Assembly: GCA_027486035.1 (NCBI GenBank)
Contig: JAIXPX010000017.1
Location: 29,904-93,903, forward strand
Length of the DNA: 64,000 bases
Source: Erythrobacteraceae bacterium
GTDB taxonomy: Bacteria; Pseudomonadota; Alphaproteobacteria; Sphingomonadales; Sphingomonadaceae
Reading direction: 5' to 3'
The translations under genes and the position numbers were made by a program. The notes beneath the pieces are model-generated. The model saw only the letters and a program-made list of their open reading frames with translations, was not told the origin of the DNA and made no database searches. How positions within the stretch are numbered: position 1 is the first letter of the stretch; every line of letters begins with the position of its first letter. Positions 1 through 64,000 of this stretch are shown here, in pieces.

Positions 1-205
1 TCTGCTCCTCGCTCAGGGCAGGTGCGAGGGCGCGGACAGCGGCGGGCAGACTGAGGCCGACGATCCGGCGCACGGCGTGATTGTCGGGCGCGGCCAACCC
101 TGCGCGGGTGAAGGCGCGTTCCATCGCCCAGCACACGTCGGCCTGCCCATCGACCAGCGTGCCGTCGCAGTCGAACACGGCAAGGCGCACGGGGCGACGG
201 GTCAT
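1..205 (-). CDS. HAD-family phosphatase, partial (Gph-like)
   Basis: N-terminal 68 residues of a haloacid-dehalogenase-type hydrolase; the rest lies beyond the left edge. Residues 9-18 read AVFDCDGTLV, the class motif I DxDGT(L/V) with the nucleophilic Asp12 and general acid Asp14, and are followed by the helical cap region expected of phosphoglycolate-phosphatase-like (subfamily IA) enzymes. The start ATG overlaps the stop of the upstream PaiB-like gene by 4 bases (ATGA), so it is the last visible gene of a four-gene minus-strand operon. The substrate cannot be told from this fragment. Confidence 0.8.
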   Translation of the reverse strand, partial: MTRRPVRLAVFDCDGTLVDGQADVCWAMERAFTRAGLAAPDNHAVRRIVGLSLPAAVRALAPALSEEQ

Positions 206-801
206 TCCGGCAGCTCCCGCACGAGATGGGCTAGGGCGGCATGGCCGGCAGCGTCCAGCCCCTCGGCGATCCGCGCGCGATCTTCGGCGGTCTTGTTCTG
301 CGACAGCTTGAGCGTCGGGCGCCAGGCCAGCACCTCCATCTCGAACCCGGTGATGCCGCGAAACAGCCCGCTCCACACCCTGGCCGAGGACTCCTCTGCC
401 CGCCATGGTTCGCCTTCGAGCCGCTCCTCGTGCTTGGCGATGGCGGCGTGGAGGAAGGCTTCGAGCCCCTCGTCGGCCATGCGCCGCACCCGGCCTTCGA
501 GCTCGAGCGCGACGTAGTCCCACGTCGGCACCGTGTCGCGGCCCGCATACCAGCGGGGCGAGACATAGGCATCGGGGCCATTGACCACGATCAGCGCCGT
601 GCTGCCGTCGAGGTGGCGCGTCAGGGTATTGCCGCGCGCGAGGTGGAACTGCACCGCCCCGTCGCCCGTGGTCAGAAGCGGGGTGTGGGCGACCCGGGGC
701 CCGTCCGGGGTCTGGGCGAAGACCATGCCGAAGCCGATTTCCGCGATCAGGCTCTCGCACAGGGCGCGGTCATCGGTGCGGTAGAGCGGGTTGGGGTGCA
801 T
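202..801 (-). CDS. PaiB-family FMN-binding protein
   Basis: 199 residues. It begins MHPNPLYRTDDRAL and contains VVNGPDAYVSPRWY and VPTWDYVALELEGR, the hallmark segments of the PaiB/FMN-binding split-barrel family; PaiB of Bacillus was described as a negative regulator of sporulation and protease genes. A DNA-binding role in proteobacteria is not established, so a flavin-dependent oxidoreductase role is equally possible. The start was chosen because MHPNP is the family N-terminus and its ATG overlaps the stop of the upstream pseudouridine synthase by one base (TGATG), implying translational coupling. No transmembrane segment. Confidence 0.85.
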   Translation of the reverse strand: MHPNPLYRTDDRALCESLIAEIGFGMVFAQTPDGPRVAHTPLLTTGDGAVQFHLARGNTLTRHLDGSTALIVVNGPDAYVSPRWYAGRDTVPTWDYVALELEGRVRRMADEGLEAFLHAAIAKHEERLEGEPWRAEESSARVWSGLFRGITGFEMEVLAWRPTLKLSQNKTAEDRARIAEGLDAAGHAALAHLVRELPE

Positions 802-1988
802 CAGCGCCCCTTGCTCTTGGGCTTGCCCTTCGGCTTCGCCTTGGGCTTGGCATTGGCAGCGCCGCGGGCCCGGCGAGGGGCGCGGGTTTCCTTCCTCGCC
901 TGCTTGAAGTGGCGGCGGGCGGCCTGCTTTTTCTCCTCGGCGGTCTTCTCCGGCACTTCCTCGCGCAAGGGCGAAGCGTCGGAGAGCGCCGGGTCGAAGC
1001 CCAGCACTTCCATGCTCGCCGCGAAGTGCGGCGGAAGCTCTGCCGTCACGTCGAGCTTGCCGCCGGTTCCCTCTCTCGCCTTGGGCTCGGAGATGATGAG
1101 TCGCCGCGCGTGCAGGTGCATCTTGCGGCTGACCGCGCCGGTGAGGAAGGCGTCCGGCCCGCCATACTTGCCGTCGCCCACGATCGGATGGCCGATCGCC
1201 GCCATGTGGACGCGCAGCTGGTGGGTGCGGCCGGTGAGCGGTTCGAGCTCGACCCAGGCGGCGCGCTGGCCGGCGCGCTCGACCACGCGGTAGCGGGTCT
1301 TGGCTGCCGCGCCGTTTTCCTCGTCGATATGCATCTTCTCGCCGCCCGTGCCCGGCTGCTTGGCGAGAGGGGCGTCGATCACGCCCTCGGCGAGGCTCGG
1401 GACACCGACGACCAGTGCCCAATAGACCTTTCGCGCGCTGCGGCTCGCAAACCTCTTGGAAAAACTCGCCGCGCTGCCCGGCGTGCGGGCGATCAGCAGC
1501 ACGCCCGAGGTGTCCTTGTCGAGCCGGTGGACGAGGCGGGGGCGAGGGGTGCGCTCGTCCTCGACGAAGGCATCGAGCAGGCCATCGACGTGCTTGGTCG
1601 TCTTGCTCCCGCCTTGCGTGGCGAGGCCGGGGGGCTTGTTGAGCACGATCGCGGTGGGCGTCTCGCGGATCACCATGTCGCGCGCCTCGGCGATCTGTTC
1701 GGGCGTTAGCGGACGCGCGCGCGGAGTTGCTACCTTGCGCGGGGCATCCTCGCCGTTCCCCGGTCCCTGGGGCGGCACGCGCAGCACCTGCCCCGCCGCG
1801 AGGCGATCCTCTGGCTTGGCGCGCTTGCCGTCGACCCGGATCTGGCCGGTGCGTGCCCAGCGCGAGACCGTGGCAAAGCCGATCTGCGGCAGATTGCGCT
1901 TGAACCAGCGGTCGAGGCGGATGCCCTCGTCATCCTCGCCCACGGTGAACTGGCGGACGTTGTCGGAAGGGGTGCCCGGGTCGGTCAT
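801..1988 (-). CDS. rluC: RluC/RluD-family 23S rRNA pseudouridine synthase
   Basis: 395 residues. An S4 RNA-binding domain at about 15-75 (RLDRWFKRNLP, then VDGKRAKPEDRL) precedes the catalytic domain, with HRLDKDTSGVLL at about 154-165 carrying the catalytic Asp157. The later GRTHQLRVHMA and HPIVGDGKYGG motifs are intact. It isomerises specific uridines in large-subunit rRNA. The C-terminal tail after about residue 345 is rich in Lys and Arg, typical of alphaproteobacterial members and probably RNA-binding. The start ATG overlaps the crcB stop by 4 bases. RluC versus RluD specificity cannot be fixed from sequence inspection alone. Confidence 0.85.
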   Translation of the reverse strand: MTDPGTPSDNVRQFTVGEDDEGIRLDRWFKRNLPQIGFATVSRWARTGQIRVDGKRAKPEDRLAAGQVLRVPPQGPGNGEDAPRKVATPRARPLTPEQIAEARDMVIRETPTAIVLNKPPGLATQGGSKTTKHVDGLLDAFVEDERTPRPRLVHRLDKDTSGVLLIARTPGSAASFSKRFASRSARKVYWALVVGVPSLAEGVIDAPLAKQPGTGGEKMHIDEENGAAAKTRYRVVERAGQRAAWVELEPLTGRTHQLRVHMAAIGHPIVGDGKYGGPDAFLTGAVSRKMHLHARRLIISEPKAREGTGGKLDVTAELPPHFAASMEVLGFDPALSDASPLREEVPEKTAEEKKQAARRHFKQARKETRAPRRARGAANAKPKAKPKGKPKSKGR

Positions 1989-2398
1989 TGGACGCTCTGT
2001 GCGGCGAGCAGGCCGACGATCACGGCCGCCATCCCGGCCGCCAGAGAGGCCGCGGCATAGCCTGCCGCAAGTCCCATCTGCCCCCGGTGGAGCAACGTCA
2101 CCAGTTCGGAGGAAAAGGCGCTGAAAGTGGTAAAGCCGCCGAGCAGTCCGACGCCGACCAGCAGGTGCGCGCTTTCGGCGCTCTGCTCGGCCATGGTGCC
2201 GCGCGCGAGCCAGCCGAGCAGCGCTCCCATCGCCAGGCTGCCCGCGACGTTGACCGCGAGCGTCCCCCAGGGGAAGGTATTGCCCTGCCCTGCTAGTGTG
2301 CTCACCGCACGGCCGACATGATAGCGCAGCAGCGAGCCCACCGCGCCGCCCAAGGCGACGTTCAATGAGGCTGCGATTGGGGAGATTTCACCTGCCAT
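1985..2398 (-). CDS. crcB: CrcB/FluC fluoride ion channel
   Basis: 137 residues with four hydrophobic helices, the size of a Fluc dimer subunit. The GGAVGSLLRYHVGR segment near the N-terminus (about 17-30) and GLLGGFTTFSAFSSE at about 84-98 are the family signatures; the TTFS phenylalanine region lines the fluoride pore. It exports cytoplasmic fluoride passively as a dual-topology dimer. It is the first gene of the minus-strand operon crcB-rluC-paiB-HAD, in which every junction overlaps. No fluoride riboswitch was recognised in the roughly 220 bases upstream, which separate it from the divergent rpsU. Confidence 0.9.
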   Translation of the reverse strand: MAGEISPIAASLNVALGGAVGSLLRYHVGRAVSTLAGQGNTFPWGTLAVNVAGSLAMGALLGWLARGTMAEQSAESAHLLVGVGLLGGFTTFSAFSSELVTLLHRGQMGLAAGYAAASLAAGMAAVIVGLLAAQSVQ

Positions 2399-2618
2399 TG
2401 CGCGGCCATAGCGAGGGCGGGGCGCTCTGCCTAGCGCAGCGAGGGCGCTTTCGCGCTGCCTGACGGCTTGCCTTTGGAGCGCTGTTGGACTATCGGGGCG
2501 CGGTTTGGAGGGCGGCTCCCCTGGAGAATCGCCCGGTTTTCATTGGAAATTCATCGCGCACCCCCGCGCAGAATCACGGCGGGGCTCTGCGCGTTTGGAC
2601 ATGAGGTAGTCGTCGTTT

Positions 2619-2825
2619 ATGCAAATCATGGTTCGGGATAACAATGTCGATCAGGCCCTGCGCGCGCTCAAGAAGAAGCTGCAGCGCGAAGGCGTTTATC
2701 GCGAAATGAAGCTGCGTCGCCACTACGAGAAGCCGTCGGAGAAGCGCGCCCGCGAAAAGGCGGCTGCCGTGCGCCGCGCCCGCAAGATGGAGCGCAAGCG
2801 GATGGAGCGCGACGGGAGCAAGTAA
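2619..2825 (+). CDS. rpsU: 30S ribosomal protein S21
   Basis: 68 residues, extremely rich in Lys and Arg, starting [20 protein letters not shown], as in alphaproteobacterial bS21. S21 binds the small subunit near the anti-Shine-Dalgarno helix and helps initiation. It stands alone, divergent from crcB, and is followed about 65 bases later by a clear intrinsic terminator, so it is probably monocistronic. Start: a GAGGT ribosome-binding element precedes the ATG. Confidence 0.96.
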
Positions 2826-2889
2826 TCCCGTCCTCGGGCGTGTCTCCTTCGCGGGAACCGCTTGAATCCCCCTTTCCGATCAGCCATCA

Positions 2890-2917
2890 GGGCGCGGTTT
2901 CAACCCCGCGCCCTTTT
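2890..2917 (+). terminator. Intrinsic terminator downstream of rpsU
   Basis: Perfect 8-bp inverted repeat GGGCGCGG / CCGCGCCC with an 8-base loop, followed directly by TTTT. It sits between rpsU and the FKBP gene, both on the plus strand, so it should end the rpsU transcript. Confidence 0.8.
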
Positions 2918-2967
2918 GTCGTCATAAAACCGCAGCGCCTGTCGCGCGGACCAGCAGGACCCAGACC

Positions 2968-3555
2968 ATGACCGAGATTACCCGCGTTCCCATCCAGCCT
3001 GTCGCCAAGGGCTCGCTCACCAAGCTGTGGATCGGCGTTGTTCTCGCCGTGCTGGTCGGGGCGGGTATCGCCTGGTCGGCGGTGCCGCGCGGCCTTAGCG
3101 TCGATACCGAGGTTGCCGGCACCGGGCCGAAGGTGGCGGTCGGCGACGTGGTCTTCATCAAGTACAAGGGCAAGCTCGCCAAGGACGGGACGGTGTTCGA
3201 CGAATCGCAGGACATCCCCCTGCCGATCGAGGGCCTGTTCCCGGCCGGCAATCCCTTCCCGGTCGAGGAAGGTGCCACGATCCCGGGCTTCTTCAACGGC
3301 CTCCAGCAGATGCAGAAGGGCGGCAAGTATACGCTCTTCATTCCTGCCGATCAGGCCTATGGCGCCTCGCCGCAACCGGGCTCGCCGATCCCGCCCAACG
3401 CCGATCTCGAATTCGAGATCGAGGTGGTGGACATCATGAGCCGCGCGACCTTCGACCGGAACCTCAAGATCCTCCAGCAGGCGATGCAGGAGCGTATGGG
3501 GCAGCAGCAGGGCGGCGCTCCGGCTGGTGCGCCCGCCGCCCCCCCGGTCCAGTAA
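2968..3555 (+). CDS. Membrane-anchored FKBP-type peptidyl-prolyl isomerase
   Basis: 195 residues. An N-terminal cytoplasmic stretch is followed by one hydrophobic segment (about 16-34, [17 protein letters not shown]) that acts as a signal anchor, placing the FKBP domain (about 45-155) in the periplasm. The domain shows [16 protein letters not shown], the [13 protein letters not shown] segment and the YGA...[14 protein letters not shown] ending of active FKBPs. The C-terminal tail is a Gln/Gly/Pro/Ala-rich low-complexity stretch. It catalyses proline cis-trans isomerisation during folding of exported proteins. It lies just upstream of gatC with only 13 bases between, so the two may be cotranscribed. 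Confidence 0.9.
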
Positions 3556-3568
3556 GGGCGAGGGCCAG

Positions 3569-3871
3569 ATGTCGGTCGACAAGGCAACCGTGGCCAAGAT
3601 CGCGAACCTCGCGCGTATCCGCATGGATGACGCCGCGCTCGAGCGCATGGTGCCCGAGCTCAACGGGATCCTGCAATGGGTCGAGCAGCTTGGTGAGGTG
3701 AACACGGCGGGCATCGAGCCGATGGCCGCGGTGATCCCCAACACCCTGCGCCTGCGCGAGGACGTGGTCGATGCCGACCCGCTGACCGGTGGCGGCAGGC
3801 AGGCCGATGTGCTCGCCAATGCGCCCGCTGCCGAGCACGGCTTCTTCGGGGTTCCGAAGGTGATCGAGTGA
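3569..3871 (+). CDS. gatC: Asp-tRNA(Asn)/Glu-tRNA(Gln) amidotransferase subunit C
   Basis: 100 residues, the usual GatC length. [16 protein letters not shown] at the N-terminus and [31 protein letters not shown] and [13 protein letters not shown] further on are the family landmarks. GatC wraps around GatA and GatB and stabilises the amidotransferase that converts misacylated Glu-tRNA(Gln) or Asp-tRNA(Asn). The ATG was chosen at MSVDKATV; 14 upstream in-frame codons look non-conserved. It is followed by gatA across a 127-base spacer that holds two identical hairpins. Confidence 0.93.
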
Positions 3872-3893
3872 TTTTCCGGTGTCCGCCCTTATC

Positions 3894-3915
3894 CCCCTCC
3901 CGCTCGCGGGAGGGG
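3894..3915. repeat. REP-like palindrome, copy 1
   Basis: Arms CCCCTCCCGC and GCGGGAGGGG are perfectly complementary around a 2-base loop. The same 10-bp arms recur at 3970-3991, so this is a repeated element rather than a chance hairpin. It lacks a T tract and lies inside the gatC-gatA operon spacer. Confidence 0.6.
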
Positions 3916-3969
3916 TAAGGGGTGGGCACGAACAACAAAACCCCCGCGTGCGGTCAGGCCCAACCCCGG

Positions 3970-3991
3970 CCCCTCCCGCAGGCGGGAGGGG
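3970..3991. repeat. REP-like palindrome, copy 2
   Basis: Identical arms to the element at 3894-3915, with AG instead of TC in the loop. It ends 7 bases before the gatA start codon and includes the GGAGGGG that serves as the gatA ribosome-binding site, so folding could mask that site. Confidence 0.6.
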
Positions 3992-3998
3992 AGATAAA

Positions 3999-5480
3999 AT
4001 GACTGACCTCACCTCTCTCGGCGTCAAGGACATCCGCGATGGTGTCGCCAAGGGCGATTTCACCGCGCGCGAAGTGGCCGAGGCGTTCAATACCGCCGTG
4101 GCCGAGGCTGCGGCCCTGAACGCCTTCATCGTCACCACCCCCGACCACGCGCTCGCTGCTGCCGACAAGGTCGACGCGGCGCGTGCGGCGGGCGAGACGC
4201 TGGGCGCGATGGCGGGCGTGCCGATCGGCATGAAGGACCTGTTCGCCACGAACGGCGTCCAGACCACCGCGGCGAGCCACATCCTCGAAGGCTTCACCCC
4301 CCGCTACGAAAGCACCGTCAGCCAGAAGCTGTGGGATGCAGGCGCGGGGATGCTGGGCAAGCTCAACCTCGACCAGTTCGCCATGGGCTCGTCCAACGAG
4401 ACCTCCTATTTCGGCAATGTCACCTCGCCGTGGAAGAAGGCCGGGTCGAACGCCGCCATGTCGCCCGGCGGCTCTTCGGGTGGCTCCTCCGCTGCCGTCG
4501 CCGCGCGCATTGCACCGGCTGCGACCGGGACCGACACCGGCGGCTCGATCCGCCAGCCTGCGGCCTTCACCGGCATCTGCGGGATCAAGCCGACCTATGG
4601 CCGCTGCTCGCGCTGGGGCGTTGTCGCCTTTGCCTCCAGCCTCGATCAGGCCGGCCCCATGGCGCGCTCGGTCGAGGACTGCGCGATCATGCTCGGCGCG
4701 ATGGCGGGCTTTGATCCGAAGGATGCGACCAGCCTCCAGATGGACGTGCCCGACTGGGAAGCTGCCCTGAACTCCGACCTGCGCGGCAAGAAGGTCGGCA
4801 TCCCGCGCGAATACCGCATGGAGGGCACCGATCAGGCGATCCTCGATTCGTGGGAGCAGGGCAAGGCGTGGCTCAAGGACGCGGGCGCCGAGATCGTCGA
4901 TGTTGCGCTGCCGCACACCAAATATGCGCTCCCCGCCTATTACATCGTCGCGCCTGCCGAAGCGTCGAGCAACCTCGCCCGCTATGACGGGGTGCGTTAC
5001 GGCCTTCGTGACCTTCCCGATGGTGTCGGCCTTCAGGACATGTACGCCGCCACCCGCGCCGCCGGCTTCGGCGACGAGGTCAAGCGCCGCATCCTGATCG
5101 GCACCTATGTGCTCTCGGCGGGCTTCTATGATGCCTATTACACCCAGGCCCAGAAGATCCGCGCTCTCGTGGCCCGGGATTTCGAGCGGGCGTTCCAGGA
5201 GTGCGACGTGATCCTTGCGCCGACGACGCCGACGGCGAGCTTCCCGCTGGGGTCGATGAACGAAGACCCGCTGACGATGTATCTCAACGACGTCTTCGCC
5301 GTGCCCGCCAGCCTAGCAGGCCTCCCGGCAATGAGCGTGCCTGCGACGCTCAACGCCGACGGGTTGCCCCTCGGCCTCCAGCTGGTCGGACGACCCTTCG
5401 ACGAGCAGGGCGTGCTGAACGCGGGCCTCGCCATCCAGCAGCGCGCGGGCTTCACCGCGAAGCCGGAGAAGTGGTGGTGA
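3999..5480 (+). CDS. gatA: Asp-tRNA(Asn)/Glu-tRNA(Gln) amidotransferase subunit A
   Basis: 493 residues; start taken at [11 protein letters not shown] rather than the in-frame ATG at 3879, whose 40 extra residues come from the repeat-rich spacer. The amidase-signature triad is visible: the Lys in GMKDLFAT (about residue 80), then the Ser-rich [15 protein letters not shown] and [11 protein letters not shown] segments (about 155-185) with the nucleophilic Ser. It hydrolyses glutamine to supply ammonia for transamidation of tRNA-bound Glu or Asp on GatB. Its TGA is overlapped by the start of the small membrane protein that follows. Confidence 0.95.
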
Positions 5481-5638
5481 TCGCCGACACGCCGCTGTGG
5501 ATCGCCGGGATCGGCATCATGTTGGCGGTGCCGCTGACCTTCATGGTCGCCAATTGGGTGAGAAAACACGTCGATCACGGCGAAATGCGCTTCGGGCCGG
5601 ATGGCAAGGTGATCGAGGACGACAAGAACAAGTCCTGA
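5477..5638 (+). CDS. Small single-span membrane protein between gatA and gatB
   Basis: 53 residues with GTG start overlapping the gatA stop (GTGA); two further GTG codons just upstream are alternatives. One hydrophobic helix (about 7-27, [20 protein letters not shown]) is followed by a charged tail [20 protein letters not shown]. Codon-level GC bias and in-operon position support a real gene. No function is recognised. It could be an inner-membrane peptide coupled to GatA translation, or simply a conserved passenger. Confidence 0.65.
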
Positions 5639-5644
5639 CCGTCA

Positions 5645-5740
5645 CCCCAGCGGTTGCGAAGCACAACCAAAGGTTGAACGCTGGGGCCTAGGGCGGCAAG
5701 GGCAACGCGTATTGGCTTGAGGTCCCAGCTTTCGCTGGGA
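5645..5740. repeat. Two hairpins in the spacer before gatB
   Basis: First hairpin: CCCCAGCG at 5645-5652 pairs with CGCTGGGG at 5679-5686. Second: TCCCAGC at 5723-5729 pairs with GCTGGGA at 5734-5740 across TTTC, followed by TGACGA, the form of dispersed sphingomonad palindromes. Neither has a T tract, so read-through into gatB is expected. Confidence 0.45.
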
Positions 5741-5756
5741 TGACGAGGAAAGTGCT

Positions 5757-7253
5757 ATGACGAGTTACCGCATCCAGGGCGCAACCGGCGAATGGGAGGT
5801 CGTGATCGGCCTTGAAGTCCATGCGCAGGTCACCTCCAACGCCAAGCTGTTCAGCGGCGCTGCGACCGCCTTTGGCGCAGAACCCAACGCGCAGGTCTCC
5901 CTTGTCGATGCCGCGATGCCGGGGATGCTGCCCGTGCCCAACCGCGAATGCATCCGCCAGGCGGTGCGCACCGGGATGGCGATCGAGGCGGAGATCAACC
6001 GCTGGAGCCGCTTCGACCGCAAGAACTACTTCTATGCCGACCTGCCGCAGGGCTACCAGATCAGCCAGCTTTATCATCCGCTGGTGGGCGAAGGCTCGCT
6101 GCTGGTCGAGGCGGACGAGAAGGCCGGCATCGCGCAAGACAAGGTGATCGGGATCGAGCGCATCCATGTCGAGCAGGACGCGGGCAAGCTGATGCACGAC
6201 CAGCATCCGACCATGTCCTATGTCGATCTCAACCGTTCGGGCGTGGCGCTGATGGAGATCGTCTCCAAGCCCGACATGCGCTCGCCCGCCGAGGCGGGGG
6301 CCTACCTGCGCAAGCTGCGCGCGATCCTGCGCTATGTCGGCTCGTGCGATGGGAACATGGAAGAAGGCTCGATGCGCGCCGACGTCAACGTCTCGGTGCG
6401 CAAGGTGGGCGAGCCCTTCGGCACGCGGACCGAGACGAAGAACGTGAACTCGGTGCGCTTCGTCATGCAGGCGATCGAGCATGAGGCGATGCGGCAGGTC
6501 GATGTGCTGGAAGCGGGCGGAACGGTGGTCCAGGAGACGCGCCTGTTCGATCCCGGCACCGGCACGACCCGCACGATGCGCAGCAAGGAAGACGCGCACG
6601 ACTACCGCTACTTCCCCGATCCCGATCTGCTCCCGCTGGTGCTCGAGGATGATTTCCTCGCGGAATGCCGCGCCTCGCTTCCCGAGCTGCCCGACGCCAA
6701 GCGCAAGCGCTATGTCGAGGTGCTCGGCCTCACCCCCTACAATGCCCGCGAGCTGACCGCCGAGGTGGAAACTTTTGCCCGGTTTGAAACCCTGCTGGCC
6801 GAAACCGCCAAGGTGACGGGCAAGGGCGATGCGGATGTGGCGACGCAGGTCGCCAACTGGTCGCTTTCGGTTGCGCCGGGGGTGGTGAAGGCTTTGGGTG
6901 ACGAAGCCGACCTCGCCAACGCCACGGCCGCCGCACAGGCGAGCATCCTCGCGATGGCCGACAAGGGCGAGATCAGCGGCGGTCAGGCCAAGGAGATCTT
7001 CGAAATCGTCCTCAAGTCCGGCCGCGCGCCGGACGAGATCGCCGAGGCCGAGGGGTTGAAGCAGGTTTCCGACACCGGCGCGATCGAAGCCGCCGTCGAT
7101 ACGATCATCGCCGCCAATGCTGACAAGGTCGAACAGTACCGCGCCGGCAAGGAAGCGCTGTTCGGCTTCTTCGTCGGCCAGGTGATGAAGGCGATGCAGG
7201 GCAAGGCCAATCCGGGTGTGGTGAACCAGCTCCTCAAGGGCAAGCTGGGCTAG
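5757..7253 (+). CDS. gatB: Asp-tRNA(Asn)/Glu-tRNA(Gln) amidotransferase subunit B
   Basis: 498 residues. The catalytic cradle domain opens with [13 protein letters not shown] and contains [19 protein letters not shown] and [19 protein letters not shown], the GatB signatures that bind the tRNA 3' end and phosphorylate the misacylated carboxylate. The C-terminal YqeY-like tRNA-binding tail spans about 350-498 and ends [17 protein letters not shown]. It completes the GatCAB enzyme, which replaces GlnRS and/or AsnRS in this lineage. The gene follows a 118-base repeat-bearing spacer and is followed 14 bases later by trmL. Confidence 0.96.
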
Positions 7254-7267
7254 GGCGAGGCACCCGC

Positions 7268-7738
7268 GTGGGCCTCGCCCCGAAACTGGCGATCATCCTC
7301 GTCCAGCCCGAGATCCCCGGCAACACCGGCGCGGTCGGGCGCACCTGCGTGGCGCTCGATCTGGAGCTGATCCTGATCCACCCGCTGGGCTTCGAGATCA
7401 GCGACAAGCGGGTCAAGCGCTCGGGCCTCGACTACTGGCCGCATGTGCAGCTCACCGAATATGCCAGCTGGGACGCCTTCCTTGAAGCGCGCGCGCCGCG
7501 CGAGGACCAGCTGTTCCTGTTCGAGGAGTTCGGCGCGCGCTCGTTCTATGAGCCCGACTATCCCGAGGACGCCTTCCTGGTCTTCGGGCAGGAAACGAAG
7601 GGTATCCCGGAAGCGATCCTCGAACGGCACGAAGGGCGCCTGTTCAAGCTGCCGATGCGTTCGGACGTCATCCGCTCATTGAACCTTGCCAACACCGTTG
7701 CGGCGGCGGCCTATCAGGCGCTCAGAGGAAAGTTCTAG
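7268..7738 (+). CDS. trmL: tRNA (cytidine(34)-2'-O)-methyltransferase
   Basis: 156 residues, the compact single-domain SPOUT size of TrmL/YibK. Landmarks are ILVQPEIPGNTGAVGRTC near the N-terminus, the FGQETKGIPEAIL loop of the trefoil knot and the final RSLNLANTVAAAAYQAL SAM-binding motif. It 2'-O-methylates the wobble base of tRNA(Leu). The start is GTG; no upstream ATG lies in frame within the spacer after gatB, from which it is separated by 14 bases, suggesting cotranscription. Confidence 0.92.
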   Translation: MGLAPKLAIILVQPEIPGNTGAVGRTCVALDLELILIHPLGFEISDKRVKRSGLDYWPHVQLTEYASWDAFLEARAPREDQLFLFEEFGARSFYEPDYPEDAFLVFGQETKGIPEAILERHEGRLFKLPMRSDVIRSLNLANTVAAAAYQALRGKF

Positions 7739-7751
7739 GGCGAGGCAAGCT

Positions 7752-7916
7752 CTAGGCGCGCCGCTTGCCGACCAGCAGCCCCTTGGTGCCCGCGCCTTCA
7801 TAGTGCCAGTCGAAATCGGGCCAGTTCTGCTTCCAGCGCCGCGCCACGTAACGCTCGCCGGGCCGCGCGGGCTCGATCACATCGACGATCCTGTGGAGCA
7901 GGTAGGCGTCGGCCTA
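7752..7916 (-). pseudogene. 3' remnant of an unidentified gene
   Basis: On the minus strand a 54-codon stretch with normal high-GC codon use ends GTKGLLVGKRRA and a TAG at 7754-7752. Reading upstream, it hits an in-frame TAG at about 7914-7916 with no start codon between. The visible peptide (AYLLHRIVDVIEPARPGERY, then WPDFDWHYEG) looks like the C-terminus of a soluble enzyme, but no family is identified. The break coincides with the left edge of the AT-richer insert, so insertion probably removed the 5' part. Confidence 0.45.
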
Positions 7917-7993
7917 TCCCGCGCTGCGGGGTCGCATCTGATCGGGTGAGCGCTGCAGCGAGCATGCCTGAATCTCAACAAACCAGGGGTGAC

Positions 7994-8021
7994 TTGACAA
8001 ATTCAACGATGAAATCACAAT
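7994..8021 (+). promoter_or_regulatory. Predicted sigma70-type promoter of the lipoprotein operon
   Basis: A perfect -35 hexamer TTGACA (7994-7999), 16 bases, then CACAAT (8016-8021; 4 of 6 to TATAAT). A GGAGGA ribosome-binding site at 8035-8040 precedes the ATG at 8044. The next two genes follow closely, so one promoter could drive all three. Confidence 0.5.
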
Positions 8022-8043
8022 CACTTACGAGATTGGAGGACGC

Positions 8044-8451
8044 ATGACCAAGCTTACCAGAATGTCCATCGGGGCCATGGCATTTGCAGCCATGACAGCG
8101 TGCACCACGCCGGGACCGGGTCCAGTCGATCAAAGAAATAGCGCGTTAACCCAAGGTAACGTTCAGCTAAATCTGAAGGTCGGTGAAACCAGTAAGGCCG
8201 AGGTTTTGGAGAAATTTGGCTCGCCGAACATCACCACCCGTGATGCCTCTGGAAGCGAGGTATGGTCGTATCAGCGTCATGCGACAGTTTCTCAGAGTTC
8301 AAAATCGAGCAATTATTGGACAATTCTTCTCCTTGGAGGAAGCTCTTCGGTTTCTGGATTTTCTCAAAATACGAGAACCATGACTCTAATTATTAAATTT
8401 GATAAAAGCGATATCGTTTCAGATTTTCGGAGTCGTTCGAGTGACTTCTAA
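8044..8451 (+). CDS. BamE/SmpA-like outer-membrane lipoprotein
   Basis: 135 residues. A signal peptide ends in MTAC, a type II lipobox with Cys20. The mature part has LNLKVGETSKAEVLEKFGSP followed by a SGSEVWSYQ strand, which is the BamE/SmpA-OmlA two-helix, three-strand pattern (VGMTKAQVxxxLGxP in classical members). It is therefore probably an outer-membrane lipoprotein of the periplasmic side; whether it joins the BAM complex is unknown, and a house-keeping bamE would normally lie elsewhere. Base composition is clearly AT-richer than neighbours, suggesting transfer. The next gene begins within or just after its 3' end. Confidence 0.65.
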   Translation: MTKLTRMSIGAMAFAAMTACTTPGPGPVDQRNSALTQGNVQLNLKVGETSKAEVLEKFGSPNITTRDASGSEVWSYQRHATVSQSSKSSNYWTILLLGGSSSVSGFSQNTRTMTLIIKFDKSDIVSDFRSRSSDF

Positions 8452-9112
8452 GAGATTCCTGATGCGGATTTTTTCTTTCCTGTTTTTGGGACTGCTGATG
8501 GTGTCGTCCCCTTCGTATGCGACGAAGGAAAAAAGGCTAACCCCGATGGAACTGCAAGCGATACAATCGCGTGAATTTGAGGTTTCAAAGGAAATGGCCT
8601 TTGGGGCGGTTATGACCGTAATTCAAGACTTGGGTTATACAGTAGAGTCGGCCGACCTGATTTCGGGCTTTGTGACTGCTGTAAGCCTAACCCAAGACAA
8701 AACAAACTTCCTTCAAGCTATCGTAGGCACAAGCGCTTCAGGCAATACGATCATGACTGTGTTTCTCATGGAGATGCCCAACGGGATGACGAAGATCCGA
8801 TTGAATTTCGTCAATTCAAATTCGGTTTCGACAGAAAACGGACGAGCATCTAGAAGGGACCAGTCGATATTGGATCCCGCCGTTTACAATAACGCTTGGG
8901 AGCGGATCGACGAAGCTCTTTTCGTTATGGGAGCGCTGGCCGATACCTCAACCCCGACGGGACCGGCTGCAAGCGCCAAGCCGTCTGCCCCGGCGCAAAA
9001 TGGTAATGCCAATCCCCGCGATACCCATTCCTCTGGCAGCAAGCCTGCGCCGGAAAGTACTGAGGGAAGGGTGAGAAACAACGAGGTGGAGGCCGATGGC
9101 GGCGTGAAGTAA
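8441..9112 (+). CDS. Exported protein of unknown function with Pro/Ser-rich tail
   Basis: 223 residues from a GTG at 8441 that overlaps the previous stop by 11 bases; an ATG at 8462 is the alternative. A signal peptide (LMRIFSFLFLGLLMVSS, then SYA) is followed by a globular part in which VTVIQDLGYTVESADLISGF and FVTAVSLTQDK suggest an alpha/beta fold seen in small lipoprotein-like periplasmic proteins. Residues from about 165 on are a low-complexity Pro/Ala/Ser/Asn tail. No enzyme motif is visible and no family is identified. It sits in the AT-rich trio between the BamE-like lipoprotein and another exported protein. Confidence 0.6.
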   Translation: MTSKRFLMRIFSFLFLGLLMVSSPSYATKEKRLTPMELQAIQSREFEVSKEMAFGAVMTVIQDLGYTVESADLISGFVTAVSLTQDKTNFLQAIVGTSASGNTIMTVFLMEMPNGMTKIRLNFVNSNSVSTENGRASRRDQSILDPAVYNNAWERIDEALFVMGALADTSTPTGPAASAKPSAPAQNGNANPRDTHSSGSKPAPESTEGRVRNNEVEADGGVK

Positions 9113-9125
9113 TTGAGGGGGCGCA

Positions 9126-9656
9126 ATGGCTTTGCTGGGTTTCAAAGCTTTCGTTTCAGCATTGATTTTTCTTCAGGCGGTTGAAATAGCGACGCCTGAC
9201 GAAGGCAAAATTCAGTCCTCAGCCGCAGCCATTTCAGAGCCAGATGTAAGTGTCGCTATTCTGCGTCGCGCAAATGTTGGTAAAAGAAAGGCAGGCTTTT
9301 TCTGCGCTCCTAATGGTAAATTTAAAGTCGAAGATTTTATTGCGTCAGATAATACCTTAAAGGTATTCATCTTGTCGGCTTTTAGAGAAAGAGAATTGGT
9401 TCGCACTCAGGGCAAAATTAGATCCATTTCGCTAACGCACATGAATGCAAGCCTCTGTGCACGAGACTATATTTCTGACAAGAATTTGTATAGTGGCGAG
9501 GTTAACTTTACATTTTTGATAACATCGCGCGATGGGATCGAGAGTGTCGAAACGGTGGACCTGAAGATTGGAAAGCAACAATCGCTGTCCGAAATCGAAA
9601 TCGTGGAATTGGCCGCGAACACTTTGATCGATCGCATAGCCGCCCATATTCCTTAA
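9126..9656 (+). CDS. Exported protein of unknown function
   Basis: 176 residues with a hydrophobic N-terminus (LLGFKAFVSALIFLQAVEIA) that looks like a signal peptide. The body is beta-rich with two cysteines (FFCAP and LCARD), which could form a periplasmic disulfide, and ends in an acidic helix. GAGGGGG just upstream of the ATG serves as ribosome-binding site. AT-rich codon choice matches the two preceding genes and not the rest of the window. No homologous family is recognised. Confidence 0.6.
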   Translation: MALLGFKAFVSALIFLQAVEIATPDEGKIQSSAAAISEPDVSVAILRRANVGKRKAGFFCAPNGKFKVEDFIASDNTLKVFILSAFRERELVRTQGKIRSISLTHMNASLCARDYISDKNLYSGEVNFTFLITSRDGIESVETVDLKIGKQQSLSEIEIVELAANTLIDRIAAHIP

Positions 9657-9682
9657 GCTTGCTGCAATTTGGCCAGCGCCAT

Positions 9683-11182
9683 TTACTCCAGCCCAAGCGC
9701 GTCGAGGTTCATCGTCGCGGCATTGTAGCTGGCTTCCGCGAGCCGCCCTGCGAGCTGGGCGCGGATTGCGCCGATCTGGGCGTTGGCGGCGGTCTCCTCG
9801 CGGGCGTTGACGAGGAAGAACTCCCCCGCGCCGAGGCGGAAGCGGGTGCGTTCGGCCTGGACCATCTGGTTCGCCTGCTTGACCTCGGCATCGGCCAGGT
9901 CGGCGAGCTTCAGCGCCGCGCCGAGGTTGGCGAGAATGTTGGCGACCTCGGTGGTGATCTGATCGGCGATGCGGCGCTGGCGCAGCTCGGTCTCGCGCAG
10001 TTCGGCTTCGGCGCGCTGCAGCCGTCCCCGGGCCTCGCGGCGTTGCAGCGGCACCTTGAAGGTCAGGCCGACCACGGTATCGGTCGAATCGAAGCCCGGA
10101 CCGCCGGGGCCGATCTGCCCGAAATCGCGCGACAGCTCGACCTTGGCATCGAGCGTCGGCTGGAGGTCGTTCCGGCGCAGCGCCACGCGATTGTTGGCCC
10201 GCTCGAGCGCAAGGCGGAAGGTCTGGAGCTCGGGCCGCGTCTGGATCGTCTCGGACAGCGGGGCGGCAGCAAGCATCTCTGCCGGCGGCACGGGCTTCAT
10301 GCGGCTGAGATCGGGCAGCATCTCGCGGGTTGGCACGACCATCTGGCCGTCGGACCCGCGAAGATAGAAGCCGAGCGAGTTCGCGGCCGTCGCAAAATCA
10401 CGCCGCGCCTGTTCCAGCAGGGTGCGGCGGCGCAGCAGGTTCTGCTCGTTCTCGGTAAGGGCAATGCGGGCGCGCGCGCCTTCCCTGACCTCGCGGCCGA
10501 GCCCGATCTGGCGGGCCTCGGCGATCTCGAGCAGCTCCTCGAAAACCCGGATTTCCTCGCCGGCAGCGACCCAGCGCCAATAGGCACGCAGCGCCTCGTG
10601 CTGGACGTTCAATTGCACCAGCATCACATCGAGCCGGGCTTGGCTGGCGGCGAGCCGGGTGTCCTCGATCCCGAAGCGGCGGCTGTCGATGTCGCGGTTG
10701 CGCAGCAGCGAGAACAGCGCGCCGACCTTCGCCTCGCCCAGCGCGTTGGTGTAGTCGTAATTCTCGTAGATCGGGAAATCGCCCGAGGAGACGCGGTAGG
10801 AACCGAAAACTTCGGCGCCATAGAGCCGCAATGGCTGGCGCGCCTCGACCTTGCCGAACCCGCCCGAATAAAAGCCGGTCAGCCGGTCGTAATATTCGCC
10901 CTTGAGCATCAGGTCGAAGGCACCGTCCGCCGCCACCTGGTCGGCACGCGCGGCCGCCTCGCGCTCGAAGGCTTCGAGCACCTGCGGGAAGGTCAGCGCC
11001 GAGGAGCGCAGCACTTCCTCGGGTAGCAGCGGCCCGGTCTTTAGCGCGACGTCGAGCGGTTCGGCATTGGGGACGACATCCTGCGCGAGGGCCGGGGTGC
11101 CGACGACGGCCAGCGCGAGCCCCAGCGCAAGCGCTGCCGCGCCCGCCAAGCTCCTGCCGATGCCGCCGGATGCCGGGGTCAC
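9683..11182 (-). CDS. TolC-family outer-membrane efflux protein
   Basis: 499 residues. The signal peptide ends ALAQD at about residue 35. The body consists of two repeats rich in long amphipathic helices (for example ALRAYWRWVAAGEEIRVFEE and LEIAEARQIGLGREVREGAR), with GFDSTDTVVGLTFKVPLQRR near the second beta-barrel pair; this is the outer-membrane-factor pattern of a trimeric periplasmic tunnel. Its start overlaps the HlyD-like gene stop by 4 bases, so it is the third gene of an ABC-HlyD-TolC operon. It should provide the exit duct of a type I secretion-like assembly. Confidence 0.85.
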   Translation of the reverse strand: MTPASGGIGRSLAGAAALALGLALAVVGTPALAQDVVPNAEPLDVALKTGPLLPEEVLRSSALTFPQVLEAFEREAAARADQVAADGAFDLMLKGEYYDRLTGFYSGGFGKVEARQPLRLYGAEVFGSYRVSSGDFPIYENYDYTNALGEAKVGALFSLLRNRDIDSRRFGIEDTRLAASQARLDVMLVQLNVQHEALRAYWRWVAAGEEIRVFEELLEIAEARQIGLGREVREGARARIALTENEQNLLRRRTLLEQARRDFATAANSLGFYLRGSDGQMVVPTREMLPDLSRMKPVPPAEMLAAAPLSETIQTRPELQTFRLALERANNRVALRRNDLQPTLDAKVELSRDFGQIGPGGPGFDSTDTVVGLTFKVPLQRREARGRLQRAEAELRETELRQRRIADQITTEVANILANLGAALKLADLADAEVKQANQMVQAERTRFRLGAGEFFLVNAREETAANAQIGAIRAQLAGRLAEASYNAATMNLDALGLE

Positions 11183-12210
11183 TTGCTCTTTCCGGTGCTC
11201 GTCGCTGCCGGCAGCTGCGGCGGGAAATTGTTGAGCTGGCGCCAGATCTCGTAGCCGACGGGCACGGTTTCGAGCAGGATGAAGGCCTGCACCGCCGCGC
11301 CGAAACGCACGTAGCGCTCCTCGGGCCAGCCGTAGCCGTCGAACTCCTCTTCGGCGATCAGCACGCGGAAGCGGCCGTCGATCTGGGCCGAGCGGTCGAC
11401 GGCGATGACGCGGCCCCCGAAGGTGCCGATCGCGACCGAGGGCCAGCCCGAGAACTGCACCGCAGGCCAGCCTTCGAACTGGATCCGCGCCTTGTCGCCC
11501 GGCCGCACCAGCGCGACATCGCGTCCGTCAATGAAGATCTCCACCACCCGCACCGCACCGTCCGGCACAAAGGTCGCAAGCACGTCGCCCGCCTTGATGA
11601 AGGTCGCGGCATCGCCCGCATTGAGGCTTTGGATGAAGCCGTCGCGCGGGGCCCGCACGATCTGTTCGGACTGGCGCGCGATGCCGACGTCGGCGCGGTT
11701 GAGGTCAGCCTCCGAGGCAGCGACCTTGCCGCGCAGGTCCGCGACCTTGATCAGCGCGAGTTCGTAGTCGCGCCGGGCGGCCAGCCCTGTCTCGAACAGC
11801 TCGCGCGAGCGGCGCACATCGATCTCGGCAGTCGCCAGCGCCGATTGCGCGGCCCGCAATTGCAGCTCGATCTGGCGGCGCTCGGATTGCAGGCGCTCGA
11901 TCAGGTTGGGGTCGATGTCGGCGATGCGCACGATCGGATCGCCTTTCTTCACCGAGCTGCCGTCGCGCACGTACCATTCCACGATCCGGCCGGGCACCAG
12001 CGCGTTGATATCCTGCTTGCGCTCGTTGGGGCTGAGCGTGGTGACGACACCGGGGCCCGAGGTGGTCTGCACCCAGGGGACATAGACGAGGAACGCCACC
12101 CCGATCACGACGGCGGCGAGGATCAGGTAGAACACCACGCGCATGACCCGCGGCACGCGGATCGAGGCGAGGGTGGTGAAGTGCGCCATGTCTTCCTTCA
12201 GCGTCGCCAT
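11179..12210 (-). CDS. HlyD-family periplasmic adaptor
   Basis: 343 residues. One transmembrane helix (about 24-47) follows a short cytoplasmic N-terminus. Next come a biotinyl-lipoyl half-motif (GRIVEWYVRDGSSVKKGDPI), a coiled-coil hairpin (about 100-185, many Arg/Glu/Leu) and the returning half-motif RAPRDGFIQSLNAGDAATFI, all standard for membrane-fusion proteins. It would bridge the inner-membrane ABC protein and the TolC partner. It lies one base downstream of the ABC gene and overlaps the TolC gene. Confidence 0.88.
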   Translation of the reverse strand: MATLKEDMAHFTTLASIRVPRVMRVVFYLILAAVVIGVAFLVYVPWVQTTSGPGVVTTLSPNERKQDINALVPGRIVEWYVRDGSSVKKGDPIVRIADIDPNLIERLQSERRQIELQLRAAQSALATAEIDVRRSRELFETGLAARRDYELALIKVADLRGKVAASEADLNRADVGIARQSEQIVRAPRDGFIQSLNAGDAATFIKAGDVLATFVPDGAVRVVEIFIDGRDVALVRPGDKARIQFEGWPAVQFSGWPSVAIGTFGGRVIAVDRSAQIDGRFRVLIAEEEFDGYGWPEERYVRFGAAVQAFILLETVPVGYEIWRQLNNFPPQLPAATSTGKSK

Positions 12211-12211
12211 G

Positions 12212-13936
12212 TCACTGCCCTCCCTTCGCGCCAGACTGGTTCATCGCGGCGGCGAAGGCATCGAAGTTGTCGAAGAAGCGCTGCCGTGCGGGCTCGAGAT
12301 AGAGGAAGCGGTCGAAGCCGAGATCGGCGCGGCGGTTCGAGAAATAGATCACCGTCGTGTAGGCTTGGGCGCGCAGTTCGGCGACGGCGCGGGCGATCGG
12401 CTCGGGGTCGAGCAGGTCGAACAGGCGGCTGAGAACGAGAATGCGCGGGCGCTCGAGCAGGGCGTTGGCAAGCTTCAACTGCTGGAGCTCGACGGCTGAG
12501 AGCGGATAGCCTGTCGAGGCAAGCGGCGTGTCGAGCCCCTTGGGCAGGGTGGCGATGGTTTCGTCCAGCCCCACGGTCTCGAGCGCTGCGACCATGCGTT
12601 GCGGCGCGGTTTCGGGGCAGGACAGGCCGAGATATTCGCGCACCGTCATCTCGACGATGGTCGGGCGGTCGAGGACATGGACGTTCTTGCGCAGGTGGTG
12701 CGCCTCGATCGCCTTGATGTCGATGCCCCCCAGGGTCGCGATGCCGCCCTGCGGCAGATCGTGCAGCTTGAGCACGTTGTTGAACAGGCGCTGCACCCCG
12801 TGCTGGCTGGCGGCCGCCATGATGATCGAGCCCGAGGGGATCTCGAGATCGAACTGCACATCCTCGTGCCGCGCCCGTCCGCCGACGCCGCGCATCACGA
12901 TCGTGTGGTCCGGCCCGTCGAAGGGGTCGGCGCCCTTGGGCTGTTCCTGCTCGACCTCGTAGAACTGCGAGATCTCCTCGACCGCAGCGAAGAGGTCGTA
13001 GAAGTAGCCGAGATAGCCGCCGAGCTGCGACACGCCGGCGAAGGCGGCGGAGAGCACCAGTTCGGCGGCGACGAGCTGGCCGAGGGTCAGCTCGTTCTCG
13101 ATCACCAGCCAGCCGCCAAGGCCGAGCAGCGCGGCGCTCGCAGCGGCATACATGACGAGGAAGGTCAGCGTCTGGGAGAACAGGTGACGGAAGTGGCGCT
13201 TGCGATCGGTGATATAGGCACGGGTGTGCGCGTCGCTCTTGTCGAGCGCGTAATCGATGCGGCGCTGCGACTTGAAGAAGCCGTTCGAGTTGCCGATCGT
13301 CTCGAGCCAGGCGGCGGTGGAGTGCTTGGCGTGGCTCAGATCGACCCCGGTGCGCAGCGCCCGCGCGCCCCACACCATCCACACGATCCAGATCAGCGCG
13401 ATCATCACCAGCGTGAAGCCGAGGAAATAGGGATGGTAGAGGCTCACCAGCGTGAAGCCGACCGCGATCTGGAGCAGGGTCGTGAAACCGCCGATCATCA
13501 GGATCGGGATGGCGGTCTGGACATAGACTACGTCGAAATAGCGGTTGAACAGCGCGCTCTTCTTGGCGTCGCCGAAGAAGGGGTTCTGCGCATAGACCGA
13601 GATCAGGGTGATCTCCGCCACCATGCGCGCATAGAACCGCCGCGCGAACAGCTCCATCAGGTGAACCCGCAAGGCGTAGAGCAGGCTCGAGATCAGCAGC
13701 AGGCTGAACAGGCTCAGCGAGAGCATCACCAGCGGCGCGGTGAGCGCGGTGCTGGCGATGGTGTTGATCAGCATCTGCACCGAGATCGGCGTCGCGAGGC
13801 TCAGCAGGCTGATGCCGATCCCGTAGACGGCGGCCAGCCAGTAGAAACTCGCCTCGGGCTTCAGGATGTCGAAGAAAATCCTGAAGAACTTCACCAGCGA
13901 AATCTGAGAGCCGTAAGTTTGGCCTTCCCCTGCCAT
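12212..13936 (-). CDS. ABC exporter-like protein with degenerate nucleotide-binding domain
   Basis: 574 residues from ATG at 13936 (MAGEGQTYGS); an in-frame ATG at 14008 adds 24 non-conserved residues. Residues about 20-310 form a six-helix ABC type I exporter membrane domain. The C-terminal 230 residues align with an ABC ATPase, but each catalytic motif is replaced: Walker A reads AAASQHGVQRL (no Lys-Ser/Thr), the Q-loop position is Asp (VLDRPT), the signature is LSAVE instead of LSGGQ, Walker B is ILVLSRLFDLLD (no Asp-Glu), and the switch His is Asn (YFSNRRAD). ATP hydrolysis by this protein alone looks impossible. It heads the operon with HlyD and TolC partners, so it may pair with an active ABC half elsewhere or work without ATP turnover. 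Confidence 0.8.
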   Translation of the reverse strand: MAGEGQTYGSQISLVKFFRIFFDILKPEASFYWLAAVYGIGISLLSLATPISVQMLINTIASTALTAPLVMLSLSLFSLLLISSLLYALRVHLMELFARRFYARMVAEITLISVYAQNPFFGDAKKSALFNRYFDVVYVQTAIPILMIGGFTTLLQIAVGFTLVSLYHPYFLGFTLVMIALIWIVWMVWGARALRTGVDLSHAKHSTAAWLETIGNSNGFFKSQRRIDYALDKSDAHTRAYITDRKRHFRHLFSQTLTFLVMYAAASAALLGLGGWLVIENELTLGQLVAAELVLSAAFAGVSQLGGYLGYFYDLFAAVEEISQFYEVEQEQPKGADPFDGPDHTIVMRGVGGRARHEDVQFDLEIPSGSIIMAAASQHGVQRLFNNVLKLHDLPQGGIATLGGIDIKAIEAHHLRKNVHVLDRPTIVEMTVREYLGLSCPETAPQRMVAALETVGLDETIATLPKGLDTPLASTGYPLSAVELQQLKLANALLERPRILVLSRLFDLLDPEPIARAVAELRAQAYTTVIYFSNRRADLGFDRFLYLEPARQRFFDNFDAFAAAMNQSGAKGGQ

Positions 13937-14200
13937 GTCAGCCTTTCCGTGCCCAACCGGTCTGTGCGCGTGTCGCCGCCCCGCCGGATGGCGCGCGTGC
14001 GTGACCATTTGCTTCTATGGCAACCGCGCCGCGCCGCAAGCCCTCAATGGCCCAGGCGCGCAGCGGTTCCGTGCGCAGGAAATCTCTGCAAATTCTTGAA
14101 GGTATGATCATGAACTGAGAGGTGGTGTCATCTTGTACCGCCGCCGCGTTAGTGGTCGAAGCTTGCGCTTGCCTGAACGGGCCGCGATGAAGCCGGTGCG

Positions 14201-15328
14201 ATGAGCGGATTTCAAGCTTCGGGCGAAAGCAGGGCAGCGCGGTTGCTGCTGGTTGGCGGGGGCCATGCCCAAGTCGCGGTTCTCGCGGATTTCGTGCAGC
14301 GGGGCGTGCCCGGCGGCGCGCGCTGCCTGCTCCTCACGCCGGAGCCTGCCTTGCGCTATTCGGGCATGGTGCCCGGCTGGCTGGCGGGACAGCATGGCAG
14401 GGATGACGGGCTGGTCGATCTTGCAGGGCTTGCCGCGCGGGCCGGGGTGGAGCTGGTGCTCGATCGCTGCATCGGCCTTGATCCCGATGCGCGGGTGGTG
14501 CGCACCGCGGGCGGCGGTCAAATCGGTTTCGACCTTGCCGCGTTCGACACGGGCGGGGAGGGGCAGGCAGCGGACCTGCTGGGCGAGGATCCGCGTCTCC
14601 TCGATGTGCGGCCTATCGATGCCCTGGTGGATCGCCTCGCCGCCCTGCCCGCGCCCGGGCGCGTGGTGGTGGCGGGGGGCGGGGCGGGGGGCGTGGAGCT
14701 TGCTTTCGGTCTGCGCAACCGCGCCGGAGCCTCGCCCGGGCAGGTGACGCTCGTCACGGGCGAGGGCGGCCTGCTCCCCGGCTTTTCGGGCGCGGTGCGG
14801 CGGCGGGTCGCAAGGGCGCTTGCGAGGCAAGCCATTGTGGTCATCCATGAGGACCTTCGCTTCACCCAAGGCGCGCTGGTCGCCGGCGTCCGCTCGCTCG
14901 AGCCCGCCGACCTCGTCATCGCCGCGCTCGGCAGTGCGGCGCCGGCATGGGTGCGCGACAGCGGCATCGCGGCGGACGCGGACGGCTTTCTGCTGGTCGA
15001 TGCGCATCACCGCTCGGTGTCGCACCCCCACGTCTTCGCCGCAGGAGACGTCGCGGCGCGTGCCGACCGGCAGCTTGCCCATTCGGGCGTTCACGCCGTG
15101 ATGGCCGGGACGGTGCTCGCCGCCAATTTGCGCGCCGCGCTGGCCGGACGGCCCCCGCCGCGCACCTATCGCCCGCGCCGCCACAGCCTCTACCTCCTCA
15201 ACACCGGCGATGGCTCCGCGATTGCCAGCTACGGCCCGCTCGCGGCGCAGGGTGCTCGCGTGCTTGCCCTCAAGCACCGCATCGACAAAGCGTGGATCGC
15301 CCGATACGCCCGCCTGACGAAGCCTTGA
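14201..15328 (+). CDS. FAD-dependent pyridine nucleotide-disulfide oxidoreductase (SelD-N-terminal-like)
   Basis: 375 residues. The Rossmann motif LLLVGGGHAQVAVL at about 15-28 and RYSGMVPGWLAG at about 57-68 match the family otherwise found fused to or next to selenide,water dikinase (Nterm_to_SelD type). A second dinucleotide motif VVVAGGGAGGVELAFGL binds NAD(P)H, and HVFAAGDVA is the C-terminal FAD contact. No paired redox cysteines are seen, so it is NDH-2/sulfide-quinone-reductase-like. No selD is in the window. The fused oxidoreductase gene starts 10 bases downstream, so they probably form an operon. Confidence 0.8.
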   Translation: MSGFQASGESRAARLLLVGGGHAQVAVLADFVQRGVPGGARCLLLTPEPALRYSGMVPGWLAGQHGRDDGLVDLAGLAARAGVELVLDRCIGLDPDARVVRTAGGGQIGFDLAAFDTGGEGQAADLLGEDPRLLDVRPIDALVDRLAALPAPGRVVVAGGGAGGVELAFGLRNRAGASPGQVTLVTGEGGLLPGFSGAVRRRVARALARQAIVVIHEDLRFTQGALVAGVRSLEPADLVIAALGSAAPAWVRDSGIAADADGFLLVDAHHRSVSHPHVFAAGDVAARADRQLAHSGVHAVMAGTVLAANLRAALAGRPPPRTYRPRRHSLYLLNTGDGSAIASYGPLAAQGARVLALKHRIDKAWIARYARLTKP

Positions 15329-15338
15329 GGGATCATTC

Positions 15339-17480
15339 TTGAAAAAGCTCGCCATCCTTGCCGCGCTTGCCGCGATCATCGCTGCCTATTTCGGTCTCGA
15401 CCTCGGGCAATATCTGACCCTTGCCGGGATCAAGGCCGGGGTGGCCGAATGGGAGGCCTTCTACGCCGCCCACCCCGCCGCCGTGATCGCCGGCTTCTTC
15501 GCGGTCTATGTCGCGGTCACCGCAGCCTCGCTGCCGGGGGCGGCGCTGATGACGCTGGCGGCGGGCGCATTGTTCGGGGTGATGACGGGGACGATCATCG
15601 TCTCCTTCGCGTCGACGCTCGGGGCGACGCTCGCCTTTCTCTCCTCGCGCTACGTGCTGCGGGACAGCATCGAGGCGCGCTTCGGAGAGCGATTGAAGGC
15701 GATCAACGCCGGGGTCGAACGCGACGGGGCCTTCTACCTCTTCACCCTGCGGATGATCCCGGCCTTCCCCTTCTTCGTCGTCAATCTCGTGATGGGCCTC
15801 ACCCGCATCCACACCTCGACCTATATGTGGGTGAGCCAGGCGGGGATGCTGCTGGGGACGGTGGTCTATGTGAACGCGGGCACGCAGCTTGCGCGGATCG
15901 AAAGCCTCTCCGGGATTGCCTCGCCGGGGGTGCTGGGCAGCTTCGTGCTGCTGGGTATCGCGCCGTGGCTCGCCAGGCTGGTGATCGGCGCGCTCCAGCG
16001 CCGCAAGGCCTATGCGGGCTTCAAGCGCCCCCGGAAGTTCGACCGCAATATGGTGGTGATCGGTGCGGGCGCGGCGGGGCTGGTCAGCGCCTATATCGCC
16101 GCAACGGTGAAGGCCAAGGTCACGCTGGTCGAGGCCAAGGACATGGGCGGCGATTGCCTCAACACCGGCTGCGTGCCGTCCAAGGCCCTGATCAAGAGCG
16201 CCAAGGTCGCCAGCATGATGCGCCACGCCGATACCTACGGCCTTGCGCCGGTGGAGCCCGAGGTGCCCTTCAAGGCGATGATCGCCCGGGTGCTGGCGGC
16301 GGTGAAGGCGATCGAGCCGAATGATTCCGTCGAGCGCTACACCGGTCTCGGGGTCGATGTGGTCAAAGGCTATGCGACCATCATCGACCCGTGGACGGTG
16401 GAGATCGCGGGCAATGACGGCACCACGCAGCGCCTCACCACCCGCAGCATCGTGATCGCCAGCGGCGCGGAGCCGGTGGTGCCGCCGATCCCCGGCATCG
16501 AGGGATCGGGCTACCTCACCAGCGAGACCATGTGGGCGGCCTTTGCCGAGATGGACGCTGCCCCGGCGTGCGTCGCGGTGCTGGGCGGCGGGCCGATCGG
16601 GTGCGAATTGTCGCAGGCGCTGGCGCGGCTCGGCTCGAAGGTCACGCTGGTCGAGATGGCCGATGCCCTGCTGGGGCGCGAGGATGCGGATGTCTCGGCG
16701 CTCGCCAAGGCGGTGCTGGAGGCGGACGGGGTGCAGGTGCTCACCGGCCACAAGGCGGTGCGGATCGAGGGGCGCACGCTGATCGCCGAACGGGCCGGGG
16801 CCGAAGTCGAGGTGCCATTCGACACGCTGATCGTCGCGGTCGGCCGCCGCGCGCGGATGACCGGCTTCGGGCTGGAGGCGCTGGGGGTCGACACCGCCAG
16901 CACCATCGTCACCGACGAATTCCTCGCCACCAAGTTCCCCAACATCGTCGCGGCCGGAGACGTCGCGGGGCCCTACCAGTTCACCCACACCGCCAGCCAC
17001 CAGGCCTGGTACGCCAGCGTCAACGCGCTGTTCGGACAGCTGCGCCGCTTCAAGGCCGATTACCGCGTGATCCCGGCGGTGACCTTCCTCGACCCCGAAT
17101 TCGCGCGCGTCGGGCTGAACGAGCGCGAGGCCGAGGAGCAGGGGATCGCGGTGGAAGTCACCCGCTACGAGTTGGACGACCTCGACCGCGCCATCGCCGA
17201 GAGCGAGACGAAGGGCTTCGTCAAGGTGCTGACCCCGGCAGGCGGCAAGGACACGATCCTGGGCGCAACCATCATCGGCGCGCACGCGGGCGAACTCATT
17301 GCCGAATATGTGCTGGCGATGAAGCACGGGATCGGCCTCGGCAAGATCCTCGGCACGATCCACGCCTATCCGACCTTCGCCGAGGCCAACAAATACGCCG
17401 CAGGCAAATGGAAGAAGGCGCACAAGCCCGAAGGCCTGCTCAAGTGGGTCGAACGCTACCACGATTGGCGGCGCGGATGA
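15339..17480 (+). CDS. TVP38/TMEM64-type membrane domain fused to a mercuric-reductase-like flavoprotein
   Basis: 713 residues with a TTG start. Residues about 1-225 are a VTT/DedA-type membrane domain with several hydrophobic helices and the GALFGVMTGTIIVSFASTLG and RMIPAFPFFVVNLVMGLTRI landmarks. From about 235 a class I disulfide oxidoreductase begins (MVVIGAGAAGLVSAYIA) with the redox pair in GGDCLNTGCVPSKAL, an NAD(P)H motif (VAVLGGGPIGCELSQAL) and the C-terminal HAYPTFAEANKYAAG with the His-Glu dyad. Its electron acceptor is unknown; the fusion suggests a membrane-tethered reductase of a lipid-soluble or transported substrate. Its stop overlaps the nucleoside transporter start by 4 bases. 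Confidence 0.88.
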   Translation: MKKLAILAALAAIIAAYFGLDLGQYLTLAGIKAGVAEWEAFYAAHPAAVIAGFFAVYVAVTAASLPGAALMTLAAGALFGVMTGTIIVSFASTLGATLAFLSSRYVLRDSIEARFGERLKAINAGVERDGAFYLFTLRMIPAFPFFVVNLVMGLTRIHTSTYMWVSQAGMLLGTVVYVNAGTQLARIESLSGIASPGVLGSFVLLGIAPWLARLVIGALQRRKAYAGFKRPRKFDRNMVVIGAGAAGLVSAYIAATVKAKVTLVEAKDMGGDCLNTGCVPSKALIKSAKVASMMRHADTYGLAPVEPEVPFKAMIARVLAAVKAIEPNDSVERYTGLGVDVVKGYATIIDPWTVEIAGNDGTTQRLTTRSIVIASGAEPVVPPIPGIEGSGYLTSETMWAAFAEMDAAPACVAVLGGGPIGCELSQALARLGSKVTLVEMADALLGREDADVSALAKAVLEADGVQVLTGHKAVRIEGRTLIAERAGAEVEVPFDTLIVAVGRRARMTGFGLEALGVDTASTIVTDEFLATKFPNIVAAGDVAGPYQFTHTASHQAWYASVNALFGQLRRFKADYRVIPAVTFLDPEFARVGLNEREAEEQGIAVEVTRYELDDLDRAIAESETKGFVKVLTPAGGKDTILGATIIGAHAGELIAEYVLAMKHGIGLGKILGTIHAYPTFAEANKYAAGKWKKAHKPEGLLKWVERYHDWRRG

Positions 17481-18757
17481 GCGGGGCCGAGCTGTTCGAC
17501 CAGCTGCGAGGGCTGATCGGCATCGCTGCGCTGATGGGCCTCGCCTGGGCCTTCAGCGAGAACCGGCGCGGGCATCCGGGCTGGACATGGATCGCGGGCG
17601 CGCTCGTGATGCAGGGGCTGCTTGCGGTGCTGATCGTGCGTGTGCCGCTGGTGTGGGAGGCGGTCGGCCTCGTCAACAGCGCGGTCAGCGCGGTCGAGGC
17701 AGCGACGCTCAAGGGCTCGTCCTATATGTTCGGCTATCTCGGCGGCGCGGAGCTGCCCTTCGCGCTCAAGCCGGGCGCGCAGCCGCCGCTCGTGATCGCC
17801 TTCCAGATCCTGCCGCTGGTGATCGTCTTTTCCGCGCTCTCGGCGCTGCTGTGGCACTGGGGGGTGCTGCGCTGGATCGTCAATGGCCTCGGCTTCCTGC
17901 TGCGCCGCTCGCTCGGCGTTTCGGGCGTGGTCGGCCTGTCGGGCGGTGCAAGCATCTTCCTCGGCGTGGTGGAGGCACCGCTCGTCACGCGTGCCTATTT
18001 CGCCCGCGTCAGCCGCTCGGAACTGTTCCAGATCATGACGCTCACGATGGCGACGATCTCGGGTGCGATCCTGATCCTCTACGCCACCACTCTGCGCAAC
18101 ACTGTCCCCGATGCGGTCGGCCACATGATTACCGCCTCGCTGATCTCGCTGCCCGCCGCGCTGCTGATCGCCCGGCTCATGGTTCCGCCCGGCGCCGACG
18201 ACACCGCAACCGAGGTCGAGAAAGAGGATCCGGGCATGCGCTATGACGGCAGCATCGACGCCATTATCAAGGGGACGATGGACGGCCTCCAGCTGTTTCT
18301 CGCAGTGATCGCGGTGATCATCACCGTCTTTGCGCTGGTGGCGCTGGTCGACATGGTGCTGGCACTGCTGCCGCTTGTCGATGGCGATCCGCTGACGCTC
18401 AAGCGGTTGCTCGGCTGGGCGCTGGCGCCGCTGATGTGGCTGATCGGCGTGCCTTGGGGCGAGGCGCAGGCGGCAGGGGCGCTGATGGGCACCAAGGCGG
18501 TGCTCAACGAATATGTCGCCTACCTCGAACTGGCTGCGCTTCCTGCCGGGACACTGGGGCCACGCAGCCTGCTGATCGTCACCTATGCCCTGTGCGGCGT
18601 CGCCAACCTCGCCAGCGTCGGCCTGCTGGTCTCGACCATCGGCACGCTGTGCCCCGAGCGCCGCGCCGAGGCGGCGGGGCTGGGCATGAAGAGCTGGATC
18701 AGCGGCAACCTCGCCACCGCCATGACCGGCGCGTGGATCGGGCTGGTGACGTGGTGA
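17477..18757 (+). CDS. CNT-family nucleoside transporter (NupC-like)
   Basis: 426 residues with about ten hydrophobic helices. The GGASIFLGVVEAPLVTRAYF region (about 155-175) corresponds to the GQTEAPL substrate-binding loop of concentrative nucleoside transporters, though Gln-Thr is replaced by Val-Val. MTLTMATISGAILILYA and the C-terminal YALCGVANLASVGLLVSTIG and CGVAN motifs are typical. It would couple nucleoside uptake to an ion gradient. ATG overlaps the preceding gene's TGA (ATGA). The altered binding loop means the substrate could differ from classical nucleosides. Confidence 0.82.
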   Translation: MSGAELFDQLRGLIGIAALMGLAWAFSENRRGHPGWTWIAGALVMQGLLAVLIVRVPLVWEAVGLVNSAVSAVEAATLKGSSYMFGYLGGAELPFALKPGAQPPLVIAFQILPLVIVFSALSALLWHWGVLRWIVNGLGFLLRRSLGVSGVVGLSGGASIFLGVVEAPLVTRAYFARVSRSELFQIMTLTMATISGAILILYATTLRNTVPDAVGHMITASLISLPAALLIARLMVPPGADDTATEVEKEDPGMRYDGSIDAIIKGTMDGLQLFLAVIAVIITVFALVALVDMVLALLPLVDGDPLTLKRLLGWALAPLMWLIGVPWGEAQAAGALMGTKAVLNEYVAYLELAALPAGTLGPRSLLIVTYALCGVANLASVGLLVSTIGTLCPERRAEAAGLGMKSWISGNLATAMTGAWIGLVTW

Positions 18758-18779
18758 GGGCAGCGATTTCCTCCCGCCG

Positions 18780-18859
18780 CCCCGGGCCTGAACCGGGGCC
18801 CGGCTTCCTTTGGCGTGGCTTGGGTCTGCAGATAGCCGGACCCCGGATCAAGTCCGGGG
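18780..18859. repeat. Two REP-like palindromes
   Basis: CCCCGG (18780-18785) pairs with CCGGGG (18793-18798), and CCCCGGA (18841-18847) pairs with TCCGGGG (18853-18859) around TCAAG. Both belong to the dispersed CCCCGG(A)-N5-7-(T)CCGGGG type common in alphaproteobacterial spacers. They lie between the transporter and the phosphatidyltransferase and lack T tracts. Confidence 0.5.
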
Positions 18860-18877
18860 CCGGCCAGGGGACGACCA

Positions 18878-19483
18878 ATGCTTGATGCCAGGCTGCGCCC
18901 GCTGATCGACCCGCCCTTGAACCGCATCGGAGCGATGCTCGCGCGCCGCGGCGTCACCGCCAACGCCCTCACTTGCACCGGCCTTGCGCTCGGGCTCGGG
19001 GGCGCAGCTGCAGTTGCCTTCGGTCACCTCGGCTGGGGCCTCGCGCTGATCCTCGCCAATCGGCTGCTCGACGGGCTCGACGGCGCGGTGGCGCGGGTGC
19101 GGGGCCCTTCCGACCTCGGGGGCTATTTCGACATCGTGGCCGACTTCGCCTTTTACGTCAGCGTGCCGCTCGGCTTCGGTCTCCTCGCGCCCGCCAACGC
19201 GCTCCCGGCGCTGGTGCTGGTGGCGAGCTTCGTGCTCACGGGGGTGAGTTTCCTTGCCTTTGCGGTGATCGCCGCCAAGCGCGGGCAGACGACCGAGGCC
19301 CATGGGCGCAAGAGCTTCTTCTATTCGACCGGCCTTGCCGAGGGGACCGAGACGATCGCCGTCTTCATCGTCATGTGCATCGCGCCCGCATGGTTCGGCG
19401 CCATCGCCTATGCCTATGCGGCGCTGTGCGGGCTCACGGTGATCCAGCGCAGCGCGATGGCGGTATCGGCCTTCAGCGACTAG
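18878..19483 (+). CDS. CDP-alcohol phosphatidyltransferase family protein
   Basis: 201 residues, six predicted transmembrane helices. The diagnostic DG-x2-A-R-x8-G-x3-D-x3-D active-site motif is present as DGLDGAVARVRGPSDLGGYF followed by DIVAD (about 66-90). Such enzymes transfer a phosphatidyl group from CDP-diacylglycerol to an alcohol or make related phosphodiesters in the inner membrane. The acceptor cannot be assigned. Its 3' end overlaps the convergent DUF1499 gene by 11 bases. Confidence 0.87.
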   Translation: MLDARLRPLIDPPLNRIGAMLARRGVTANALTCTGLALGLGGAAAVAFGHLGWGLALILANRLLDGLDGAVARVRGPSDLGGYFDIVADFAFYVSVPLGFGLLAPANALPALVLVASFVLTGVSFLAFAVIAAKRGQTTEAHGRKSFFYSTGLAEGTETIAVFIVMCIAPAWFGAIAYAYAALCGLTVIQRSAMAVSAFSD

Positions 19484-20285
19484 CCGCGCCGAGCTGCGCC
19501 CCGGTGCGCTGCCGCAATTCGATGATCCGCGCCGTGTTGGCGCCAAGATCGCTGATGCCCACGCGGCTGACCGAGCGGAAATCGATCTGCGTCTCGCCGA
19601 CCCGGGCCACGACATCGTCCCTGAAGCCGAACCAGAAGGTCTCGGCCACGCCCTCGACCATGCCCGTGGCAGGATCGGGGCGGATATCGGTGAGGCCCAT
19701 CTGGCCCATCGCCGCCGCGACGGCCGCAACGCCTTCGGCCCTGCTCGCGCCGCCCAGCGGGAGCGGAGCGGGGCGATCGGGCCGGGCGGTGATGATCTGC
19801 GCGTGGTTCTTGACCGCGAGTTCGGGCGAAACGCGCTCCTTGAAAAGCGCGAGCTGGCCCAGCGGGGTCTGGTAATCGGCAAGCGGGTTGGCGCCTGCCG
19901 CCGCGCGCGCGGCCATCGTACCGGCCGAAAAGGCGGGCGGGTTGCCGGTGTCGGTGGCGATGTCATGGATCGGGTTTGCAGCGCCCTTGGCGCCGGCGGC
20001 GAGAAACAGGGCAAGGGCTGCGAGCGGGGCCACAAGCCCGATGATGCCGACTGTCACCAGCCCCTTGCGCCGCGGCCTTGCGCGCCAGGCAAGCACCAGC
20101 GAGACCAGCGCCGCGATGCCGACCAGCGCCAGCAGGATCATCCCGCCGCTCAGCGTCATCGTCAGCAGGCCGAACTGCCAGCCCCAGATCCCGAATTTGG
20201 TGCCGAGCGAGGCGACGAGGAACCACGCGGGCAGAAGAGCCAGAAGGGCAAGGACGAGCTTGGTGTGCCAGGGCAGGTTTTTCAT
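19473..20285 (-). CDS. DUF1499-type membrane protein
   Basis: 270 residues from ATG at 20285 (MKNLPWHTKL); an upstream in-frame ATG adds 45 residues of non-coding character. The N-terminal half has three hydrophobic helices (about 9-30, 36-62, 72-95). The C-terminal domain (about 105-270) contains FSAGTMAARAAAGANP then TFWFGFRDDVVARV and VGISDLGANTARIIELRQ, the DUF1499 signature. The family has no established biochemical role. It is convergent with the phosphatidyltransferase and divergent from the cytochrome gene. Confidence 0.8.
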   Translation of the reverse strand: MKNLPWHTKLVLALLALLPAWFLVASLGTKFGIWGWQFGLLTMTLSGGMILLALVGIAALVSLVLAWRARPRRKGLVTVGIIGLVAPLAALALFLAAGAKGAANPIHDIATDTGNPPAFSAGTMAARAAAGANPLADYQTPLGQLALFKERVSPELAVKNHAQIITARPDRPAPLPLGGASRAEGVAAVAAAMGQMGLTDIRPDPATGMVEGVAETFWFGFRDDVVARVGETQIDFRSVSRVGISDLGANTARIIELRQRTGAQLGAASR

Positions 20286-20466
20286 GCGCGCGACCATAGC
20301 GCCTGACCTGCGCAAGGCAATCTTTGCGCGAGGCCGGAAACCTTTGGGCCGTCGCGCGTTATCGGGCTTGCGGCACCCGGGGAGAGGGGCATTAACCTTG
20401 GGTGAAGTCCCGCTTTCCATGCCCGAAAATCTGGTTTATGGCCCGCGGGGATGCGGGAGGAACTGA

Positions 20467-20988
20467 ATGTTCAGAGGACAAACGACCATGAAGCGTAATT
20501 TTCTGATGGGCGCTGCGGCGCTGGCGAGCCTTGCCACCCTTTCGGCTTGCGGCGGCGGTGCCGGCAGCGATGCCAATGCTCCGGCCCCGGCCGAAACCAC
20601 TGCTGCTGTCGAAGCTCCGGCTGCGACCGAGACCCCGGCCGCTGCCGCTGCCGGTGCGACGCTCGAATATGCCAGCTTCACCACCGACGCTGCTGCGGGC
20701 GAGAAGGCTTTCGCCGCTTGCCGCACCTGCCACGTCTTCGACGAAGGCGTGAACCGCGTCGGCCCGTCGCTGCACAAGATCGTCGGCCGCAAGTCGGGCT
20801 CGGTCGCCGGCTTCAGCTATTCGGACGCCAACAAGAACAGCGGCATCACCTGGACGCCGCAGGTCCTGTTCGAATACCTCAAGGACCCGAAGGCTTATGT
20901 TCCGGGCACCAAGATGGCCTTCCCGGGCGTCAAGGATGACCAGAAGCGCGCTGACCTCGTGGCCTATCTGGAAGCCCAGTCGAAGTAA
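20467..20988 (+). CDS. Cytochrome c, lipoprotein-type (class I)
   Basis: 173 residues from the ATG at 20467, preceded by GGGAGG at good spacing; the ATG at 20488 (MKRNFLMGAAALASLATLSA) is an equally plausible start. The signal ends LSAC, a lipobox, followed by a Pro/Ala/Glu-rich linker. The heme site is CRTCH at about residue 87, with VGPSLHKIVGRK and the distal Met in PGTKMAFPG, as in membrane-anchored cytochrome c2/cy types. In a phototroph it could carry electrons between the bc1 complex and the reaction centre or oxidase. A strong terminator follows. Confidence 0.9.
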   Translation: MFRGQTTMKRNFLMGAAALASLATLSACGGGAGSDANAPAPAETTAAVEAPAATETPAAAAAGATLEYASFTTDAAAGEKAFAACRTCHVFDEGVNRVGPSLHKIVGRKSGSVAGFSYSDANKNSGITWTPQVLFEYLKDPKAYVPGTKMAFPGVKDDQKRADLVAYLEAQSK

Positions 20989-21018
20989 TCCGGTTGCCCC
21001 TCGGGGCGAGGATAGAAG

Positions 21019-21049
21019 GGGCGGCGCGGGTGACTGCGCCGCCCTTTTT
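21019..21049 (+). terminator. Intrinsic terminator after the cytochrome gene
   Basis: Perfect 9-bp stem GGGCGGCGC / GCGCCGCCC with an 8-base loop and TTTTT at 21045-21049. It ends the cytochrome transcript just before the convergent halogenase gene. Confidence 0.85.
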
Positions 21050-21072
21050 CATGTGTTCGAGGGGTCTGCGGA

Positions 21073-22593
21073 TCAGGCAGCCAGCAGCGCCGGGTCGACC
21101 GGGCAGTGGCGCGCCAAATAGTCCTCGTGGGCAGGCAGGCTGGCGACCGCCCGGGCGGTGAGGGCCTTCACGTTGGCAAGGAACTCGGCAAGCTGCGCGG
21201 GTGCCACCTGATCGGCCATCGGGTCGTGATCGGCCGGCGTGATGCCCTGGCCGAGCATTACCTGCACCCAGCTCGCATCGCGGAACAGGTCATCGACATC
21301 CCGGCCGACCCGCCCCGAGGCAGCGAAGAGCGCGATCTTGTGGGTGAGGCTGTCCGGCACCGCCATGTTCCGGCAATAGCGCCAGAACTCCGAATCCTCG
21401 CGGTCTGTCCGGTGGTAGTGGAGGATCAGGAAATCGCGGATCTGCGCGAACTCGTCGGCGCAGCGGCGGTTGTATTCCTCGCGCATCGCCGAAGGGTCGC
21501 CGACGCGCGGGAAGAGCTGAATCAGCCGGCTGACATGCGACTGGATGAGGTGGATCGAGGTCGATTCGAGCGGCTCGAGAAAGCCGCTCGACAGGCCGAT
21601 CGCGGCACAATTGTGCGCCCAGAAGGTCTCGCGCCGCCCGGTGGTGAAGCGGATCGGGCGCGGATCGCCGAGCGGCTTCGTGTCGAGCCCGGCCATCAGC
21701 GTATCGGCCGCCGCTGCGTCGCTGGTGAACCCCGAGGAATAGACATGGCCGTTGCCGGTGCGGTGCTGGAGCGGGATTCGCCATTGCCAGCCCGCATCCT
21801 TCGCGGTTGCGCGGGTATAGGGCACCAGCACCGGCAGCCGCTCGCTCGGCACCGCGAGCGCGCGGTCGCAGGGGAGCCACTTCGACCAGTCCCGATAGCC
21901 CACGCCCAGCGTCTCCCCGAGCAGAAGGCTGCGAAAGCCGGTGCAGTCGATGAAGAAGTCGCCCTCGACCTGCTTGCCACCCTTGAGCGTGATGCCGGTC
22001 AGGTCGCCGCTCTCGCCATCGCGCTGGACACTCTCGACGATCCCCTCGGTGCGGGTGACGCCGCGCCCTTCGGCATAGGCGCGCAGGAACAGGGCATAGC
22101 GGCTCGCGTCGAAGTGGTAGGCATAGGCCAGCCCGGTCATGCTGGTGTTGCCGACGCGGTCGAGCTTGCCGAAGCGCGCCTGGTCGGCGGCCATCTGGTG
22201 GAGCGAGAAGTCCCACAGGCTCGACGGCGCGCCCTCCGCGACGCTCCTCCTCCAGTAATGGTGGAAGCCGACATTGCCCAGCGCCATCCCGGTATCGCCG
22301 AAGGTGTGGAGATAGCGGCTGCCCTTGCGGCCCCAGTCGACGAATTCGATCCCGAGCTTGAAGGTGCCCGCGGTGGCGCGCAGGAATGCGTTCTCGTCGA
22401 GGCCGAGGATCGCGTTGAGCCGGATGATCTGCGGGATCGTCGCCTCGCCCACGCCGACCGTGCCGATCGCCTCGCTCTCGACCAGCTCGATCCCGAGCCT
22501 GCCGCCAAGCAGCCGTGCGAAGGCGGCCGCGGTGATCCACCCCGCGGTCCCCCCGCCGACGATCACCAGCTTGCGCACTTCAGGCTTTCCCAT
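21073..22593 (-). CDS. Tryptophan halogenase-family flavoprotein, copy 1
   Basis: 506 residues. The FAD motif VGGGTAGWITAAAFAR at about 12-27, GEATIPQIIRLNAILG, the GTFKLGIEFVDWG segment with the Lys equivalent to the catalytic lysine of PrnA, and GWQWRIPLQHRTGNGHVYSS holding the WxWxIP signature are all present. Members of this branch near TonB receptors have no proven halogenating activity and may act on sugars or other imported substrates. It is followed upstream by the DUF6445 gene with an 18-base gap, so the two form a minus-strand operon divergent from the TonB receptor. Confidence 0.85.
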   Translation of the reverse strand: MGKPEVRKLVIVGGGTAGWITAAAFARLLGGRLGIELVESEAIGTVGVGEATIPQIIRLNAILGLDENAFLRATAGTFKLGIEFVDWGRKGSRYLHTFGDTGMALGNVGFHHYWRRSVAEGAPSSLWDFSLHQMAADQARFGKLDRVGNTSMTGLAYAYHFDASRYALFLRAYAEGRGVTRTEGIVESVQRDGESGDLTGITLKGGKQVEGDFFIDCTGFRSLLLGETLGVGYRDWSKWLPCDRALAVPSERLPVLVPYTRATAKDAGWQWRIPLQHRTGNGHVYSSGFTSDAAAADTLMAGLDTKPLGDPRPIRFTTGRRETFWAHNCAAIGLSSGFLEPLESTSIHLIQSHVSRLIQLFPRVGDPSAMREEYNRRCADEFAQIRDFLILHYHRTDREDSEFWRYCRNMAVPDSLTHKIALFAASGRVGRDVDDLFRDASWVQVMLGQGITPADHDPMADQVAPAQLAEFLANVKALTARAVASLPAHEDYLARHCPVDPALLAA

Positions 22594-22611
22594 GTCCCGT
22601 TCCCTCTTGTG

Positions 22612-23346
22612 TCATCCCGCCACCGGGCGGAAGAAGGCGTTGATTGTCAGCCGCCCCGCGCGGGGGTCGGCGCTGAGCGGCGCATCATTGTCGATAACGC
22701 CGCTGTGAAGAATATTGCCGCGGTAGAACACCGCCTCGTTGAAATGGCCGGGCACGGCATGGGTGCGCGCGAAATGCGGCGCGCCGTCGGTCGGATAGGC
22801 GGCGGGCGGCAGGCCGGTGCGGCCATATTCGGCCTGCACCGCTGCGGCGTAGCGCGGGTAGTCCTGCGCGGTGAGCGACTCGAGCCCGGTCGACAGGTGA
22901 CGGAAGAAGGCGGTTCCCCCGTGGCCGGTGCGGTGGAGGTAGAGCATCATCGCGATCTGCGCGGGATCGGTCCCGTCGACATGCGGAAGGCGCTGGATCG
23001 GCAGAAGTTCGCCTGGCGGGGTGGTGACGAGCGAGAACCACGCCTGCATCTGCCAACCCCGCGGCGCTGCGCCGAACCACGCGTCGAGCCGCGGCCCGAG
23101 CACGGCCAGCCAGGCGGCGCAGACCGCCGGATCAAGCGGCGCCCGCACCCCGGGATATTGCGGCGTGATTTTTGCAAATTTTTGCAAAACAGCGCCGGCA
23201 ATGACCTTTTCAGGCTGATCGAGGAAGCCCGGAACTGTCACCAGAGCGTGGGGCCCGGCGGAAAACTGCCCGATCTGCGCGCCTTCGGGCGCAATCGCCC
23301 AGCCATCGGGGGCATCCGGGATCGACAGGGCAGGGCGAACGGTCAT
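22612..23346 (-). CDS. DUF6445-family protein
   Basis: 244 residues. PHVDGTDPAQIAMMLYLH and FFRHLSTGLESL, then GRLTINAFFRPV, resemble the double-stranded beta-helix of 2-oxoglutarate/Fe(II)-type enzymes, with H-x-D in HVDG as a possible metal pair; this fold reading is inference. Families of this type occur beside tryptophan halogenase and TonB-receptor genes in sphingomonads and Caulobacter, which fits here. Codons 53-58 contain the near-perfect TTGCAAA palindrome discussed separately. No signal peptide. Confidence 0.7.
   Translation of the reverse strand: MTVRPALSIPDAPDGWAIAPEGAQIGQFSAGPHALVTVPGFLDQPEKVIAGAVLQKFAKITPQYPGVRAPLDPAVCAAWLAVLGPRLDAWFGAAPRGWQMQAWFSLVTTPPGELLPIQRLPHVDGTDPAQIAMMLYLHRTGHGGTAFFRHLSTGLESLTAQDYPRYAAAVQAEYGRTGLPPAAYPTDGAPHFARTHAVPGHFNEAVFYRGNILHSGVIDNDAPLSADPRAGRLTINAFFRPVAG
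23172..23187. promoter_or_regulatory. Candidate LacI-type operator inside the DUF6445 gene
   Basis: TTGCAAATTTTTGCAA is a perfect palindrome (TTGCAAA-TT-TTTGCAA) in a GC-rich gene. The same core occurs at 32784 and 32909 in the amylase/transporter promoter region. It lies about 160 bases inside the DUF6445 coding region and about 535 bases before the TonB-receptor start, so a regulatory role there is less certain than for the intergenic copies. Confidence 0.45.
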
Positions 23347-23706
23347 CGCGCGAGCCTAACAAAGTCGCCGGGACAGTCCATGGGGATTGGGTAAGCCACT
23401 CGTTTGAAGCGATAAAAGTGAATCCCGGCGCTGTCTTCGCCGCAGCGGGTCCTGCTGCGCGCCGGGCGGGCAGGGCGCCCGGGAAAAACTGTGACAATCA
23501 CGCAACAAATTCGCGCGCGCCGCTGCGGGAGGATACAGGCTGGCGACACAGGGTGGACCAAAAAAAGACCTATATACAACAGTTTACAGACGAATCCACC
23601 GCCTCGCCGCCAAACCGGCGATTGGCGATTTACCTGCAGTTTATGTTGGGCTATGAAAAAACCTGCAAAAGCGCTGCTGAATGGTGCTTGCCGGAGGGGA
23701 CTTCTG
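23347..23706. other. Divergent control region between DUF6445 and TonB receptor
   Basis: About 360 bases between two divergent starts. It holds an AT-rich patch with TATATACAAC at about 23570 that may be part of the receptor promoter, and GGAGGGGA at 23693-23700, the receptor ribosome-binding site. No copy of the TTGCAAA palindrome and no further gene was seen; an in-frame ATG at 23653 would give a longer, less likely receptor N-terminus. Confidence 0.5.
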
Positions 23707-26487
23707 ATGAAAACGAACGGGATCAATGCGAGCGCGCGCCTGCTGTGCGGAGCCGCGACTTTTCTGGCGCTGTCTGTCACCGGGGTTCCGGTGCTGGCGC
23801 AGGAACAGACCGATGAACAGGCTGCGGCCGCTGTAGAGGGCCAGGGCGAGGACGCGATTGTCGTCACCGGCATCCGCAGCTCGATCCAGACCTCGCTCGA
23901 CGCCAAGAAGAAGGCCACCTCGATCGTCGAAGTGATCGCGGCCGAAGACATCGGCCTCCTGCCCGACCAGTCGATCGCCGATACCCTCGCCCGCCTCCCC
24001 GGCGTGACCGCCCAGCGCGTGCGCGGCCGTTCGCAGCAGATCTCGATCCGCGGCCTTGGCCCGGACTTCAGCCTTGCCCTGCTGAACGGACGTGAAATCG
24101 TCTCCGCCGGCAACAACCGCGGCATCGAATTCGACCAATTCCCGTCCGAGCTGATCGGTTCGGGTGTGGTCTACAAGACCGGTGACGCCCAGCTCGCCGC
24201 GATCGGTATTGCCGGCGCCGTCGACCTGCGCACCATCCGCCCGCTCGATTCCAAGAAGCGCCAGATCACCGCCGCGGCCACCTACACCATCAACGACAAC
24301 GGCTCGCTCAACCCCGACGTGGCTGCCAATGGCTACCGCTTCTTCGGCAGCTACATCGACCAGAACGACGACGGCACGATCGGCTGGTCGCTCGGTGCCA
24401 CGGTGCAGTCGATCCCGACCCAGTTCATCAGCCGCGAGCTGAAGACCAACCAGTTCCAGGTCGGCCGCACCGCGCAAGGGGTGATCTACCCCGCCGACAA
24501 CCCGCGTCAGGGCGTTGTCAGCCGCGAATTCCAGCGCACCTCGGTCGCCGGCAGCCTCCAGTTCGAGCCGACCGACCGCTTCTCGCTGACCCTCGACGGC
24601 TTCTACACCAAAACCAAGGACAGCGGCATCTTCCGCGGCACCGAAACCCCGATCGCTTCGTGGAGCGGTGCGAGCTTCGTCGGCGCGACCGGCACCGGCC
24701 CCTTCGCCGACAGCGCGACCTATTCGGGCGTGGTGCCGATCCTGCGCACCGACACGGAAGGCGCGGATTCGGACATCTATGCCTTCGGTGGCAACATGGA
24801 GTGGAAGGCGACCGACAACCTCGGCTTCATCCTCGACTACGGCTATTCGACGCTCAACCGCAACGACATCGACTATGAAAGCTATGCCGGCACCGGCCGC
24901 GCCCGTTCGGGTGCGCAGGACCGCATCACCTTCACCTTCCCGCGCGATGGCGCCTACACCATGGCCGGCCAGGTCGATTACACCAACCCCGCCAACGTCC
25001 TGCTCACCGATCCGGGCGGCTGGGGCCAGGTCGGCTTCATCAAGCAGCCGATCATCGAGGACGAGCTGCACCAGCTGCGCGCCGAGACCTATTGGGAGTT
25101 CGATGGCGGCCTGATCGACCGGATCACGGTGGGCTGGCTCTATACCGACCGCGAGAAGAGCTTCGATTCGAACGAGAGCTTCCTGCGGCCGACCGCCGCC
25201 TTCGGCAATGGTCTGCGCGTGCCGACCAGCGCGATCCGCGGCACGACCGACACCAAGAGCCTGGGCAACAACATCCTTGCCTATGATCCCGCCAGCTTCC
25301 TGACCGACGGCACCTACCGGGTCGAGAAGGGGACCTTCGACACCCAGTGGCGCGTCGGCGAGAGGGTCCACAACTTCTACCTCCAGGCCAATATCGACGG
25401 CGATCTGGGTTCGGTCCCGGTGCGCGGCAATATCGGCCTGCGCTATGCCGATACCAAGCAGGGTTCGACCGGCACCATCGCCGGCGGCGTCAACAGCGTC
25501 GATGCGAGCTTTGGCAACTGGCTGCCGAGCATGAACCTCGCCTTCGAGGTGATGCCCGACACCTTCATCCGCATCGCTGCCGCCAGGACGATCACCCGTC
25601 CGCGTCTCGACCAGATGACGGCGAACCAGAACATCGGCTTCAACCCGCTGAGCTGCGTCGACACCAACAACGACCAGCGCCCCGACCGGGTGATCGCCTT
25701 CAACCCGCCGGCGGTGGTCTGCTTCAACCTCGGCGGGGGCAACCCCGCGCTCCAGCCGTACCGTTCGACGGCCTATGACATCTCCCTCGAGAAGTACTTC
25801 TCGCCGGGCACCGCGATCATCCTCGCTGCGTTCCACAAGGATCTGTCTGACTGGGTGATCGACTTCAGCGAGCTGACCAACCTCAGCCAGTCGATCCAGA
25901 ACTTCGGCGCAGGCACCTTCCTGCAGGCCAACCCGCAGGTCGGGACCGGGATCTTCAACGGCCCGGTCAACTTCGCCGACGGCAAGATCTCCGGCGTCGA
26001 AGGCACGGTGCGGGTCAATTTCGGTGATGTGACCCCGGCGCTCGACGGGTTCGGCGGCTTTGCCAGCGTGACCTATGCCGATGCCGAGGTGCAGAACCAG
26101 AACTTCAACGCGATCCGCATCCCGGGCTATTCGAATGTCACCTGGTCGGGCGACATCTATTACGAAAAGCACGGCTTCCGCGCCAAGCTGGCTGCCCGTC
26201 ACCGCAGCGGCTTCCTGTCGGAAGTGCAGAACTTCGACGGCTCGCTCGCCGGGGCCCAGGCACAGCCGGAAACGATCCTCGACGCGCAGATCGGCTACAC
26301 CTTCGAGAAGGCCGACGGCTTCCTCAACGGGGTGCAGATCCTCGCGGAAGTGTTCAACCTGACCAACGAACCGCAGGTGACCGAGAACGACCTGTTCAAC
26401 GCCGGCGGTCAGGTCATCGGCACCTTCCCGAGCCGCCACGAGCTGTTCGGGCGGACCTTCAACCTGACGATCCGCAAGAACTTCTGA
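23707..26487 (+). CDS. TonB-dependent receptor (probable maltodextrin or oligosaccharide importer)
   Basis: 926 residues. Signal peptide ends VLAQEQ at about residue 35. Residues about 50-62 (EDAIVVTGIRSSI) are the TonB box region, followed by the plug domain with DTLARLPGVTAQRVRGRSQQ and ISIRGLGPDFSLALLNGREI. A 22-strand barrel follows and ends FNLTIRKNF with the terminal Phe needed for BAM assembly. The large size and the position beside halogenase-like, LacI, GH13 and GH97 genes place it with the sugar-importing receptors such as MalA of Caulobacter. It brings oligosaccharides across the outer membrane using the proton-motive force via TonB. Confidence 0.93.
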   Translation: MKTNGINASARLLCGAATFLALSVTGVPVLAQEQTDEQAAAAVEGQGEDAIVVTGIRSSIQTSLDAKKKATSIVEVIAAEDIGLLPDQSIADTLARLPGVTAQRVRGRSQQISIRGLGPDFSLALLNGREIVSAGNNRGIEFDQFPSELIGSGVVYKTGDAQLAAIGIAGAVDLRTIRPLDSKKRQITAAATYTINDNGSLNPDVAANGYRFFGSYIDQNDDGTIGWSLGATVQSIPTQFISRELKTNQFQVGRTAQGVIYPADNPRQGVVSREFQRTSVAGSLQFEPTDRFSLTLDGFYTKTKDSGIFRGTETPIASWSGASFVGATGTGPFADSATYSGVVPILRTDTEGADSDIYAFGGNMEWKATDNLGFILDYGYSTLNRNDIDYESYAGTGRARSGAQDRITFTFPRDGAYTMAGQVDYTNPANVLLTDPGGWGQVGFIKQPIIEDELHQLRAETYWEFDGGLIDRITVGWLYTDREKSFDSNESFLRPTAAFGNGLRVPTSAIRGTTDTKSLGNNILAYDPASFLTDGTYRVEKGTFDTQWRVGERVHNFYLQANIDGDLGSVPVRGNIGLRYADTKQGSTGTIAGGVNSVDASFGNWLPSMNLAFEVMPDTFIRIAAARTITRPRLDQMTANQNIGFNPLSCVDTNNDQRPDRVIAFNPPAVVCFNLGGGNPALQPYRSTAYDISLEKYFSPGTAIILAAFHKDLSDWVIDFSELTNLSQSIQNFGAGTFLQANPQVGTGIFNGPVNFADGKISGVEGTVRVNFGDVTPALDGFGGFASVTYADAEVQNQNFNAIRIPGYSNVTWSGDIYYEKHGFRAKLAARHRSGFLSEVQNFDGSLAGAQAQPETILDAQIGYTFEKADGFLNGVQILAEVFNLTNEPQVTENDLFNAGGQVIGTFPSRHELFGRTFNLTIRKNF

Positions 26488-26652
26488 TCGAGGGCCCCTC
26501 AGCGGGGTTCGACGAGGGGCTCGCCGGCAACGGCGGGCCCTTTCCTTTGTGCGCGGGCTATGCAGATCCCGCGGGGTTGCTGCGCAGGCCCAGGCGCGTT
26601 CAGAGGCCGGACAGACCCCCTCCAGACCCCCTTCAGGGGCCTGCCGCAGCGA

Positions 26653-26668
26653 TGTTACACGTGAAACA
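26653..26668. promoter_or_regulatory. Candidate parS (ParB-binding) site
   Basis: TGTTACACGTGAAACA fits the ParB consensus TGTTNCACGTGAAACA at every defined base and departs from the perfect palindrome at one position. It lies in the 183-base convergent spacer between the TonB receptor and the second halogenase, two bases from the latter's stop codon. parS sites cluster near chromosomal origins in most bacteria, so this predicts an origin-proximal location. No parA or parB gene is in the window. Confidence 0.65.
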
Positions 26669-26670
26669 TT

Positions 26671-30896
<4,226 letters not shown>

Positions 30897-30897
<1 letters not shown>

Positions 30898-32738
30898 CAG
30901 TTGTCAGTCTCCAGAACGCAGGCTGCAAAGCCGAAGGCGGGCAGTGTGATCCTGACCGATCCCGGCGATACGAGGGCGGCAGGGCAGGGGCCTACCAGCG
31001 GCGCGACACCGCGCGCGCGGTAGCTGACCTCGACTGTCTGCGAAAGTGGCGTTTCGCCGGTATTGAACACCGCCAGCACGCGCTGGCCACTGTCCGGATC
31101 GTGGCGCTCCACGGCAAGCAGGCCGGGCGCCGTTTCGGAAAAGCCGCGCAGGGTGCTGAGACCCCGGCGCAGGGCAGGGCTGGCGGTGCGCGCGGCGGAA
31201 AGCTCGGCGATCAGCCGGTAGAGCGGGTGGGCAGGATCGAAATTGCTTTGCGCCGTGGTGGCGTCGCTGCCGATCAGGTTGTTGTCGTTGTAGGCTGCGG
31301 TGAGGCTGGGGAACATGTCCTCGCGCGCGAGCTGGTCGTTGCCGTCGGAGATGAAGCCCTGCTCGTCGCCATAGTAGACCGTCGGCACGCCGCGCAGCAG
31401 GAACATCATCGCATGGCCAAGCTTCACGCGGGCAAGCAAGGTGGCCTCGTCGGCATTGCCGCTCATGGCGCGCACGAACATCGAGAAACGCCCGAAGTCG
31501 TGGTTGCCCAGAAAGGTCGGCAAGCCGGTCGCGGTTTTCGCGCCGCCCGGATAGATCGCGTCCTGCTGGAGGAACTCGGCCATCAGGCGCGGGCTTGCCT
31601 TGCCGCTCGCAACCATCTGTGCGGCTTTGGCAAAGCCCATATCGAGCGCATAGGGCAGGCCGCTTTCTGCCATCACCTGCGCAGCGAGGGTGGCGGTTGG
31701 TTCCTCATAGGCGATCTCGCCGAAAATGTGGAAGTGGCCGATACCCTTCGCCTCGGCGCGCTTCAGCATCGCGGGCACGAATTGCTGCCAGAACTCCGGG
31801 TTCACGTGCTTTGCGGTGTCGATCCGGAAGCCGTCGATGCCATAGTCGTCGATCCACTTGCCGAAGATGTCGATCATGCCGGAGACGACGCGCGGGTGCT
31901 CGGTGGCGAGGTCGTCGAGGCCGGAGAAGTCGCCGTAGACAGAGCTCTCGCCGATCCAGTGGGAATTTCCGCGGTTGTGGTAGAGCGTGACGTCATTGAG
32001 CCACGCCGGAACCTTCACGTTCTTCTCGGCCTCGGGCACCACTGGGGTGTAGGCGAAGCTCGGATCGGTGAGCTTGGCCCAGTTGGCCGGATCGGGGTTG
32101 TCGTCGCCCGCAAAGCCTTGGTTGATCACCTTGCCGCCCGGCCCGCCGCGACGCGAGAAGGGGTAATCGCCCTTGCCGCGATAGGCATAGCCGGTCGCCT
32201 CGCCTTCGGCATAGCCGATCACGTCGGCGGTGTGGTTGGTGATGATGTCCATATAGACCTTCATCCCGCGCGCATGGGCGGCATCGACGAAGGACTTGAA
32301 CTCGGCATTGGTGCCGAAATGCGGATCGACGCTGGTGAAATCGGTCACCCAGTAGCCGTGGTATCCCGCGCTCTCCTCGCCGGGCTTGCCCTGCACGGGC
32401 TTGTTCTTGAAGATCGGCGCGAACCAGATCGCGGTGACGCCCATGTTCTGGATGTAGTCGAGCCGCGCGGTCAGGCCCTTGAGGTCGCCGCCATGGTAGA
32501 AGCCCTTGTGCGTGGGATCAAAGCCGTGCTGGAGCGGGCCGCCCTTCAGGCCGCCGCGATCATTGGCCGGATCGCCGTTTTCGAAGCGGTCGGGCAGAAC
32601 GAAATAGATGATCTCGTCTTCCAGCTGGCGCTCGGCCAGGGGTGCCGGCGCTGCCGCTGCGTTACCCCTTGCCGGCGCTCCCGCCAGAGCGGTCTGCGCG
32701 CATAGCACAGCCGCCAGGCTCACGAAGATTCGTGTCAT
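30897..32738 (-). CDS. Exported GH13 alpha-amylase / cyclomaltodextrinase-like enzyme
   Basis: 613 residues with a signal peptide (MTRIFVSLAAVLCAQTALAG), so periplasmic or outer-membrane facing. GH13 regions: I DIITNHTAD, II GFRIDTAKHVN (nucleophile Asp), III HIFGEIAYEE (acid Glu), IV FLGNHDFGRF. It would cut maltodextrins delivered by the TonB receptor. AGAGGGAG lies 8 bases before the ATG. It is the first gene of the minus-strand operon; the candidate operator at 32784-32799 lies about 46 bases upstream of the start and could block RNA polymerase. Confidence 0.92.
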
Positions 32739-32783
32739 GACCCAACTCCCTCTCGCTGACCTTGTGACATCTCAAGAGATTTT

Positions 32784-32799
32784 TTGCAAATCTTTGTGG
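32784..32799. promoter_or_regulatory. Candidate LacI-type operator, amylase side
   Basis: TTGCAAATCTTTGTGG, with the left half-site TTGCAAA intact and the right half-site matching TTTG. It lies 46 bases before the amylase start on its promoter side and shares the 7-base core and spacing with the copies at 32909 and 23172. Confidence 0.55.
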
Positions 32800-32908
32800 C
32801 ACATCGAGCGGCGGCCAGGAGTCACATCGAACAATATGAAAATTAACGAAATATATCAGTAAAACTGTGCGGGCAGGAGATTTTTTCGATGGAATTCGGC
32901 AAAGATTC

Positions 32909-32924
32909 TTGCAAATTTTTGCAG
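32909..32924. promoter_or_regulatory. Candidate LacI-type operator, transporter side
   Basis: TTGCAAATTTTTGCAG, a 15-of-16 match to the perfect palindrome TTGCAAA-TT-TTTGCAA. It lies 125 bases before the symporter start. Two operators in one divergent region would suit repression, possibly with looping, by the adjacent-operon LacI protein. Confidence 0.6.
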
Positions 32925-33048
32925 GGAGTCCAGACTGGCTTCGGCGGCGCGGGAGGCGCGGGCGGGCATCAGACCTGCCGAGCATAGGCGCTGTCGTGCG
33001 CCGCGTCACGTCCGCTCGGATGGCCGGCCGGGAGAGGGATGGACGACG

Positions 33049-34632
33049 ATGATCGAAGGCGGGCTCAAGCCTGCGCTGCGCGCGGGCCAGATCTGGAACA
33101 TGAGTTTCGGGTTCCTCGGGATCCAGATCGGCTTCGATCTCCAGAACGGCAATGTCAGCCGTATCTTCCAGACCCTCGGCGCCGAGGTCGACCAGCTTGC
33201 CATCCTGTGGATCGCAGCGCCCATGACCGGGCTGATCGTGCAGCCGATCATCGGTCACCTCTCGGACAAGACCTGGATCGGCATCGGGGGGCGATACGGT
33301 CGCCGCCGCCCCTATTTCCTCATTGGCGCTTTGCTGGCGAGCTTGGCGCTGTTCATCATGCCCAACTCTCCCGTGCTGTGGGTCGCGGCGGGGACGCTGT
33401 GGCTGATGGACGCCTCGCTCAACATCACCATGGAGCCGTTCCGCGCCTTCGTCGGGGACAGCCTGCCGGACCGGCAGTCCACCATTGGTTACGCGATGCA
33501 GAGCTTCTTCATCGGGGCGGGCGCGGTGATCGCGGGGGCCTTGCCGTGGATGATGACCAACTGGCTCGGCCTCAGCAATGTCGCGCCCGAGGGGCAGATT
33601 CCGGAGACGGTGCGCTGGGCCTTCTATATCGGCGGCGCGGCGCTACTGGCCGCGGTGTGCTGGACGGTCTTCACCACTAAAGAGTATTCGCCGCAGGAAC
33701 TCGCCGGCTTCGAGGCCGCGCGCAGGGAAACGCGGGCGGTGGCAGCGCGCCCGCGAAGCGCGGCGCAGTTCGTGCGCGGAAGCCTCGGCTGGATCGTCGC
33801 GGGGCTGCTGGTCGCTGCCTTCGTCGTGCTTGCCCGCAGCGATGCCCGGCCCGCTTTCCTCGGCACGATCGTCATCGCCCAGGAGCTTTACGTCCTTGCC
33901 GTGCTGCTGGGCAGCTTCGGGGTGATCCAGCTGGCCGCCGCCGCCCTGCGCGCCCGGGGCCAGAGCGAGAATGGTTTCATGGAGGTGGTGAGCGATCTCT
34001 ACGCCATGCCCCGCACCATGCGCCAGCTTGCCGTGGTGCAGTTCTTCAGCTGGTTCGCGATGTTCGCGATGTGGATCTACGGCACGCCCGCAGTGGCCGA
34101 ATACCACTTCGCCGCGCCCGACCCGGCGACCCGCGGCTATCAGGATGCGGCCGATTGGTGGAGCCTGCTCGGCTCGGTCAGGAACGGGCTTGCCGCGGCG
34201 GCGGCACTGGGCTTCATCGTCATCGCCGCCAAGATCGACCGCAGCCGGCTCCACGCCATCAACCTGCTGCTCGGGGCGGCGGGCTTCGTTTCGATGCTCC
34301 TGATCCGCGATCCGGCGCTCCTGTGGGTGTCGATGATCGGCGTCGGCATCGCCTGGGCCTCGATCGTCTCGCTGCCCTATGCGATCCTCGCCGGCTGCGT
34401 GCCGGCCGAGAAAATGGGCATCTACATGGGGGTGTTCAACATCTTCATCGTGGTGCCCCAGCTCCTCGCGGCGACAGTGCTCGGCTTCCTCGTCACCAAC
34501 CTGTTCGGCGGCGCGCCGATCTACGCGATGGTGATCGCTGCGGCGAGCTTCGTGCTGGCGGCGGCGGCGACGCTGTTCGTGACCGACGGGCAAGCCGAAG
34601 TGACGGCCGCGCTGCACGCAGGACAGGCGTGA
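33049..34632 (+). CDS. SLC45/MalY-like sugar:proton symporter (MFS)
   Basis: 527 residues, about twelve hydrophobic helices. The loop after helix 2-3 reads IIGHLSDKTWIGIGGRYGRR then RPYFLIGAL, the RxGRRRP motif of the sucrose/maltose (SUT/SLC45, bacterial MalY) branch, followed by WLMDASLNITMEPFRAFVGD. It should carry maltose or maltodextrins from the periplasm into the cytoplasm. The stop and the next start share one base (TGATG), coupling it to the downstream GH13 gene. The start was chosen at MIEGGLKPALRAG, which fits the conserved N-terminus. Confidence 0.87.
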   Translation: MIEGGLKPALRAGQIWNMSFGFLGIQIGFDLQNGNVSRIFQTLGAEVDQLAILWIAAPMTGLIVQPIIGHLSDKTWIGIGGRYGRRRPYFLIGALLASLALFIMPNSPVLWVAAGTLWLMDASLNITMEPFRAFVGDSLPDRQSTIGYAMQSFFIGAGAVIAGALPWMMTNWLGLSNVAPEGQIPETVRWAFYIGGAALLAAVCWTVFTTKEYSPQELAGFEAARRETRAVAARPRSAAQFVRGSLGWIVAGLLVAAFVVLARSDARPAFLGTIVIAQELYVLAVLLGSFGVIQLAAAALRARGQSENGFMEVVSDLYAMPRTMRQLAVVQFFSWFAMFAMWIYGTPAVAEYHFAAPDPATRGYQDAADWWSLLGSVRNGLAAAAALGFIVIAAKIDRSRLHAINLLLGAAGFVSMLLIRDPALLWVSMIGVGIAWASIVSLPYAILAGCVPAEKMGIYMGVFNIFIVVPQLLAATVLGFLVTNLFGGAPIYAMVIAAASFVLAAAATLFVTDGQAEVTAALHAGQA

Positions 34633-35996
34633 TGCGGCTCGCCCTCGCCGTGCTGGCGGCCACCTTCACCGCCGCCCCCGCGCTCGCCCGGACCGATTAC
34701 GCCCCCCGCGACGCGGTTGAGGTCGCCAATGCCGAATGGACCCGCGATGCGGTGCTCTATCAGCTCAACACCCGCCAGTTCACCCCCGAGGGCACCTTCA
34801 AGGCGGCGCAGAAACAGCTCCCCCGCCTTGCCGCGATGGGCGTGGACATCATCTGGCTGATGCCGATCCACCCCATCGGAGAGGCGCACCGGAAAGGAAG
34901 CCTCGGCAGCCCCTATGCCGTGCGCGACTACCGCGCGGTCAATCCCGAATTCGGAACCGAGGCCGAGTTCCGCGCCTTCGTCGACGAAGCCCACCGGCTC
35001 GGGCTGAAGGTGATCCTCGACTGGGTGGCGAACCATTCGGCCTACGACAATCCGCTGACCAAGAGCCATCCCGAGTGGTACACCCGCACCCCAGAAGGCG
35101 AGCTGACGAGCCCGCAAGGGACCGACTGGTCCGACGTCGCCGACTTCGACTACAGCCAGCCTGCCTTGCGCCGCTACATGACCGAAAGCCTCGCCTATTG
35201 GGTGCGCGAATTCGGGGTCGACGGGTTCCGCTGCGATGTCGCCGGCTATGTCCCGACCGACTTCTGGGAGACCGCCCGCGCCGAGCTCGACAAGGTCAAG
35301 CCGGTCTTCATGCTTGCCGAGTGGGAGCAGCGCGATCTCCACGCCCGCGCCTTTGATGCGACCTATGGCTGGGGCTGGAAGGAAGTGATGCAGCGCCTGG
35401 TCAAGAGCGGTGAGGGCGCGGGGCCGATCCGGGGCTACTATGCCGGGCAGGCCGAAACCTGGCCGCAGGCCGCGATGCGCATGGTCTATACCGAGAACCA
35501 CGACCAGAATTCGTGGGACGGCATCGCGGCGCAGATCTACGGCCCGGCTTACGAGGCGGCGATCGCGCTCTCCTTCACCGGATCGGGCCTGCCCCTGATC
35601 TACAACGGGCAGGAAGCGGACAATGACCGCCAGCTCGAATTCTTCGAACGCGATCCAATCATCTGGAAGCAGGGCAGGCACGCCGACCTGTTCGCCAGGC
35701 TGATCGCCTTGAAGACCGAGACGCGGGCCCTCCACAATGGCCGCTTCGGTGCGCCTATGGTCGAGGTGCCCACCAGCCAGAGCGCCGACGTCTATGCCTT
35801 CACCCGCGGCGCGGCGGGCGAGCGGGTTTTCGCTGTCTTCAACCTCTCGCCCCGGCCGCTCACACTCACCTTCGACAAGGCCCGGCACCACGGCCTCTAC
35901 ACCGACGCGCTGACCGGCGAGGCCGCCTCCTTCGCGGGCGGCGAGACGCTCGATCTGCCCGCGTGGGGCTACCGCATCTTCAAGCAGACCAAGTGA
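34632..35996 (+). CDS. Exported GH13 amylase-type enzyme
   Basis: 454 residues with a signal peptide ending ALAR. The GH13 regions are I DWVANHS, II GFRCDVAGYVP (nucleophile Asp), III FMLAEWEQRD (acid Glu) and IV YTENHDQNSW. It is shorter than the amylase at 30897 and lacks its N-terminal extra domain, so it probably cuts short maltooligosaccharides in the periplasm. It lies between the symporter and GH97 genes in one plus-strand operon. Confidence 0.88.
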   Translation: MRLALAVLAATFTAAPALARTDYAPRDAVEVANAEWTRDAVLYQLNTRQFTPEGTFKAAQKQLPRLAAMGVDIIWLMPIHPIGEAHRKGSLGSPYAVRDYRAVNPEFGTEAEFRAFVDEAHRLGLKVILDWVANHSAYDNPLTKSHPEWYTRTPEGELTSPQGTDWSDVADFDYSQPALRRYMTESLAYWVREFGVDGFRCDVAGYVPTDFWETARAELDKVKPVFMLAEWEQRDLHARAFDATYGWGWKEVMQRLVKSGEGAGPIRGYYAGQAETWPQAAMRMVYTENHDQNSWDGIAAQIYGPAYEAAIALSFTGSGLPLIYNGQEADNDRQLEFFERDPIIWKQGRHADLFARLIALKTETRALHNGRFGAPMVEVPTSQSADVYAFTRGAAGERVFAVFNLSPRPLTLTFDKARHHGLYTDALTGEAASFAGGETLDLPAWGYRIFKQTK

Positions 35997-36031
35997 GGCG
36001 GCCGCCCCCGAGGGCCGCGAGGAGAGGGATC

Positions 36032-38107
36032 ATGACAAAGCACTGGAAAGCACTCGTGGGTCTCGCGGCCATTGCCTGGGCCGCTGCCCCGGCCCATGCC
36101 GAAAGCCTGACCCTCGCCTCGCCCGACGGCAGGATCACCGTCACGGTCAGCGACGACAAGGGGCAGGCGACCTATGCCGTCGCCTATCAAGGCAAGCAGG
36201 TCATCGCCCCGTCGAAGCTCGGGATGCTGTTCGCCGAACACCACGGCTTCGAGCGCGGCCTCGCCATCGCCGGACAGACCCGCGCCAGCAAGGACACGAC
36301 CTGGGAACAGCCCTGGGGCGAGCGCCGTCTGGTGCGCGACCAGCACAACGAACTCGCCGTCACCTTCCGCACCGCGACCGACGGACCGGCGCGTGAGATG
36401 ACCGTGCGCTTCCGCGCCTTCGACACCGGGATCGGCCTGCGCTACGAGCTCGGCCCGCAGCCCGCGCTCGAGGGCGACATCGCCATCGTCGAGGAACTCA
36501 CCCAGTTCGCCGTGGGCGAGAAGACCACCACCTGGTACACGCCCGCCGACGGCTTCAACCGCAACGAATATATCTACCGCATGGCCCCCGCCGGCGAGGT
36601 CGAGACCGCGCACACGCCGACCACCTTCAGGAACCCCGAAGGGATCTACATGGCGATCCACGAGGCGGCGCTGGTCGATTACTCCGCCATGTCGCTCCTC
36701 GCGCTGCGCCCCGGGAATTTCGAGGCGCGGCTGAGGAACTGGTCGGGCGGACCCAAGGTCAAGACCAAGGCGCCCTTCACGTCGCCCTGGCGCACCATCC
36801 AGATCGCGTCCGATGCGGTGGGCCTGATCAACTCCGACATCGTGCTCAACCTGAACGAGCCCAACAAGCTGGGCGATGTGTCCTGGGCCAAGCCGGGCAA
36901 ATATATCGGCATCTGGTGGGCGATGCACATCAATGACCGCACCTGGGCCAGCGACAAGTACCACGGCGCGACCACCGCAGAGACGAAGCGCTATATCGAC
37001 TTCGCGGCGAAACACGGCTTTTCGGGCGTGCTGGTCGAAGGCTGGAACAAGGGTTGGGACGGGGACTGGTTCAACAATGGCGATCTGTTCAGCTTCACCG
37101 AGGCCTATCCCGATTACGATATCGAGGGGTTGAGCAAATACGCCGCGGCCAAGGGCGTGCAGTTGATCGTCCATCACGAGACTTCTGCGAACCTCACCAA
37201 TTACGAGAACCAGCTCGAAGCGGGGCTCGATCTCGTGAAGAGCATCGGGTCGAATTACGTCAAGTCGGGCTATGTCTCGGACGCGGGCGATGCGGTGTGG
37301 ATCGACGACAAGGGCATCCGCCACTACGAGTATTACGACAGCCAGCGGATGATCGACCACCACATGAAGGTGATCCGCGAAGCCGCCAAGCGCCAGATCG
37401 CCATGGACACGCACGAGCCGGTCAAGGACACCGGCCTCAGGCGTACCTATCCGAACTGGATGACCCGCGAGGGCGCGCGGGGGATGGAGTTCAACGCTTG
37501 GGGCTCGCCGCCCAATCCGCCCAGCCACGAACCGATGCTGGCTTTCACCGCGCTCTTGGCAGGGCCGTTCGATTATACCCCCGGCATCTTCGACCTCAGG
37601 CCCAACGAGCGCGCTTCTGTTCGCCCCGACATGCCGCGCGGCGAACCTAGGAACCGCCCGCAGACGACGCTTGCCAAGCAGCTTGCGACCTATGTGACGA
37701 TCTACTCGCCGCTCCAGATGGCCGCTGACCTGCCGGAGAATTACGAGAAGCGCATGAACGCCTTCCAGTTCATCAAGGATGTGGAGGCCGACTGGGAGCA
37801 GAGCGTCGCACTGGCCGGCGAGGTCGGCGAATATGTCGCGATCGCACGCCAGGGCAGGAAGTCGAAAGAGTGGTTCCTCGGCGCTGTCACCGATGCCAAC
37901 CCTCGCGATCTGTCGCTGGCGCTCACCTTCCTCGAACCGGGCAAGAGATACCGCGCCCAGATCTACCGCGACGGCGCCCACGCCCATTGGGACACCAACC
38001 CCTATGACATCGTCATCGAGGAGAGGGTCGTGTCCGGCGGCGATACCTTCGCGGTGCGGCTTGCGGCCTCGGGCGGCGTGGCGGTGCGGTTCATTCCGGT
38101 GAAGTGA
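36032..38107 (+). CDS. GH97 alpha-glucosidase (SusB-like)
   Basis: 691 residues with signal peptide (APAHAES). The N-terminal beta-sandwich (about 25-280) precedes the (beta/alpha)8 barrel, in which DRTWASDKYHGATTAETKRY, VEGWNKGWDGDWFN, LIVHHETSANLTNYENQLEA and DTHEPVKDTGLRRTYPNWMT are family landmarks; Glu in REGARGMEFNAWG matches the acid region of SusB. It removes terminal glucose, with inversion in SusB itself, from maltooligosaccharides in the periplasm. The ATG at 36032 was chosen over 35963, which lies inside the upstream gene; GGAGAGGGA precedes it. Confidence 0.93.
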   Translation: MTKHWKALVGLAAIAWAAAPAHAESLTLASPDGRITVTVSDDKGQATYAVAYQGKQVIAPSKLGMLFAEHHGFERGLAIAGQTRASKDTTWEQPWGERRLVRDQHNELAVTFRTATDGPAREMTVRFRAFDTGIGLRYELGPQPALEGDIAIVEELTQFAVGEKTTTWYTPADGFNRNEYIYRMAPAGEVETAHTPTTFRNPEGIYMAIHEAALVDYSAMSLLALRPGNFEARLRNWSGGPKVKTKAPFTSPWRTIQIASDAVGLINSDIVLNLNEPNKLGDVSWAKPGKYIGIWWAMHINDRTWASDKYHGATTAETKRYIDFAAKHGFSGVLVEGWNKGWDGDWFNNGDLFSFTEAYPDYDIEGLSKYAAAKGVQLIVHHETSANLTNYENQLEAGLDLVKSIGSNYVKSGYVSDAGDAVWIDDKGIRHYEYYDSQRMIDHHMKVIREAAKRQIAMDTHEPVKDTGLRRTYPNWMTREGARGMEFNAWGSPPNPPSHEPMLAFTALLAGPFDYTPGIFDLRPNERASVRPDMPRGEPRNRPQTTLAKQLATYVTIYSPLQMAADLPENYEKRMNAFQFIKDVEADWEQSVALAGEVGEYVAIARQGRKSKEWFLGAVTDANPRDLSLALTFLEPGKRYRAQIYRDGAHAHWDTNPYDIVIEERVVSGGDTFAVRLAASGGVAVRFIPVK

Positions 38108-38114
38108 GAGCAGG

Positions 38115-38146
38115 AAAGCGGACAAGGCGGACATCTTGTCCGCTTT
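38115..38146 (+). terminator. Intrinsic terminator of the symporter-GH13-GH97 operon
   Basis: A perfect 12-bp stem AAAGCGGACAAG / CTTGTCCGCTTT with an 8-base loop, followed by GTCTGT. The arms are symmetric so it may act in both directions, but only the plus-strand operon ends here. Confidence 0.75.
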
Positions 38147-38324
38147 GTCTGTCCGCCATTCGACCCAAGTCACGGTTTCCGCGACTGCCTTCATTATCGT
38201 TCGAGGTGCCGAGACATCCGCGGTTTGTGATGCTGCTTGGAATACGTAGTGACCGGTGCGCTGAAGCTTAGGGAGTCAGTGTCAGGGTTCTGCGGGGACT
38301 TGCCCCACGCTTGCTTCATCTTTC

Positions 38325-39776
38325 ATGTCGAGCCATCAGAACATGCTGAAACTGAAAAGTCCCGTCCGTTCCGTGTCTGATGATGCGCTCTTGCAGCTTG
38401 TGAAAACCACTCAGGCAATCATTCAGTTTCTGCCAGACGGGACGATCTTGGAGGCCAATGAGGCATTTTGTGCTGCCGTCGGCTACAACCTTGCCGAGAT
38501 TCAAGGCCGCCATCATAGGATTTTTTGCGCTCCCGAAATCGCCAATAGTGCCGAATACGACAGGTTCTGGGCCGATCTCAGGGCGGGTAAGAGCTTCACG
38601 TCGCGCTATCCGCGCATCACCAAATCGGGGAACGAAATCTGGATTCAGGCGACCTATGGTCCGGTTCGCGATGATCGGGGCAAGATCGAAAGGGTCGTCA
38701 AGATCGCAACGGACGTCACCCCGGCCCGCAAAGCCATGCAGGCCGTCCTCGTCGCTATGCAGGCGCTTGAGAGCGGTCAGCTCGACCAACAGATACCGTT
38801 GGTCGGAATTGAAGAATTCGATGCGATCGCGAAGGCCTTCAACGCGTCGGTCGCCAAGCTTGAGGGCATGATCGGCGCAGTGCGTGCGACCGCACTTGAG
38901 GTGCAAGCCAGCTCGGACGAAATCTGTGCTGCGAGCGAGGATCTGGCGCTGCGCAACGAACAGCAGGCTGCCAGCCTCGAAGAGACCGCCGCCGCGGTGA
39001 GTCAGACTGTGGGTCTGACCCGCCAGTGCGCCGACAATGCGCTCGTGGCGAAAAATGCAATTGCACAGACTCACTCGCGCGCCACCGATGGGGGCGTCGT
39101 TGTCGGCAGCGCGGTCGCGGCAATGGGCGCGATCGAGGCATCGGCACGCGAAATCACCCAGATCATCGATGTGATAGACGGCATCGCTTTCCAAACCAAC
39201 TTGCTGGCGCTGAATGCGGGAGTGGAAGCAGCCCGAGCCGGGGAAGCCGGCAAGGGCTTTGCGGTAGTTGCCAATGAGGTTCGCGCCCTCGCCCAGCGTT
39301 CGGCCGATGCCGCTCGCGACATCAAGGCGTTGATCGACAAGTCGACTGCCCACGTCGGTGACGGCGTAAAACTGGTCGGCGAAGCCGGTAATCTGTTGTC
39401 CGACATCGTTGCGCAAATCGGCGCGGTGACGAGCCAGGTTGAGGATATTGCCGACGCAGCCGCAGTGCAGACCAACAATCTCGAACAGGTGAATAGCACA
39501 GTCGGGATGATCGACCGCATGACCCAGCAGAATGCGGCGATGGTCGAGCAATCGACCGCTGCCACCCGTGCCTTGTCCTTCGAAGCGCAACGACTAGGCG
39601 AACTGGTCTCCCAATTCCGGGTAGGCGGCACCTGGAGCAAAGACGATGGCTCCGCGTCGGCATCCACACGCACTGCGTATGGCAGCTTGCCCCGACCAGG
39701 TTCTCCGCCTCCCCCCCGGATGCGACCGGATCCCTCAGGGTCAGCGGTAATGTCGCACGCATACCTCGCGCGGTGA
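38325..39776 (+). CDS. Soluble PAS-domain methyl-accepting chemotaxis protein
   Basis: 483 residues with no transmembrane helix. Residues about 18-130 are a PAS sensor ([20 protein letters not shown], then [21 protein letters not shown] core), followed by a HAMP-like stretch (about 140-185). The signalling hairpin tip reads [20 protein letters not shown] then [20 protein letters not shown], the universal MCP contact region for CheA/CheW. The cytoplasmic location and PAS suggest sensing of an internal redox or ligand signal. The C-terminal 50 residues are Pro/Ser-rich. It stands alone, without che genes nearby. Confidence 0.9.
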
Positions 39777-39887
39777 TTGACCATTACGAGGGTAACAGGA
39801 GCGCATTCTGACCTTCGTTGCCAATCGGCTTGCCGATATTCCACGGCCAGTCATCCCCCCCCGAACCCGCCCTGCCAGGTGTAAAGA

Positions 39888-39917
39888 GGGCGGACGCCAC
39901 CCCCATGGCGTCCGCCC
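39888..39917 (-). terminator. Terminator at the end of the photosynthesis superoperon
   Basis: Perfect 12-bp stem GGGCGGACGCCA / TGGCGTCCGCCC around 6 bases. Read on the minus strand it is followed by TCTTT and lies 50 bases after the hemA stop. The MCP gene converges from the other side and the hairpin may serve both. Confidence 0.75.
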
Positions 39918-39966
39918 TCACTCCCGTCCAAGGGAGAGCCGGTAGTCCTGTCAGTGAAGAAGCGTT

Positions 39967-41187
39967 CTAGGCCGCCTTCTCCATCCGCGCCAGGTCGCAA
40001 TGCGACCAGATCTCGGACAGGGCCTTGATCAGCCGGTCGATGTCGCCATCCGAATGCACCGGCGAGGGCGTGACGCGCAGCCGCTCCGTACCCACGGGCA
40101 CGGTCGGGTAGTTGATCGGCTGCACATAGATGCCGTGATTGTCCATCAGCCAGTCGCTGATCATCTTACACTTCTTGGCGTCGCCCACCATCACCGGGAT
40201 GATGTGGCTCGGGTTGTCGAGGTGTGGAATGCCCATGATGTCGAGCGCCCTCCGCACTTGGCGCACGCGCTTCTGCTGGAGCTCGCGCTCCTCGCTCGAG
40301 ACCTTGAGGTGGCGGATGCTCGCCGCTGCCCCTGCCGCGACGGCGGGGGGCAGGGCGGTCGAAAAGATGAAGCCGCTGGCGAAGGATCGGACGAAGTCGA
40401 CGAGGTTGGCGCTCGCCGCGATGTAGCCCCCCATGACGCCGAAGGCCTTGCCCAGCGTGCCCTCGATCACGGTGATGCGGTCCATCAGCCCTTCGCGTTC
40501 CGCGATACCGCCGCCGCGCGGGCCGTAGAGGCCGACCGCGTGGACTTCGTCGATATAGCTCATCGCGCCGTGCTTCTCGCACACGTCGAGGATCTCGGCG
40601 ATGGGGGCGATGTCGCCGTCCATCGAATAGACGCTCTCGAAGGCGACCAGCTTGGGCACTTCGGGGCCGTACATCGACAGGAGTTCGTCGAGGTGCTCGG
40701 CATCATTGTGGCGCCACACCTTGTAGGGCGCGCGGGAGTGGCGGATGCCCTCGATCATCGAGGCATGGTTCAACGCGTCCGAGAACACCACGCAGCCCGG
40801 GATCTTCGACGCAAGCGTGCCGAGACCCGCCCAGTTCGAGACATAGCCCGAGGTGAAGAGCAATGCCGCCTCTTTGCCATGGAGGTCGGCGAGTTCGGCT
40901 TCGAGTTCCACATGGTAGTGGTTGGTGCCCGAGATGTTGCGCGTGCCCCCGGCCCCCGCGCCGCATTCGTCGAGGCAATTGTGCATCGCTTCGAGCACCG
41001 CAGGGTGCTGGCCCATGCCGAGATAGTCGTTCGAGCACCACACGGTCACCGCCTGGGTCTCGTTCTCGATGAACCGGGTTGCGTGGGGGAAGCGGCCGCG
41101 GTGGCGCTTGATGTCGGTGAACACCCGGTAGCGGCCGTCGGCGCGCGCCGTGTCGAGTTCGCCGGCAAAGAAGGCTTCGAAGTCCAT
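39967..41187 (-). CDS. hemA: 5-aminolevulinate synthase (ALAS)
   Basis: 406 residues, the normal length. [46 protein letters not shown] and [14 protein letters not shown] are present; the Lys of LGKAFG binds pyridoxal phosphate. It condenses glycine and succinyl-CoA to 5-aminolevulinate, the first step of tetrapyrrole synthesis in alphaproteobacteria. The start is set at MDFEAFF because AAGGGA precedes it and the family begins there; ATGs at 41208 and 41214 are in frame, and the latter overlaps the puhE stop as ATGA. It is the last gene of the superoperon, supplying precursor for bacteriochlorophyll. Confidence 0.95.
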
Positions 41188-41210
41188 GCGGATTCCCTTG
41201 GTTTCCATCG

Positions 41211-42005
41211 TCATGCGTTGTCGTTCCGTTGCTGCCCGCTGCGGGTGGGCATGGCCCAGCCCCACAGCATCCCGTCGCGGAACGGGAGGGCGAGAAAGAG
41301 GTGTTCGAGCACGCCCAGCAAGGTGAGCGTGGTGAGGAGGCTCGCGCCGACCATTTCGGCGCTGCCCGTGGGCGCGGCGAGGGCGAGCGAGGCGAACCAG
41401 GCGGTGGCACATGCGATCGCGGCGATCGATGCGACCAGCAGCACCGTCATCCGGTTCCGGCCGAAATAGGTCTTGAGGTACGCCAGCTGCTCGGGCAGCA
41501 TCTCCGAGGTGGTGTTGGGCACCCCGACGAAGAGGTTGATCTTCGAAATCAGCCGCATCGCGAACATCAGCACGAACACGGTTGCGCCGATCTGGTTGGG
41601 CACGTTCCATGACAGGGAGATCAGCAGGAGCGCGGTGACCGCGAGGGCGACCTCGTGGTGCATCACAGTCGCTGCCCCTTGCCGGAAGCGCGCAAGACCG
41701 GTCAGCCCGGGGTCGCACGGGCGCCGGCGCGGGCCTGCCGCCGCGCCGGTGAGGAAGCTTAGCTCGTGCCAGCCCCACACCATCAGCGCGCCGACAAAGG
41801 CGAGGTAGACCGCCCAGACCTCGGCAGTGAGCGAGGCAAGGAGGATCAGCACGAGGCCGGCGATCCCTGCCATGCTCCCCACCGCCAGGCTGGTGGAGAA
41901 GGTGGCGCGTTCACGGTTGTCCGCCCAGGCAATCAGCCCGGTCGCGACAAACCAGATCGCCACCGTCACGATGAACGGCACAATATGGCCGCTCCAGCTT
42001 ACCAC
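41211..42005 (-). CDS. puhE: Photosynthetic complex assembly protein PuhE
   Basis: 264 residues, about seven hydrophobic helices. [35 protein letters not shown] and [20 protein letters not shown] are landmarks of the DUF3623/PuhE family. In Rhodobacter, loss of PuhE alters reaction-centre and bacteriochlorophyll levels. It overlaps acsF by 7 bases and hemA closely, in the order acsF-puhE-hemA known from other aerobic phototrophs. Confidence 0.9.
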
Positions 42006-43060
42006 GCGGGCTGAAGCCGGATGGATGCAGGCAGGGCGTTGGACTTGGGCTTCTGAAGGTACATCCGCGCAAAAGCGAGCCCGGTACCGGCCATGCCTGA
42101 CAAGCGGTCAAGCCACCCGCCGATCCCGCCGCGCTCCTTGCCCGCCTCGATGCGGGCCGCCGCCAGCCGCAGCTTTTCCATCTGGCGGCGGAACCCGGGC
42201 GCGTCGGTATCAAGCTCGACCGGGAAGACCTGGCGGGCAATCTGGTTGGTTATCGCGAAGACCTTGTAGTCATAATCGGTTGGATCGACGCCCAATGCGG
42301 CGTGAAACACCGGGCGGTTGTGATCGCGCACATACATCGTGGCATAGACCGACAGGAGGAAGAAACGCACCCACAGCTTGTTCGCGCCTTGCAGCAGCTT
42401 CGGGTCCGACCGCAGCAGCATGGCAAAGGCCTCGCCGTGGCGGAACTCGTCGTTGCACCATTCCTCGAACCAGTCGAAGATGGGGTGGAACTTGTGCTGC
42501 GGATTGCGCGCGAGGTGGCGGAAAATCGTGATGTAGCGCGCGTAGCCGATCTTCTCGCTGAGATAGACCGCGTAGAAGATGAACTTCGGCTTGAAATAGG
42601 TGTATTTCTTGGTCTTCGTCAGATAGCCCAGATCGACGCCGATCCCGGCATCCTTGAGGCTTTCGTTGATGAAACCGGCATGGCGGCTTTCATCGCGGGC
42701 GAGCAGGCGGAAGAGCTGCTTCACGTCCGGGTTCTTGGTGCGCCGGGCGATCTCGGCATACAGGACGCATCCCGAAAACTCGGAAGTCATCGAACTCACG
42801 AGGAAATCAGTGAACTCCTGCCGGAGCGAGGGTTCGAGCCCTTCGATCACGCCCTTGAAGCGGTCGGAATGCTTGAAGTGCGGCTTGTTGGGATCGCCCA
42901 CCATGTCGGCGATCAACTGGTCCCATTCGGCGCGCACGGGGGTCACGTCGATCGCGTCGAGCGCGTCGTAATCGGTGGTGTAGAAACGCGGGGTCAGCAT
43001 CGTGTCCTGCGTCGCAATCGCCATCGCCTCTTCGCTGGTCATCGGCTTGTAGGCGTTCAT
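41999..43060 (-). CDS. acsF: Mg-protoporphyrin IX monomethyl ester aerobic cyclase
   Basis: 353 residues. Two diiron-binding ExxH-type motifs are seen: [15 protein letters not shown] and [14 protein letters not shown], with [14 protein letters not shown] upstream as the remaining Glu ligand region. It forms the isocyclic E ring of bacteriochlorophyll using O2, consistent with aerobic growth; no bchE is in the window. It overlaps puhE by 7 bases and the small orf by 4. Confidence 0.95.
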
Positions 43061-43359
43061 TTGATCCTCCCGGCGTTGAAGCTGACTTCGTAGAGTTCGG
43101 CCAGATCGAGATAGGCAGCGAGCTTCGTCATCCCGCGCACCAGCGGGCTGGCGCGGGTCACCGTCGCGCGGCGCTCGAACACCTGGCGGGTGCCGAACGG
43201 GATTTGGATAGGCGCGCCATGGACGCGGACCTTGTCACCCGGCTGGATTTCGATGGTATCGGCGAGTTCCACATGGGCATGGAAGTGCTCGGGGCTCTGC
43301 TCGACCGTGATCGTGCAGGGGGTGTCGAATGACTGGGTGGCCAGAAAGGAAAGCGGCAT
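43057..43359 (-). CDS. Conserved small protein between puhC and acsF
   Basis: 100 residues, soluble, beta-rich. It contains [20 protein letters not shown] and [20 protein letters not shown], a pattern suggestive of a small barrel, and ends [20 protein letters not shown]. Its ATGA overlap with acsF and 1-base overlap with puhC show it is translated as part of the operon. A gene in this place recurs in alphaproteobacterial photosynthesis clusters, but its role is not known to me; a role in cyclase or reaction-centre assembly is inference. Confidence 0.75.
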
Positions 43360-43853
43360 CAGCGCGTCTCCGGCTTGGCCTTGGGCGGCAGCATGTTCGC
43401 ATAGACCGCGCGGTTGTCCGGCCCGAAAGAGCCCACCTCGACGCTGCGCCCGGTGAGCGGATCGGCGAGGGTGAGCGTCTCATTGGTCCAGCGGGTGAGC
43501 GTGAAGGGCACTTGCGGCCCCAGATTGCGGATCCGGCGCTGGTGGACGAGGCTGCGCACGGTGGCGCGGATGAAGCCGCCTTCCCCTTGAGCGAAGCGGC
43601 TGAGCACCTCGCCGGTCGCCCCGTCCTCGACGCGCACCGTGCCATCGGGTTCGTCGAAGAAACTGAGGGTGCGTTCCGCCGAGACCGTCACGCCCGCTGC
43701 GGCCCGAGCCTCGGCCGGCACAGCCTCGCGCTCGAAGAAACCGAGCCGCACCGATACGGTCAGCGCCAGCGAGATCGCGATGATCCCGCCCATCAGCATG
43801 AGCGGGGTCTTGCTGACGGTGACTTCGTCCTTCTCGTACTCCCGAACGATCAT
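43359..43853 (-). CDS. puhC: Photosynthetic complex assembly protein PuhC
   Basis: 164 residues. A single transmembrane helix (about 18-37) follows a cytoplasmic stretch VREYEKDEVTVSKTPLM, and the periplasmic domain has LSFFDEPDGTVRVEDGATGE and GEGGFIRATVRSLVHQRRIR, typical of PuhC. It supports reaction-centre/LH1 core complex assembly. It overlaps puhB by 4 bases. Confidence 0.9.
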   Translation of the reverse strand: MIVREYEKDEVTVSKTPLMLMGGIIAISLALTVSVRLGFFEREAVPAEARAAAGVTVSAERTLSFFDEPDGTVRVEDGATGEVLSRFAQGEGGFIRATVRSLVHQRRIRNLGPQVPFTLTRWTNETLTLADPLTGRSVEVGSFGPDNRAVYANMLPPKAKPETR

Positions 43854-44623
43854 GCCGGCGCTCCCTCAAGACCCGGCTCGCTGCGGTTCAGGACCGGAGC
43901 AAGACGGCCGGAGTTGGCCGTGCCTTGCGCCACTGTCTGGCCGCTAGCCGGGGCAGCTTCCTTGATCTCGCTCAAATTGCGCTCGATCGCGCCGAACCGC
44001 GCACGCGCCTCGGCGATCATCTGTGCCACGAGCGCGGCATCGGGCACGGCGCGCAGCATCGGCTGCGGCATGGCATAGTGCCATGGCCGCACGTGGGGCC
44101 ACAGCAGCAGATTGCCGAGCAGCCTGTCCCCCGACAGCGCGAAGGCAATGTCCCCGTGCTGCTTTCCGCGCATCCGCAGATTGGCGGCGGTGATCTGCTT
44201 GAGCGGGATGTTGACCCGCGTTTCGATCGCCATGCCGATACGCATGATCATGCGGGTGTCGGTAAGAATGTAGAGCGTTGTGCGCGCACTCGCCCAGGCG
44301 AGGCCATAGAGCAGCCCGACCAGCGCCGTGCCGAGCACAGCGGCCACCAGTGCCGCATCGGGCTTGTCCATCACCAGGGCGATAATGGCGAGCGCGGCCA
44401 TATAGAGCCCGAGCGTGCGGGTGTGGAATGCGCTGCGCGCAAGAAGGCCGACCTGGGGTCGGCCCTTCCACAGCACCGCCTCGTCCGGCTGGGGGGTGCC
44501 CATCCGGTCGCCGAAGGCCTTGGGACCATCATTCTCGAGCGCGGCGTGATCGAACCCGGGGGCGAGCGGCGCTGTCGTCGCTTTCCCCGGACCCGATGCC
44601 GCCACGGGATCGTTCAGATCCAT
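43850..44623 (-). CDS. puhB: Photosynthetic complex assembly protein PuhB
   Basis: 257 residues. Three hydrophobic helices in the central part (AALAIIALVMDKPDAALVAA, VLGTALVGLLYGLAWASAR) and a PH-like domain (ILTDTRMIMRIGMAIETRVN) match PuhB, a dimeric factor for reaction-centre assembly in Rhodobacter. It overlaps puhA by 10 bases. Confidence 0.9.
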   Translation of the reverse strand: MDLNDPVAASGPGKATTAPLAPGFDHAALENDGPKAFGDRMGTPQPDEAVLWKGRPQVGLLARSAFHTRTLGLYMAALAIIALVMDKPDAALVAAVLGTALVGLLYGLAWASARTTLYILTDTRMIMRIGMAIETRVNIPLKQITAANLRMRGKQHGDIAFALSGDRLLGNLLLWPHVRPWHYAMPQPMLRAVPDAALVAQMIAEARARFGAIERNLSEIKEAAPASGQTVAQGTANSGRLAPVLNRSEPGLEGAPA

Positions 44624-45420
44624 GCTTCCGACCTCTCAGGCGTCGCATACATGTAACCGCCGCCGAAATAGGCCTGGATGCGGTCTTCCTCGTAGCGGGT
44701 GATGATGCCCGGGGCCTCGAGCGTGGGGACGTTCTCGAACTGCGCAGCGGTGATGGCGTCGATCTCGACGAATTCGGGCTTGTCCTGAATGATCGGCAGA
44801 AGCGCGTCGATCAGGCTGTTGCCGTGGACCACCGCGACCATCATCGGTGCGAGCACCTTCTTGCCGCTGGTGGTGGTGACTTCGAGGTAGCGGATCAGGT
44901 GTTCGGCCTGATCGACCCAGATGTCGCTGACCGTGCCGGCAACCTGCTTGTCGGCGGCGATCACCGTCCAGCCGATGAGCTGCGGATCGTTTGGAGCGAC
45001 GATCAGTTCGTGGCTCTGCGCGATGGGAACGATGCGCGGGCGGCCGTCGAAGGTGAGATCGGGATATTTCGAGCGGTTCGCCCAGGCGGCCGGACCCATG
45101 CCATCGACCATCGGATCGCCGGTCGGTACCAGCGGCGCACCGGCGGCGCGGAAAGCCGCGACGGCAGGCACGTTGATGTCGTCGCGGGCGACGTCTTCAG
45201 GCACATAGGTGCCGCGGCCGTGGGGCAGCTGGAACACCTTCTTGTCGCCATCGGTCAGCTTGATCGAGTGAACCCTGCCGGTATCCTCGTCCTCGAGCGG
45301 ATAGCCCTCGCGCCGGCTTTCGCGGTTGAGGTAGAACACCAGGGCAATGAAGAAACCGAAGAAGGTCAGAAAGGCGAGTTCGGCAACATCGAATGTGCCG
45401 ACGATATAGGCAGCGTTCAT
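44614..45420 (-). CDS. puhA: Photosynthetic reaction centre H subunit
   Basis: 268 residues from ATG at 45420, with AGAGGA 8 bases before. The single N-terminal helix (about 10-30, FDVAELAFLTFFGFFIALVF) is followed by the cytoplasmic barrel domain with LNRESRREGYPLEDEDTGRV and GTVSDIWVDQAEHLIRYLEV. It caps the L/M core and guides protons to QB. The C-terminal end is unusually Tyr-rich (YFGGGYMYATPE). Confidence 0.96.
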   Translation of the reverse strand: MNAAYIVGTFDVAELAFLTFFGFFIALVFYLNRESRREGYPLEDEDTGRVHSIKLTDGDKKVFQLPHGRGTYVPEDVARDDINVPAVAAFRAAGAPLVPTGDPMVDGMGPAAWANRSKYPDLTFDGRPRIVPIAQSHELIVAPNDPQLIGWTVIAADKQVAGTVSDIWVDQAEHLIRYLEVTTTSGKKVLAPMMVAVVHGNSLIDALLPIIQDKPEFVEIDAITAAQFENVPTLEAPGIITRYEEDRIQAYFGGGYMYATPERSEAWI

Positions 45421-45493
45421 TTCACATTCCTCTCGTGAAACTGGCCGGCGGAGGCTGAGCCGGGAAAAAGACGGAAAAAGCGGGCACGGGTAA

Positions 45494-46936
45494 TCATGTC
45501 GGGAACTCCATGAGGCCAAAGGGTTGGCCTGCGGGGTCTTCGGCATCGGGGTCGCTCCGCCGGTAGGTAACCAGCGGGCCGATCGCGACGAGAGCTGCGA
45601 GCAGCAGCGCGATCTCGAGAATGTAGACGGAGCCGTAGCCCGTGGCCCGCAGAGCGAGCGTCGCGGCAGCGGGGGCGCCGCTATGAACCAGGGCGGCAAC
45701 GGCGTCGCGCAGCAAGCCGCCGATCGCGATGCCGAGACCGGCGCAGCTCGCCTGCACGGCGCCCCAGGCGCCCAGCGCAAGGCCCGCGCTACCGCTCCGG
45801 GCGAGGCCCATCGCCTCCATCAGCGTGCCGACCGAGAAGAGCCCGAGACCCACCCCGATCCCGAGCGCGCCGGCATAGAGCATCAGCGGCGCTGCAAAGG
45901 GGCCGGCGAACAGGACCAGCAGGAAGGCATTGATGCCCACCACCAGGCCCGCGCCCGCCAGCCGCAGCGGGTCCCATCCGTGGGCAAGGGCCCGGCCTGA
46001 CAGCATGAAGCCGCACAGCGAGCCGAACGCCCATGCGCCGGTCAGTCCCGTCGTCGCACCAACCGACAGGCCGAGGATTTCCCCGCCATAGGGTTCGAGC
46101 AGCGCGTCCTGCATTGCAAACCCCGCCGCCCCGATGCCGATCGCGGTCAGCAGGCGGGCGTTGCGGCCATTGTTCACGAAAGCCTGCCAGAGCTGCGAGA
46201 AAGCCGGCGCATCGGAGGCCTGCCCCTTGGTGGCCGCCGGATTGCGCGCTTCCTGCTTCCACAGCGCAGTCAGGTTGAGGATGAGCGTCAGCACCGCACA
46301 GCCCTGGATGACCTGGACAAGCTTGGTCGCGGTGTAATCAGCCAGGACCCCGCCGATCACGAAGGCCGCGAACATCATCCCCACCAGCAGCATCACATAG
46401 AGCAGCGCCACGGCGCGCGGGCGCTTGTCGGCAGGGGCAAGGTCGGTCGCCAGCGCAAGTCCGGCGGTCTGGGTGACATGGAAGCCGGTCCCGGTCAGCA
46501 GGAAGGCAACCGTGGCTGCAACCAGCCCGAGTTCGAAACGCTCCGGGATCGCGAGCAGCAGCAAGGCGAAGGGCATGATCGCCAGGCCGCCGAACTGCAT
46601 CATCGTTCCGAACCAGATATAGGGCACCCGCCGCCAGCCGAGCACGGAGCGGTGCGTGTCCGACTTGTGGCCGACAAGGGCACGGAACGGCGCGGCGAGC
46701 AGCGGCACCGCGATCAGCAGCGCGACCAGCCACGTGGGCGTGCCGAGCTCGACCACCATGACCCGGTTGAGCGTGCCGTTGAGCAGCACCATCGCCATGC
46801 CGACGCTGACCTGGAACAGCGAAAGCCGCAGCAGGCGCGGCAAGGGCAGGTCCGCGCTCGCAGCGTCCGCAAAAGGAAGAAGCCGGAAAACCAGCTCCGT
46901 CCAGTGCGGCGGCTTCGGGCGCGCGGGGCTTGTCAT
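45494..46936 (-). CDS. lhaA: LhaA/PucC-family light-harvesting 1 assembly transporter
   Basis: 480 residues, twelve hydrophobic helices of the bacteriochlorophyll-delivery MFS family. Landmarks are GTLNRVMVVELGTPTWLVAL, GHKSDTHRSVLGWRRVPYIW, FHVTQTAGLALATDLAPADK and RPRAVALLYVMLLVGMM. It probably hands bacteriochlorophyll to LH1 during assembly. It lies between bchM (4-base overlap) and puhA (73-base gap). Confidence 0.93.
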   Translation of the reverse strand: MTSPARPKPPHWTELVFRLLPFADAASADLPLPRLLRLSLFQVSVGMAMVLLNGTLNRVMVVELGTPTWLVALLIAVPLLAAPFRALVGHKSDTHRSVLGWRRVPYIWFGTMMQFGGLAIMPFALLLLAIPERFELGLVAATVAFLLTGTGFHVTQTAGLALATDLAPADKRPRAVALLYVMLLVGMMFAAFVIGGVLADYTATKLVQVIQGCAVLTLILNLTALWKQEARNPAATKGQASDAPAFSQLWQAFVNNGRNARLLTAIGIGAAGFAMQDALLEPYGGEILGLSVGATTGLTGAWAFGSLCGFMLSGRALAHGWDPLRLAGAGLVVGINAFLLVLFAGPFAAPLMLYAGALGIGVGLGLFSVGTLMEAMGLARSGSAGLALGAWGAVQASCAGLGIAIGGLLRDAVAALVHSGAPAAATLALRATGYGSVYILEIALLLAALVAIGPLVTYRRSDPDAEDPAGQPFGLMEFPT

Positions 46937-47636
46937 CCGTGCCTCACCAGCTCGAGCGCCTGCGAGGTGTAGAACCCCGACTGGATGCGCCGCGTGCGGC
47001 CGATGCTCCAGCCCGACAGCCGGGCCAGCCGCTCGCGCAGATCGCTCTCGCCGACCGGGACGATGGCGGGTGAGCGGTCAGACTTGGGGAAGGCCTTGCC
47101 AATATTGTGCATCGCTGCGAGCAGCGTGGTGCGCGGGGCGAAGGTGAACAGGATCGAGTGCATGGTGCGGCTCGCCAACTGGGCGAGAGCGGCGACGAGA
47201 TCCTCGGGCTCGTAGTGGATCAGCGAATCCATCGCCACCACATGGGCAAAGGTGCCCAGTTCGGGATCCAGCATATCGCCCGAGCGCCAATGGATGCGGC
47301 CATGGCCGATGAAGGAGGGCGTGCGCTCGCGCGCGACTTCGACCAGCCCTGCAGCCACGTCGATCCCGGTCACCTCCGCGCCCCGGCAGGCGGCCGCGAC
47401 CGCAAGCGATCCGGTGCCGCAGCCGGCATCGAGCAATTGTACCCGCCTCAGGTCGGTGGGCAGCCAGTCGAGAAGGTTCGCGCGCATTGCATCGCGCCCG
47501 GCGCGGACCGTTGCGCGGATCCCGCTGACCTTCACATCGGACGTGAGGTCGATCCACGCCTGCCGCGCGGTGCTGTCGAAATAGGTCGCCAGAGCCTCGC
47601 GCCGGTCGGCATAGTCGGTGGGGTTGCGGCTCGCCA

Positions 47637-47637
<1 letters not shown>
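46933..47637 (-). CDS. bchM: Mg-protoporphyrin IX O-methyltransferase
   Basis: 234 residues from ATG at 47637 (MASRNPTDYADRR), which shares one base with the bchL stop. The SAM-binding motif reads VQLLDAGCGTGSLAVAAACR, and the family motif FTFAPRTTLLAAMHNIGKAF with FPKSDRSP follows. It methylates the 13-propionate of Mg-protoporphyrin IX, the step before AcsF. Confidence 0.94.
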
Positions 47638-52171
<4,534 letters not shown>

Positions 52172-52182
<11 letters not shown>

Positions 52183-53779
52183 AGTGCGCCTTCGCATCGT
52201 AGAGCGTATCGAGATCGATCTGGCGGCGGCCATCGGCTGCCGCGAAGGCTTCGGTGTTGCGCCTGGCCTTGCCGCGCACGAAGAACGGAATTTTCTTCAG
52301 TTCGCGCTCCGCTTCGGCGGTCCACAGCGAACCTGCCCATTCCCCGTTCGTCTCGAGCGCAGTCGAGAGACCCGATACAGGCGCTTCGACCTGTGTCCCG
52401 ACTTCGCTCGACACGAAAGGGACGGGTTCGGGTGTCGCCTTGCGCGGGCTGTGCGCCGCATGATGCGATGCGCCCGCCTCGTCGGAGAATTCGAAATCCT
52501 CGCGGAACATTGTGAGCAGGTGCTCTTCCAGCCCCATCACCAGCGGGTGCACCCAGGTGTCGAAGATCACATTCGCGCCCTCGAACCCCATCTGGGGCGA
52601 ATGGCGCGCCGGGAAATCCTGCACGTGCACCGGCGCGGAGATCACCGCGCAAGGAATGCCGAGGCGCTTGGCGATGTGGCGCTCCATCTGGGTGCCGAGC
52701 ACCAGCTCCGGCATCGCCTCGGCGATCGCATCCTCGACCGCGAGGTGATCGTCGGTGATCAGCGGTTCGACCCCGCAGCGCGCGGCCTCGGCGCGCACGT
52801 CGCGGGCGAATTCGCGGGCATAGCAGCCAAGGCCGCAGACCTCGAAACCAAGCTCCTCGCGGGCGATGCGGGCGGCGGCGACAGCGTGCGTCGCATCACC
52901 GAAGATGAAGACGCGCTTGCCGGTCAGGTAAGTGGAATCCACTGACCGCGACCACCAGGGCATCCGGGAAGAGGTGTCGCCGAGGGCAGGCGTGGGATCT
53001 GCACCTGCCAGCTCGGCGACGTCGGCGATGAAAGAGCGGGTTGCTCCCACGCCGATAGGGACGGTCCGCACGCAGGGTTGAGCGAAAGTGCGCTCGAGCC
53101 AGCGTGAGGCCTCATCTCCAATTTCAGGGTAGAGGACGATGTTGAAGTCGGCCGCTCCGATGCGGGCGATGTCCTCGGGGGTGGCGCCCAGCGGAGCCAC
53201 GAGGTTCACCTCGATGTCCAGCGCGCTGAGAATCTTGCGGATCTCGACCAGATCGTCGCGGTGGCGAAAGCCCAGCGCGGTCGGGCCGAGGATGTTGGCC
53301 CGCGCCTTGCGGCCTTCCCGGGGCTCGCGTTTGAGGCTCCGGTCGGCAAGCGCACGGACAATCTGGTAGAAGGTTTCGGCCGCGCCCCAGTTTTCCTTGC
53401 GCTGGTAGCTGGGCAGCTCGAGCGGGATCGCCGGGCAGGGCAGGCCCATCGCCTCGGCAAGGCCGGCCGGATCGTCCTGGATCAGCTCGGCGGTGCACGA
53501 GGCGCCGACGATGATCGCCTGAGGGTTGAAGCGGGTCACCGCCTCGCGCGCGGCGTCCTGGAAGATCTGGGCGGTATCCTTGCCCAGGTCGCGCGCCTCG
53601 AAGGTGGTGTAGGTGACCGGCGGGCGCTTGCCGCGCCGCTCGATCATCGTGAACAGAAGGTCCGCATAGGTATCCCCCTGCGGCGCGTGGAGGACGTAGT
53701 GCAGCTTCTCCATCGCGGTGGCGACCCGCATGGCCCCCACGTGGGGCGGTCCTTCATAGGTCCAGACGGCGAGCTGCAT
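52172..53779 (-). CDS. bchB: Light-independent protochlorophyllide reductase subunit B
   Basis: 535 residues. It starts [20 protein letters not shown], and Asp36 (APQGDTYAD) is at the position of the unusual aspartate ligand of the NB-cluster in Rhodobacter BchB. The C-terminal domain (about 450-535) contains [16 protein letters not shown] as in other BchB proteins. Three bases separate it from bchN. Confidence 0.96.
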
Positions 53780-53782
53780 GGC

Positions 53783-55638
<1,856 letters not shown>

Positions 55639-55691
55639 TCGTCGGTTAGCCTCTGTTTTCGGACCTGGAGGTTTACGCTTTCCAACATAGG

Positions 55692-55709
55692 TGTCAACTT
55701 AATTGGACG
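55692..55709. promoter_or_regulatory. PpsR-type box upstream of bchF
   Basis: TGTCAACTTAATTGGACG fits TGT-N12-ACA in five of six defined positions and includes the symmetric TCAA...GGAC core. On the minus strand it carries TTGACA (55696-55691), a good -35 for bchF, so PpsR binding would block the promoter under oxygen or light. Confidence 0.6.
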
Positions 55710-55725
55710 TTCAATCTTGTTGACG
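55708..55725. promoter_or_regulatory. Second, weaker PpsR-type half-box abutting the first
   Basis: CGTTCAATCTTGTTGACG has the 18-base, CGT-N12-ACG form and TCAA/TTGAC half-sites, sharing two bases with the box at 55692. PpsR/CrtJ binds paired boxes in Rhodobacter, which this tandem would allow. Confidence 0.35.
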
Positions 55726-55881
55726 ACCCTTGCGCACGGCACGGGCCTGTTTGCGCCACGGCCGAAAACAGCGTACACCGGAGTCGCTGGCTTATCGGGA
55801 TCAGGGCCATGGCCGCCGGAGTGCGGTCGCTACCCCGTGCGGAGGGCTTTCCGCACGACCTGGTGGAGAGGGTCTGTCAGT

Positions 55882-56778
55882 ATGGGAGAATCCAAGGCAT
55901 CCGGGATGTTCGAAGCCGGATCGGCGGCGCTCAGGGAAGTGCTCGCCGGCCAGTTGGAACGGGTGAGACGCCGTTCGGCGACCGCTGAGACCGATTCGTC
56001 CGGCACCGTGAACACCATCATCGAGAGCCAGATCATCCCCCGGCTCCTGATGGCCCACAACACCTCCGACGCTCGCGCCCGGTCGCGCCGCCAGCGCGCC
56101 ATCAGTGCCGAGGAGGCCTCCCGCTTCGCCCACCTGCCGCTCCGTCTCGAGGCTGCGGGCCTGCTCGAGGAGATCGATGCCTTTCTCGACGAGGGTGCCA
56201 GCGTCGAGACCATCTGCCTCGATCTGCTCGCCCCTGCGGCCCGCAAGCTCGGGGAAATGTGGGAGCGTGACGAGTGCGACTTCCTCGATGTCACCATGGG
56301 GCTATGGCGCCTTCAGGAAGTCATGCGCGAGGTGGCCGCCCGCTCTCCGGCAGCGCTTGGCGATCGGCAGGTGCCTTACGCCGCCCTGTTCTCGCCCATG
56401 CCCGGCGATCATCACAATTTCGGCGTGTTGATGCTCGAGGAGGTCTTCGCCCGTTCGGGCTGGCGCAGCGAGGCACTGGTCAAGCCCGAGCGCCGCGAAC
56501 TGCTCGACCGCCTCGCGCGCCAGCCCTTCGAGTTGCTAGGATTGACGCTTGCCCGCGATTGCCCTAGCGCCGCGCTCGCTAATCTCATCAGGGCGGTGCG
56601 CAATGTGTCCGCCAATCCCCACATCATCGTGCTGGTCGGCGGACGAATGATCAACGAAAACCCCGGAATTGCGACAGAAGTGGGAGCCGACGGCACGGGT
56701 GCCGATGCGCTCGCGGCGCTTGAGCTCGCGAACAACCTGATGAAGACTTCTGCAGCCCGCGTGTTGAACCTGCCATAG
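55882..56778 (+). CDS. ppaA: PpaA/AerR-type cobalamin-binding antirepressor
   Basis: 298 residues from ATG at 55882 (MGESKASGMF); the in-frame ATG at 55717 adds 55 residues reading through the PpsR-box region. The C-terminal B12-binding fold holds FSPMPGDHHNFGVLMLEEVF, the DxHxxG-type cobalamin motif, and LVGGRMINENPGIATEVGAD. In Rhodobacter the AerR/PpaA protein with bound cobalamin relieves CrtJ/PpsR repression. It is divergent from bchF and 12 bases upstream of ppsR. Confidence 0.9.
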   Translation: MGESKASGMFEAGSAALREVLAGQLERVRRRSATAETDSSGTVNTIIESQIIPRLLMAHNTSDARARSRRQRAISAEEASRFAHLPLRLEAAGLLEEIDAFLDEGASVETICLDLLAPAARKLGEMWERDECDFLDVTMGLWRLQEVMREVAARSPAALGDRQVPYAALFSPMPGDHHNFGVLMLEEVFARSGWRSEALVKPERRELLDRLARQPFELLGLTLARDCPSAALANLIRAVRNVSANPHIIVLVGGRMINENPGIATEVGADGTGADALAALELANNLMKTSAARVLNLP

Positions 56779-56790
56779 GTTCGCGGCCTC

Positions 56791-58212
56791 ATGCTCACCC
56801 GCAAACACAGCATCGACGGCAAGCGTCCTTTCGAGGGCGCCGCAGAGCTGTTTGCCACGCTCGGCGGCGATGCCGCGATGAAGCTGGCGATGGTCGCGGG
56901 CGATGTCACCCTCGTCCTCGACGAGACCGGCACGATCCTCGATGCCGCCTACGATCCGCTCGACTTTCCGAGCTTCGCGGGCTTTGTCGGCAGCAACTGG
57001 ATCGATACGGTCACCGACGATAGCCGCCCGAAGGTCATGGAGATGCTCGCCGCCGCGCGCCGCGGCGAGGTCCAGCACTGGCGCCAGGTCAACCACCCCT
57101 CGCGCGAGGGTGACGTGCCGATCCGCTATGCCGTGCTCAGCATCAATGGCGGTCGGCACCGCATCGCCTTCGGGCGCGATCTGCGCGAGGCGGGCAAGCT
57201 CCAGCAGCGCCTGCTCCAGGTCCAGCAGTCGCTCGAGCGCGACTACCTGAGGATGCGCCAGCTCGAGGCGCGCTACCGCATGCTGTTCGAGCGATCGACC
57301 GAGCCTGTGATGATCGTCGAGGCCGGCACGCTCAGGATTCGCGAAGCCAATCCCGCAGCGCACCAGCTGGTCGGCGCACGGCCGGGGAGCCTGCCGGGCA
57401 AGAAGCTGCTCAACTTCATCGACCGCAATTCGCACGATGGCGTGCAGTCGCTTGTCGGGGCCGCGCTTGTGTCGGATACCGTCAGTCCGGCGCGCATCCG
57501 CATTGCCCGCGGATCGCGCGAGGTGATGGCCACAATCAACGGGTTCACCCAAGATCGCGGGCAGTTCCTGCTGGTCCGTCTGGTCCCCGCTTCCGACCGC
57601 GCCGCCCCGGAATTCTCGCCGGTTCTTGCGCTGGTCGACCAGATGCCGGATGCTTTCGTGGTGGCCGACAGCAACCTCGAGATCGTCACCGCGAATGCTG
57701 CCTTTGTCGAGCTTCTTCAAGCCGCCAGCGTGGATCAGCTGCGCGGGCGGCACCTCTCGGAATCGATCGGCCGGCCGGGGATCGACCTCGACCTGATCGA
57801 GGGGCAGATCGACCAGCACGGCGCCGCGCGCAATGTCGCCACGATCCTGCGGGTCGGGAATGATTTCGAGGGCGAGCCGGTCGAACTCTCGGCGGTCCGC
57901 ACCTCGGGCGAGGAGGGCTACTATGCCTTCGTGATCCGTCCCATCGGACGGCGGCTGCGCGATCTGCCGCCCGGGTCGCAGGACATGCCGCGCTCGGTCG
58001 AGCAGCTTACCGACCTCGTCGGCCGCATGAGCCTCAAGGACATTGTCCGCGAGAGCACCGATCTCATCGAGCGCCTGTGCATCGAGGCGGCGCTGTCCTA
58101 CACCTCCGACAACCGCGCCTCGGCCGCGGAAATCCTCGGACTTTCGCGCCAGAGCCTCTATTCCAAGCTCCACCGCTACGGGCTTGGCAATCTGGCCGGA
58201 GACGGGGAATAG
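56791..58212 (+). CDS. ppsR: Photosynthesis gene repressor PpsR/CrtJ
   Basis: 473 residues. An N-terminal PAS-like domain (about 20-125) is followed by a coiled Q-linker (about 130-160, with QQRLLQVQQSLERDYLRMRQ), two PAS domains (about 160-270 and 275-390) and a Fis-type HTH (EILGLSRQSLYSKLHRYGLG). The only cysteine is in ERLCIEAAL just before the HTH; the second conserved Cys of Rhodobacter PpsR between the PAS domains is absent. It represses bch, crt and puc genes under oxygen through TGT-N12-ACA boxes. Confidence 0.95.
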   Translation: MLTRKHSIDGKRPFEGAAELFATLGGDAAMKLAMVAGDVTLVLDETGTILDAAYDPLDFPSFAGFVGSNWIDTVTDDSRPKVMEMLAAARRGEVQHWRQVNHPSREGDVPIRYAVLSINGGRHRIAFGRDLREAGKLQQRLLQVQQSLERDYLRMRQLEARYRMLFERSTEPVMIVEAGTLRIREANPAAHQLVGARPGSLPGKKLLNFIDRNSHDGVQSLVGAALVSDTVSPARIRIARGSREVMATINGFTQDRGQFLLVRLVPASDRAAPEFSPVLALVDQMPDAFVVADSNLEIVTANAAFVELLQAASVDQLRGRHLSESIGRPGIDLDLIEGQIDQHGAARNVATILRVGNDFEGEPVELSAVRTSGEEGYYAFVIRPIGRRLRDLPPGSQDMPRSVEQLTDLVGRMSLKDIVRESTDLIERLCIEAALSYTSDNRASAAEILGLSRQSLYSKLHRYGLGNLAGDGE

Positions 58213-58514
58213 CCCCGGGCTTGAAGGCGTTTGAGCGCTGCGCCGGGCATCCCGGGCTGCACGGGCCTGAAGGGGGTCTGGAAGGGGGGTAAGGCGGGTC
58301 TGGACCGCGATAAGCCGCACCAGATCCCGCTTCATCCCCGGCTAAAACGAATTCGGCCAGCAGGGCTGCAAATCCAACCGGTCCGCCTGCTTGACAGCCT
58401 CCGCCCGGACACGCCTGCCCACCGTTAACCTACATGAACGGCCGATCCGGAACCATACCGCGAAAAACTGTCAAAAAGTTTTGACGCTCGGGATTGTCAT
58501 GATAGCTTCGGGAC
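58213..58514. other. Spacer between ppsR and bchG
   Basis: About 300 bases. The left two thirds are GC-rich without a credible gene; the last 50 bases contain the PpsR-type box and probable promoter of bchG. Confidence 0.5.
58469..58486. promoter_or_regulatory. PpsR-type box upstream of bchG
   Basis: TGTCAAAAAGTTTTGACG, a near-perfect palindrome of the TGT-N12-ACA class (last base G). TTGACG inside it could be the -35 element; bchG starts 29 bases after the box, so binding would block transcription. Confidence 0.6.
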
Positions 58515-59441
58515 ATGGAGCAGTCGGTAACCTCGAATCGCACCGCCTTGCACCCGGCGCAGCGATCCTCCGCGCGCCTGCGTCCCGGCGACGTGCTCGA
58601 ACTTCTCAAACCCATCACCTGGTTCCCGCCGATGTGGGCCTTTATGTGCGGCGCGGTCTCCTCCGGCGCCGGGCTGGAAGGGCGCTGGTGGTTCGTCGCC
58701 GGCGGGGTCCTGCTGGCAGGGCCGCTGGTGTGCGGCACATCCCAGGCGGTCAATGACTGGTTCGACCGCCACGTCGATGCCATCAACGAGCCGCAGCGCC
58801 CGATCCCCTCCGGGCGCATCCCGGGGCGCTGGGGGCTCTACATCGCGATCGTCGCGACGCTCGTCTCTGCGAGTGTCGGCTGGCTGCTCGGCCCGCTGGT
58901 CTTCGCCGCGGCCCTCGTCGGCCTCGCCTTCGCCTGGGCCTATTCCGCGCCGCCGCTCCGCTTCAAGGCCAATGGCCTCCTCGGCCCGCTCGTCTGCGGG
59001 CTGACCTATGAAGGGCTGAGCTGGTTCACCGGCGCGACCGTGATGCTGGGCGCCGCGCCCACGGTCGAGAACGGGATCATCCTGTTCATGTATTCGCTCG
59101 GCGCCCACGGGATCATGGTCCTCAATGATTTCAAGGCGGTGGAGGGCGACCGTCAGGCGGGCCTCACCTCGCTGCCCGTGACCATGGGCGTTTCCGAGGC
59201 GGCGCGCTTTGCCTGCACCACCATGGCCTCGGCGCAGATCGTGGTGATCTGTCTGCTGGCCGTGTGGGGTTACGGCATCTCGGCGCTGGTCGTGACCGGG
59301 GTGCTTGCCGCGCAGATCGCGGCCATGCCCAAGCTGCTGCGCGATCCGGCACAATATGCGCCGTGGTACAACGGCGTGGGCGTCACGCTCTATGTGCTCG
59401 GAATGCTCGCTGCCGCGCTCGGGCTGGGAGGCTATATCTGA
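58515..59441 (+). CDS. bchG: Bacteriochlorophyll synthase
   Basis: 308 residues, about eight hydrophobic helices of the UbiA prenyltransferase fold. The first aspartate motif is NDWFDRHVDAINEPQRPIPS and the second DFKAVEGDRQAGLTSLPVTM, matching ChlG/BchG, which esterifies bacteriochlorophyllide with phytyl or geranylgeranyl diphosphate. The TGA overlaps the next ATG by one base (TGATG). Confidence 0.95.
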   Translation: MEQSVTSNRTALHPAQRSSARLRPGDVLELLKPITWFPPMWAFMCGAVSSGAGLEGRWWFVAGGVLLAGPLVCGTSQAVNDWFDRHVDAINEPQRPIPSGRIPGRWGLYIAIVATLVSASVGWLLGPLVFAAALVGLAFAWAYSAPPLRFKANGLLGPLVCGLTYEGLSWFTGATVMLGAAPTVENGIILFMYSLGAHGIMVLNDFKAVEGDRQAGLTSLPVTMGVSEAARFACTTMASAQIVVICLLAVWGYGISALVVTGVLAAQIAAMPKLLRDPAQYAPWYNGVGVTLYVLGMLAAALGLGGYI

Positions 59442-60811
59442 TGCCCGTCCGCCCGGCCGGAGCGCAATCGCGGGCGGGGTTCGGCTGGCCCGGCATCCTG
59501 CGCATCGGCATCGTCCAGGCCGCGATCGGCGCGCTGGTGATGCTGGCGACCACCGTGCTCAACCGCATTATGGTGGTCGAGCTGTCGCTCGCCGCGGCGA
59601 TCCCGGCGGGGCTGGTCGCATGGCATTATGGCGTCCAGCTTGCCCGCCCGCTGTGGGGGCATGGTTCGGACAAGGGCCGCGCGCGCACGCCGTGGATCAT
59701 CGGCGGTCTTGCCGTGCTGGCAGCGGGCGGATTGCTCGCGACGCAGGCGACGCTGATGCTGGCGGAGAGCTTTGCATCGGGATTTGCGCTGGCGGTGATC
59801 GCCTATGCCCTTATCGGGGTGGGCGTGGGGGCCGGGGGCACTTCGGCTCTCGCGCTGCTGGCGAGCGGCGTTGCACCGTAACGGCGCGCGGCGGCCGCTG
59901 CGGTGACGTGGATCATGATGGTTGGCGGGATCGTCGCCTCGGCGATCACCGTCGGCAAGCTGCTCATCCCCTATTCTCCGCAGCGCCTGCTGGAGGTTGC
60001 AGCCGGGCTGGCGGCGGTGATGGTCGGCCTCGTCGTCATCGCCACCTTCCGGCTCGAGCGGCAGGCCGGCCATTTCCGCGACGAGGAGAGCGATGCGCCC
60101 GCGCCCGATTTCCGCGCCGCGATCCGGGAAATCTGGGCCGAGGCTCCGGCGCGGCGCTTCACCATCTTCATCTTCGTCTCAATGATCGCCTTCTCGATGC
60201 AGGATCTGATCCTCGAACCCTTTACCGGCCTCGTTTTCGGCCTTGCGCCGGGAGAATCGACCAAGACCGTCGGCCAGTTCCATCAGGGCGGCATCCTCAT
60301 CGGGATGATCCTTGCCGGGATCGGCGGCAGCGGCTTTTCCGCCCGGCGCGCCGACGGCCTGCGCCCCTGGGTGGTGGGCGGCTGCCTTGCCTCGGGGGTG
60401 GGTCTGGGCGCGCTCGGGCTGGCGGCGGTGAGCGGACCGCCATGGCCGCTCGAGGCCAACCTGATGGTGATCGGGCTTGGCAACGGCATTTTCGCGGTTG
60501 CCGCGATCGGATCGATGATGGGTCTGGCCGGTGCCGGCGAGACCACGCGCGAGGGGGTGCGCATGGGCGTGTGGGGGGCATCGCAGGCGATCGCTTTCGG
60601 CCTTGGCGGATTGCTCGGCGCGGTCGGGCTTGATCTTGCGCGCGCCTTGCTGGGCGAGGTCGGTGCGGCCTTCCAGCTGATCTTCGCCATCGAGGCGGGG
60701 GCTTTCGTGCTTGCCGCGCTGCTGGCGGTCAAGGCCACAGGCGGGGCGGCGATGCGCGCCAGCCGCAAGACAAGGGAAGGGCCGGTGCGCCCCGGGGAGC
60801 AGTTCGCATGA
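59441..60811 (+). pseudogene. PucC-like BCD-family assembly gene interrupted by an in-frame stop
   Basis: 457-codon frame coding for a twelve-helix PucC/LhaA relative. The TAA at 59879-59881 lies in frame, between SGVAP and RRAAAAAVTWIMM; the frame continues unbroken to 60811. LhaA in this window has LAPADKRPRAVALLYVM at the same place, so only one codon appears replaced (for example Glu or Gln to stop). If real, the N-terminal 146 residues would be made, with restart possible at GTG 59903. It is overlapped by bchG and bchP, in the position of the PucC-like gene seen between bchG and bchP in other phototrophs. A sequencing error is the main alternative. Confidence 0.8.
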
Positions 60812-62004
60812 ACCAGACGATCTACGATGCCGTCATCATCGGCGGTGGGCCTTCGGGCGCGACGGCCGCGACCGATCTTGCGCTGGCGGGCCATTCGGTG
60901 CTGCTGATCGAGCGCGGCGGGCGCATCAAGCCCTGCGGCGGGGCGATCCCGCCGCGCCTGCTCGCCGATTTCGACATTCCCCAATCGCTGCTCGTCGCCA
61001 AGGCGCGCTCGGCCCGGATGATCGCCCCCTCGGGCCGCGCGGTCGACATGCCGGTGGGCGAGATCGGTTACGTGGGCATGGTCGACCGCGACGAGTTCGA
61101 CGAGTGGCTGCGCGAGCGCGCCCGCGACTGCGGCGCCGAGCGCCTGACCGCGACCTTCGAGAAGATCGAGCGGGACGACAAGCCGCACCCGATCGTCACC
61201 TTCCGCCGCACGCGTGGAGGGCCGATCGAGTCCGTGCGCGCCCGGGTCGTCATCGGTGCCGACGGCGCGCGCTCGGCGGTCGCCAGGCAGTGCCTGCCGG
61301 GGGCTGAGCGCATCCCGTGCGTTTTCGCCTATCACGAGATCATCAAGTCGCCGCCGAAAAACACCGACCAGTTCGACGCCTCGCGCTGCGATGTCTATTA
61401 TCAGGGCCGGCTCTCGCCCGATTTCTACGCCTGGGTCTTCCCGCACGGCGAGACGGCGAGCATCGGGGTGGGAAGCGCCAACAAGGGCTTCAGCTTGCGC
61501 GGCGCGATCGCGACGATCCGCGACGATCTCGGGCTCGAGCGCTGCGAGACGGTGCGGCGCGAAGGCGCGCCGATCCCGCTGAAGCCCCTGAAGCGCTGGG
61601 ACAATGGCGCCGATGTGATCGTTGCCGGCGATGCCGCCGGGATCGTCGCTCCGGCCTCGGGCGAGGGGATCTATTACGCGATGGTCGGCGGACGGCTCGT
61701 CGCCGAGGCCTCTGCGGCCTTCCTCAGGACCGGCGAGGCCAGGCAGCTGCGCACGGCAAGGAAGCGCTTCATGAAGGAGCACGGCCGCGTCTTCTGGGTG
61801 CTCGGGGTGATGCAGTACTTCTGGTATTCCTCCGACAAGCGCCGCGAACGCTTTGTCACCATGTGCAATGACAAGGATGTGCAGGAGCTGACGTGGCAGG
61901 CCTATATGCACAAGAAGCTGGTGCGCGCGAAGCCGCTCGCCCACGTCAAGATCTTCCTCAAGGACACCGCGCACCTGCTCGGCCTGAGGCCGGCGACGCA
62001 CTGA
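60808..62004 (+). CDS. bchP: Geranylgeranyl reductase
   Basis: 398 residues. The FAD motif GGGPSGATAATDLALAGHSV, then GGRIKPCGGAIPPRLL and CDVYYQGRLSPDFYAWVFPH, belong to the ChlP/BchP family. It reduces the geranylgeranyl tail to phytyl. The start overlaps the PucC-like gene by 4 bases, so translation may depend on ribosomes arriving through that interrupted gene. Confidence 0.95.
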   Translation: MNQTIYDAVIIGGGPSGATAATDLALAGHSVLLIERGGRIKPCGGAIPPRLLADFDIPQSLLVAKARSARMIAPSGRAVDMPVGEIGYVGMVDRDEFDEWLRERARDCGAERLTATFEKIERDDKPHPIVTFRRTRGGPIESVRARVVIGADGARSAVARQCLPGAERIPCVFAYHEIIKSPPKNTDQFDASRCDVYYQGRLSPDFYAWVFPHGETASIGVGSANKGFSLRGAIATIRDDLGLERCETVRREGAPIPLKPLKRWDNGADVIVAGDAAGIVAPASGEGIYYAMVGGRLVAEASAAFLRTGEARQLRTARKRFMKEHGRVFWVLGVMQYFWYSSDKRRERFVTMCNDKDVQELTWQAYMHKKLVRAKPLAHVKIFLKDTAHLLGLRPATH

Positions 62005-62021
62005 CGGCGGGGGCGGGGGAC

Positions 62022-62561
62022 ATGGCTGTCCGCGCAAGGCTGTTGCAGGTGGGGCCGAGGCTGCTTAGACCTTTCGCGATGAAGCCGCTGATGATCATCC
62101 CCGTTGCTGTCGCCACCATCGCGGCGACCTGCGTGGCGGCGCTGGGGGCGACCGTGACCGATCTCGGGCCATGGTATCAGGCGCTGGCCAAGCCGGCCTG
62201 GAACCCGCCCGATGTGGTCTTCCCGATGGGCTGGACACTGATCTATGCGCTGATCACCGTCTCCGGCATCACGGCCTGGCGCGCCGCCCGCACCTCGGCG
62301 CAGGCGGAATGGGTGCTGGGGCTGTTTGCCCTCAACGGCTTTCTCAACATCAGCTGGTCGATCCTGTTCTTCCGCTTCCAGCGCCCCGACTGGGCGCTTG
62401 TCGAGGTGGCGCTGCTGTGGCTCTCGATCCTTGCGATCATCGTCTATGCCGCGCGCTTTTCGCGGCGCGCCGCGCTGCTGCTGGTGCCCTATCTCGGCTG
62501 GGTGAGCTTTGCCGCCGCGCTCAACTGGGCGGTGGTCCAGCTTAACGCGCCCTTCGGCTGA
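62022..62561 (+). CDS. tspO: TspO/MBR-family tryptophan-rich sensory protein
   Basis: 179 residues from ATG at 62022, preceded by GGGGGA; the ATG at 62079 would give 160 residues, close to the family average, so the start is uncertain. Five transmembrane helices are predicted, with KPAWNPPDVVFPMGWTLIY (the conserved WxPP and PxxW segment) and LNISWSILFFRFQRPDWAL. TspO in Rhodobacter binds porphyrins and represses photosynthesis genes under oxygen, so placement after bchP fits. Confidence 0.88.
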   Translation: MAVRARLLQVGPRLLRPFAMKPLMIIPVAVATIAATCVAALGATVTDLGPWYQALAKPAWNPPDVVFPMGWTLIYALITVSGITAWRAARTSAQAEWVLGLFALNGFLNISWSILFFRFQRPDWALVEVALLWLSILAIIVYAARFSRRAALLLVPYLGWVSFAAALNWAVVQLNAPFG

Positions 62562-62595
62562 GGCCCGCGAGGGCAGGGCAGGCAGGGGGAAGCCC

Positions 62596-62850
62596 GTGAT
62601 CGGACAGCTCTTCGCCAGCGGCCATGCGGCCGACGTGATCCTTGCCGTCCTCCTTGCCGAAGCGCTGTGGCTGAAGGCCGCGCGGGGCTGGCGCTGGGGC
62701 AGGATCGCGGGCCTGCTCGGTCCGGCGGGGCTGATCGTGCTCGGGCTGAGGGCGGCGCTGACGGGTGCCCCGTGGTGGTGGATCGCCCTCCCGCTCGCCG
62801 CCTCGCTTCCGCTTCATCTGATCGATCTGCGCGCCCGCCTGCGCGATTGA
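62596..62850 (+). CDS. Small hydrophobic membrane protein after tspO
   Basis: 84 residues from GTG at 62596, with AGGGGGA upstream. Three hydrophobic helices (about 12-30, 36-52, 58-75) and a charged end DLRARLRD. It lies 34 bases after tspO and before the bidirectional terminator, so it is the last gene of the plus-strand operon. Function unknown. Confidence 0.65.
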   Translation: MIGQLFASGHAADVILAVLLAEALWLKAARGWRWGRIAGLLGPAGLIVLGLRAALTGAPWWWIALPLAASLPLHLIDLRARLRD

Positions 62851-62868
62851 GCGCGTCCTGCGGGCGCC

Positions 62869-62910
62869 AAGCAAAACCCGGCCGGGCCATCGCCCGACCG
62901 GGTTTTGCTT
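62869..62910. terminator. Bidirectional terminator between tspO operon and puf operon
   Basis: AAGCAAAACCCGG-C-CGGGC at 62869-62887 pairs with GCCCG-A-CCGGGTTTTGCTT at 62892-62910: 19-bp arms with one mismatch and a 4-base loop. A runs on one side and T runs on the other let it serve both converging operons. It ends 43 bases before the pufM stop. Confidence 0.85.
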
Positions 62911-62953
62911 GTGCGGCTGGAAGCCGGACCGCCGGGGCCCGGCTCCTTCCCGC

Positions 62954-63928
62954 CTACTTGTTGCCGGCCGAGCTCTGGGCGGCCCCGGTCGGATCGTAGT
63001 TGATCGTGTCGGGAGCGTAGTAATGCTCCTGCGCCCACAGGTACCAGTTGTCGACCACCGTGCCGGTGAGCAGGATGCCGATCCCGCCGGTCAGCGTGGT
63101 CAGCACCGCGAACCACCAGGCCCAGCGGTGGATGGATTCGAACGAAGCGTTGAAACCCATCACCCAGCGCCAGAACAGCGCGCCGCGTTCGGCAGCCGTG
63201 CCGCGATCGGTGATCTGCTCGATCTCGCGTTCACCGCCGTAGCGGCCGAGTGCGAGAATGGTCGCCCCGTGCATCGCGAACAGCACCGCCGACCCGTAGA
63301 GGAAGACGATCGAGAGCGCGTGGAAGGGGTTGTAGAACAGGTTCCCGTAGACCAGCGAGAAGTTGTTGGTCCAGTCGAGGTGGCTGAAGATGCCGAAAGG
63401 CACCGCTTCTGACCACTGGCCCAGGATCATCGGCCGGATGAAGCCGAGCACCAGGTAGAGCCAGATCGCCGAGGCAAAGGCCCAGGGGATGTGCATCCCC
63501 ATGCCGAGCGCCTTGGCCCGGCGGTAGGTGCGCAGCCACCAGGTCAGGATCGAGACCGTCAGGCTGAAGCCAGCCAGGATCCACCAGCCGCCCTTTTCCA
63601 GCGGAACGAAGGGGCTGAAGCCGTATTCGGGGCCCGGAGGGTTCAGCGTGAGCCAGAAGAACTCGCGCATGAAGGTCTGCGGGCTCCACCCGGCTTGGGC
63701 CCAGAAGTTGAGCCCGATGATCAGGATCGCCAGCGTCCCGAAGGCGAGGCTGACGAGCCCGGTGAAGCCGAGATAGACCGGCCCGAACTGGGCCTGTCCA
63801 AGCTTGCCGGCCCAGTAGTTGTACCCCGTGAAGGGCAGGCGGATGTCTTCTTCCGGTGCCAGCGGGACGCCCATTTCGGGCGGCCCCTTGACTTGCACCT
63901 GCGTGAAGATGTTCTGATAAGTCGCCAT
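62954..63928 (-). CDS. pufM: Photosynthetic reaction centre M subunit
   Basis: 324 residues with five membrane helices. [60 protein letters not shown] and [20 protein letters not shown] contain the bacteriochlorophyll, quinone and iron ligands of the type II centre. The ATG follows the pufL stop by 14 bases with AAGGAG as ribosome-binding site. No pufC lies downstream; the next signal is the terminator. Confidence 0.97.
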
Positions 63929-63942
63929 GGTTCAGGTGCTCC

Positions 63943-64000
63943 TTACGACCAGATCGGGATCTTCTTCCAGAAATCCCAGAATTCGATCCAGCTGCCGACA
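63943..64000 (-). CDS. pufL: Photosynthetic reaction centre L subunit, C-terminal end (partial)
   Basis: The 18 visible C-terminal residues SWIEFWDFWKKIPIWS with stop TAA match the PufL end. The gene continues beyond the right edge. It is cotranscribed with pufM, 14 bases downstream. Confidence 0.9.
   Translation of the reverse strand, partial: VGSWIEFWDFWKKIPIWS

Follow-up and report, generated by a model that had tools for sequence, protein, structure and literature searches.

Conserved loss of the usual ATP motifs in a family of ABC-exporter-fold proteins encoded beside HlyD-like and TolC-like partners

An ABC exporter fold whose nucleotide motifs have all been replaced heads a three-gene operon in the window, i.e., the whole 64,000-nucleotide stretch of Erythrobacteraceae DNA analyzed here. 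The replacements recur throughout a family of proteins whose operon partners are retained, and a glutamate in TM6 is invariant among them. Drawing on sequence and on analogy with truncated exporters, we give a probability of about 0.4 to the whole line of reasoning that makes the protein an ATP-independent, perhaps proton-driven, homodimeric part of a tripartite exporter.

The gene, its operon and its replaced motifs

The gene (12,212–13,936, minus strand) is an open frame of 574 amino acids plus a stop codon, and its product has the overall fold of an exporter half. The membrane domain (TMD; residues 23–330, at 12,947–13,870, minus strand), with its predicted helices, matched PF00664 (ABC_membrane) at 40.1 bits against a cut-off of 28, in keeping with the normal type I exporter membrane domain originally predicted. 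The NBD-like domain (residues 341–556, at 12,269–12,916, minus strand) scored 23.6 bits with PF00005 (ABC_tran), missing the curated cut-off of 25 by only 1.4 bits, and so near a miss places its descent from ABC_tran beyond doubt. In a structure prediction with a mean pLDDT of 78, this domain superposed on the TAP1 NBD (2ixe) with an rmsd of 2.8 over 235 residues, and chains of HlyB/D and PCAT1 were among the best structural matches. The frame is open, and the NBD fold is predicted to be kept, as had been claimed.

Immediately downstream lie genes for a 343-aa HlyD-like membrane fusion protein (11,179–12,210, minus strand; Pfam HlyD_3 above cut-off) and a 499-aa TolC/NodT-like outer membrane factor (9,683–11,182, minus strand; Pfam OEP above cut-off). 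The ABC gene stops 1 nt before the HlyD-like ATG, and the HlyD-like stop overlaps the GTG of the TolC-like gene. This is the spacing of a tight operon, with the ABC gene at its head as anticipated, and together the three genes have the composition of a type I secretion set. By the NCBIfam models for type I secretion, which are narrower than those of Pfam, all three proteins fell below the cut-offs; the best permease/ATPase match was TIGR03375, with 83.9 bits against a cut-off of 693.1. It is highly probable that the ABC-fold protein works with its HlyD-like and TolC-like partners. Upstream of the ABC gene, a Pyr_redox_2 frame (14,201–15,328) runs in the opposite orientation, and beyond it a single frame (15,339–17,480, plus strand) encodes a VTT membrane domain together with a pyridine nucleotide-disulphide oxidoreductase, dimerisation domain included.

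Within the NBD-like domain, both the sequence and its alignment show Walker A replaced by AAASQHGVQRL (residues 374–384, at 12,785–12,817), the signature by LSAVE (residues 479–483, at 12,488–12,502), Walker B by ILVLSR (residues 499–504, at 12,425–12,442, in the region VLSRLFDLLD) and the switch His by N534 (12,335–12,337), all on the minus strand; the catalytic Glu is missing as well. The original prediction had named these four replacements correctly. It had also placed an Asp at the Q-loop Gln, and here alignment with motif-intact exporters leads to a correction, as the Gln column holds R424 and D423 precedes it (12,665–12,670, minus strand). Judged by its sequence, the protein is almost certainly incapable of hydrolyzing ATP in the usual way.

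Conservation of the loss across relatives

To place the window protein among its relatives, 300 family sequences were aligned, comprising the protein itself, 202 database proteins (one of them the same protein), 80 loci from titled genomes and 17 loci from genomes within the protein's own bacterial family; L002, another ABC, and L021, which is out of frame, were left out. The 80 loci, those that were inspected, are the best 80 of at least 536 confirmed relatives, from at least 594 matched stretches. Neither GxxGxGK[ST] nor, after residue 330, hhhDE occurs in any of the 300 sequences, and LSGG[QE] occurs once, in a C-terminal tail. At the aligned columns, 4 of the 300 have the Walker A Lys, 5 the catalytic Glu, 2 the Q-loop Gln and none the Walker B Asp. 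In an aligned set of 28 family members, the A-loop Tyr (0/28), Walker A Lys (1/28), Walker B Asp (0/28) and switch His (0/28) are likewise all but gone. The switch His is present in 25/25 motif-intact exporters, a mixed set selected for intact Walker A and B and hence 25/25 at those columns by construction. These 25 are what remained of 29 candidate loci after L117 and L126 had been set aside and L112 and L114 had failed the motif regex, L112 being by its sequence an intact exporter apart from a single altered Walker A residue. The motif-intact exporters share 43 conserved NBD columns; 24 of these are lost in the motif-less family, and 13 new near-invariant NBD positions (at least 85% here, at most 10% in the motif-intact exporters) have appeared, including R383, K390, R424, P478, E483, K488 and D507.

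The NBD-like domain has not been released from selection. Its dN/dS ranged from 0.08 to 0.22 in 12 of 13 pairs (one was incomputable), against 0.05 to 0.23 for the TMD, in pairs that share sequences and whose synonymous sites are saturated in the three most distant cases. Mean identity among the 28 diverse family sequences is 0.546 in the TMD and 0.373 in the NBD, and 72 of 308 TMD columns reach at least 90% identity. A control set of 21 motif-intact orthologues of the MsbA-like exporter encoded in this genome gave the reverse, 0.624 and 0.711; 20 of the orthologues were picked from the lower-identity end of the matches, and residue numbers, not structure, set the limits of TMD and NBD. A TMD more conserved than the NBD, opposite to motif-intact exporters, indicates a shift of constraint onto the membrane domain. 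G036 (L021), out of frame in the NBD, and G1025 (G1025:C259), split into two frames, appear to be broken copies.

The original prediction held that the loss was conserved and selected for a non-hydrolyzing role, and that close homologues with intact motifs would speak against it. Among the 120 nearest database proteins (83–100% identity) none carries GxxGxGK[ST] or hhhDE, nor does any of the 300 family sequences; the loss extends across the alignment with HlyD and TolC genes alongside, and the NBD is under purifying selection, all of which favors that proposal.

The partner genes are just as constant. Of the 80 loci, 79 leave room for 300 bases or more, and a HlyD gene comes next in all of them; 76 leave at least 1600, and a TolC gene follows in all of those. 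These counts lean to near relatives because the 80 loci are the closest among at least 536. Four more distant copies (36–39% identity, same phylum) also have HlyD and TolC genes next to them, the latter partly cut by the end of the locus. Across 27 diverse loci, the ABC, HlyD and TolC genes alone recur throughout; a LysR-type gene is next, in up to 12 loci. In the fetched flanks, a LysR-type gene was found at 21 of the 80 loci (two by weak matches), often just upstream, as in L070, L082, L087 and L100, and this neighbor may hint at a small-molecule cargo. No recurring substrate-like gene stood out among the listed families present in at least 6 of the 27 loci (frames of at least 150 aa).

Record titles place family loci in Sphingomonadales, Parvularcula, Hyphomonadaceae, Kordiimonas, Caulobacter, Halieaceae, Woeseiaceae and Xanthomonas. 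The distribution is patchy: among 149 genomes of the host's bacterial family, 19 carry the gene, as do 19 of 41 genomes of relatives (its own included) and 11 of 398 genomes of a phylum sample in which the sister group described below is counted. Relatives with less than 60% identity occur on 15 plasmid records (H1–H15), counted regardless of motif state, and five of them are annotated as "ABC transporter ATP-binding protein". A relative is also carried by plasmid pNL2 of Novosphingobium aromaticivorans DSM 12444, as SARO_RS19820. In the copy on Sphingobium plasmid pHAL16 (L151, 1362–3914), a DUF2309 gene directly precedes the operon and a carbonic anhydrase gene lies nearby. A link to CO2 uptake through the DUF2309 gene was considered and set aside, as DUF2309 relatives occur in only 2 of the 80 other loci.

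A sister group retains part of what the family has lost. It was found through L142, itself from the phylum search, and its named members are Methylobacillus, Nitrosomonas, Methylotenera and one Methylobacterium bin (mostly betaproteobacteria; P0204–P0323 and L142). Among the 120 matches listed, 116 have an intact Walker A and none has LSGG[QE]; at Walker B, 112 show hhhh-D with something other than Glu behind it, and 2 show hhhh-D-E. Of 19 aligned members, 16 keep the Walker B Asp, and all 19 have Thr in place of the switch His and lack the Q-loop Gln. Mean identity is again higher in the TMD (0.608) than in the NBD (0.447). At the one sister locus read far enough, that of L142 itself (L143), a HlyD gene comes next and then an OEP gene. 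ATP binding may persist in this group.

A 72-sequence tree, which carries a long-branch warning, separated the motif-less (28), sister (19) and motif-intact (25) sequences by supported branches (100/100, 100/99 and 100/100, respectively). Second trees were built after removing L118, L120 and L130 (long rows) and adding three outliers. The whole-protein version gave the same three groups, with L148 inside the sister group. The TMD-only version kept the groups as well, with the long-branch warning returning; there the motif-less group stands alone at support 78 and, joined with L150, a divergent motif-poor copy, at 98. On both whole-protein and TMD-only trees the motif-less family adjoins the sister group. 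A group with Walker A and without the signature, catalytic Glu or switch His suggests stepwise loss, in which hydrolysis would have gone first and nucleotide binding later, the root and direction being inferred. Elsewhere, L149 (1447–4008, G901) has lost the Walker A Lys in a different way, and its open frame has about 290 further residues ahead of the membrane domain, a part with no Pfam match. The open frame of the motif-intact exporter L130 (607–2901) begins some 130–155 residues ahead of the stretch that many relatives share; other matches have internal stops there, and the true start is probably further in.

The TM6 glutamate and the energy source

What, then, might drive export? In the window protein, E292 lies in TM6 within GQLVAAEL (13,061–13,063, minus strand). 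It is kept in 300 of 300 family sequences and in none of the 25 motif-intact exporters, although the counts from the 80 loci are partly circular, as the search patterns for these included GQLVAAEL. The motif is also present in all 28 loci retrieved by searching with whole proteins instead of patterns (24 from the motif-less family and 4 from the sister group or outliers). Moreover, the form GQ[FL][VI]A[AS]E occurs in 120 of the 120 sister-group matches listed. The sister group keeps Walker A, so the appearance of E292 did not coincide with the complete loss of ATP binding.

An acidic residue in TM6 is also what LmrA relies on. In published work, LmrA without its NBD is described as carrying out proton-coupled transport, with the TM6 glutamate E314 needed for the pH-driven part, and MsbA without its NBD as transporting on a pH gradient, less well than the whole protein (PMC2704374, PMC6155054, PMC4979069). 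With these precedents and an invariant E292, proton-driven export is judged most likely. The motif-less protein would then form the inner-membrane component of a predicted tripartite exporter, acting outward as a homodimer without ATP, and a proton gradient may drive export through E292. Charged residues at the old nucleotide site (R383, K390, R424, E483, K488 and D507) could clamp the two NBDs together in place of ATP. The original prediction had listed a scaffold, a partner of an active ABC half and a channel driven otherwise; the last fits best. More tentatively, this could be a natural ABC exporter family that turned from primary to secondary, proton-driven transport, with a living intermediate clade that binds ATP without hydrolyzing it.

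It is possible, though doubtful, that the protein is instead a non-energized conduit or scaffold, in which the ABC fold anchors HlyD and TolC while cargo runs down its own gradient or is gated. The partner genes are indeed kept although the ATP motifs are gone, and conservation is lower in the NBD than in the TMD. A bare scaffold would, however, leave an invariant charged TM6 residue and the highly conserved TMD columns (72/308) unexplained; a specific channel could account for them. Decay or misassembly has practically no chance of being the explanation: the two broken-looking copies, G036 and G1025, are set against equal loss in 300 sequences of many organisms, low dN/dS and a conserved operon, which rule it out for the family. 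It is also quite unlikely that nucleotide is still bound or hydrolyzed through rebuilt, non-canonical residues. In favor of this are the new conserved basic residues around the old site (R383, K390, R424 and K488), the 1.4 bits by which ABC_tran was missed, and Pdr5, whose strongly degenerate site still matters for function and has all its motifs changed (PMC7756269). Pdr5 keeps a second, canonical site, whereas a homodimer of motif-less chains would have none, and the A-loop Tyr, Walker A Lys and Walker B Asp survive in only 0, 1 and 0 of 28 sequences.

Another means of supplying energy would be a heterodimer, in which an active ABC exporter encoded elsewhere hydrolyzes ATP, and this is unlikely. 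Degenerate sites are common in heterodimeric exporters, and a composite nucleotide site pairs the Walker A and Walker B motifs from one chain with the signature from its partner (PMC7756269). With Walker A and signature both lost from one chain, each composite site lacks a half, and no complete, canonical site would form even with an active partner. The genome, itself only about 90% complete, does encode two other ABC_membrane proteins, both motif-intact. The first occurs in 148 of 149 family genomes, against 19 of 149 for the motif-less gene. The second occurs in 38 of 41 relatives, namely in 19 of the 19 with the motif-less gene, which would suit a partner, and in 19 of the 22 without it. 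Both are common in genomes lacking the gene, so neither tracks it, and they were rejected as obligate partners. In the fetched flanks, an intact fused ABC exporter was found at only 4 of the 80 loci, all of them Xanthomonas and all beyond a LysR gene rather than adjacent, and this neighbor was dismissed as well. That search used 27 intact exporters as queries, since the window protein as query misses ones like L130; at a fifth locus, L099, an intact ABC frame of 322 aa lies well away from the operon. These results, among them those of the genome-wide search for an unpaired active half that the original prediction had called for, disfavor its suggestion of an active ABC partner.

Relation to known exporters

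In the open-licence literature searched, with passages of two reviews, no description of such a motif-less ABC exporter family was found. The family itself gives a caution for annotation, in that some records named "ABC transporter ATP-binding protein" are without any usual ATP-binding motif. The HlyB-HlyD-TolC system and PCAT1 are alike in their exporter membrane domain, and the operon here likewise provides HlyD-like and TolC-like partners; unlike them, the present protein lacks Walker A and the signature as well as the catalytic Glu and the switch His. TM287/288, TmrAB, BmrCD and Pdr5 combine degenerate motifs with a kept fold, as predicted for the motif-less family, yet each keeps one canonical composite site, while the motif-less chain has lost both Walker A and signature.

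Non-pump roles are not new to this fold. CFTR, which became a channel, and the sulfonylurea receptors are ABC exporter folds with such roles, and both still bind ATP. The motif-less family may resemble them in its departure from pumping and differs from both in having lost the binding motifs. The sister group shares the TM6 motif and, in one locus, the order HlyD then OEP, and has kept Walker A.

Functional parallels are LmrA-MD and MsbA-MD, in which an ABC membrane domain works without ATP, as might be expected of the motif-less family by analogy. E314 of LmrA and E292 are both TM6 glutamates, likened by helix and residue type rather than by aligned position. Ion-driven transport by the membrane domain of an ABC exporter alone has so far been argued from these laboratory truncations, and nature seemingly ran that experiment itself, in a selected family without ATP motifs, with a fixed tripartite operon and a halfway sister clade. 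The question thereby becomes testable in environmental sphingomonads. LmrA-MD and MsbA-MD were engineered without their NBDs, while the motif-less family is natural and retains an NBD-like domain.
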